Positions 1-37,100 of a DNA stretch of 37,100 bases are shown one piece after another. The DNA comes from an uncultured Eubacterium sp. (lineage in GTDB: Bacteria > Bacillota > Clostridia > Lachnospirales > Lachnospiraceae). Where the stretch lies: positions 1 through 37,100 of the forward strand of contig CANDJC010000039.1 of the NCBI GenBank assembly GCA_947384955.1, written 5' to 3'. Both the position numbers and the translations under genes were made by a program. Each line of letters opens with the position of its first letter. The stretch's first letter is position 1. Under the pieces are notes generated by a model that saw only the letters and a list, made by a program, of their open reading frames with translations, searched no databases and was not told the DNA's origin.

Positions 1-64
1 AACATTCCGGAGCCGTCACAGGAATCCGGTGCATCTTCCCGTCACCCGGCGTCCGAGAGGCCAT
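1..64 (-). repeat. Terminal part of dispersed structured repeat (copy A)
   Basis: This stretch is close to the reverse complement of 36950-37012, sharing the GGCC-YCTCGGACGCCGG box, the ACGGGAAGATGC stretch and the GGCTCC-AGAATGTT end. The rest of the copy lies beyond the window. The box begins four bases past the TGA of the minus-strand HAD gene (TGATAATGGCC), much as copy E abuts the stop codon of the gene at 29436. No transposase lies nearby. Identity is by internal comparison only. Confidence 0.75.
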
Positions 65-66
65 TA

Positions 67-714
67 TCATAATTCTAACAAAGGAATTACTTTTGATAAA
101 TCTTCCACACACCGAAACAGCAGTTTTTCTGTCTTTTCGTCCGGCTGGCTCAGGTCCGGTATCATCACTGGCCGCATTCCGGCACGATATGCAGATAAAA
201 TCCCGTTCGGTGAATCTTCTAAAGCCATACACATGCCAGGCTCTGTTTTCAGCCTCCTTGCTGCCTCTAAATAAATATCTGGTTCCGGTTTTCCGTTTTT
301 CACCATATCAGCACAGACAATCACATCAAAATATTCCATACGCCCTAAAGACGACAGATACCAGATGGTACGTTCATAATCTGTCGATGTAGCTACCGCT
401 GTCAGATAATGGTTCAGCTTCAGATAATTCAGCAGTTCCCCCAGTCCCTTCTTCTCTTCCAGTCCATACTTCCCGATATGTTCGTTCATCAGCTTTTTCC
501 GCAGACTTCTGACCTTATAGTAATCAAAATCCTGTCCGATTTCTTCCCTGAGTTTCGAAGCTGCATGTTTGGGTTCCATGCTTCGGATTCCGATGATATG
601 ATTCCGGTTCATAGAATAACCATAATAACGCGCTGCTTCCAGCCAGTATTTCACCAGCAGCTTCTCGGTATCAATCATCAGACCGTCCATATCAAATATT
701 ACTGCCTTTATCAT
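67..714 (-). CDS. HAD-superfamily hydrolase, beta-phosphoglucomutase-like
   Basis: A 215-residue haloacid-dehalogenase phosphatase of the beta-phosphoglucomutase/phosphatase subclass; the substrate cannot be told from sequence. Motif I is FDMDGLMIDTE (nucleophile D8 and D10 from the chosen start), motif II is the VATSTD region, motif III is the Lys of NGKPEPDIYLEA, and motif IV is ALEDSPNGILSA. A helical cap lies between motifs I and II. The frame is open upstream to 795, but ATG 714 is preferred because GGAGG sits five bases upstream and the protein then starts as HAD proteins usually do. The gene lies downstream of SRP RNA on the same strand, and its stop codon directly abuts a dispersed repeat. 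A sugar-phosphate phosphomutase or a nucleotide phosphatase are both possible. Confidence 0.9.
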   Translation of the reverse strand: MIKAVIFDMDGLMIDTEKLLVKYWLEAARYYGYSMNRNHIIGIRSMEPKHAASKLREEIGQDFDYYKVRSLRKKLMNEHIGKYGLEEKKGLGELLNYLKLNHYLTAVATSTDYERTIWYLSSLGRMEYFDVIVCADMVKNGKPEPDIYLEAARRLKTEPGMCMALEDSPNGILSAYRAGMRPVMIPDLSQPDEKTEKLLFRCVEDLSKVIPLLEL

Positions 715-810
715 ATTCCCTCCATTACCATTCAGGTATGTTTCCAATAAAAAACGCAGGCATCTTTCGTCCCGCGCATTAAAAATAGATATCATAATCT
801 GTATTCTTTT

Positions 811-1072
811 ATGGACATCCTGCTTTGAATCCCGATCCTAAACGTTACTCTGGCAGTTAACTCGGCCCAGGCACCCTCACGGCACACAAGAGGTCCTGCT
901 TAGTGCTGCTCCATTCCTGACCTGACACGGTTCACAGGTTCCTGTTGCGTAAGACCCAGACGTCATCGCCACTTACCAGAGGCTGCTTTATTATCAAAAG
1001 ACCCGAGGCAGGATATGACCCCAGCTATAGCGGATTGCTGGTACAGGGCACCGCTAGCGCCCCGGCTGTCCG
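811..1072 (-). ncRNA. ffs: SRP RNA, large bacterial type with Alu domain
   Basis: The minus strand carries the hallmarks of the Bacillus/Clostridium scRNA. There is a 5' Alu-like region (GCTAGCGGTGCCCTGTACC, then AATCCGCTATAGC), an S-domain apex GTGAACCGTGTCAGGTC-AGGAAT-GGAGCAGCA, then GGGTGCCTGGGCCGAGTTAACTG and GTAACGTTTAGG. The GGAA tetraloop is closed by A-U where C-G is usual, with the partner base changed to match. The outermost bases GGACA and TGTCC can pair and set approximate ends, giving about 262 nt. The RNA binds Ffh and serves co-translational membrane targeting. Ends are approximate to about 10 nt. Confidence 0.95.
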
Positions 1073-1078
1073 TTTTTT

Positions 1079-1107
1079 ATTATATAGTGTTTTTTTTAGA
1101 TTGTCAA
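1079..1107 (-). promoter_or_regulatory. Perfect consensus sigma-A promoter of SRP RNA
   Basis: On the minus strand TTGACA (1107-1102) and TATAAT (1084-1079) are separated by exactly 17 bases. Both hexamers are full consensus matches, which fits a highly expressed stable RNA. Transcription should start near 1072. Confidence 0.9.
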
Positions 1108-1159
1108 ATAATTTTTGCTATCCTGCTATCCATTATCAGCTTTGCTAATCAAGAAGCAG

Positions 1160-2881
1160 TTACTTGCTTCCAATCAGCACTTTCTTCCCTTCAAATGCAA
1201 ATCCATATTTCCGAATACGCTCCCCCGCAATCCCCTCTGCCTCAAGCGCTGCCGAATAACGCTTTTCTTCTATCTGCAAAAGAGCAGCTTTCACAGTATC
1301 TTTTAATGTCTGCTCATCTTCTGCATCATATACTTTAAATTCTATAATCACAGCATCCCAGACCGCTTCCTGCCTGTCAGACGGGCTGACAGCGCTGCAT
1401 TTAGGTTTGATTACAACATCATACCGTCCAAAACCGCTTTCACGGTTTGAACTGATTACATAGCGGTCAGAAAGTTCAACTATAAGTCCGAGTACAAATC
1501 CATGGTAAAACCGTTCCGGTTCTGCACTTTCCGAAAGTTTCTTTCCGGTGTCAAAACTGCTGAAAGTCTGCAGAGCGACTTTATTCATATAGTGATTCAT
1601 CGCTTTAATATTATCAGACAGCAGCGCTTTTATAAAATCACCGTATTCCGGCGTGTAATTTTGAAACCACCCTTCAATCATATTTTGAAACATCTGTTTT
1701 ACTTCTTTGTTTGTCAGCTTCAATACATATTCCCGGCGTCCATCATAAGAATCAAATATACATTCCTCCACCCTGAGATAACCGCTTGCAAGCAGCAGGC
1801 TCCATATCGCCAACTCATTACATTCAAGCTGACTGAACACGATTTGTTCATCAATCTTCGCGCGAAGCGTTCCCCCTTCCAGCAAATCTTCCATCGTAAC
1901 CTTAAGCGACCTGCTTCCTTCACGAATCAGCTTGCTTACCAGGCTGTTACTGCTGCTGTTTGCCCAGTAAGCGGACAGTTTTTTCTCGTCAAGAAAATTA
2001 ATAATCGACCAGGGATTGTAAATATCCGTTTTATTCCCAAAAGTGAACCCGTCATACCAGTCTTTGACAGATTCCTCCATATCAGACGTGCCAAACTCCT
2101 CAAGAGCTGCCGAAACCTCCTGCTGCGTAAATCCAAAAGCGTCTGCATACTTTTTCGAAGTTGTGCTTATTACTTCAAGATGGTTTAAATCAGAAAAAAT
2201 GCTTTCTTTGCTGACTCTTGTAATTCCTGTGAGAATCGCTCTTTCAAAAAACTGATTTGTCTTAAATGTGGAATTAAAAAAATTTTTCATATATGATACT
2301 ATTTCATCCAGGTACCCATTAACATATGCCTCATGCATCGGCGTATCATATTCGTCCAGCAGAATCAGCGGCTTTTTCCCGTAATAGCGGCACATAAAAT
2401 CACACAGCTTATGCACGCAGATAGCAGCATCTGTATCATCCATCTTTTCGGATATCCGTTCAAAATACGCTGATTCTTTATCTATAAGAAATTTTCTGTC
2501 ATTTAATTGCTGGTTCCTGTAATATAAATCCGCAAGTATCTGACAGATTCTTATCTTTGCTTTCTCAAACGTATTTTCCTTTACATTCGCAAAAGAAAAA
2601 CTGATTACCGGAACAGTTCCCTGTAAAGCGCGGTACTTTTCCTCTTTCCATATATTCAGCCCCTCAAAGATTTCACCCTGCCCGGCGTATTTTAATGAAA
2701 AAAATCTTTCTGTCATATTCATATTCAGTGTTTTTCCAAACCGTCTCGGACGTGTAATCAGAGTGACTTCATCGTTGTTTTCCCACCATTCTTTGATGAA
2801 CAGCGTCTTATCCACATAAAAGTTGTTGGTTTTCACAATTTTTTCAAAATCCTGTATTCCGATTCCAGTTTTTCTTAACAT
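1160..2881 (-). CDS. AAA-ATPase-like protein with C-terminal PD-(D/E)XK nuclease domain
   Basis: A 573-residue protein of the large AAA-ATPase-like/PDDEXK_9 family, often multicopy in gut Clostridia and Bacteroidetes; the cellular role is not established. Seen: an N-terminal segment DFEKIVKTNNFYVDKT, a Walker A-like TRPRRFGKT (K50-T51), a Walker B-like LILLDEYDTP, and ITGITRVSKESIFSDLNH, all typical of the family. The C-terminus holds a nuclease core with D488 (GRYDVVI) and E514-x-K516 (IIEFKVY). The start ATG has AAAGGAG nine bases upstream. It has no operon partner: SRP RNA lies downstream and a repeat fragment lies about 140 bp upstream. The catalytic residues look intact. A defence or mobile-element link is only a guess. 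Confidence 0.92.
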   Translation of the reverse strand: MLRKTGIGIQDFEKIVKTNNFYVDKTLFIKEWWENNDEVTLITRPRRFGKTLNMNMTERFFSLKYAGQGEIFEGLNIWKEEKYRALQGTVPVISFSFANVKENTFEKAKIRICQILADLYYRNQQLNDRKFLIDKESAYFERISEKMDDTDAAICVHKLCDFMCRYYGKKPLILLDEYDTPMHEAYVNGYLDEIVSYMKNFFNSTFKTNQFFERAILTGITRVSKESIFSDLNHLEVISTTSKKYADAFGFTQQEVSAALEEFGTSDMEESVKDWYDGFTFGNKTDIYNPWSIINFLDEKKLSAYWANSSSNSLVSKLIREGSRSLKVTMEDLLEGGTLRAKIDEQIVFSQLECNELAIWSLLLASGYLRVEECIFDSYDGRREYVLKLTNKEVKQMFQNMIEGWFQNYTPEYGDFIKALLSDNIKAMNHYMNKVALQTFSSFDTGKKLSESAEPERFYHGFVLGLIVELSDRYVISSNRESGFGRYDVVIKPKCSAVSPSDRQEAVWDAVIIEFKVYDAEDEQTLKDTVKAALLQIEEKRYSAALEAEGIAGERIRKYGFAFEGKKVLIGSK

Positions 2882-3018
2882 TACCGCTATCTCCTTTATT
2901 TCGGAAGGAATTTCCTGTTATTAAGAAATATAAGCAAATTTTTATGCTAACAAATAATATACTGCAAAAATTTATATAATCATAACATAAATTGAAACTG
3001 GTGTTCAAGGTATATTTA

Positions 3019-3066
3019 TGGCCCCTCGGACGCCGGATAATGAGAAAATGCACTGGTTTTCGAAAG
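3019..3066 (+). repeat. Truncated end of dispersed repeat (copy B)
   Basis: The sequence begins GGCCCCTCGGACGCCGG and continues with a diverged version of the next 30 bases seen at 36950-36995 (AxAATGCxCTGG). After about 48 bases the similarity stops in AT-rich DNA. No second arm is visible, so this is a solo or decayed end. Confidence 0.65.
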
Positions 3067-3669
3067 CTTTATTTGAACTATAATAAAACGTAAGTTCCTA
3101 AATTTAATTAAATGAGGCATAGTATTCTGATATCTTTTACATATCCTGTTAAGAAATATAAATCTAACAATGTAAAACTAAATATAAGTCTTATTCAGTA
3201 TAGCGAACCTTTTCATTCTGTTCTTTTGTATTTTCTTTATACTTCACCCCTTATTAAAAATAATATAAACTATATTTTTAAATTTTCTAACATTAATATA
3301 AAAATAGAATAATTTTCCCACAATTTTATCATTTAAAAACATGTACTTATTAAATATATAGTTAATTTCAATTTGATATATAATTTAATCATTATTTATA
3401 AATATAATTATCAAAGTAATACAATATATTTTTTGTCAAATTATATATTTTTCAATTAAATATCTGGAAATCTAACAGATGATAATATTAACAAAATACA
3501 TAAAATTAAATGAAAATTATTAACAAGAGGCAATTATATGCATATTATTAACTATCACTAATTTCTTAAAATTTTTATTCAGATTTTCAGATTATATTTT
3601 ACCATGAAATACAGGTACTGAACGATACTGCGCAAAAGTATTTTGTCTCATCTTATTAAGATTTTACAG
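3067..3669. other. AT-rich stretch without a supported gene
   Basis: About 600 bases of very AT-rich DNA, full of stops and poly-A/T tracts. The only open frame (3112-3312, plus) is short, has unusual composition for this genome and lacks a clear ribosome binding site. I see no RNA gene, IS or repeat here. Next to the flagellin remnant it looks like decayed sequence. Confidence 0.5.
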
Positions 3670-3893
3670 TCAAAAACATGAACTTCTTGATGCCTGCACT
3701 GCCAGCTCATTCATACGCTGCAGCATAGAATGTGCTTCTGTTAATGCACCTTCTGCTGTCTGCACGGAAGATACACCATCCTGTGCATTTGTAGATGCTC
3801 TGTCCAATCCACGCATCTGTTTCCGCATTTTTTCAGAAATTGTCAGTCCGGCTGCATCATCTGCCGCACGGTTAATCTTGTTACAGCCGAAAT
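3670..3893 (-). pseudogene. Flagellin N-terminal domain remnant
   Basis: The reverse strand translates to about 66 contiguous residues of classic flagellin N-terminal (D0/D1) sequence: [20 protein letters not shown], then [39 protein letters not shown] and LAVQA. It ends at a TGA (3672-3670) right after the conserved LAVQA block. The residues before NKINRAA are degraded (YFNFGC where LSSGY is expected), there is no start, and the central and C-terminal domains are absent. Both ends are therefore lost while the middle remains in frame, which suggests recent decay or a leftover from recombination. No other flagellar gene is in the window. Whether the organism is motile cannot be judged. Confidence 0.88.
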
Positions 3894-3994
3894 TAAAATA
3901 GCATCATAAATCAATGCTCTGAAAAATTTTCAAAAAATACTGAGAAATCAGCTAAAGTATTTTCACTATGCTCCGATATATAGTATGTAATTAA

Positions 3995-4030
3995 AAAACT
4001 GCAACATTTTATACAAATTGTTGCAGTTTT
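3995..4030. terminator. Bidirectional terminator-like hairpin
   Basis: A perfect 12-bp stem AAAACTGCAACA / TGTTGCAGTTTT with a 12-base AT-rich loop. T-rich sequence follows on both strands. It belongs to no visible intact gene and sits between the flagellin remnant and hicAB. Confidence 0.6.
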
Positions 4031-4190
4031 ATTTTGCATTCCTTTTAAAAATTTATTCATTGATATATCTTTTGGTAAATTATTATCTTTCAAATCCTTG
4101 CAAGACTAATCACATATACTCAAAATTAACTTATTAATCAATATGTAAAAATATACATAATCACCTCTATTTTTCATCTCTAATATTTTA

Positions 4191-4219
4191 TTGCAGTACG
4201 TAATATTACGTGTTATAAT
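4191..4219 (+). promoter_or_regulatory. hicAB promoter with embedded 14-bp palindromic operator
   Basis: TTGCAG (4191-4196) and TATAAT (4214-4219) are 17 bases apart, with an extended -10 TG at 4211-4212. The spacer contains the perfect palindrome ACGTAATATTACGT (4198-4211). A dyad there would be occluded by a bound dimer, as expected for autoregulation by HicB. Confidence 0.8.
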
Positions 4220-4242
4220 GATAAAGAAAGGATAAACAAAAA

Positions 4243-4431
4243 ATGCCCATGACATCCAAAGAAATGATAAAGTATCTTAAAAAGAATGGTTTCGCAGAAG
4301 TTAGAAAAAATGGTTCTCATATAAAAATGAAAAATAATATAACAGGATGCCAGACTGAAGTTCCTTATCATAATACAAATTTGAAAAAAGGATTAGAACA
4401 GGCCATTTTAAAACAAGCTGGACTTAAATAG
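4243..4431 (+). CDS. hicA: HicA-family toxin (mRNA interferase)
   Basis: A 62-residue HicA/YcfA protein with a double-stranded-RNA-binding-like fold. Characteristic are the N-terminal SKEMIKYLKKNGF, the catalytic-His motif NGSHIKM (H26) and the C-terminal TNLKKGLEQAILKQAGL. Family members cleave mRNA when freed from HicB. The length is normal and H26 is present, so it is probably active. The start ATG follows an AAAGGATAAACAAAAA leader with a modest Shine-Dalgarno sequence. It precedes hicB by 19 bases in the usual toxin-first order and has its own promoter with a palindromic operator. Confidence 0.93.
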   Translation: MPMTSKEMIKYLKKNGFAEVRKNGSHIKMKNNITGCQTEVPYHNTNLKKGLEQAILKQAGLK

Positions 4432-4450
4432 AAATGGAGGAAATTTATAC

Positions 4451-4849
4451 ATGAATAAATTATTTTATCCCGCATTATTTCACAAAGCAGAAGAAGGAGG
4501 ATTCTGGGTATCTTTTCCAGATATTAAAGAATGTCTCACCCAGGGTGACGATATGGCACAGGCTTATGAAATGGCCGTAGATGCACTTGGCCTGGCCCTT
4601 ATCTGCCGCGAAGAAGAACACCAGGAATTACCGGCAGCTTCAGACCCGACCCAGATAACCCCAGAACCAGATTCATTTCTTGTAGTAATCGAATTTGATA
4701 TGTCAGCATATAAGAAACGAACCAATTCCCGGGCCGTGAAAAAAACTCTAAGTATACCGGAATGGCTCAATGAAGCAGCTATGGCGATGGATATCAATTT
4801 CTCACAGGTGCTTCAGGAAGCCCTTCTTCTAAAAATCCAGGCACAATAA
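4451..4849 (+). CDS. hicB: HicB-family antitoxin
   Basis: A 132-residue HicB antitoxin. The N-terminal half is the partial RNase-H-like domain (YPALFHKAEEGGFWVSFPDI and the following region up to LGLAL) that covers HicA. The C-terminal part (KKTLSIPEWLNEAAMAMDIN, then FSQVLQEALLLK) resembles a ribbon-helix-helix DNA-binding domain, fitting the palindrome in the promoter. GGAGG lies about nine bases before ATG. It is cotranscribed with hicA and followed by a hairpin terminator. The pair is a self-contained module inserted between decayed DNA and the atp operon. Confidence 0.93.
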   Translation: MNKLFYPALFHKAEEGGFWVSFPDIKECLTQGDDMAQAYEMAVDALGLALICREEEHQELPAASDPTQITPEPDSFLVVIEFDMSAYKKRTNSRAVKKTLSIPEWLNEAAMAMDINFSQVLQEALLLKIQAQ

Positions 4850-4882
4850 TGAAATAATTTCTTTTTGTTATCAGTATAATAA

Positions 4883-4913
4883 AATAGCTGAGGCATCCAG
4901 CGCCCCAGCTATT
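4883..4913. terminator. Bidirectional terminator between hicB and atpC
   Basis: The stem AATAGCTG-GGC / GCC-CAGCTATT has a seven-base loop. The minus strand continues TTTTATTAT, a good U-tract for the atp operon; the plus strand is moderately T-rich. Confidence 0.8.
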
Positions 4914-4934
4914 CTCATATTATTTCACACCCTG

Positions 4935-5342
4935 TCATTGAACCGCATCAATTCTGACAAGAGCCTTTTTCAGTGCAATCTCCGCACGCTTCACATCCAG
5001 CCCGGCCTCTTTCACCTTAAGCCTCCGCTCTGCGCGCATCTTTGCTTCTTCCGCACGGTTTTTGTCTATTTCATCCGGCCACTCTGCAATCTCAGCCAGC
5101 AGCGTCACCTTATCGCCAAGTATCTCAGCAAACCCGGTATGCACTGCTGCCTTTTTCACCCCGCCGCTCTCCGTAATCTTTACAATTCCGGGAGCAAGCA
5201 CTGTCGTCAGCGGAATATGGTTTTTATAAACACCGATATCGCCTTCTGTCGTGGTAAATTCAATCATAGCGGCATCGCCAGTATAAAACACACGTTCCGG
5301 CGTAATAATCTCTACCTTAAATAATTTATTTGCATCTGCCAT
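4935..5342 (-). CDS. atpC: ATP synthase F1 epsilon subunit
   Basis: A 135-residue epsilon subunit, last gene of the atp operon. The N-terminal beta-sandwich is recognisable in FKVEIITPERVFYTGDAAMI and GDIGVYKNHIPLTTVLAPG. The C-terminal helical hairpin (about residues 90-130) is Arg/Lys/Glu/Ala-rich. Epsilon is part of the central stalk with gamma and can restrain ATP hydrolysis through its C-terminal helices. ATG has AGGGGTGA upstream, and the gap to atpD is 11 bases. A hairpin terminator follows. Confidence 0.97.
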   Translation of the reverse strand: MADANKLFKVEIITPERVFYTGDAAMIEFTTTEGDIGVYKNHIPLTTVLAPGIVKITESGGVKKAAVHTGFAEILGDKVTLLAEIAEWPDEIDKNRAEEAKMRAERRLKVKEAGLDVKRAEIALKKALVRIDAVQ

Positions 5343-5353
5343 AACGTCACCCC

Positions 5354-6748
<1,395 letters not shown>

Positions 6749-6797
6749 CTATCACTCCTTTTCTAAAATATTACCCCACTGGGCATCCCGAGCAGCC

Positions 6798-7655
6798 TTA
6801 ACTGATTGCTTCCGCGCCTGCAATAATCTCGGTCAGCTCCTGTGTAATCGAACCCTGACGGGCACGGTTGTATTTCAAAGACAAATCACTAATCATCTCT
6901 TCCGCATTGCTGGTAGCAGAATCCATTGCCTGCATTCTTGCACCGTTTTCACTGGCAACAGCTTCTGCAAGCGCACCATAAAAGATACTGGTCACATACT
7001 TTGGAATAATCATATCCAAAGCTTCCCTTTCATTCGGCTCATAATTCATAATCAGATTTTTATCAGCCGCCTGTATCTCTGCATCCGAAAATTCTACCGG
7101 CAGCATCTTCATAAGCGTAGGGACATGAACAACTGTATTTTTAAAATGCGTATAAGCAAGATAAATCTGGCCGATTTTTCCATCTGCATAATCTTTCAGC
7201 ACTCTGTCGCAGATTTCCATTGCATCCTTATAGGAAGGGCTTTCGATTACATCCGACGCATCTAAAACTACCTGGTAGCCTTTTCGCTCGAGTGTTTCTT
7301 TTCCCTTGTTTCCGATTGCGTACAGCTGTACCTTTTCCTTTGGAAGCCCGCTGGTCTGTATCATTTTAATGATATTGGAATTATAACCTCCGGCCAGTCC
7401 GCGGTTTGAAGTAATCGCGACAACTGCTATTTTATCGGAACCATTGTCTGCCAGATACGGATGATCCATATTGCCCGACCTTGCAAGAATGGATGTCACT
7501 GTACGGTACATATGCTGAAAATACGGGTCCGTCTGTTCCGCATGTGTTTTCGCCTTCTGCAGTTTTACGGTAGAAACTAATTTCATGGCTTTTGTGATTT
7601 GCTGCGTACTCTGTATGCTGCTTTTCCGTCTTTTTATGTCTCTCATTGAGGCCAT
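6798..7655 (-). CDS. atpG: ATP synthase F1 gamma subunit
   Basis: A 285-residue gamma subunit, the rotating central shaft. The N-terminus MASMRDIKRRKSSIQSTQQI and the C-terminus (ENGARMQAMDSATSNAEEMI, then LSLKYNRARQGSITQELTEI) are the paired coiled-coil segments typical of gamma. A Rossmann-like middle domain contains AITSNRGLAGGYNSN. An AGGCGGTG Shine-Dalgarno sequence lies upstream of ATG. It is 25 bases after atpA. Confidence 0.98.
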   Translation of the reverse strand: MASMRDIKRRKSSIQSTQQITKAMKLVSTVKLQKAKTHAEQTDPYFQHMYRTVTSILARSGNMDHPYLADNGSDKIAVVAITSNRGLAGGYNSNIIKMIQTSGLPKEKVQLYAIGNKGKETLERKGYQVVLDASDVIESPSYKDAMEICDRVLKDYADGKIGQIYLAYTHFKNTVVHVPTLMKMLPVEFSDAEIQAADKNLIMNYEPNEREALDMIIPKYVTSIFYGALAEAVASENGARMQAMDSATSNAEEMISDLSLKYNRARQGSITQELTEIIAGAEAIS

Positions 7656-7680
7656 AATCTGTCACCGCCTTATTTTCTTT

Positions 7681-9186
7681 CTACCGGAATGATTTTTTGC
7701 ATTCTTCGATTGCCTTTACCAGTTTCTTTTCGATATCTTCTTCCAGTACCTTTGTTGTACGGATAGATTCCGGTATTTCCGGATATTTTGTATCAATATA
7801 TTCAAACAGCTCGCTTTCAAAACGAAGCACATCTTCCGTCGGAATGTCCAGAAGATATTTCTTCGTAGCAGCGTAAATGATAATTACCTGTTTTTCAACC
7901 GGCATTGGCTGATACTGCGGCTGTTTTAAAATTTCCCTGATTCTTTCACCCTGTTCCAGCTTTTCTTTTGTATCCGCATCCAAATCAGAACCAAACTGCG
8001 CAAAAGCTGCCAGCTCACGATACTGTGCCAGTTCCACACGGATAGGAGCCGCAATCTTTTTAATCGCCTTAATCTGTGCAGCGCCTCCTACTCTGGATAC
8101 AGAAAGTCCCGCGTTAATAGCCGGCCGGAATCCGGAGTTAAACATTTCTGTTTCCAGATAAATCTGACCGTCCGTAATCGAAATAACATTCGTCGGGATA
8201 TATGCCGAAACGTCGCCGGCCTGGGTTTCAATAATCGGAAGCGCTGTCAGAGAACCTCCGCCTAATTCATCCGAAAGCCTTGCCGCACGTTCCAAAAGCC
8301 TGGAATGAAGGTAAAATACATCTCCAGGATAAGCCTCACGTCCTGGCGGTCTTCGAAGGAGCAGAGAAAGTGTACGGTATGCAGTAGCATGCTTGCTCAA
8401 ATCGTCATATACGACAAGAACATCTTCCCCGTTCTCCATCCATTCCTCGCCAATCGCACATCCTGAATACGGAGCAATATACTGTAACGGCGCAAGCTCA
8501 CTGGCTGTTGCAGCTACTACTGTCGTATAGGACATCGCCCCGAACTCTTCTAATGTCTTTACAATAGAAGCTACTGTCGATGCTTTCTGACCGATTGCGA
8601 CATAGATACACTTCACGCCCTGGCCCTTCTGGTTGATAATGGTATCAATCGTAATGGCTGTTTTACCTGTCTGCCTGTCACCGATAATCAGCTCGCGCTG
8701 GCCCCTGCCAATCGGCACCATGGAATCAATTGCCTTGATACCTGTCTGCAGCGGCGTGTCTACCGATTTTCTGGAAATAACACCGGAAGCAACTCTTTCA
8801 ATCTGACGGTATTTATCTGTTTTAATTGGTCCTTTGCCATCAATCGGCTGTCCTAATGCATTTACAACACGGCCAATCATTGCGTCTCCGACCGGAACCT
8901 CAACGACTCTGCCTGTAGTCTTTACGGTATCGCCCTCATTAATGCTCTTCTGGTCGCCAAGCAGTACGGCGCCGACATTATCTTCTTCAAGGTTCAATAC
9001 CATTCCAAATACTTCGCCAGGGAATTCCAGCAATTCACCCTGCATTGCATTTTCAAGGCCATGGATACGGGCAATTCCGTCAGCAACCTGGATAACGGTC
9101 CCTACATCGGCTACTTCAAGCTCTGCTGCGTATCTTTTTATCTGCTCTTTGATGACTGAACTAATCTCCTCTGGTTTTAAATTCAT
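7681..9186 (-). CDS. atpA: ATP synthase F1 alpha subunit
   Basis: A roughly 501-residue alpha subunit, the non-catalytic nucleotide-binding partner of beta. Seen: N-terminal [20 protein letters not shown] (delta-binding region), P-loop GDRQTGKTA, Walker B-like [13 protein letters not shown], and the signature region [20 protein letters not shown] with [21 protein letters not shown] two codons upstream (9192) is in frame, but ATG 9186 gives the usual family N-terminus and sits about 10 bases from AGGTG. It follows atpH with a short gap. Confidence 0.98.
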
Positions 9187-9226
9187 GGACAATAGTCACC
9201 TGCTTTCAACTATATTTGCCATATTT

Positions 9227-9781
9227 CTACGGCATCTGTAACTTTATTTTCGATAATTCGGAAGTCAGCCGCTCCAGCCTGCTTTTTACACTGCCGTCTA
9301 CGACCCTGTCGCCAATCCGAATCACAATTCCCCCTATTAAAGAAGGGTCTGTTTCATAAATCATTTCAAACTGCACATAATCTGTTGTATCCAGCAGTTT
9401 TCTGCGTATCGCATCTTTCTGCATCAAAGACAGCTCCATAGCTGAAGTAATACGGGCAGTCCCAATCTTTTTATATTCTTTGACCTGTGTAATAAAATAT
9501 TCCAGTACACTGTCAAATTCATTGTAATGGCCTTTTGCGATAATCATCATCAGCAGTCCGGTCATTTCCCGGGACGCACGGCCCTCAAAGATTTTCTCTA
9601 TGATTTTCTGCTTTTCTTCTATTACAATCTTCGGATGATTCATCATTTTTGCTAAATCTTCATTTGTCTGGACAATCTCAAGCATCTGCTTTGCTTCTTC
9701 AAACAGCGCGTCTTCCTGTCCGGACTCCAAAGCCAGCTCAAACAATGCATCTCCGTATGTTTTTGAAACTAGCTTTGCCAT
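9227..9781 (-). CDS. atpH: ATP synthase F1 delta subunit
   Basis: A 184-residue delta (OSCP-type) subunit that caps F1 and joins it to the b-subunit stator. The N-terminal six-helix domain starts AKLVSKTYGDALFELALE. The C-terminal conserved segment is DPSLIGGIVIRIGDRVVDGS followed by SVKSRLERL. It overlaps the end of atpF by 13 bases, indicating translational coupling. Confidence 0.97.
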   Translation of the reverse strand: MAKLVSKTYGDALFELALESGQEDALFEEAKQMLEIVQTNEDLAKMMNHPKIVIEEKQKIIEKIFEGRASREMTGLLMMIIAKGHYNEFDSVLEYFITQVKEYKKIGTARITSAMELSLMQKDAIRRKLLDTTDYVQFEMIYETDPSLIGGIVIRIGDRVVDGSVKSRLERLTSELSKIKLQMP

Positions 9782-10284
9782 GTTGAATCACCCATTTCTT
9801 TCAATGTTTCTTCTACAAGCTTGCTCTGAACTGTTGTATCAATAGATGCCGCAACTACTTTTGCAGCCATCATGGATGCAACCGTAATCATTTCCTGCTT
9901 CATTTCATCCATAGCGCGGTTCTTTTCGAGTTTTGCCTCTTCATTTGCGCGCTGAATGATGCGGGCAGCTTCCTGTTTTGCTTCATCGATAATATGTGCT
10001 TCATTTTTCAATGCTTTCTGACGTGCTTCACTTAAGATAGCTTCCGCTTCCTTATCTGCATTCTGCAGTTTTGCTTCATATTCTGCCTTCATGGCAGCTG
10101 CTTTGTCTTTATCGTTCTTTGCGTTATCGATATCGCCCTGAATCTTTCTCTGTCTGTCATAAAGCATCTTTCTGACAGGATTCAAAAGCAGATAAGACAA
10201 TGCCAGAAACAATACAAAGATTGCAATTGCCATTAACACAGCATCATTCAGCAATTGAAAATCAAGATTAAATAATCTTTCCAT
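9769..10284 (-). CDS. atpF: ATP synthase F0 b subunit
   Basis: A 171-residue b subunit. One N-terminal membrane helix (about residues 14-35, AVLMAIAIFVLFLALSYLLL) ends in LNPVRKMLYDRQ. It is followed by a long charged coiled coil (about 40-150) forming the peripheral stalk. Only one b gene is present, implying a homodimer. It lies between atpE and atpH. Confidence 0.97.
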   Translation of the reverse strand: MERLFNLDFQLLNDAVLMAIAIFVLFLALSYLLLNPVRKMLYDRQRKIQGDIDNAKNDKDKAAAMKAEYEAKLQNADKEAEAILSEARQKALKNEAHIIDEAKQEAARIIQRANEEAKLEKNRAMDEMKQEMITVASMMAAKVVAASIDTTVQSKLVEETLKEMGDSTWQS

Positions 10285-10333
10285 GTCTGCTCAGTTCAGC
10301 CTCCTTTCCGTCTTTCTTCACACCTCAGACTTT

Positions 10334-10600
<267 letters not shown>

Positions 10601-10635
10601 CTAAAAAAATATTCTTTCATTAAGATTAAAGTAAG

Positions 10636-11370
10636 TTATTCTGTATCCAGCTGCTGACTGATATAAGTCATCGTAAGCATACAGAATACATATGTCTGAA
10701 TCGCGCCTGAAAACAGGTCGAAATACATATGAAGCGCTGCCGGCCAGATAATTGCTACCTTCGACAGCAGCCCGTAAATCAGAGCCATCATGACTGTTCC
10801 CGACAATACATTCGCAAATAAACGCAGCGACAGCGAAATCGGAACCGCAATCTCACTGATTAAGTTAATTGGGAACCAGATTGGAAGCCATGGTGGCAAT
10901 GGCGAACACATGTCTGTCCATATTTGCTTTGGGCTCTGATACTTGAACTGACAAAAATGTATCATGGTAAATGTAATCAGTCCAAGTGCAAGTGTAGTAC
11001 CATAATCCGCTGTCGGCGGTCTTAATCCAAAAAGACCGGATATATTGCTCACCAGAATAAATATAAAAATTGTGCTGATATAATTGACGAATTTTTTAGA
11101 ATTCTTTCCCATCGTCCCTTCTACAACACCATCCAGCGAACTGACAATCAGTTCCAATATATTTTGGAATGTATCCGGCACTTCTGTTGCATGGCGCATC
11201 TTGATATTTGCTATCAAAGCAAAACCAATCAAAAACAGCATAACAATGAGTATACATACATGGGATGTCGTTATCCAGACTTCATGTCCAAACAGATTAT
11301 AAGAAAATAATCCATGTATCATAAAGTCAATATTATCAGCGCCAGATGACATTACAATTGCATTTGTCAC
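10636..11370 (-). CDS. atpB: ATP synthase F0 a subunit
   Basis: A 244-residue integral membrane stator with about five or six helices. The essential Arg is R183 in PISLSLRLFANVLSG. The C-terminal helix contains MYFDLFSGAIQTYVFCMLTM. It forms the two ion half-channels against the c ring. The start is GTG at 11370, overlapping the TGA of the upstream AtpI-like gene (GTGA), with GGGAGG seven bases upstream. This is a clear translational-coupling arrangement. Confidence 0.97.
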   Translation of the reverse strand: MTNAIVMSSGADNIDFMIHGLFSYNLFGHEVWITTSHVCILIVMLFLIGFALIANIKMRHATEVPDTFQNILELIVSSLDGVVEGTMGKNSKKFVNYISTIFIFILVSNISGLFGLRPPTADYGTTLALGLITFTMIHFCQFKYQSPKQIWTDMCSPLPPWLPIWFPINLISEIAVPISLSLRLFANVLSGTVMMALIYGLLSKVAIIWPAALHMYFDLFSGAIQTYVFCMLTMTYISQQLDTE

Positions 11371-11813
11371 ATTTTCACCTCCCTTTCTACAGTATTCGTT
11401 TTGTCCGAAGACACACCACCTTTTCCCGTTACCCTTATCATCAATTTGTGTAACGCCGGCTGTAAATAAGCCGATATCTTTAAACCCATTACGCCTAAAA
11501 AGAGCGTAACAAGGTTACCAAGATCAAAATACATCGTAACAGTAAATACAGCTGCTACCGCCGCATAACGCGCAATCCCCTTTGCAATAATCCTTCCCCG
11601 CGCTTTTGCCGCATCCATGGAATCAATCGTTTCTGCAATAATCCGTGCAATATGATATGCCATAGCCATAGCTGTCACAATGCCAATCCAAAGCCCGCTG
11701 CTGTAGCGCAGCCTGTCCTCCACAAACCATACCCCGGCAAGCTGTATGACAACTCCATAAATAAAAATGCCAAGAAGCAGCTCGGGAAGCGCATCATTCA
11801 ACCGTCTAAACAT
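11367..11813 (-). CDS. ATP synthase-associated membrane protein, AtpI-like
   Basis: A 148-residue protein with about four hydrophobic segments (about 10-30, 40-60, 83-103, 105-120), positioned directly before atpB with a four-base overlap. AtpI-family proteins help c-ring assembly or ion supply (Mg2+/Ca2+). Similarity is judged from topology and position; no catalytic motif is expected. The C-terminal tail is Lys/Glu-rich. Confidence 0.75.
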   Translation of the reverse strand: MFRRLNDALPELLLGIFIYGVVIQLAGVWFVEDRLRYSSGLWIGIVTAMAMAYHIARIIAETIDSMDAAKARGRIIAKGIARYAAVAAVFTVTMYFDLGNLVTLFLGVMGLKISAYLQPALHKLMIRVTGKGGVSSDKTNTVEREVKM

Positions 11814-11833
11814 CCAGATTCCTCTCTTCTTTT

Positions 11834-12061
11834 TTATTTATTTTTGTCATCACTCTGATAGATTTTTTTTGCCATAATAAAAATATTACGGAACCCGGCC
11901 AGCGCTCCCATTAAAAAAAGAGGAATAGTAATTATTTTTATGTTAAATTTTTCACCAATCCAGACACCCAGCAGTGTACACATAATAATCGGCACCAGCA
12001 TATTCAGGCCAAACTGAATGACCATTGTAAATGCCTGGAATACATTCCGTCTGTTCTTCAT
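11834..12061 (-). CDS. atpZ: AtpZ/AtpI-family protein, first gene of atp operon
   Basis: A 75-residue protein with two membrane helices. The first is FGLNMLVPIIMCTLLGVWIG and the second follows the short loop EKFNIKIITIP (FLMGALAGFRNIFIMAKKIY). This is the usual pattern of AtpZ proteins that head atp operons and are linked to Mg2+/Ca2+ transport or assembly. The open frame reaches 12097, but ATG 12061 is preferred because GAGAGG lies six bases upstream and the protein then begins MKNRRNVFQAF. The operon promoter is about 45 bases upstream. Confidence 0.8.
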   Translation of the reverse strand: MKNRRNVFQAFTMVIQFGLNMLVPIIMCTLLGVWIGEKFNIKIITIPLFLMGALAGFRNIFIMAKKIYQSDDKNK

Positions 12062-12105
12062 AAAATGCCTCTCTTCCTGCAAAGCGCATAAAACCATTTT
12101 AATCT

Positions 12106-12133
12106 ATTATAGCACTATTCGGCGAATTGTCTA
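12106..12133 (-). promoter_or_regulatory. Promoter of the atp operon
   Basis: On the minus strand TAGACA (12133-12128) and TATAAT (12111-12106) are 16 bases apart. The -10 box is a perfect match and the -35 differs at one base. It drives atpZ-I-B-E-F-H-A-G-D-C; no other strong promoter was noticed before atpC. Confidence 0.75.
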
Positions 12134-12187
12134 TAAATATTTGCCATTTATTAACATTTTACACAGTCATGCGTGCTAAAATATAAA

Positions 12188-12221
12188 ATGACACAATTTG
12201 AGTTTTCCCAAGTTGTGCCAT
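12188..12221 (-). terminator. Terminator of the phosphatase-like/TsaC transcript
   Basis: The minus strand reads TGGCACAACTTG-GGAAAACT-CAAATTGTGTCA and then TTTTATATTTT, a 12-bp stem with one G-U pair and a U-rich tail. The 70 bases between it and the stop at 12292 show nothing else. Confidence 0.8.
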
Positions 12222-12291
12222 GATTATACTGCTCCGTCCTGCCAGAAATTGTACCTGTGCTTTGCATGATGCATGCCAGTGCAAGGAAGCA

Positions 12292-12759
12292 CTAGTTCTT
12301 ATCTGCTAAATTATTCAGTATCACAGCAAGTTTTTTCACAGACTTGCTCAGTGTTTCATAGCATATGCCATAAGCCTGCAGCGTTCCCCCGTAAGGGTCC
12401 ATAATCTCCAGCTCATCTCCTACAAGTTCTGTCAGTACATGCACATTTTCCGGTATCACATTTTCAAACATATCCAGAATCTTCTGCTTATCTGTACTTC
12501 CCATTACAATAACCAGAGTATCTTTTGCAAAATCTTCTTCTTCCAGCTGGCTTGACATATAATTCTCCAATGTAATCCCGTTGCTGATCAGGACTGCCTC
12601 TGCTTTTTGATTTAAAGGTTCTGGAAAAAGCACAACAATTCCGCGCGCCTGTATATCAATCGGCATTTTCAGTGAGCATTCTTTCAACAGTTCTGCTGCC
12701 ATAGGAGCCCGGCTGTTTCCTGCATTATCTGCAAAAATAATTTTTTTGTATGTATCCAT
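12292..12759 (-). CDS. Low-molecular-weight phosphatase-like protein lacking the catalytic Cys
   Basis: A 155-residue protein with the fold signature of LMW protein-tyrosine/arginine phosphatases (YwlE/Wzb group). The P-loop, normally C-x5-R-S-P, reads D11-NAGNS-R17-A-P, so the nucleophilic Cys is Asp. The phosphate-binding Arg and the general-acid motif D121-P (EIMDPYGG) remain. The usual chemistry through a phosphocysteine intermediate should be impossible; it may bind phospho-ligands or be a regulatory pseudoenzyme. It follows the TsaC gene by four bases, echoing the ywlC-ywlE neighbourhood of Bacillus where YwlE is a protein-arginine phosphatase. The sequence is otherwise intact, so this is not simple decay. 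Confidence 0.8.
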   Translation of the reverse strand: MDTYKKIIFADNAGNSRAPMAAELLKECSLKMPIDIQARGIVVLFPEPLNQKAEAVLISNGITLENYMSSQLEEEDFAKDTLVIVMGSTDKQKILDMFENVIPENVHVLTELVGDELEIMDPYGGTLQAYGICYETLSKSVKKLAVILNNLADKN

Positions 12760-12763
12760 AAAT

Positions 12764-13972
12764 TCACCCCAATGATCCGGCCTCGATAATCTGATGTCCT
12801 GCTGCCTTCAGCAAACGGTTCATAACCGCCTGCCCCATGCGCGGTGTTAAAAAACTTTCGGAATAAATAATATCCACATCAGAATTATCCAGTTCTCTTA
12901 ATATCCTGTAGAGATTGTGTGCTATTTCTTCTTCTTCCTGTCTTCCCCCGATGCTCATGACAATCCCATTCTTATAATATTGTGCAGTTTCTTTTGTTCC
13001 TATAATTCCAACTTTTTTCCCCTCGCCCGTTCTCTTTTCTGCAAGAAGATTAATCTTTCTGACGACAGCTTCCGCTTCCCCTTCCACCAGATACATATCC
13101 GCCTTCGGCGCATAATGCTTATATTTCATTCCCGGCGCTTTCGGCTTCTGTCCGACCCCTTCTGTTACAAGTCCGGGGTCCATGCGCACCCTGCCGATTA
13201 CGTTTTCTATCATATCCATAGTAATACAGCCCGGGCGGAGAATTACCGGAATATCTTCTGTTAAATCTATAATAGAAGACTCTATCCCGACACCGGTCTG
13301 TCCTCCGTCCAGAATCACAGGAATCTTCCCGTTTAAATCCTCATACACATGTTCAGCCAGTGTCGGACTCGGCTTTCCTGATGTATTTGCGCTTGGAGCC
13401 GCAATAAAGCCGCCGCCTTCCCGAATCAGCGCCAGTGCGATTTTATTTGAAGGCATGCGGACTGCCACTGTATCCAGCCCGCCTGTAGTCTCATATGGAA
13501 CTTTGTCATTCTTATTCAAAATCATAGTCAGCGGCCCCGGCCAGAATGCATCTGCCAGTTTTTTCGCAGTATCCGGTACAGTTTTTACAATTTTTTCCAA
13601 ATCCTGCATACAGCAGATATGAACAATCAGCGGATTGTCCGAAGGTCTTCCTTTCGCCGCATAGATTTTCCGGGAGGCTTCTGCCTGAAGCGCATCTGCT
13701 CCAAGACCATACACTGTTTCCGTTGGAAATGCAGCCAGCCCTCCTTCCCTTAGAATCTTTCCTGCCTGTCTGACTGCCTCGGCATCTATATCTGATTCAT
13801 CCATTTTCCTGATAACTGTCTGTATCTCTTTCTTCTCTTCCTGTTTCATCTTATCCTGATTAATCTTTTTTTGATTAATCTTTTCTTGTTTCTTCTTTTC
13901 CTGATTAATTTTTTCTTGTTTCTTCTTTTCTTGTCTATTCCTCTGCACTGCTGCTCTCATTCTTTTTATCAT
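12764..13972 (-). CDS. L-threonylcarbamoyladenylate synthase (TsaC/Sua5) with repeat-rich N-terminus
   Basis: This enzyme makes threonylcarbamoyl-AMP from Thr, bicarbonate and ATP for the t6A37 tRNA modification. The YrdC domain spans about residues 65-255: GGLAAFPTETVYGLGADA, KIYAAKGRPSDNPLIVHI, PGPLTMIL, VAVRMPSNK and AAPSANTSGKPSPT. The linker APGMKYKHYAPKADMYLVEG and the C-terminal Sua5 domain follow, so it is the long Sua5 type. The first about 50 residues are a Lys/Gln/Glu/Asn repeat (QEKINQEKKK units) not known from the family. The longest frame starts at ATG 13972 and overlaps the amidase gene by 38 bases. ATG 13849, with AGGA five bases upstream, is an attractive alternative that skips most of the repeat. 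Confidence 0.93.
   Translation of the reverse strand: MIKRMRAAVQRNRQEKKKQEKINQEKKKQEKINQKKINQDKMKQEEKKEIQTVIRKMDESDIDAEAVRQAGKILREGGLAAFPTETVYGLGADALQAEASRKIYAAKGRPSDNPLIVHICCMQDLEKIVKTVPDTAKKLADAFWPGPLTMILNKNDKVPYETTGGLDTVAVRMPSNKIALALIREGGGFIAAPSANTSGKPSPTLAEHVYEDLNGKIPVILDGGQTGVGIESSIIDLTEDIPVILRPGCITMDMIENVIGRVRMDPGLVTEGVGQKPKAPGMKYKHYAPKADMYLVEGEAEAVVRKINLLAEKRTGEGKKVGIIGTKETAQYYKNGIVMSIGGRQEEEEIAHNLYRILRELDNSDVDIIYSESFLTPRMGQAVMNRLLKAAGHQIIEAGSLG
13838..13935 (-). repeat. Imperfect short tandem repeats at the 5' end of the TsaC gene
   Basis: On the minus strand units such as AAACAAGAAAA, GATTAATCAGGA and AAAAGAAG recur in tandem, in codon multiples, encoding QEKKK and QEKIN blocks. They begin exactly at the amidase stop codon (TAG, 13937-13935). 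Slippage is likely to make this stretch length-variable between strains. Confidence 0.7.
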
Positions 13973-14690
13973 CTTCTTTCACATCATCTGCACGATTTTC
14001 CTCCATATTCCTTCCAAGATATTGGCAGATTCCCATGCAGACTGCATCAGCCATTTTCTGCTGATATTCTTCATTTGAAAGCTTTTCTGCTTCTTCAGGA
14101 TTACTTAAAAAACCGCATTCTACAATCACAATTGTAGAGGAAGTCCTTTTGAGCATGTAATAGCTGTCATTGGACTTTGCCGCTCTGTGATTTTCAGGGT
14201 CAACCTGCTCAATCAGCGTCTTTTGAATGATTTCTGCCAGTTTCTGGCTGTCAGATGACGTTGTATAATAAAACACCTGGGCGCCTTTAATTTCCGGGCT
14301 CGTATAGCTGTTCTGATGAATGCTGACTGTCAGTATCGGTTTGCTTTCATTAATCAAATCACACCGTTTCTGTAAATCCTGAGCTTTTTTGTTACTGGCG
14401 CTTTCATCGTACAGACCTTTATCCTCTTCTCTGGTCATAATAACAGAAAATCCGTTTTCTTCCAATACGTTTCTTAATTTTAATGCAACCTGCAGATTAA
14501 TATCCTTTTCCAGTTCACCGTTTACTCCGATTTTTCCAGAATCAAAACCTCCGTGTCCGACATCCACCACAATACAGTCTTTTTGATTTTCCACCTTTCT
14601 GCCTGTTACATAAACAGCACCTGACCTGGCCAGTATACAGGCACAGACTAAAATAACAACTGACATGATTAATTCCAATCTTTGTTTCAA
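13935..14690 (-). CDS. cwlD: N-acetylmuramoyl-L-alanine amidase, CwlD-like
   Basis: A 251-residue Amidase_3 enzyme that cleaves the MurNAc-L-Ala bond. In spore formers CwlD helps make muramic-delta-lactam in the cortex. A single N-terminal hydrophobic segment (about 7-25) acts as signal or anchor. Zinc ligands appear as H46 (DVGHGG), E61 (GELEKDIN) and H125 (SIHQN), with catalytic E191 (VIVECGFLSNPEE). The C-terminal tail is acidic (DDVKEDDKKNESSS). The start is TTG 14690 with GGAGG eight bases upstream; no ATG fits as well. It follows the GH18 gene by about 106 bases on the same strand. The symbol is by similarity and context; another cell-wall amidase is possible. Confidence 0.87.
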   Translation of the reverse strand: MKQRLELIMSVVILVCACILARSGAVYVTGRKVENQKDCIVVDVGHGGFDSGKIGVNGELEKDINLQVALKLRNVLEENGFSVIMTREEDKGLYDESASNKKAQDLQKRCDLINESKPILTVSIHQNSYTSPEIKGAQVFYYTTSSDSQKLAEIIQKTLIEQVDPENHRAAKSNDSYYMLKRTSSTIVIVECGFLSNPEEAEKLSNEEYQQKMADAVCMGICQYLGRNMEENRADDVKEDDKKNESSSAEE

Positions 14691-14796
14691 ATCCTCTGCC
14701 TCCGCAATTTTTTAAACCGTTACTTTCTATAATATACATATGACAGAATATTGGAATCATCACTATTCAATTTACTTAATCCTGGAATTTATATTA

Positions 14797-16536
14797 CTAA
14801 TTAATATACTTAATCACTGTGTCCCACACTGTCTGGTCTTCCAGTCCCAGTTTCCAGAAAGAAGCGCCTGCAAATTCATGGGAATCCATAACTTTCAGTT
14901 TTTCTTCTATAGACCTGACATCCTCAAACCAGATTTTATATGTAATATTATTATTCACATATTCTGTATAAAACTGTCCCATATCATGCAGCCATGTTTT
15001 TTCAGCTCCGTTTACTTCCATCAGACGCTGTGCTGACAGCATTCCTACCGCTTCACTGGATAATTCATACGGCACATAATTCTCTGAAGCAGATTCCGCG
15101 TCGTCGCCGTCGCTGTCTTTTGGTGTTTCAGCCCATACCCTTGTAAAAAACGGCATTCCGAGAATTACCTGCTCTGCCGGCACCCCTTCATCCAGAATGT
15201 CATCGGCTCCTTTTGTTACAAATCCAAGCGAAGCAACCGAACCGCTCTCCTTCGAGCCCGCATAATGCTCATCATATGCCATAACAATCAGGTAATCCGC
15301 AAATACAGCCTGCTCTTCCCTGTCGTAAAACTTTGTATATTCAGATGACACATAGTTGTCCACTGATAACACAATTCCATTTCCATCACATTTTAAAGAC
15401 AGTTCCCGGATAAACTGAATAAATCCTTCTCCAACCGCTGACTCTAACGCTTCAAAGTCTACGTTGATTCCATCCAGGTCATACTGAATGGCTGCCGCTA
15501 TAATCTGATTTTCCAGATTCTCACGCTTGGATGTATGTGTCAGCACTTCCGTTGAACTAACCTCGCTGTTTTCCAGATTGCTGACCAGTCCCCATACTTC
15601 GATTCCTTTGTCATGGCAGTATTTCACATAATCTGTGCTTGCCAGATTTGCGATATTTCCGTCATTATCATTTAAATAAAACCATGTCGGTGAAATTACA
15701 TTGATACCTTTTGTATTTTGCAGCACATTTACAATATTATTGTTTGCTTCCGGTACCGTTACCTGATGCCATGCCATACAGATTTCATAATCCCTGATTT
15801 GATGCGTAAAAGTATCTTCTGCAAATTCATGGCTCTGCTCCTCTTCTGTTTCCGTACCGAGACGTTTGTTCTGTACATAACCAATAAGACCGTCCTCCGT
15901 AGCCACCTTTGTCCAGTCATCAAATGTTTCCAGCTTCAGCACCGTATCTTCTTTTTCGAGTTCTTTTAAAATATTGCTCTTTACACTGTCTTCTACCCGC
16001 AACTGTGTTTTTCTCTTTACTGCTGCCTTAATCACCGTATCCCATTTTGTCTGAAGCAGAATACGCTGCGGCTCTTCAAAATGCTCATAAGTCAGATTCG
16101 TATATTCAGCAACATAATCCAGTGCTATATACGTCTTATCTACATTTACCAAAACGATTTTATACGGCTTGCTGTCCTTTTTTCTTCCTATATAATAATC
16201 CTTACTGTCTGCTGACGCTTTGATTACATCGGAAGATGTCGTGTATAGAAGTATATTTTCATTAGTATCCCAATAAAAACGGTCGTTTAAAGAATCATGG
16301 ACATAATTATAATCCAGATAAATCGTACCATCTCTTAATAAAGCTTTTTCTTCTATTATACTGTGATTGAGTTCAATTGCAATCTCATCTTCCGAGGTAA
16401 TTCCAAAATAAGTTTCAAGGTCTTGTTCCTCGCTGCTCGGTACATACTGCTTTATTTTCTTTCCGACAATTATACTTACAAGTATAATAAAAATAAGAGA
16501 TAATACGGCCGCTATCGGTATTATTTTATCCTTCAT
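14797..16536 (-). CDS. Membrane-anchored glycoside hydrolase family 18 protein with SH3-like domain
   Basis: A 579-residue protein. An N-terminal membrane anchor (about 7-25) is followed by a copper-amine-oxidase-N-like domain (about 50-170), a bacterial SH3-like domain (about 172-228) and a GH18 TIM barrel (about 248-575). The GH18 active-site strand reads D355-GINV-D360-F-E362, with E362 the general acid. VMAYDEH and GASFWKLG are further barrel motifs. Relatives (SleL/YaaH/YdhD group) hydrolyse spore cortex or wall polysaccharide. Its neighbour is the CwlD-like amidase, so joint action on peptidoglycan is plausible. GGAGG precedes ATG 16536 by six bases. Confidence 0.9.
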   Translation of the reverse strand: MKDKIIPIAAVLSLIFIILVSIIVGKKIKQYVPSSEEQDLETYFGITSEDEIAIELNHSIIEEKALLRDGTIYLDYNYVHDSLNDRFYWDTNENILLYTTSSDVIKASADSKDYYIGRKKDSKPYKIVLVNVDKTYIALDYVAEYTNLTYEHFEEPQRILLQTKWDTVIKAAVKRKTQLRVEDSVKSNILKELEKEDTVLKLETFDDWTKVATEDGLIGYVQNKRLGTETEEEQSHEFAEDTFTHQIRDYEICMAWHQVTVPEANNNIVNVLQNTKGINVISPTWFYLNDNDGNIANLASTDYVKYCHDKGIEVWGLVSNLENSEVSSTEVLTHTSKRENLENQIIAAAIQYDLDGINVDFEALESAVGEGFIQFIRELSLKCDGNGIVLSVDNYVSSEYTKFYDREEQAVFADYLIVMAYDEHYAGSKESGSVASLGFVTKGADDILDEGVPAEQVILGMPFFTRVWAETPKDSDGDDAESASENYVPYELSSEAVGMLSAQRLMEVNGAEKTWLHDMGQFYTEYVNNNITYKIWFEDVRSIEEKLKVMDSHEFAGASFWKLGLEDQTVWDTVIKYIN

Positions 16537-16583
16537 CGCTTTCCTCCTATGTATTTTGATATACTTTTTTCATGGCCTTTTTT

Positions 16584-16612
16584 ATTATAGCTTGTTGCAG
16601 CATATTTTACAA
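16584..16612 (-). promoter_or_regulatory. Promoter of the GH18 gene
   Basis: Minus-strand TTGTAA (16612-16607), 17 bases, then TATAAT (16589-16584), about 50 bases before the start codon. It looks like a vegetative sigma-A promoter rather than a sporulation one. Confidence 0.65.
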
Positions 16613-16692
16613 GAAACAATCTTAACATTCCTGACATCTTTTACAAATATAGGTCGCTGACAGCAGAATTCCACAAAAAATAACATGAAAAA

Positions 16693-16735
16693 CAGGCGGA
16701 TGAAAGCAGTATCCCCATACTTTTCATTCCGCCTG
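16693..16735 (-). terminator. Terminator of the kinase/SAF operon
   Basis: The minus strand reads CAGGCGGAATGAAA, a 15-base loop, TTTCATCCGCCTG, then TTTTTCATG: a long stem with one bulge and a U-tract. The rest of the 338-base gap 16537-16875 holds the GH18 promoter and about 140 bases (16736-16875) in which I see nothing. Confidence 0.8.
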
Positions 16736-16875
16736 CAAAATTATTCTTTACAAGTGTGTCTGGTATCTATGTAATGAAAGGCATTGAGGTTTCCTTTTCC
16801 ATAAATAATATTACCAAAATTACACTTTCACCATATCAGTTCAGATATCTTTTATCATCTGATACGGTACCGTTT

Positions 16876-17082
16876 TTAAACATTCCGCACCTTATCAAAA
16901 TGCAGCTCCTTAACCACCCCCTCTTCTTCATCATATACATAATCCCTCATATAAGAATACTCCTGGTGAATAAACATCTGGTCCGAAACATTCTCCGGTG
17001 TGCTTTGTTCTCCTTCTAAAAAAATGGTAATTCCCCGGTCCTGTATATCTTTTAATTCGATAAATAATTGTTTTCTATCCAT
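16876..17082 (-). CDS. Small acidic protein of unknown function
   Basis: I do not recognise this 68-residue protein. It starts MDRKQLFIELKDIQDRGITI, is rich in Asp/Glu (DYVYDEEEGVV) and has no membrane segment or Cys motif. The frame is open to 17169, but ATG 17082 is preferred: GGTGG lies just upstream, and the extension has Cys/His-rich unlikely sequence. It is last in the operon with the SAF, P-loop and kinase genes, about 100 bases after the SAF stop, and is followed by a terminator. A coil-plus-strand fold is likely; function is unknown. Confidence 0.6.
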   Translation of the reverse strand: MDRKQLFIELKDIQDRGITIFLEGEQSTPENVSDQMFIHQEYSYMRDYVYDEEEGVVKELHFDKVRNV

Positions 17083-17185
17083 CCCTCCACCTATTTTCTG
17101 ACAAATCATATGCATGCAGAACTGGCAATTCGAAAATGCTGTTTTGTGATATAATAAATTCCCCATCATATCTTTGTCAGATACT

Positions 17186-17548
17186 TTATGATTTGTTTTT
17201 AAGCTTCTTCTTAGTTTTCGGATAAAACATTTCTGTTTCTATCATAGTTCCTTTTTTCAATGCTTTTACTGCTGCCTTCCCTGATATCTGACTGATATCT
17301 GCTATTTTGATACTATCTTTCTCGGAAACCCATTGTCTGTGTTTTTCCAGATCTGCTCTTTTAACTTTTTCTCCGGCGTTAATATCTTTCTTCAGCATCC
17401 ATACATTCAGATACAGTCCCTGCTCTTCCAGCTCTCTGTAATGATTCAGCTGCCGGTCCAGGCTTGCAGTGCGAAAGCTTTGAATCATAAGCATCAAAGC
17501 CAGCGGAACCCCGGCAATACATGCTCCTGATATTCCAAACAACAGCAT
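17186..17548 (-). CDS. SAF-domain membrane protein, CpaB/RcpC-like
   Basis: A 120-residue protein (as drawn from ATG) with one N-terminal membrane helix (LLFGISGACIAGVPLALMLM), a short coil (SLDRQLNHYRELEEQGL) and a SAF domain (about 50-110: VWMLKKDINAGEKVKRADLE, ISGKAAVKALKKGTMIETEM). SAF domains occur in CpaB/RcpC of Tad/Flp pili and in FlgA. ATG 17548 has no Shine-Dalgarno sequence nearby. An ideal AGGAGG (17586-17581) is eight bases before an in-frame ATT at 17572. Starting there adds a basic LRYRTKI stretch before the helix, as CpaB-like proteins normally have. The true CDS is therefore probably 17186-17572. AGGAGG overlaps the TAG of the preceding gene, indicating coupling. Confidence 0.8.
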   Translation of the reverse strand: MLLFGISGACIAGVPLALMLMIQSFRTASLDRQLNHYRELEEQGLYLNVWMLKKDINAGEKVKRADLEKHRQWVSEKDSIKIADISQISGKAAVKALKKGTMIETEMFYPKTKKKLKNKS

Positions 17549-17584
17549 TATTTTCGTCCGGTATCTTAGAATCTTCTTATCCTC

Positions 17585-18178
17585 CTAAATTATTTTTTGC
17601 AAAAACATCATATCTTCTTTTTTTAAGTAAAATGGATTTTCAATCCAGGGCACGCTTAACATATGCATTCCGTATCTTTTTTGTATCTGCTTCTTATCCA
17701 GAATATTTGCAAACAAAACCAGAAATTCCCACATTTGATAGTTTTCTGATGCAATTACATTTTCTATAAAATGCTCGTAAGCAAAGGCTCTCCATGGGCT
17801 GATGCTGCCAATTACAATTTTCCGGTCGCAGCGTAAAAATTCTTCTCTGGCTGCACAATAATCTCCTCCAAGATCCAATAAGAAAACTTCATATCCGCTG
17901 TTCATAATTTCCGGTACTTTCCCCACACAAATATCCGTAAAATACTGAACATTCAGCAGTTTCTGTTTTCCTTTTCCTTCTTTTTGCATCATATTTTTTA
18001 AATCCTGCCGGCCTGATAATTCAATTACCGCGGTCTTTTTTCCCAAGCCAGACTGCAGATAATTTGCCAGTGCAATTGTAAGATGCGTAGCCCCACATCC
18101 CAATCCTATCCCTACAATACCAATACTGATCTTCTCTTTCAGTTTTCTGGTTAAAAATCCATTCAGTTTCTTCACCAT
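17585..18178 (-). CDS. Degenerate P-loop ATPase-like protein (MinD/TadZ-like)
   Basis: A 197-residue protein with a SIMIBI-type N-terminus, KISIGIVGIGLGCGATHLTI, in which the Walker A Lys is Ala (A30 in GCGATH). Later parts resemble the fold: KKTAVIELSGRQDL (strand after the P-loop), VFLLDLGGDY (Walker B-like), and VIGSISPWRAFAYEHFIENV. TadZ/CpaE proteins of Tad pili often have atypical P-loops. ATG 18178 overlaps the kinase stop by seven bases (ATGGTGA) with AGGAAGG just upstream, so it is coupled; the longer frame to 18208 is not favoured. It closely parallels the C-terminal domain of the kinase protein, pointing to a duplication. Nucleotide binding is doubtful. Confidence 0.75.
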   Translation of the reverse strand: MVKKLNGFLTRKLKEKISIGIVGIGLGCGATHLTIALANYLQSGLGKKTAVIELSGRQDLKNMMQKEGKGKQKLLNVQYFTDICVGKVPEIMNSGYEVFLLDLGGDYCAAREEFLRCDRKIVIGSISPWRAFAYEHFIENVIASENYQMWEFLVLFANILDKKQIQKRYGMHMLSVPWIENPFYLKKEDMMFLQKII

Positions 18179-19476
18179 CCTTCCTGCAGCAGAAGCTTTT
18201 CGAACCATTTCCGTTTTTCCCTAGTCATTCGAAACGGGTCTGCGTCCAGAGGAAAACAGTAAACACGGTGCCGGTACATTCTGGCCAGATTTCTAGCCTG
18301 TATTTTATCTCCATAATTACCTATCAGTACAAGATTTTTCCGAAGACTGATTTTTTTTAACAGGTTCCTTGTCTGTTCACATTCCCATGGTCTGCTTCCC
18401 ATGACAACTATCAGTCTTTTTTCACTTTCCAGAATATCTTCTATCTGTACGCCATAATCCTGAATATACAGTTTCTCTGCCCTGTCCCATTTTGCAATTC
18501 CTTCGCCATAATAAGGCATGCCCCGAAACTTTTCATATATCACAAGTCCGTCTTTTCTCATGTATCCGGTATCTTCTTTTGCCAAAAGCCTGATACAGTC
18601 CGACTTATGATATTCCTGGTAGATACACGGGCCGTAATACTGACTGCAAAAACAGGTCAGCGCGATTGCCAGGTGTGTCGTTCCTACCCGCGGCTGTGTT
18701 CCTGCTACTGCTATTTCTGTTAAGAGATGCTTTGTTTTTTTGTGCTGATAATTCTGATAACCGTTATTTATAACCTGATTCAGCTCAGCCGTCAATTCCG
18801 AAATCGAAACATAACGTTCCTCTCTGGTGTAAGCTGTGGCTTTTTGAATAAACGGTTTTAGAATTTGGAACTCTTCCTTTAACATCTTCGAAGCCATAAA
18901 TTCCAGAATCTTTCCAATGCCGTAAATATCTGCTCTGGCATCACAGGAAATACCCTGATATTTTTCCGGAGGTGCAAATCCTTCTGTCCCAAAATTTTGG
19001 AATGTATTTCCGCTGCTGGTAATAAAAGATGATATGCCAAAATCGATTAAAACAATACGTTTTCCACATAATATGATATGTTCAGGCTTTAAATCCTGAT
19101 AAATAATCGGTTCCGGTTTCTGTTCATGCAGATATTTTATTACATCGCAAATCTGCAGTGCCATATGGATTACCGTATCTATGGAAATACAGTCATGATG
19201 AAGCACAAATGCTTCTAATGATTGTCCCTGGATATATTCCTCAATAATATAAAATGACTCATTATCTTCTTCTACATCGTAAATAGTGGGGATACCGGGA
19301 TGTTTCAGATTTTTAAGAATATTTGCTTCCAGAAGAAACTGCGGCTGCATGGAATGTGCTGTCTTACTGATACACTTAACTGCACGATACGCCTTCAGTT
19401 TCCTGTGTTCGGCTAGAAATACCTCACTGCTGTTTCCCTGTCCAATACAGGAAACAAAACGGTACTTGCCGGACAA
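18172..19476 (-). CDS. Ser/Thr protein kinase fused to a degenerate P-loop domain
   Basis: A 434-residue protein as drawn from TTG. The kinase domain (about 1-235) has the Gly loop IGQGNSSEVF, K34 (AVK), E50, the catalytic loop Y126-QD-LKPEH with D128, and D145-F-G. HRD is YQD and the usual Asn after LKP is H133, so activity could be weak or altered. GTEGFAPPEKYQ follows the activation segment. From about 253 a second domain starts with EIAVAGTQPRVGTTHLAIAL, a P-loop with Thr266 where Lys is expected, and continues as a MinD/TadZ-like fold. No membrane segment is visible. TTG 19476 lacks a Shine-Dalgarno sequence; AAAGGAG lies seven bases before an in-frame ATT at 19491, a more likely start. 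First gene of a four-gene operon. Confidence 0.85.
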   Translation of the reverse strand: MSGKYRFVSCIGQGNSSEVFLAEHRKLKAYRAVKCISKTAHSMQPQFLLEANILKNLKHPGIPTIYDVEEDNESFYIIEEYIQGQSLEAFVLHHDCISIDTVIHMALQICDVIKYLHEQKPEPIIYQDLKPEHIILCGKRIVLIDFGISSFITSSGNTFQNFGTEGFAPPEKYQGISCDARADIYGIGKILEFMASKMLKEEFQILKPFIQKATAYTREERYVSISELTAELNQVINNGYQNYQHKKTKHLLTEIAVAGTQPRVGTTHLAIALTCFCSQYYGPCIYQEYHKSDCIRLLAKEDTGYMRKDGLVIYEKFRGMPYYGEGIAKWDRAEKLYIQDYGVQIEDILESEKRLIVVMGSRPWECEQTRNLLKKISLRKNLVLIGNYGDKIQARNLARMYRHRVYCFPLDADPFRMTREKRKWFEKLLLQEGW

Positions 19477-19536
19477 AGTTGATATATTAATGCTTTTACT
19501 CCTTTCTGACTAAGGGTGTAAGCATCTCTTGTAACT

Positions 19537-19565
19537 GTTATAACATGTCAGAATCCATTTTGCAA
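19537..19565 (-). promoter_or_regulatory. Promoter of the kinase/P-loop/SAF operon
   Basis: Minus-strand TTGCAA (19565-19560), 17 bases, TATAAC (19542-19537), with an extended -10 TG one base upstream. The leader to the kinase gene is about 40-50 nt. Confidence 0.7.
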
Positions 19566-19626
19566 GTCTTTTTTTGAAAAAATTTAAATTTTTATAAAAA
19601 TTTTAAAAAATATGTACATTCTATGC

Positions 19627-19655
19627 TTGACTAACATATGTATTTTTTATATACT
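19627..19655 (+). promoter_or_regulatory. Promoter of mecA
   Basis: TTGACT (19627-19632), 17 bases, TATACT (19650-19655), each one base from consensus. It is divergent from the kinase operon promoter and about 75 bases before mecA. The DNA between the two promoters is A/T-tract rich. Confidence 0.75.
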
Positions 19656-19731
19656 TTGTTTACTTCAAGCTGACAATTGCAATTTTAAAATAATACAATA
19701 TACCATAAGAAAGTATTAAGGGAGTGATTCA

Positions 19732-20547
19732 ATGAAAATCGAAAAAGTAAGTGACACCCAGATTCGTTGCACACTGACTAAGGAAGATCTCGCAGACCGC
19801 CACTTAAAGATTAGTGAACTGGCATACGGCACCGAAAAAGCTAAAAATCTCTTTCGCGATATGATGCAGCAAGCTTCTTATGAGTTTGGATTTGAAGCCG
19901 ACGATATCCCTTTGATGATAGAAGCAATTCCAGTATCATCCGATACCATTATTCTGCTGATTACCAAAGTAGAATACCCGGAAGAGCTGGATACCCGTTT
20001 CTCCAAATTTTCAGATGCTGATTACGATGATTCTTTCTCAGGCTATGGCTCAGACCAGGGCGAACCTTACGAAGCTGCCAGCGCCAATGATATTTTAGAC
20101 TGGTTCCAGAAGATTCAGCAGGAAGCCAGAGCCAATACAGAAAATGTGAAAAAGAAAAAGAATAAACCAGAAGACTTCATTCCATTAGATCAGGCTGTCA
20201 GACGTGAAGCGAAAGAAACTGTTCCTAGTTCTCCTGCTATCGAAATCCCTGTTGATTTGACAAAACTGTTCCTGATTCATAATCTGGATACGATGTCTAA
20301 AATCTCAGCTGTATTAGAAGGTTATTACCATGGAGACAATACTTTGTTCCGCGACTCACAGAGTCATGTATTTTATCTCGTAGTCCATAAAAGTTCTCAT
20401 ACACCTGAGGAGTTTAACAAAGTATGCAATATTTTATCTGAATACTCTACACAGATTAATTTTACAGATTCCATAGAAGCTTATTTTAATGAACATTTTG
20501 ACTGTATGATACGCAGCAGGGCGTTACAGCAGTTTGCGGCTATTTGA
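19732..20547 (+). CDS. mecA: Adaptor protein MecA
   Basis: A 271-residue MecA. The N-terminal substrate-binding domain begins MKIEKVSDTQIRCTLTKEDL and includes ELAYGTEKAKNLFRDMMQQA. An acidic and lysine-rich linker (about 90-165) follows. The C-terminal ClpC-binding domain is about 180-271 (FLIHNLDTMSKISAVLEGYY, VVHKSSHTPEEFNKVCNILS). MecA delivers substrates to ClpCP and promotes ClpC hexamer assembly. GGGAG lies nine bases before ATG. It is monocistronic with its own promoter and terminator and converges on a DUF1858 gene across a large palindromic repeat. Length is slightly above the Bacillus protein because of the linker. Confidence 0.93.
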   Translation: MKIEKVSDTQIRCTLTKEDLADRHLKISELAYGTEKAKNLFRDMMQQASYEFGFEADDIPLMIEAIPVSSDTIILLITKVEYPEELDTRFSKFSDADYDDSFSGYGSDQGEPYEAASANDILDWFQKIQQEARANTENVKKKKNKPEDFIPLDQAVRREAKETVPSSPAIEIPVDLTKLFLIHNLDTMSKISAVLEGYYHGDNTLFRDSQSHVFYLVVHKSSHTPEEFNKVCNILSEYSTQINFTDSIEAYFNEHFDCMIRSRALQQFAAI

Positions 20548-20603
20548 TGATTTTTGAGAAATGACCTTTTCACTGGATGAGATTTTTGGGAGGGCATGTA
20601 AAA

Positions 20604-20633
20604 ACAGGGCATAGTGTTATGCCCTGTTTTTTA
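20604..20633 (+). terminator. mecA terminator
   Basis: ACAGGGCAT - AGTGTT - ATGCCCTGT followed by TTTTTAT: a nine-base-pair GC-rich stem with a U-tract, 56 bases after the mecA stop. Confidence 0.92.
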
Positions 20634-20706
20634 TGTTCTGACGAGGAATTGTGGAGAAAAGGAATTGGGAAATGGAAGAGTAATTGGGGATTTAGGTTGT
20701 TTTTGG

Positions 20707-20993
20707 ACGGACGCTGGATGGAGAAACTTTTTCCTTCTGATGTTCCGCTTCCGAAAAGCAGGAAGTTCTAAGTTTTCTGCGTCAAAGCTGTGGCAGCGGA
20801 CGGACCGGCGCCTGATGCCCTGGCGTTACTGGAAGCTCCAAGCAATGGCACTGGCAGGCGCCTTTTTGGGACTTTAAAGTTTTATTATAATAAAGGCGGA
20901 GTGTCCCCAAATCCTGGGTATTGAGCAGAAAACAAAGAACTTCCAGCTTTTCTCCAGAGTCACATCAGAAGGAAAAAGTTTCTCCATCCAGCT
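20707..20993 (+). repeat. Structured repeat element copy C (left half of large palindrome)
   Basis: About 287 bases. Its ends are inverted repeats of roughly 60 bases (GGACGCTGGATGGAGAAA ... TTTCTCCATCCAGC, plus CTTCTGATGT and AGCAGGAAGTTCT partners). The core hairpin is 20807-20862, with GGCGCC at both ends and GATGCCCTGGCGTTACTGG inside. TTCTGCGT and GGCAGCGGACGGACCGGC precede it; ATTGAGCAGAA follows it. A perfect palindrome TTTATTATAATAAA lies at 20881-20894. The same ordered boxes occur at 29k and 37k. Copy D is its inverted partner. The open frames inside are not supported as genes. Confidence 0.85.
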
Positions 20994-21108
20994 GTTTTTG
21001 GCGGATTCAAAGTTAATCTGGATTTCTGAGTTAAATGGTTTTACATTACAATCTGTTTAAACATTAAAAATTAGAACCCGAACTAATAAATAAAATTCTG
21101 CCAATACC

Positions 21109-21400
21109 AGCCGGAGGGAGGAGATGTTTCCTTTCTGATGTGACTCTGGAGAAAAGCTGGAAGTTCTTAACTTTCTGCTCAATATCCAGGATTTGGGGAC
21201 ACACCGCCTTTATTATAATAAAACTTTGAAGTCCCCAAAAGGCGCCTGCCAGTGCCACTTCTTAGAGCTTCCAGTAACGCCAGGGCATCAGGCGCCGGTC
21301 CGTCCGCTGCCACAGCTTTAACGCAGAAAGTTTAGAACTTCCTGCTTTTCGGAAGCGGAACATCAGAAAGGAAACATCTCCTTCCTCCGGCGTCCGTTCA
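21109..21400 (-). repeat. Structured repeat element copy D (right half of large palindrome)
   Basis: The reverse complement of this segment matches copy C at roughly 90 percent along its whole length, with scattered substitutions and one-base indels. The core hairpin is 21241-21296, GGCGCC to GGCGCC. Its outer end reads CTCCTTCCTCCGGCGTCCGTT. The 115-base spacer 20994-21108 between the copies shows no gene. The pair lies between the converging 3' ends of mecA and the DUF1858 gene. Confidence 0.85.
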
Positions 21401-21437
21401 GAAACAACGTTCAACAATCAATTTCCCATAAAAAAAT

Positions 21438-21476
21438 AAAGCCAGATACAGCCTCCTCAGCATTGTACCCAGCTTT
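21438..21476 (-). terminator. Terminator of the DUF1858 gene
   Basis: Minus strand AAAGCTGGGTACA, 13-base loop, TGTATCTGGCTTT, then ATTTTTTTATG; two G-U pairs. It lies about 40 bases past the stop. Confidence 0.8.
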
Positions 21477-21518
21477 CATTTTTAATTACTATTCATTTAA
21501 TGAAACTGCATATCTCAT

Positions 21519-21731
21519 TTATGCTTCATTTTGTGCCAGAAAATCATTAATTTCTTTCACAAGCGAATCTGCTTCAATTCCATGAACCATAGCTGCTTCT
21601 TCGATTGTTTCCATCTGAGAAGACGGGCATCCAAGACAGTGCATTCCGATATTTAATAAAATCGGTGCAATTTTTTCATTAATCTGAAGCAGTTCCCCTA
21701 TCATTGTATTTTTTGTAACCTGCTGTGCCAT
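21519..21731 (-). CDS. DUF1858 domain protein
   Basis: A 70-residue DUF1858 protein. This domain also occurs at the N-terminus of ScdA/RIC-type iron-sulfur repair proteins and near hybrid-cluster proteins; as a stand-alone gene its role is not established. Seen: TKNTMIGELLQINEKIAPIL, then the conserved GMHCLGCPSSQMETIEEAAM with a CxxC pair, and a helical C-terminus. The CxxC may bind metal or act in redox; that is inference. GGAGAAACAGATT precedes ATG. It is monocistronic with its own promoter and terminator. Confidence 0.88.
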   Translation of the reverse strand: MAQQVTKNTMIGELLQINEKIAPILLNIGMHCLGCPSSQMETIEEAAMVHGIEADSLVKEINDFLAQNEA

Positions 21732-22107
21732 AATCTGTTTCTCCTTTTCTTAGTATTCAGGCATTCATAATCTGCCCTTATTCCTAATAAATATACTATA
21801 GTGCTGTTTTAATGTCAAATTATAAGTTTACGTTTTATTTGTTTTTATATATCATCTATTACAGTTCAGATATATTTGTGTATATTTACTGTACACCGAA
21901 TAAAAGTGATTCAGGAGTCTTTCTGAACTGTTGCTATCTTGCAGCTGATAAAAATTTTGTACTATTTTATTAACACCAGTTTACAGCTTTTTTATATTTC
22001 AATGCTTTCTGTGAAAATTTGAACTATATATTGTACCTAATTATGGCAGAGTAATCTATATATGTATAGAATCAAAAACTTGTAAACTGCTGTTTTATTA
22101 AGATACA
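21732..22107. other. Intergenic region without a supported gene
   Basis: Besides the DUF1858 promoter near 21790-21818, this 376-base AT-rich stretch shows no open frame with a ribosome binding site, no convincing terminator for the gene at 22108 and no repeat. Confidence 0.5.
21790..21818 (-). promoter_or_regulatory. Promoter of the DUF1858 gene
   Basis: Minus-strand TTGACA (21818-21813), 17 bases, TATATT (21795-21790). The -35 is a perfect match. The leader is about 55 nt. Confidence 0.75.
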
Positions 22108-22476
22108 TTATTTATATTCATTCTCAATTTGTGTAGTCACCTTTTTTATCATTAATTTCATGATTTCATCTTCTGATAGCTTCAGATAATCACTATTTAT
22201 ATTTTTACTAATATAAAATCCCGAAAGCAGCCCGGCCTTAAAATAAATGTTTTGACATGCACTGTAAAAATCAGATACAGCTGCACAAATGCCAATATTT
22301 TCTCTGCTGTCTGTATTATAAATCTTATCAATTGTATCAAATAAATCTTCGCATTTTTCATCAGCTTTCCGATAACCTGATTCCTCTTCTGCTCTCATAT
22401 TACATATACCATCCTCAATATAATTCACAATATTATCTGTTTTAGCAAGTTTTTTAATGGCATCAAAATTATTCAT
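22108..22476 (-). CDS. Hypothetical helical protein, divergent from XRE regulator
   Basis: I do not recognise this 122-residue protein. It looks mostly alpha-helical with many acidic residues (MRAEEESGYRKADEKCEDLF) and a hydrophobic middle (ICAAVSDFYSACQNIYFKAG). The C-terminal half SEDEIMKLMIKKVTTQIENE is amphipathic. There is no signal peptide or convincing membrane helix. AAGGAGATTACAG precedes ATG, a good ribosome binding site. It shares a 119-base divergent control region with an XRE-family gene, so the two are probably co-regulated, perhaps as effector and repressor; that is inference from position. Confidence 0.7.
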   Translation of the reverse strand: MNNFDAIKKLAKTDNIVNYIEDGICNMRAEEESGYRKADEKCEDLFDTIDKIYNTDSRENIGICAAVSDFYSACQNIYFKAGLLSGFYISKNINSDYLKLSEDEIMKLMIKKVTTQIENEYK

Positions 22477-22511
22477 CTGTAATCTCCTTACATTTATCTT
22501 TCTTACTTTTA

Positions 22512-22574
22512 TTCTTGTTAAGAATAATATTATCAGAAATTGATACTATAATCAAGAAAAATTCTTAACAGGAA
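22512..22574. promoter_or_regulatory. Paired inverted operator sites and a promoter in the divergent region
   Basis: TTCTTGTTAAGAA (22512-22524) and TTCTTAACAGGAA (22562-22574) are inverted copies (12 of 13 bases), 50 bases apart centre to centre, about five helical turns. Between them lies a minus-strand promoter TTGATT-17-TAATAT (22555-22527) for the hypothetical gene. The plus-strand XRE promoter is less clear; a TATAAT is at 22547-22552. The arrangement suits cooperative or looping binding by the XRE protein. Confidence 0.6.
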
Positions 22575-22595
22575 TACTTAAATGGGGTACTAAAT

Positions 22596-22886
22596 ATGAA
22601 AGCATTCTGGTATAATCAGGACCGCAAAAATGTATGCGGTATAAGAATTAGAGAATTGCGGAAACAGAAACATCTGTCTGCAAAAAAACTTGAAATTAAA
22701 GCATCTCTGGCTGGATACAGCAGTCTGACACAAAATGTAATTACGAAAATCGAACTTGGAATTCGTTTTGTGGCTGATTATGAGGTGGCTATTTTTGCAG
22801 AATTATTAGATACCACCCCTGAATATCTGCTTGCATTTTCTCCCGAGAACAGCAGTAATATAAATGAATCGGATAGTTGTATTTAA
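22596..22886 (+). CDS. XRE-family helix-turn-helix regulator
   Basis: A 96-residue single-domain regulator. The HTH spans about residues 18-75: IRIRELRKQKHLSAKKLEIK, NVITKIELGIRFVADYEVAI and FAELLDTTPEYLLA. The family usually acts as a dimeric repressor. The Shine-Dalgarno sequence is weak (GGGG ten bases upstream). It is transcribed away from the gene at 22108 with two candidate operator half-sites between them. No clear terminator separates it from the ferredoxin promoter at 22925. Confidence 0.85.
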   Translation: MKAFWYNQDRKNVCGIRIRELRKQKHLSAKKLEIKASLAGYSSLTQNVITKIELGIRFVADYEVAIFAELLDTTPEYLLAFSPENSSNINESDSCI

Positions 22887-22924
22887 AATAATACAGTCCG
22901 CGTATAATTGTTTCATTTTCCCAC

Positions 22925-22953
22925 TTGTATTAATTGCATTTTTGTATTAGAAT
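22925..22953 (+). promoter_or_regulatory. Promoter of the ferredoxin gene
   Basis: TTGTAT (22925-22930), 17 bases, TAGAAT (22948-22953); leader about 45 nt to the ferredoxin ATG. Confidence 0.55.
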
Positions 22954-23005
22954 AGTTTCAGCGGACAAGGTTCGTATCTATCAAATTATAAGGAGGATTT
23001 TAACA

Positions 23006-23176
23006 ATGGCATACAAAATTACAGATGCTTGTGTTAGCTGTGGAACATGTGAAGGAGAATGTCCGGTAGGTGCAATCTCTGCAGGCGAAGGAAAATATGA
23101 AATCGACGCTGATGCCTGCGTTAGCTGCGGAACATGTGCTGGTGCATGTCCTACAGGTGCTATTGAAGAGGGCTAA
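23006..23176 (+). CDS. 2[4Fe-4S] clostridial-type ferredoxin
   Basis: A 56-residue ferredoxin with two CxxCxxCxxxCP cluster motifs, CVSCGTCEGECPVG and CVSCGTCAGACPTG, separated by the usual loop. Such ferredoxins are low-potential electron carriers in anaerobes, serving pyruvate:ferredoxin oxidoreductase, hydrogenase or Rnf. AAGGAGG is nine bases before ATG 23006; the frame is open 24 codons further upstream, but that extension lacks a ribosome binding site and is not ferredoxin-like. It is monocistronic, with a strong terminator. Confidence 0.97.
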   Translation: MAYKITDACVSCGTCEGECPVGAISAGEGKYEIDADACVSCGTCAGACPTGAIEEG

Positions 23177-23255
23177 TTACCCATTGTGAATTTGTGTTAC
23201 ATACAAAAGAACATTGCTGGTAACAGGAAGTTTTGTACTTCACTGTAAACATTTT

Positions 23256-23288
23256 AAAACCGCCGGTTCTCCGGCGGTTTTATTTATT
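23256..23288 (+). terminator. Ferredoxin terminator
   Basis: AAAACCGCCGG - TTCT - CCGGCGGTTTT followed by ATTTATT: an 11-bp GC-rich stem with a stable tetraloop. It can also serve the converging MerR-type gene, since A-rich sequence precedes it. Confidence 0.93.
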
Positions 23289-23318
23289 ATCCCATATGTA
23301 AAGCAATCTATGTTTCAT

Positions 23319-24002
23319 TTAAATCATTAAATCCGGAGCCAGCTCATTTTTGCTTTTTAGCAGTTTTCGTTCTTTGCGGCTTAACCGTTCTTTCTTCATA
23401 CGGCGCCTGCCGTGTTTTCCCATGCTGCGGATTGCCTCATCCAGTTTTCGGAAGCGTTCCTCTTCCTGTTCCTCCTGTGTGCGCATCAGATAATTCATTT
23501 CTTTAATGACATGCTCACCGACCTGAAGTCCTACTTCCTCGCCCAGCTCCTGATTGTTGTCACTGATTGCTCTGCGCACGATTTCTGTCATCATAGACTG
23601 AAACTGCTCCATGCGTTTTTCACGCTGAGCGTCTTCATTCAGCTGACTGGTTTTCTGTGTTACATGAATTACTTCATTTTTTGACATTTCCCTTTGACAT
23701 ACCTCCTCACCGATTTCCATGCCATCTACTTTTTCAATACGAATTGCCGGCTCCATATTACTCTCCTCCTTACGCTCTTTTTCGTCCTGCAAAATAAGCC
23801 TGATTGCTTTGAGCTGGTATCCACGTTCTTTTAATTCTTTTATCCTTAAAAATTCCTGTATGTTTTCCTGTGTATAATAACGGTGTCCCAGTTCGTTCCT
23901 CGGAACAGTCAGTTCCAATTCATCTTCCCAGTACCGCAGAACATGTGATTCAACCTGCACAATGTTTGCTGCATCTGAAATCATATAACGTACTTTTTCC
24001 AC
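23319..24002 (-). CDS. MerR-family transcriptional regulator
   Basis: A 227-residue protein with an N-terminal MerR winged HTH (about 5-75: YMISDAANIVQVESHVLRYW, NELGHRYYTQENIQEFLRIK, ELKERGYQLKAIRLIL). The remainder is a long charged helical/coiled region with Met and Glu richness and a very basic C-terminus (GRRRMKKERLSRKERKLLKS). No effector-binding Cys set is seen, so it is not a metal-type MerR. GTG 24002 is the start, with AGGAGG eight bases upstream. It has its own promoter and a structured leader. The target is unknown. Confidence 0.85.
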   Translation of the reverse strand: MEKVRYMISDAANIVQVESHVLRYWEDELELTVPRNELGHRYYTQENIQEFLRIKELKERGYQLKAIRLILQDEKERKEESNMEPAIRIEKVDGMEIGEEVCQREMSKNEVIHVTQKTSQLNEDAQREKRMEQFQSMMTEIVRRAISDNNQELGEEVGLQVGEHVIKEMNYLMRTQEEQEEERFRKLDEAIRSMGKHGRRRMKKERLSRKERKLLKSKNELAPDLMI

Positions 24003-24024
24003 TTAGAAAACCTCCTTTTTCTAA

Positions 24025-24074
24025 TGCATGGCGGGTCGAAGCATTCTAACTGCTATAGCCCGGCTTTGCATGCA
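24025..24074 (-). promoter_or_regulatory. Stem-loop in the leader of the MerR-type gene
   Basis: TGCATG (24025-24030) pairs with CATGCA (24069-24074). CGGG (24032-24035) pairs with CCCG (24059-24062), and AGCA (24040-24043) with TGCT (24051-24054). The structure lies between the promoter and the AGGAGG of the gene and would be in the mRNA leader. It may be a protein-binding dyad or an RNA structure. In the rest of the gap, 24108-24293, I see nothing. Confidence 0.5.
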
Positions 24075-24078
24075 CTGT

Positions 24079-24107
24079 ATAATATCCAGCCCCGCGCCGA
24101 ACTGTAA
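24079..24107 (-). promoter_or_regulatory. Promoter of the MerR-type gene
   Basis: Minus-strand TTACAG (24107-24102), 17 bases, TATTAT (24084-24079). The start point would place the leader stem-loop at the very 5' end of the mRNA. Confidence 0.5.
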
Positions 24108-24293
24108 CATATAACTTCTGTAATCAAGTATAGCCTACTGCATGTCCATGCACAATTTTATTTCATCGTGAAATATTGACAGGAAAAAACAGCTGAAGGG
24201 GATTTTTAATAGATAATTTGCAGTATTTTGTCATATGAAAGAGAATTAATCAAAAAATCTGAAAAGCATGAAGATAACTTTTTTACATAAAAG

Positions 24294-24333
24294 AAAGCAT
24301 TGTGTATTCTATTCTGAAAAAACACAATGCTTT
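24294..24333 (-). terminator. Terminator of the gdpP-rplI-dnaB-retropepsin operon
   Basis: AAAGCATTGTGT (24294-24305) pairs perfectly with ACACAATGCTTT (24322-24333) over 12 bp. It lies eight bases past the stop of the retropepsin-like gene. T-rich sequence follows on both strands, so it may be bidirectional. Confidence 0.8.
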
Positions 24334-24340
24334 TTTGTCG

Positions 24341-24799
24341 TTATTCTTGTTTTATTCCATTACACAAAACAAACTGTCTTCCATCTCTGCTCTCTATTCT
24401 AAGATTACGAACAATGCTCTCTGTATCTGGAACATCTATATTCAACACATGATTTACTGTATCTATCTGATAAATCAGCCCGTCAAACATAGCCGCACTT
24501 AATATAAAATTAAAAGAAGCATCAATATCATTATTTGCAATAATATGCATATTAGGATATACAATACCGCCCAAATCAATATTTACCCTGTATAAATTAC
24601 CATATGCTGTACCTCCAAAACCTGATAACTTTATATTATCCCTGACAAATACTGCTCCAAGATAAGAAGTAAGAATTTCTTCATCATCAGTCCATACTGG
24701 AATATATGCCCCTGTATCAAGCAGAGCAGTAAGTCCGTTTTTCAATACTACAACTGGTCTTTGATGTTTTTTATCAAGTCTCATTGTAAACTGTTTCAT
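24341..24799 (-). CDS. Retropepsin-like aspartic protease domain protein
   Basis: A 152-residue protein built like a single-domain retropepsin. VVVLKNGLTALLDTGAYIPV has the D-T-G-A catalytic motif after a beta hairpin. KLSGFGGTAYGNLYRVNIDL has the Gly-rich flap-like region, and NFILSAAMFDGLIYQID resembles the conserved I-L-G-x-x-x-F/L segment with Ser for Gly. There is no signal peptide or membrane segment, so it is probably cytoplasmic and would act as a homodimer. ATG overlaps the TGA of the preceding small gene (ATGA), with AGGTG upstream. The substrate is unknown. Protease activity is inferred from the motif. Confidence 0.72.
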   Translation of the reverse strand: MKQFTMRLDKKHQRPVVVLKNGLTALLDTGAYIPVWTDDEEILTSYLGAVFVRDNIKLSGFGGTAYGNLYRVNIDLGGIVYPNMHIIANNDIDASFNFILSAAMFDGLIYQIDTVNHVLNIDVPDTESIVRNLRIESRDGRQFVLCNGIKQE

Positions 24800-25038
24800 A
24801 ATACACCTGCCATTCCAAACTGTAAATGGCCGTCTGGATTTGTATGGCGTGAAATAATTTCACCTTTCAATACAAGTCTCGTAAGCTCAGATTTTGTTTT
24901 ATCTGTGTATTTAACAACAGCAGATTCCACAGAAATTCCATCATTATCCATATACTGCACATCTGTCAATCCTACCCATTGGTCAGGATATTGTTCTTGT
25001 ATTTGTTCCCATGTTAATCTCTCCATATAAAAACACAT
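24796..25038 (-). CDS. Small protein paired with retropepsin-like gene
   Basis: I do not recognise a named family for this 80-residue protein. The body starts ERLTWEQIQEQYPDQWVGLT and continues with a strand-rich stretch, SVESAVVKYTDKTKSEL, then GEIISRHTNPDGHLQFGM. It looks like a small alpha-plus-beta fold. ATG 25038 has AGGAAAGG directly upstream; ATG 25026 is an alternative giving MERLTW. It begins 12 bases after the dnaB stop and overlaps the retropepsin-like gene by four bases, so the two are very likely one functional unit carried at the end of the dnaB operon. A partner, inhibitor or substrate role is speculation. Confidence 0.75.
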   Translation of the reverse strand: MCFYMERLTWEQIQEQYPDQWVGLTDVQYMDNDGISVESAVVKYTDKTKSELTRLVLKGEIISRHTNPDGHLQFGMAGVL

Positions 25039-25050
25039 CCTTTCCTAACT

Positions 25051-26382
25051 TCAGTCTTTCTGCATATTTGCAAATTTTGTATACTGCGGCAGCCAGACTA
25101 AATTTACAGTCCCAATCGGGCCGTTTCTCTGTTTTGCAATGATAACTTCTGCGATATTTTTTCTGTCTGTATCTTTATTATAGTAATCGTCACGATAAAT
25201 AAACATAACCACATCCGCATCCTGCTCAATTGCACCGGACTCGCGCAAATCTGAGAGCATCGGCCGATGGTCTGGTCTTTGTTCCACTGCACGGCTTAGC
25301 TGAGACAGCGCAATGACAGGCACATGCAGTTCTCTTGCCAGCGCTTTGAGTGCCCTGGATATTTCTGAGATTTCCTGCTGTCTGGAGTCGGTCTTTCCAT
25401 TGCCGGACATCAGCTGCAGGTAATCGATAATAACAAGACGGATATCATGCTCCAGCTTATATTTCCTGCATTTTGAACGCAGTTCTGTAATCGAAATACC
25501 GGGAGTGTCATCGATAATCAGCTTAGAACGGCCGATGGTCCCTGCGCCTTCAATCAGTTTTTCCCATTCCGCATCTGAAAGATTTCCGTTGCGAAGCACC
25601 TGCGCATCGACTCTGGATTCCAGTGAAAACAGCCTGTTTACAAGCTGCTCCTTTGACATTTCCAGACTGAATACCGCAGTTGCCAGGTCGCTGTGGAACG
25701 CTGTATACTGCGCAATATTTAATACAAACGCTGTTTTGCCCATAGAAGGACGTGCGGCTACCAGTATCAGGTCCGAAGGCTGCAGGCCGGACATTCTGTA
25801 ATCCAAATCGATAAATCCGGTTGCTATGCCGGTGACATTTCCCTGGATTCTGGATGCTTTTTCAATACGGTCTAATGCATTGATTACAATCTGCTTAATC
25901 GGCACAAATTCGCCGCTGTCCTGGCTCTGAAGCAGCTGAAATATATTTTTTTCCGTATCGGCAAAAATCGATTCCAGGTCTTTGCTGCCGCCGTAGCAGT
26001 CATTCTGAATCGTTTCTGTTACTTTAATCAGCCTGCGCAGCATGGCCTTTTCTTTTACAATATCCGCATAATATCTGATATTGGCAGAAGTCGGGACTGC
26101 TGCCACCAGGTCGTTGATGTATTCCAGACTGCTGATTTCAGGAGGCAGGTCTTTTTCTTTCAATTTATTCTGCAGCGTAATAAAGTCTACAGGCTGATTC
26201 TGATTAAACAGCTCTAACATAGACTCAAACAATACTGCATACTGGTTATGATAAAAATCCTGTGCCGTTAACGTCTCCGAAGCGGCAATAATCGCCGCCC
26301 GGTCCATCATCATAGAGCCGATTACCGATTGTTCCGCTTCGATACTGTTTGGCATTGTTCTTTTTATAAGTGCTTCTTCCAT
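25051..26382 (-). CDS. dnaB: Replicative DNA helicase DnaB (DnaC in Bacillus nomenclature)
   Basis: A 443-residue hexameric 5'-3' helicase of the replication fork. The N-terminal domain (about 1-110) starts PNSIEAEQSVIGSMMMDRAA. The RecA-like C-terminal domain has Walker A ILVAARPSMGKTAFVLNIA, Walker B LVIIDYLQLMSGNG, and motif H4-type VIALSQLSRAVEQRPDHRPM with DLRESGAIEQDADVVMFIYR. Length is standard and no intein is present. It follows rplI by five bases. Confidence 0.98.
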   Translation of the reverse strand: MEEALIKRTMPNSIEAEQSVIGSMMMDRAAIIAASETLTAQDFYHNQYAVLFESMLELFNQNQPVDFITLQNKLKEKDLPPEISSLEYINDLVAAVPTSANIRYYADIVKEKAMLRRLIKVTETIQNDCYGGSKDLESIFADTEKNIFQLLQSQDSGEFVPIKQIVINALDRIEKASRIQGNVTGIATGFIDLDYRMSGLQPSDLILVAARPSMGKTAFVLNIAQYTAFHSDLATAVFSLEMSKEQLVNRLFSLESRVDAQVLRNGNLSDAEWEKLIEGAGTIGRSKLIIDDTPGISITELRSKCRKYKLEHDIRLVIIDYLQLMSGNGKTDSRQQEISEISRALKALARELHVPVIALSQLSRAVEQRPDHRPMLSDLRESGAIEQDADVVMFIYRDDYYNKDTDRKNIAEVIIAKQRNGPIGTVNLVWLPQYTKFANMQKD

Positions 26383-26387
26383 TTCTC

Positions 26388-26834
26388 TCAGCCTTCAGCC
26401 ACATGCACTCTGAGTGTTCCTGTTACCTGAGGATGCAGCTTTACCGGAATATCATAAAACCCAAGTGCCTTAATCGGCTCCGCAAGCTGCATCTTTTTCT
26501 TGTCCAGTTCTAAATTCAGCTGTGATTTCACTGCTTCTGATATTTCTTTTGTAGATACGGAGCCAAACGTACGCCCGCCCTCGCCTGCTTTTATTTTTAC
26601 TTCTACCTGTTTTTCTTTCAAATCCTCTGCCATCTGTTTTGCCGCCGCCAGATTCTCCGCAGCATCTTTCTCTGCCCGCCTGTTACGCAGCTTCAGGTCA
26701 TTTAAAGCCTGGCTGGTAGCTTCGACTCCGCGTTTTTTCTTAATCAGCATATTACGTGCAAACGCGTCGCTGACTTCCACAATTTCATTTTTTTTGCCAA
26801 CTGATTTTACATCTTCCAATAAAATTACTTTCAT
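26388..26834 (-). CDS. rplI: Ribosomal protein bL9
   Basis: A 148-residue L9. The N-terminal rRNA-binding domain is MKVILLEDVKSVGKKNEIVE, then VSDAFARNMLIKKKRGVEAT. A long connecting helix (about 42-74) and a C-terminal domain (FGSVSTKEISEAVKSQLNLE; YDIPVKLHPQVTGTLRVHVA) follow. ATG overlaps the gdpP stop (ATGA), so it is translated by coupling. The gdpP-rplI-dnaB order is conserved in many Firmicutes. Confidence 0.98.
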   Translation of the reverse strand: MKVILLEDVKSVGKKNEIVEVSDAFARNMLIKKKRGVEATSQALNDLKLRNRRAEKDAAENLAAAKQMAEDLKEKQVEVKIKAGEGGRTFGSVSTKEISEAVKSQLNLELDKKKMQLAEPIKALGFYDIPVKLHPQVTGTLRVHVAEG

Positions 26835-28882
26835 TTTTCGATTTCTCCTTTTTCTATCATTCCATCTAAAATTTCACGTATTCTCTGTTTTGCCTGTTCA
26901 ATGCTGCAGTCTGACAGCTGTGCGCCCGCAATATTAGCATGTCCGCCGCCGCCAAGGCGTTCCATAATAGACTGTACATTGATTTCATCTATGGAGCGCG
27001 AACTGATAAAAATCTTGTTCTGATACTCGGTCATGACAAAAGAAGCTTTGATTCCGATAATATTCAGCAGCTCATTCGCAGACTGCGCAGACACCACGGT
27101 CGGACTTTCCACTTTATCCGCAGGACATACTGAGATTGCAAATGCCCCGTGATACACCTCAGCATGGCGCATAACCTCGGCTCTGGCTTTATAATCTGCC
27201 ATATCGTTACGCAGCATCTTGCGCACCCTGGTTACTTCAGCTCCGCACCGCCTTAAATAAGCAGCCGCTTCAAACGTACGAACCCCGGTTTTCTGCATAA
27301 AATTATTTGTATCGATTAAAATGCCAGCATAAATCGCATCCGCCTCACAGGACGTCAGCTTGATATTTTCTGTAAAATACTGTAAAACCTCCGCTATCAT
27401 TTCACAGGTAGATGACGCATACGGCTCTATATAAGACAGAATCGGATTTTCAACAACCTCGCTCCCCTGCCTGTGGTGGTCAAATACAACAATCGATTTT
27501 GTCTTTTCAAGTATCTCAGGACAGTCTGTATAATTGGGCCGGTTTGTATCTACAACCATAACAAGCGTATTGTTATTCGTCAGTTCGATGGCAGTTTCCC
27601 CAGTAATAAACATATCCGGCTCATATCCGTTCTCTTCGTCAAAGCATTCTTTCGTCGGCCGCAGAGACGTCGTTACTTCATTGAGAACAATCTGCACTTT
27701 CTTATCCAGCACACGCCCAGCGCAGTATACACCGATTGCCGCGCCAAAAGAATCCGCATCCGCAATATGATGCCCCATAACAATGACATGACTGCGGCTC
27801 TCAATAATCTCACGCAGCGCATTTGCCTTGACCCTGGCCTTTACCCGTGTCATTTTATCTACCTGCTTGGAGCTGCCTCCAAAATAAGTAATCCTGTCCC
27901 CTTCTTTCACAACAACCTGGTCGCCTCCGCGCCCTAACGCCATGCCGATTGCCATGCGCGCATATTCATAGCTCTGGTTATAAGTATCGCCCATGCTTCC
28001 GATTCCGATGCTGAGCGTCACAGGCATCTCATTTCCTACCTTCACAGTCTTGACTTCTTCCAGAAGACTGAACTTATCTTCTTCAATTTTAGAAAGATAA
28101 ACATAACGGAACACTACAAAATACTTATCTTTCTCCATCTTGCGCACCAGCCCGTCAATCCCCGAAAAATACTTATTGACTTTCCGGTCTATCAGGGCAA
28201 TCAAAAGAGACTGCTTCACATCTTCGATACTGTTTAATACTTCTTCATAATTATCGATATAAATCAGCGCCGTTACCAGCTTCTGGTCGTCATTTTCCCT
28301 GATATACTTATTCAGCTGCGTCTCATCATACAGATACAGGGCAGTCATATATTCGCCGCTGCCTTCAACCGAAACCATATCATTCTCCGGCGTAATACTG
28401 GAAAACTCAATACGCTTCAGCTGTGCCCGGTACTCCCGCCCTCCCCAGCCAATATGCAGCTGTGACTCCGTCCTGTTCTTTTCCAGAATTTCCTTTGTGA
28501 TATGCGAAAACACCGATGTAATTGACTTATGATACTCCTTATCCTTCCCCGTCATCTCCGTAAACTTTTCATTGACCCAGAGAATTTTTCCATTATAATC
28601 AATCAGCGCATATGCAATATCAAATTCATTCAAAAGCTTCCTTTGGACCGTGCCGTACTGCGTCGCAAAATTAATCAGCTCATTTACAAAAAAAGGTTTG
28701 TTCCTCTGGTAATTGAGCGTTACTATCAGAAAATATACCAGTGTAAATCCCGTAGTAACAAACCCAGCCTCCAGCTGATAATAGTATATCGGTATATTCA
28801 TGAATACAAGCAAGACTGTAAGCAATATCGGGCTGTACATATAATTTCTAAGACGCCCTTTAAATTTTATATTTCTTTTCAT
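26831..28882 (-). CDS. gdpP: Cyclic-di-AMP phosphodiesterase GdpP
   Basis: A 683-residue membrane protein that hydrolyses c-di-AMP to pApA. Two N-terminal membrane helices (about 17-32 and 40-57) are followed by a PAS-like domain (about 80-180; YALIDYNGKILWVNEKFTEM), a degenerate GGDEF domain (about 195-335) that lacks the GGDEF signature, and DHH-DHHA1 domains. The latter show VMGHHIADADSFGAAIG, MVVDTNRPNY, VVFDHHRQGSEV and GGGGHANIAGAQLSD. ATG is preceded by AGAAGG. A -10 TATAAT is at 28924-28919 with extended TG; the -35 is weak. A dispersed repeat begins about 60 bases upstream of the promoter. Confidence 0.96.
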   Translation of the reverse strand: MKRNIKFKGRLRNYMYSPILLTVLLVFMNIPIYYYQLEAGFVTTGFTLVYFLIVTLNYQRNKPFFVNELINFATQYGTVQRKLLNEFDIAYALIDYNGKILWVNEKFTEMTGKDKEYHKSITSVFSHITKEILEKNRTESQLHIGWGGREYRAQLKRIEFSSITPENDMVSVEGSGEYMTALYLYDETQLNKYIRENDDQKLVTALIYIDNYEEVLNSIEDVKQSLLIALIDRKVNKYFSGIDGLVRKMEKDKYFVVFRYVYLSKIEEDKFSLLEEVKTVKVGNEMPVTLSIGIGSMGDTYNQSYEYARMAIGMALGRGGDQVVVKEGDRITYFGGSSKQVDKMTRVKARVKANALREIIESRSHVIVMGHHIADADSFGAAIGVYCAGRVLDKKVQIVLNEVTTSLRPTKECFDEENGYEPDMFITGETAIELTNNNTLVMVVDTNRPNYTDCPEILEKTKSIVVFDHHRQGSEVVENPILSYIEPYASSTCEMIAEVLQYFTENIKLTSCEADAIYAGILIDTNNFMQKTGVRTFEAAAYLRRCGAEVTRVRKMLRNDMADYKARAEVMRHAEVYHGAFAISVCPADKVESPTVVSAQSANELLNIIGIKASFVMTEYQNKIFISSRSIDEINVQSIMERLGGGGHANIAGAQLSDCSIEQAKQRIREILDGMIEKGEIEK

Positions 28883-28918
28883 TCTGCCTTCTGCTGCCTT
28901 TCCAAAAAGATAGTATTC

Positions 28919-28924
28919 ATTATA
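28919..28924 (-). promoter_or_regulatory. Extended -10 element of the gdpP operon promoter
   Basis: Minus-strand TGA-TATAAT is a full -10 with an extended TG. No good -35 is at the right distance (TTTTAT-like at best). The leader is about 30 nt. Confidence 0.5.
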
Positions 28925-28984
28925 TCATGTTAAAGCATTAAATAAAAGAGTTTTCATGATGTATACAAAAAAGTGTGTCATATT

Positions 28985-29435
28985 TGGGATAAGGGGGAGA
29001 TTGTCGGGGACGGGACGCGTTACATACGAAGAATTCCTTCTAAACGTTCATATAATTCACGTAAATACAGCCAAAACCAGCCGGGTGATGTGGAAATGCC
29101 CTGAATTCCAGCGACATAAGAACACTCTCCTCAAGACGTTCAAAAATTCACGTAAATACAGCCAAAACCAGCCGGGTGATGTGGAAATGCCCTGGATTTC
29201 TGCGACATTGGAAGAATGTTTAGAAGCCCTTAGTATTCTGCTCAATAACCAGGCGGCGAAGCCGAAGCGGCACCTTTAGCTTATGGCTGTAAGCCAGGGC
29301 GAACTAGGTGCCGCGACCGTCCGCAGCCAAAACGCAGGCGCAGAATACTTAGGGCTTCTTAACATTCTGGAACCGGAGCTGAAATCCAGGGCATTTCCAC
29401 ATCACCCGGCGTCCGGGAGGCCGAAAACTCCCCCT
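28985..29435. repeat. Structured repeat element copy E with duplicated arm
   Basis: The main body is a large imperfect hairpin. The left arm 29171-29243 and right arm 29339-29410 pair (CCGGGTGATGTGGAAATGCC; GTTTAGAAGCCCTTAGTATT and their complements). They enclose a core hairpin 29267-29314, whose outer stem GCGGCACCT/AGGTGCCGC contains GCTTATGGCTGTAAGC. The left outer segment is tandemly duplicated with a period of about 92 bases (29045 and 29137 onward, both with TTCACGTAAATACAGCC). Both outer ends carry AAGGGGGAG in inverted orientation; the right one overlaps the stop codon of the gene at 29436. No supported gene is inside. Confidence 0.85.
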
Positions 29436-31079
29436 TTACTGAATCTCAGTAACCGTATGCAGCCCGCTCTCTTCCCGTGAGAATGTCATTCGAATCACAT
29501 CCCCCGTCTGATACCGTATAATCCCAATCAGATTCTTATCCGACACATCAACATCAAATATATCCTCTGAATTCTCCAGCGCCACATAATAATGCGTATT
29601 CCCCTCAATCACCACAGGAGCCGACGCCGCAATCTTTCCCGTAATCTGCTCATACAGGCTTTCATCCTTCGCCTCTGTAATCCCGTTTGTGCCCAGCAGT
29701 GATACATATGCCTTTTCGCATTCCTTCACAGTATCCCCGATAGCAACCCACTGGTACTTCTGCACATTAACCATAGCATATTTTTTGACAAGGCCGGCGC
29801 CATCTTTCAGGGCCATGAAATAAGTCGGCTCGTTTGAAATATTCAACAGAAGAGGAAAAGTTGCCTGGTAGCCGAGATTCTGCACCTGGCCTTCTGCCGA
29901 GGACATAGCGGAGTCTTCGATTGCCCCTTCCACTTTGTAATATTTCGTTTCCATCGTACGCTGGTTCATTAATACAAATCCGACATTGGACTGGTCGCCG
30001 CTGACGGAGGTTACTCCTGTGTATACCCATACATCGTCATCCAGCGCAATGTAATTATATCCGTTTGTCGCTTTCAGGCAGTCTTTCTGGCCAAGAATGC
30101 TGTTAAAGAAACCGTGTTTATAAATTCCGTAGTAGTTATACAGTTCGGTTAACAGTTCTGCTGAATAGACCTTGTCAATCCAGTTCGGTACTTTTTCTAC
30201 CGGATAATCCGTGCATTCTCCTGTCACCGCATTGCACAGTACCACATTTCCCACTGTCTGTCCGCCGAATAAGCCGATATTAAATTTTTTGACAGGGCAT
30301 ACCCAGTACGGTGTGCCTTCATCGTCGATTTCAAAGAATATCTGGTCGTCAAATATATAAGTTGGATAATGAAAACGAAGATGACGGTAAATATTGCGGT
30401 TAAAATATTCGGATTTGGAATATTTGATTGCCTGGCTCAGTTTGACGCATTCTGTGTTCTGCGTAGCCATATCGATTCTGATATATGCCGGAATGCCTGT
30501 TTTCTGGTTTGTCAGCCATTTAATTTCATTGGCATATACAAGCGGCGTCACACGCACCGGAGTATCTTTATAGTTAATCTGGGTATAGTCAGAACCTACC
30601 TCAAACTGTGAAACCATATCTACCATGCTTCCCATTTTCCGGTTTCCTAACAGTTCCGCGGATTCTTTATCCAGAAGAGGTATCGTATTATAGTTTGTCT
30701 GCTGGATATCTTCTGTAAAATCGCTTTCTTTCACAGTCATAAGCTTCTGGTACTTATCAGCGTTTACAATCGGTGAAGATAAAATATTTCCAGCCGCAAA
30801 TATGAGAAACACCAGGATGAGCAAAGCGCAGCCCGCTTTTACAAGTTTGAATTCTTTGAATACATATTCTACCGTTTTCACCTGCACGACATTCGATTTT
30901 GACTGTCTGCGCATCTGAATGACTGCGTATAAAACCGTAACTGCTGCAATCAAAAGCCCCAGTGTCGTCCAGAATCCGGCTGCGTGGATATTAATGGCCG
31001 GAAGGGTAATATAGTAATAAATTCCTAAAAACAGGAATAAAACCAGCAATAACAATAATTTTTTACTTACTTTTTTCAT
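29436..31079 (-). CDS. Membrane protein of unknown function with large extracytoplasmic domain
   Basis: A 547-residue protein. Three hydrophobic segments lie near the N-terminus (about 7-25 LLLLLVLFLFLGIYYYITL, 35-55 and 80-102 AGCALLILVFLIFAAGNILS). About 440 mostly beta-rich residues outside the membrane follow. That part includes RVTPLVYANEIKWLTNQKTG, FEIDDEGTPYWVCPVK and GGQTVGNVVLCNAVTG, patterns seen in a group of clostridial proteins often labelled only as membrane protein. No enzymatic motif was found. GGAATTTT precedes ATG. The gene stands alone between the rpsF-ssb-rpsR terminator and a dispersed repeat that touches its stop codon. Confidence 0.85.
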   Translation of the reverse strand: MKKVSKKLLLLLVLFLFLGIYYYITLPAINIHAAGFWTTLGLLIAAVTVLYAVIQMRRQSKSNVVQVKTVEYVFKEFKLVKAGCALLILVFLIFAAGNILSSPIVNADKYQKLMTVKESDFTEDIQQTNYNTIPLLDKESAELLGNRKMGSMVDMVSQFEVGSDYTQINYKDTPVRVTPLVYANEIKWLTNQKTGIPAYIRIDMATQNTECVKLSQAIKYSKSEYFNRNIYRHLRFHYPTYIFDDQIFFEIDDEGTPYWVCPVKKFNIGLFGGQTVGNVVLCNAVTGECTDYPVEKVPNWIDKVYSAELLTELYNYYGIYKHGFFNSILGQKDCLKATNGYNYIALDDDVWVYTGVTSVSGDQSNVGFVLMNQRTMETKYYKVEGAIEDSAMSSAEGQVQNLGYQATFPLLLNISNEPTYFMALKDGAGLVKKYAMVNVQKYQWVAIGDTVKECEKAYVSLLGTNGITEAKDESLYEQITGKIAASAPVVIEGNTHYYVALENSEDIFDVDVSDKNLIGIIRYQTGDVIRMTFSREESGLHTVTEIQ

Positions 31080-31125
31080 AAAATTCCATCTGCTTTCTTA
31101 ACTTATAGACAATAAATGACAAAAG

Positions 31126-31151
31126 CCGCCACACGGCTGTCCATGTGGCGG
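31126..31151 (-). terminator. Terminator of rpsF-ssb-rpsR
   Basis: Minus strand CCGCCACATGG - ACAG - CCGTGTGGCGG then CTTTTGTCATTT: an 11-bp stem with a tetraloop and a U-rich tail, about 60 bases after the rpsR stop. Confidence 0.92.
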
Positions 31152-31214
31152 TCTACTGTTACAGCTCTGCCCAGGACTTTGCATTCCGGCAAAACTGTTC
31201 TCTCTGAATTTGTA

Positions 31215-31472
31215 TTATTCCTGCACGTATGGCATTAATGCTACATGGCGTGCTCTTTTGATTGCTGCAGTAAGCGCTCTCTGATGCTTTGCGCAGTTAC
31301 CTGTAATTCTTCTTGGCAAGATTTTTCCTCTTTCAGAAATATATCTTTTTAATTTATTAACGTCTTTATAATCGATAACGTTGTCCTTGCCGCAGAATAC
31401 GCATACTTTTTTCCTTCTATGCATCGTTCTTCTGCGAGGATTGTCGCCTCTCTCATTTCTATTGAAAGCCAT
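31215..31472 (-). CDS. rpsR: Ribosomal protein bS18
   Basis: An 85-residue S18. An Arg/Lys-rich start ([19 protein letters not shown]) is followed by the conserved [20 protein letters not shown] and [21 protein letters not shown] CxxC (CVFC) near residue 26 suggests a zinc-type paralogue, though only two plus one Cys are present. AGGAGG lies nine bases before ATG. Third gene after rpsF and ssb, the standard order. Confidence 0.98.
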
Positions 31473-31515
31473 GACTATTACCTCCTGCTAAAATCCAGCT
31501 CTCTGCTGGCACCTG

Positions 31516-31965
31516 TTAATTAAACGGCAGCTCTTCGTCGATTCCGTCCGGAATATTCATAAAACCATCTCCGGCTGCACTCGGAGACGGCCTGTCCATC
31601 GGCGCAAATCCGCCTCCGGTATTTTCAGAATTCGCATTCTTGCTCTCTGCAAATTCCTGGTCTTCTATCACAACATCTGTCGTATATACTTTCTGCCCGT
31701 CCCGGTTTGTATAGCTTCCGGTCTGAATCCGGCCAGTCACTGCTATTTTGATTCCTTTGCGCAAATATCTCTCTGCAAACTCCGCTGCACGGCCAAATGC
31801 CACGCATCCGATAAAATCTGCTGTCGGCTGGTCCGGGGCATTATTTCTTGTAAAGCGTCTGTCGACCGCTAATGTATATCTGGCAACTGCTGTAGACTGC
31901 TCGCCCTGAGAATAACGGATTTCAGGGTCTCTTGTCAGTCGTCCCATAAGTATTACTTTATTCAT
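31516..31965 (-). CDS. ssb: Single-stranded DNA-binding protein
   Basis: A 149-residue SSB. The OB fold (about 1-105) starts MNKVILMGRLTRDPEIRYSQ and includes DFIGCVAFGRAAEFAERYLR, GIKIAVTGRIQTGSYTNRDG and VYTTDVVIEDQEFAESK. A flexible Gly/Pro-rich linker leads to the acidic tip DEELPFN, which recruits repair and replication partners. AAGGAGATC precedes ATG. Located between rpsF and rpsR. Confidence 0.98.
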   Translation of the reverse strand: MNKVILMGRLTRDPEIRYSQGEQSTAVARYTLAVDRRFTRNNAPDQPTADFIGCVAFGRAAEFAERYLRKGIKIAVTGRIQTGSYTNRDGQKVYTTDVVIEDQEFAESKNANSENTGGGFAPMDRPSPSAAGDGFMNIPDGIDEELPFN

Positions 31966-31985
31966 ACTATGATCTCCTTTATCGG

Positions 31986-32276
31986 TTATGCCTCGTCTTT
32001 CTTAACGCATAAAAACCGAAGAACATTGTCCATAATGCGGACCTTCTGTTCAATCTGAGCCGGAGCAGCTGCTGATGCATCAAACTGAATGAAATAGTAA
32101 AAGCCATCGCTCATCTTCTGAATTTCATAAGCAAGCTTTTTCTTTCCCCATTCTTCTACCTCGGTAATTGTACCGCCGGCACGGGTAATATACTCTTTTG
32201 CTTTTTCAACCACTGCTGCTCTCGCATCATCCTCGATTTTAGCATTCACAACGAGTGCTAATTCATATTTGTTCAT
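31986..32276 (-). CDS. rpsF: Ribosomal protein bS6
   Basis: A 96-residue S6: MNKYELALVVNAKIEDDARA, the AGGTITEVEEWGKKKLAYEI block and DGFYYFIQFDASAAAPAQIE. It binds S18 on the small-subunit platform. AAGGAGG is nine bases before ATG. First gene of the rpsF-ssb-rpsR operon. The leader (about 55 nt) contains a small hairpin, TTCCTT / AAGGAA at about 32310-32333, which might take part in S6:S18 autoregulation, but I could not match the known motif with confidence. Confidence 0.97.
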   Translation of the reverse strand: MNKYELALVVNAKIEDDARAAVVEKAKEYITRAGGTITEVEEWGKKKLAYEIQKMSDGFYYFIQFDASAAAPAQIEQKVRIMDNVLRFLCVKKDEA

Positions 32277-32335
32277 GCGAATTGTACCTCCTTTTGGTCT
32301 CTGGCCTCTTCCTTACTGGAAAAAGCAAGGAATTT

Positions 32336-32344
32336 ATTATATCA
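32336..32344 (-). promoter_or_regulatory. Extended -10 promoter of the rpsF operon
   Basis: Minus strand TGA-TATAAT with TATAAT at 32341-32336. The -35 region (near ATGGTA) is weak, so the extended TG probably compensates. Confidence 0.55.
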
Positions 32345-32365
32345 CGAATACAAATGATACCATGA

Positions 32366-32560
32366 TTACCCGTTATTTGCAAGTTTTTTATGAATTTTTT
32401 TTACATTTTTTTCTGCTGTCCTTCGTTCCATCATAACCTGCCGTCCGCACCCTGTACATTTCAGACGGAAATCTGCCCCGATTCTGAGCACTTCCCATTC
32501 AAAACTGCCGCAGGGATGCTTTTTCTTTAACCTCAGAATATCTCCCGGCTCAATATCCAT
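32366..32560 (-). CDS. DUF951 family protein
   Basis: A 64-residue DUF951 protein, a small family found beside rpsF or the chromosome-partition genes in Firmicutes; the function is not known. It begins DIEPGDILRLKKKHPCGSFE, continues WEVLRIGADFRLKCTGCGRQ and VMMERRTAEKNVKKI. C17 with CTGC (C35, C38) could bind a metal, but a fourth ligand is not obvious. The gene lies 16 bases after the sirtuin stop on the same strand and is probably cotranscribed with it. Confidence 0.9.
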   Translation of the reverse strand: MDIEPGDILRLKKKHPCGSFEWEVLRIGADFRLKCTGCGRQVMMERRTAEKNVKKIHKKLANNG

Positions 32561-32576
32561 GTGAATTCCTTTCCAT

Positions 32577-33305
32577 CTATACCTGAATCTGCCCGAAAAC
32601 CTCCCCGATGCTGCCCTGTATCAGCAAATCCGCACGCCTGTCCATCGGAGTCGCAGATTTATTAATTAATACTAATTTTGTGCCGCGGTAGTAATCAATC
32701 AGTCCGGCAGCCGGATAAACAGCCAGCGACGTGCCTCCGATAATCAGTACATCCGCATTCGCAATAAAAGATACCGACCGCTGCATAGTCACTGTATCCA
32801 GTCCTTCTTCATAAAGCACTACATCCGGCTTGATATCTCCCCCGCATTCGTCACAGCACGGCACGCCTTCATGATTTTTCATATACGCAGCATCAAATAA
32901 TTTCGCGCACTTTCTGCAGTAATTGCGGTGCACGCTTCCATGAAGCTCTAAAACCTCCCTGCTGCCCGCCATCTGGTGCAGTCCGTCAATATTCTGCGTA
33001 ATCACAGCCTTCAGCTTTCCGGCACGCTCTAATTCCGCCAGCTTTAAATGCGCCGCATTCGGCTTCGCATCCAGACAAAGCATCTTATCATGATAAAAAC
33101 GGTAAAACTCTTCTGTTTTGGTCATATAAAACGTATGGCTTAAAATCGTTTCCGGCGGATAGTCATATTTCTGGTTATATAAACCGTCTACGCTTCGAAA
33201 ATCAGGTATCCCGCTTTCCGTAGAAACTCCGGCACCGCCGAAAAATACAATATTATCAGATTCCGTTATCATTTTTTGTAATTCTTTTACTGCATCAGCT
33301 GACAT
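32577..33305 (-). CDS. NAD-dependent protein deacylase, Sir2 family
   Basis: A 242-residue sirtuin. NAD site: FFGGAGVSTESGIPDFRS. The catalytic region is TQNIDGLHQMAGS with the His in LELHGSVHRNYC. Zinc is bound by CRKC and CCDEC (residues about 130-155). IIGGTSLAVYPAAG and LVLINKSATPMDRRADL complete the Rossmann fold. It removes acyl groups from lysines, giving O-acyl-ADP-ribose and nicotinamide. The family is the bacterial CobB/SrtN class. GGAGG precedes ATG. The gene is followed by DUF951. Confidence 0.96.
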   Translation of the reverse strand: MSADAVKELQKMITESDNIVFFGGAGVSTESGIPDFRSVDGLYNQKYDYPPETILSHTFYMTKTEEFYRFYHDKMLCLDAKPNAAHLKLAELERAGKLKAVITQNIDGLHQMAGSREVLELHGSVHRNYCRKCAKLFDAAYMKNHEGVPCCDECGGDIKPDVVLYEEGLDTVTMQRSVSFIANADVLIIGGTSLAVYPAAGLIDYYRGTKLVLINKSATPMDRRADLLIQGSIGEVFGQIQV

Positions 33306-33397
33306 AGTTTTTCCTCCGCTCTGTTTAAATTAACATTCCGTCCGAAGCCGCCGTGCGCTCAGCATAAACCGCCCGGACATCCAGCCTTGTGCCTTTC

Positions 33398-33427
33398 ATT
33401 ATACCATAAAATACCTTGCCAGAACAA
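33398..33427 (-). promoter_or_regulatory. Possible sirtuin promoter overlapping the spmB stop codon
   Basis: Minus strand TTGTTC (33427-33422), 18 bases, TATAAT (33403-33398). The -10 contains the spmB TAA stop. The leader that follows is about 90 nt and unusually GC-rich. Confidence 0.45.
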
Positions 33428-33941
33428 TACTCGCCGCTGCGCCCGCAATCGTAGCAAGCATCGCTCCAGACAGTGTCCAGCGGGTTTTTTTCACTTTTAC
33501 AGACATAAAATAAATAGACATTGTGTAAAATACCGTTTCCGTGGAACTCATCATAATCGACGCAGTCATTCCCAGCTGCGAATCTGTACCGAATTTCTTA
33601 AAAATATCTAATACCAGCCCGTTCGCCGCGGAATTCGAAAACAGCCTTACTACAAACACCGGAATAATTTCCCCCGGTATCAGATTTTTTCCAGCAATAC
33701 TTCCGATTATATTTTCAAACAGCGACGATACCGCATCCAAAAGCCCGGATGCCCGCAAAATACCAACCGCCGTCATCAGCCCGATTAAAGTCGGCATAAT
33801 CTTAAGAACGGTATGAAACCCATCCCCGGCGCCGTGAATAAATTCTTCATAAATATTCTGCTTTTGCACAAGCCCCGTTACTACGATATAAAATATCAAA
33901 AGCGGAATCATGGTATCTGACAAAAATAAAAGCAGCTTCAT
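33399..33941 (-). CDS. spmB: Spore maturation protein B (nucleoside-recognition/Gate domain)
   Basis: A 180-residue integral membrane protein. Conserved SpmB features are IPLLIFYIVVTGLVQKQNIY, DGFHTVLKIMPTLIGLMTAV, the Arg/Phe-Ser stretch VVRLFSNSAANGLVLDIFK and GMTASIMMSSTETVFYTMSI. About five hydrophobic helices are visible. In Bacillus SpmA and SpmB affect spore core dehydration. Here no spmA is adjacent; the upstream neighbour is spoIID. A short AT-rich gap with a weak ATAAAATTATCAT/ATGATAATAA dyad separates them. No clear Shine-Dalgarno sequence is seen (AGGATTATAGT before ATG). Confidence 0.92.
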   Translation of the reverse strand: MKLLLFLSDTMIPLLIFYIVVTGLVQKQNIYEEFIHGAGDGFHTVLKIMPTLIGLMTAVGILRASGLLDAVSSLFENIIGSIAGKNLIPGEIIPVFVVRLFSNSAANGLVLDIFKKFGTDSQLGMTASIMMSSTETVFYTMSIYFMSVKVKKTRWTLSGAMLATIAGAAASIVLARYFMV

Positions 33942-34014
33942 ACTATAATCCTGATTTAATATGTTATTATCATATCTATGCTTTCAGTCAGGATGCTATG
34001 ATAATTTTATAAAT

Positions 34015-34896
34015 TTAATCCCCGATGCGCACCCCGCTGTAAAAATATTCCAGTATCTGCGTATAGCTGCTCCCTTCCTTCGCCATCTCATTTGCCCCGT
34101 ACTGGCTCATTCCATATCCCTGCCCGTACCCTTTTGTAATAATCCGTACCTTTCCGTCCGTTTCCTTTATCGAAAAACAGGGTGAATTTAAAGAAAAAGC
34201 GCTTCTGAATTCCTCGCCGCTTATTTTCTTCCCCGGAATCTCTGCTGATATTACATAAGAAGAGCTGTCCCGTTTCGATACAGCAGCCATTTTCTGAACA
34301 TCTTCTTCTGGAAATTCCGTATCCGGGAAAGCGGCGCGCAGCTTGTTTCGAAACTGCCTGATATCCATAAATTCAATTTTTAAAAACTTCTCGCTCCGCA
34401 AATCATTTGCACAGTCTGCTGCTTTTAAATACGGCATCGTCCCGCCTGTTTCCGCAAAATCTCTGGTCCGCCCGGCGCTGACATAATGATACGGCAGCTT
34501 TACCGTATCTCCTTCATAGGTAACTGTTTCACCGGCAGTTTCCTGAACACAGTTTAAAAGCAGTTCATAATACTTTTGAAAATCTTTCGCCCCAAGCTGT
34601 TCCCGCATATCTTCTCTCGATATTTTTTCAGGCTCAGGCTCGTCATGTTCTCTGGCATATGCAATATTCGTCCGTGCAATGACTGTCTGCGCTTTGAGGG
34701 CTTCTTTTTCATACTGAAGCGGTATTTCATTCGCTGTCGTAAGGATAATCAGCTCTGTATCCTCATCTATCGTTTCAGCAGCTTCCTCTCTGACAGGAGC
34801 ATTTAAAAAATCACCCTGAACTACAAAAGTGATAAGGTATGGAAGACATATAATAATAACAATCAGTGATAATGCAGTTTTTATTTTTTCTATCAT
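34015..34896 (-). CDS. spoIID: Stage II sporulation protein D (SpoIID/LytB)
   Basis: A 293-residue lytic transglycosylase that strips peptides-free glycan during engulfment together with SpoIIM/SpoIIP. One N-terminal membrane helix (about 10-27). The catalytic-Glu region is PLQYEKEALKAQTVIARTNI. The conserved YHYVSAGRTRDFAETGG and the C-terminal GYGQGYGMSQYGANEMAKEG match the family. ATG 34896 has no Shine-Dalgarno sequence at normal distance (AAAGGA is 18 bases away), while CATATAAT lies five bases upstream. Initiation may be unusual or the mRNA nearly leaderless. Confidence 0.93.
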   Translation of the reverse strand: MIEKIKTALSLIVIIICLPYLITFVVQGDFLNAPVREEAAETIDEDTELIILTTANEIPLQYEKEALKAQTVIARTNIAYAREHDEPEPEKISREDMREQLGAKDFQKYYELLLNCVQETAGETVTYEGDTVKLPYHYVSAGRTRDFAETGGTMPYLKAADCANDLRSEKFLKIEFMDIRQFRNKLRAAFPDTEFPEEDVQKMAAVSKRDSSSYVISAEIPGKKISGEEFRSAFSLNSPCFSIKETDGKVRIITKGYGQGYGMSQYGANEMAKEGSSYTQILEYFYSGVRIGD

Positions 34897-35018
34897 GCTG
34901 TATTATATGACAAGTCCTTTGAAAAAATAACCCTGACAGTGAGATTTCCAAATACCATTTATTTTCTAATAACTTCTTCATATAAAGAAAAACTCACGGA
35001 TAACATTTTTAAACCCGC

Positions 35019-35894
35019 TTAAGGTTTCTTTATCATATCATATACACAGTCTGACAGCTCTGCAAACTGAGAAAGTGTCAGTGTCTCCCCGCGCACATTC
35101 GCCGGCATTCCCGCCATTTTAATACTCTGTATTATCTGCTCCTTTGTAAGCGGTATTTTTGAAAAATTATTCAGTCCGTTTACAAGTGTTTTCCGCCTCT
35201 GATTAAAAGATGCCCGGATAATATCAAACATCAGGTTTTCATCCTTTACCCGCACCGGCGGGTTTTTATGACAGTTCAGGCAGATAACCGCGCTCCCTAC
35301 CTTCGGCCTCGGTATAAAGCAGTTCGGCGGCACATTCGCTGCAATTTCAGGATTTGCATAATACTGTACCGCAAGTGACAGTGCGCCGTATTCTTTCGTT
35401 CCCGCATCCGCTTTCATCCGCTCCGCCACTTCCTTCTGCACCATAACCGTAATGCTCTCTAAAGGAATACGGCTTTCAAACAATTCCATGATAATCGGAG
35501 TTGTAATATAATAAGGGAGATTTGCTACAACCCGGATTGGTTTCCCGCCGTTTTTCTCCAAAACCAGCTGCCCGATATCCATTTTTAAAATATCTTCATG
35601 AATAATATCCACATTATGATAGCTGCTGAGTGTATCCTGTAGAATCGGTATCAGATTTTTGTCAATTTCCACTGCTGCCACAGCCTTTGCAGACTCACAC
35701 AAAAACTGTGTCATTGTACCGATTCCAGGCCCTATTTCCAGTACAAATGAATCCTTTGTCACACCCGCCGAAGCTATGATTTTATCCATGACATGCGCGT
35801 CAATTAAAAAATTCTGCCCGAACTTTTTTTGAAAATTAAATTGATACTTCTGCAATACTGCAATCGTATTCTGCGGATAAATTAAATCTCCCAT
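35019..35894 (-). CDS. rsmA: 16S rRNA dimethyladenosine transferase RsmA (KsgA)
   Basis: A 291-residue methyltransferase that dimethylates two adjacent adenines near the 3' end of 16S rRNA. The SAM site is FVLEIGPGIGTMTQFL with AVEIDKNLIPIL. The catalytic motif IV is N-L-P-Y in VVANLPYYITTPIIMELF. FIPRPKVGSAVICL and ASFNQRRKTLVNGLNNF mark the C-terminal part. GGAAGGGAATTATAC precedes ATG. The N-terminus overlaps a small open frame that links it to tatD. The rnmV gene often found between tatD and rsmA in Firmicutes is absent. Confidence 0.97.
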   Translation of the reverse strand: MGDLIYPQNTIAVLQKYQFNFQKKFGQNFLIDAHVMDKIIASAGVTKDSFVLEIGPGIGTMTQFLCESAKAVAAVEIDKNLIPILQDTLSSYHNVDIIHEDILKMDIGQLVLEKNGGKPIRVVANLPYYITTPIIMELFESRIPLESITVMVQKEVAERMKADAGTKEYGALSLAVQYYANPEIAANVPPNCFIPRPKVGSAVICLNCHKNPPVRVKDENLMFDIIRASFNQRRKTLVNGLNNFSKIPLTKEQIIQSIKMAGMPANVRGETLTLSQFAELSDCVYDMIKKP

Positions 35895-36007
35895 GTATAA
35901 TTCCCTTCCTGCATCATTTTATCCTGCATTATGATACATTCCGCCCCAGCTGGATATATACATAACGCACTCTGCTCTGTCATACAGACGGCTTCCTGCT
36001 CTGTCAT
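35882..36007 (-). CDS. Possible 41-residue small ORF bridging tatD and rsmA
   Basis: ATG 36007 overlaps the tatD stop (ATGA). The frame runs MTEQEAVCMTEQSALCIYPA and ends at TAA 35884-35882, 13 bases inside rsmA. Its first 18 codons look like a duplicated copy of the tatD C-terminus (VTEQEVIRVTEQNALRMYQM): DNA at 36007-35948 and 36078-36019 aligns with an offset of 71 bases. It may encode nothing and merely carry ribosomes to rsmA (coupling), or it may be a decayed duplication. Too small to judge by similarity. Confidence 0.4.
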   Translation of the reverse strand: MTEQEAVCMTEQSALCIYPAGAECIIMQDKMMQEGNYTWEI

Positions 36008-36786
36008 TCTTCTTCCCGCATCTGATACATGCGTAACGCATTCTGCTCTGTAACCCGGATAACCTCCTGCTCAGTAACTCCTTTGATTTGCGCAATCGCT
36101 GCGGCAATATACGGAAGATACACGGAACTGTTTCTCTTTCCCCTGTATGGCTCCGGCGCCATATAAGGACAGTCCGTTTCCAGCAGAATTTTATCCAGAG
36201 GTATTTTTTCTACCGTTTCCTTCAGCTTTTTCGCATTTTTAAAGGTAACCACGCCTCCTATTCCGATATAATATCCCATTTTAATATATTCTTCCGCAGT
36301 CTGCGGTGAATAAGAGAAGCAGTGAATCACCCCCGGTATCTGCATCTGAAAAGCTTCTCTCATAATCGCAAGCGTATCCTCCGCAGCATCCCTGGAATGG
36401 ATAATCACAGGAAGAGATGCTTCTTTCGCAAGCTGCAGCTGCCTTTTAAACCAGTAACGCTGTCTCTCCCGGACTGCTGCCTCTTTATCCCAGTAATAAT
36501 CCAGTCCGATTTCCCCGACTGCTTTTACTTTCGGATGCTTCACCTGTAACTGAAGCCATGCAAAGCTTTCCTCATTCAGACATTCAGTCTCGCTCGGATG
36601 CACGCCTGCAGCCGCATAAATAAAATCATATTTTTCAGCCAGCTCTATGCTTTTCTTTGTAGTTTCTATTGTGGAACCGACATTTACAATCCTGGAAATC
36701 CCATTCTCATACATGGATTCTAATAATGCATCCCTGTCCGCATCAAACTGCTTATCCTCGTAATGCGCATGTGTTTCAAATATCAT
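36004..36786 (-). CDS. tatD: TatD-family metal-dependent hydrolase/DNase
   Basis: A 260-residue TatD/YabD TIM-barrel protein. Metal-site motifs: ETHAHYED (family D/N-T-H-x-H; here Glu first), VGEIGLDYYWD, PVIIHSRDA, GVIHCFSYS and LLETDCPYMAPEP. Relatives have 3'-5' exonuclease activity on DNA. The frame is open to 36822, but ATG 36786 gives the family N-terminus and has a GGCGGAAAG-type Shine-Dalgarno sequence; the extension is Arg/Lys-rich and unlike the family. The tatD-rsmA order is widely conserved. Confidence 0.95.
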   Translation of the reverse strand: MIFETHAHYEDKQFDADRDALLESMYENGISRIVNVGSTIETTKKSIELAEKYDFIYAAAGVHPSETECLNEESFAWLQLQVKHPKVKAVGEIGLDYYWDKEAAVRERQRYWFKRQLQLAKEASLPVIIHSRDAAEDTLAIMREAFQMQIPGVIHCFSYSPQTAEEYIKMGYYIGIGGVVTFKNAKKLKETVEKIPLDKILLETDCPYMAPEPYRGKRNSSVYLPYIAAAIAQIKGVTEQEVIRVTEQNALRMYQMREEE

Positions 36787-36930
36787 AAACTTTCCGCCTT
36801 CATCCTTTCTGCTCCTGCCCATTCGTGTTATCTAAAACTTTCTGCTCCTATCCTATATACAAATTCAAAATAATCCCGGTAACAAGAGGATTTCTGTGTT
36901 ACTGGGATTACATAAACTATAGCGGATTAG

Positions 36931-37100
36931 ATAAGGGGGATGTGCTGGCCCCTCGGACGCCGGGTGACGGGAAGATGCGCTGGCTTCCTGCGACGGCTCC
37001 AGAATGTTAAGAATCCCTAAGCATTCTGCGTCTATGCTGTGGCCCCGGACGGGACGCGGCACCTAGTTCGCCCTGGCCTGCAGCCAGCAGCTAAAGGTGC
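36931..37100 (+). repeat. Structured repeat element copy F (cut by window end)
   Basis: It begins ATAAGGGGGAT, then GGCCCCTCGGACGCCGG and the arm through AGAATGTTAAGAATCCC. CTGCGTCTATGCTGTGG and CGGACGGGACGCGGC follow. The core hairpin starts at 37056 (GCGGCACCTAGTTCGCCCTG; AGGTGC at the last bases). The order of boxes equals copy E read on the minus strand. It lies upstream of tatD. In the rest of the 36823-36930 gap I see only a weak -35/-10-like pair for tatD. Confidence 0.8.

Follow-up and report, generated by a model that had tools for sequence, protein, structure and literature searches.

The hairpin repeats dispersed over the DNA analysed here most probably represent non-autonomous transposons (MITEs), a family limited to one genus and built of paired, mostly heterotypic, compensated hairpins. 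Terminal inverted repeats and 8-bp duplications in relatives mark the units as transposons, and these features, together with small size and lack of coding capacity, place them among the MITEs. The usual unit, which would also be the ancestral one, consists of an inverted repeat, an outward hairpin, a spacer, a second outward hairpin with different outer arms, and a closing inverted repeat; single-hairpin and hairpin-less forms of the unit exist as well. The MITE class is already known, and what is new is an unusually elaborate member of it. In the open-licence PubMed Central literature, no description of this hairpin family was found.

The window, that is, the whole stretch of 37,100 nucleotides that was analysed, is an entire contig (G000:C39) of a genome of 5.06 Mb in 271 contigs (the own genome, G000), and the copies at positions 1 and 37100 are therefore cut by the assembly. 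An earlier sequence-only reading had described a dispersed family with shared boxes, long copies and end fragments; all of these are present where it placed them, and the family is real. The four long copies that it listed exist; two lie on the minus strand (20707-21007 and 36946-37100) and two on the plus strand (21093-21398 and 29148-29422). The region 28985-29435, which it had taken as one copy, is instead composed of a full copy, a partial arm and the apparent remnant of a partner. The family is present in the window as follows.

1-63, plus strand: 3' end of a copy truncated at the contig start.
3019-3062, minus strand: outer-end remnant that has lost its hairpin and, by eye, continues into sequence resembling an inner end.
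20707-21007, minus strand: subfamily-2 hairpin, left partner in a head-to-head pair.
21008-21092, no strand: spacer separating the subfamily-2 partners (profile limits).
21093-21398, plus strand: subfamily-2 hairpin, right partner.
28990-29028, minus strand: probable remnant of a deleted left partner, a G-rich outer end fused to an inner TTAC end (judged by eye; missed by the profile).
29057-29121, plus strand: tandem partial 5' arm (profile positions 2-66) adjoining the full copy 29148-29422, from repeat and profile search.
29148-29422, plus strand: complete hairpin copy with a T-type outer arm and its core at 29235-29346 (covariance-model match G000:C39:29235-29346, E 3.6e-35).
29423-29435, plus strand: C-rich outer tail; it directly adjoins the stop codon of the ORF at 29436-31079 (minus strand).
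36920-36945, minus strand: outer tail that may contain a decayed terminal inverted repeat (10/15 bases).
36946-37100, minus strand: hairpin copy truncated at the contig end, with a T-type arm.

The copies at 20707 and 21093 form a second subfamily with a larger core. The change in the core stem pointed out earlier is real, with GGCACC at 29269-29274 and GGTGCC at 29308-29313 replaced by GGCGCC at 21241-21246 and GGCGCC at 21291-21296. The earlier statement that no transposase or reverse transcriptase lies nearby also holds among the window ORFs scanned against Pfam (34 of 55, those of at least 90 aa). An Rfam search of the window returned no family above the gathering score at these places, with only weak sub-threshold matches.

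A hairpin measures about 230-280 nt and was described by a profile of 277 positions, aligned from 56 own-genome copies. On the plus strand, its 5' start reads TTCAYGTAAA...AAAACCAGCCGGG and is followed by an outer arm of about 30 bp and an unequal internal loop. Inner arms of 8, 9 and 10 bp, parted by two U-U mismatches, precede a conserved core formed by an 8-bp stem (GCGGCACC/GGTGCCGC) and an apical hairpin, after which the arms return; the 3' end reads CCCGGCGTCCG..GGCCA and passes into the C-rich tail. In the repeat search, the arms 29171-29241 and 29340-29410 were self-complementary over 71 nt (86%) and the arms 21110-21178 and 21323-21391 over 69 nt (87%), while 20729-20976 and 21127-21374 are 93% complementary over 248 nt. 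Compared with dinucleotide shuffles, the folds reach z-scores of -12.9 and -13.3 for the two strands of 29148-29424 and -12.2 for 21100-21400.

Evidence for transposition comes from the ends of the units. Units of sister species end in the inverted repeats GTAACAGTTCAGATAGGGTGTTAC, and the 24-bp inverted repeat was seen in the outer flanks in genomes G007, G009 and G010. Among seven hairpin-family units having both repeats, five of which measure 319-706 b, four are flanked by 8-bp target duplications with 7-8 of 8 bases equal. These are a two-hairpin unit (L208/L194) bordered on either side by AATCATTG, a single-hairpin unit (L254:14299-14618) bordered likewise by TCAAAACG, a hairpin-less remnant of 53 b (L256) flanked by TTCAAAAC, and a second hairpin-less remnant (L263) with 7/8 flanking bases equal; the other three (L209, L223 and L261) have only 3/8. 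Over all loci examined, 17 of the 37 inverted-repeat couples (at most three mismatches each, some loci giving two overlapping couples) have 7-8 of 8 flanking bases equal, compared with 1.4% under random pairing. In the own genome, no convincing target duplication was found, and decayed inverted repeats survive as remnants: at least 11/15 repeat bases are matched in 8 of 79 outer flanks, against 0.5 in shuffles and 1 and 0 for two control patterns, and the other 71 stay below 11/15. Seven of these eight remnants lie 15-22 nt from the element end; one (C44:15082) lies elsewhere and is perhaps a chance match.

Empty sites in relatives are further evidence of insertion. The stretch corresponding to window 28963-29443 measures 12 b in the relative L101, and that corresponding to 20545-21575 about 120 b. 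L099 carries a hairpin pair at the site of window 28963-29443, and L104 has a single copy at another site that is vacant in the window, L101, L102 and L103. It is extremely improbable that the family merely consists of large DNA hairpins produced by replication accidents (inverted duplication) without any transposition. Tandem arm arrays and lost hairpins do indicate local instability; however, homologous copies occupy unrelated sites with empty counterparts in relatives, and the target duplications refute such an origin for the units having them. A different palindromic element was seen by eye in the intergenic site of window 28963-29436 in L100 (about 5060-5268, window orientation).

The family is abundant and restricted in range. 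With the 288-base query 29148-29435, 58 matches were obtained in the own genome, with the best 40 of 535 candidate places scored. The search by covariance model that the sequence-only reading had proposed gave at least 150 matches in the own genome and extended the family to relatives: 9 of 13 genus genomes, own included, have matches, ranging from one in G004 to at least 150 in each of G000, G003 and G005. There was no match in 297 other sampled genera of the same taxonomic family under stricter Infernal filters, which lose some weak matches, and a DNA search agrees with this range (9 of 61 genomes). Plasmid and phage collections gave no match, and neither did IMG/VR for one exact core pattern. 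Among named relatives, Eubacterium plexicaudatum ASF492 and uncultured 'Eubacterium' genomes come closest; the seven best loci for the ORF that adjoins the window copy have 81-84% protein identity. The 847 kb surveyed at length were partly picked for having matches and give no genome density. On contigs partly chosen for copies, 17 of 30 inspected contig ends lie within 30 nt of a copy, for example window positions 1 and 37100, which indicates that short-read assemblies of the genus break on the hairpins. At one contig end, in L100 (9200-9699), a 34-nt tandem array adjoins a hairpin end, by eye.

Hairpins are regularly arranged in head-to-head pairs. Among neighbouring couples less than 1300 b apart on the sampled contigs, 25 of 28 are (-)(+), with their 5' ends on the spacer; the remaining three are tandem, each with a partial copy, and none is (+)(-). 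The partners mostly differ in the type of their outer arm, as 16 aligned couples comprise 14 A/T, one T/T and one undetermined couple, and two A/A couples, at C55 and C59:1-636, are found outside this set. Identity between the outer arms of partners is 62.1%, against 73.7% over 1914 couples that are not partners, and none of 5000 samples fell as low; for the inner parts it is 93.3% against 90.9%, with 3 of 5000 samples reaching as high. Subfamily-2 pairs are heterotypic by eye. In G009, the spacers of L220-L223 have stretches in common, in both orientations, outside the 30-b element margins in the query, so that hairpins and spacer have probably moved together; own-genome spacers are mostly unrelated to each other. 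The long spacer of L013 matches a second AT-rich repeat and not gene fragments. This second dispersed repeat, about 105 b long and present at window 22023-22094 (minus strand), has several copies inside hairpin-pair spacers; 62 matches to it were listed, with the best 40 of 84 candidate places in G000 scored. Tandem 5'-arm arrays also occur, with five arms in L202 and six in L205.

Three genes between partners in G000:C3 raise the thought of composite mobile units that capture cargo between their hairpins, as integron-like cassettes do. They encode a ParE-family toxin (PF05016, 9e-9), which is neighboured by a small ORF, a GNAT acetyltransferase (PF00583, 5.4e-15) and an HTH protein (PF01381, 3.8e-15), and genes between partners lie at the following places.

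L061:10177-10667 (= G000:C3:30177-30667)
L060:159-467
L060:10079-10540

However, 22 of the 26 (-)(+) couples contain no ORF (simple ORF caller, 70 aa), and the gene-bearing couples may be two insertions or have received their genes later, which makes cargo capture an unlikely account of the family.

The paired arrangement also recalls the GTAG/CGTC REPs and BIMEs, for which head-to-head heterodimers, variable spacers and broken-dimer singletons are described in PMC3733652. An origin as REP/BIME-like palindromes, moved as single-stranded DNA by a Y1 (RAYT/TIRYT) transposase, would agree with this arrangement and with the one Y1 match without inner stops in the own genome. Nevertheless, according to PMC3733652, REPs are units of 20-40 bp and the GTAG ones are tied to Y1 transposases, whereas the present hairpins measure 230-280 nt and have 8-bp target duplications. 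Moreover, Y1 matches (PF01797) do not track the family, as G002 carries it without a Y1 match and G004 has 54 Y1 matches and one covariance-model match. No Y1 gene is flanked by the element in the 10 Y1 loci examined, where only three loose repeat-like matches (4 mismatches allowed), unlike the repeat further in, were found. An REP origin is thus quite improbable, and a MITE family remains the preferred reading. The same source states that the heterodimer preference of REPs has no obvious explanation; the hairpin family offers a clean case of such preference, with outer arms that differ and inner parts more alike than chance.

RNA function is usually proved by compensatory change, and such change is very strong in this family. 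A cross-species set of 39 copies has 97.5% of its cells paired; among the 73 pairs, 42 are changed on both sides, with 311 two-sided changed cells against 84 in shuffles. Chance is excluded, because none of 500 shuffles reaches the observed pairing or two-sided count and slid structures give at most 22 two-sided pairs and 37-46% paired cells. The core, conserved in sequence between species, is 98.4% paired by itself (27 sequences), with 7 of 26 pairs changed on both sides; both the 27 cores and the 39 elements were hand-picked. In 63 own-genome copies, retained from 80 after a sequence filter aimed at subfamily 2 had removed 17, column counts give 4758 Watson-Crick cells, 90 G-U (62 in one invariant column), 12 A-C and 25 other cells. 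An earlier symmetric arm alignment (664 A-C against 178 G-U) was discarded, as it ran into the unpaired core, in favour of these column-based counts. Both U-U mismatches are identical in 63/63 own copies and are kept in 35 of 40 copies in relatives (40 of 44 retained, at most 8 other mismatches each). Additionally, an invariant plus-strand U-G pair is present in 62/62 own copies and in 33 of 39 copies of the cross-species set, 15 of them own.

The main competing explanation is that a structured non-coding RNA from the plus strand is the selected feature and the MITE only its vehicle, the compensatory changes reflecting RNA function. It is a possibility of some weight, though a clearly lesser one than the MITE reading, and it draws on the conservation of the core across species, the fixed U-U mismatches and the kept U-G pair. 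Plus-strand RNA selection predicts more G-U than A-C. In the own genome, G-U exceeds A-C by 28 to 12 in the 63 copies when the invariant U-G column is left out, with 5 of the 12 A-C cells in one poorly paired column, and by 23 to 10 among one-sided changes of close couples, which points to some selection at the RNA level. The 40 copies from relatives, on the other hand, show no clear strand bias: G-U numbers 122 and A-C 74, and the invariant column may account for as many as 40 of the G-U cells. The strand test is thus equivocal. Furthermore, there is no excess of promoter-like sites upstream of the hairpins (27 of 70 5' flanks against 26.9 in shuffles), and no Rfam family was matched. The outer flanks read outward have more such sites (23 of 78 against 9.5 in shuffles), which we take as promoters of neighbouring genes. 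Nor do the copies behave as 3'-end elements of genes, their orientation being even: the 3' side faces 39 gene 3' ends, 42 gene 5' ends and 6 contig ends. An RNA role for the hairpins is therefore unproven. The sequence-only reading had taken the compensatory change to suggest a structured RNA or a single-stranded DNA hairpin; strong covariation is borne out, but it need not mean RNA, and the element is in all probability a transposon.

The two-sided changes may also be explained at the DNA level. Between nearest-neighbour couples, through which kinship among copies was handled only roughly, 202 changes are two-sided and 64 one-sided; below 9% divergence the counts are 136 and 47, and below 6% divergence 2.4 and 0.7 per couple (10 couples). 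Since the excess persists even between the closest copies, arm-to-arm DNA copying could explain the covariation without RNA selection. A transversion is required in 77 of the 189 two-sided Watson-Crick exchanges counted between nearest couples. G-U offers no intermediate for such exchanges, which, with the two-sided excess, favours a one-step arm-to-arm process. The family offers a natural experiment on the maintenance of pairing in evolving long hairpins. According to PMC8794818, template switching in DNA has been proposed to make and maintain hairpins, and the many long-hairpin copies of a single genome, with mostly two-sided changes, bear on this claim. Long or clustered template-switch tracts were not seen, as the two-sided changes are isolated without runs (8 adjacent couples against 7.05 shuffled). 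The isolated changes agree equally well with single-mismatch correction or with ordinary compensation. Unrestrained arm copying should, moreover, have erased the fixed U-U mismatches and the unequal loops, so that selection must act too.

These observations can be assembled into a tentative mechanism for the MITE family. The inverted repeats would be served in trans by a DDE-type transposase, which the carriers may have lost. The hairpins may extrude as DNA, and replication across them could lead to arm-to-arm copying, by which arms would stay complementary and single changes would become double, as well as to the loss of whole hairpins and to spacers with tandemly duplicated 5' arms. The tandem arms (L202, L205 and window 29057-29121) and the lost hairpins (window 3019-3062 and L256) would fit DNA hairpins that disturb replication. 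Differing outer arms would let each hairpin fold on itself instead of pairing with its partner, and SbcCD-type clearance, an idea set out in PMC3733652, may be the reason for heterodimers. The conserved core and the fixed U-U mismatches would need a further constraint, either plus-strand RNA or a protein binding the folded DNA. More speculatively, and with little probability, the self-folding and regularly different hairpins might be working ends, recognised, as folded DNA or plus-strand RNA bearing the conserved core and both fixed U-U mismatches, by a transposition or host factor; arm copying would then diversify the arms without loss of the fold, and the A-with-T identity of partners would act as a code of end specificity.

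An element that mobilises the family would carry GTAACAGTTCAGATAGG ends and a transposase. For MITE status, a matching autonomous element is supporting and not required. A search over four Pfam families and loci with the repeat found no transposase with the family's inverted repeat. ORFs were listed for L270-L299 and for 8 of 20 loci retrieved for the repeat, and inspection by eye showed no transposase-like one between repeats. IS66, IS256 and ISL3 were not borne out as mobilisers in the searches with PF03050, PF00872 and PF01610. PF03050 (IS66) exceeds its cut-off in 4 of the 13 genomes of the genus; among the nine carriers it does so only in G004, G005 and G008, with no match in G000, G003, G007, G009 and G010. 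PF00872 has matches in 4 of the 13 genomes, among the carriers only in G003, G004 and G005, with none in G000, G007, G009 and G010, and PF01610 matches in none of the 13. The sequence-only reading had set its proposal against a known IS or MITE with a full-length transposase copy and no covariation; the family is indeed, most probably, a MITE, but its covariation is strong and a full-length partner was not found.

Several known systems resemble the family in part. Like the bacterial MITEs and intergenic repeats whose transcripts fold, such as ERIC, NEMIS, YPAL, Nezha, EFAR and, in the Bacillus cereus group, bcr1-bcr18, it is gene-free, intergenic, high in copy number, clade-limited and strongly folding. 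By description, the present family stands apart from these: each unit has a pair of long heterotypic hairpins, the long arms are compensated and the inverted repeat is another. YPAL, Nezha and EFAR are given as background in PMC3733652, and in PMC3446304, bcr1-3 are called MITE-like and bcr repeats lie within transcripts in 84 of 165 and 62 of 155 cases in two strains. IS66-type elements share with the family a GTAA terminus and an 8-bp direct repeat; their inverted repeat starts GTAAGCG with an 8-bp direct repeat (PMC11946415), and members with 8-bp direct repeats are described (PMC3281130). Only the GTAA of this end sequence is shared, and GCG is not. In one IS66 type of G004, the right end would read GTAAACGGTAAAACGCGAG inward, as judged from three copies compared, and none of the IS66 loci was seen with the hairpin family's end. 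Small Lachnospiraceae MITEs (about 30 b and 125-138 b) have the same GTAACAGTTCAGATAG ends and many have 8-bp duplications; no hairpin of this family was present in 30 such loci (L270-L299). Perfect 8-bp duplications accompany the GTAACAGTTCAGATAG ends in the following small MITEs from across the Lachnospiraceae.

L265:5043-5230
L105:6876-7063
L282, L286, L293, L296 and L299

Two further features of the window were recorded beside the repeats: a bacterial large SRP RNA (RF01854) at 811-1073 on the minus strand, and an ORF for a HicB-like antitoxin (PF15919) at 4451-4849 on the plus strand, adjoining ATP synthase genes.
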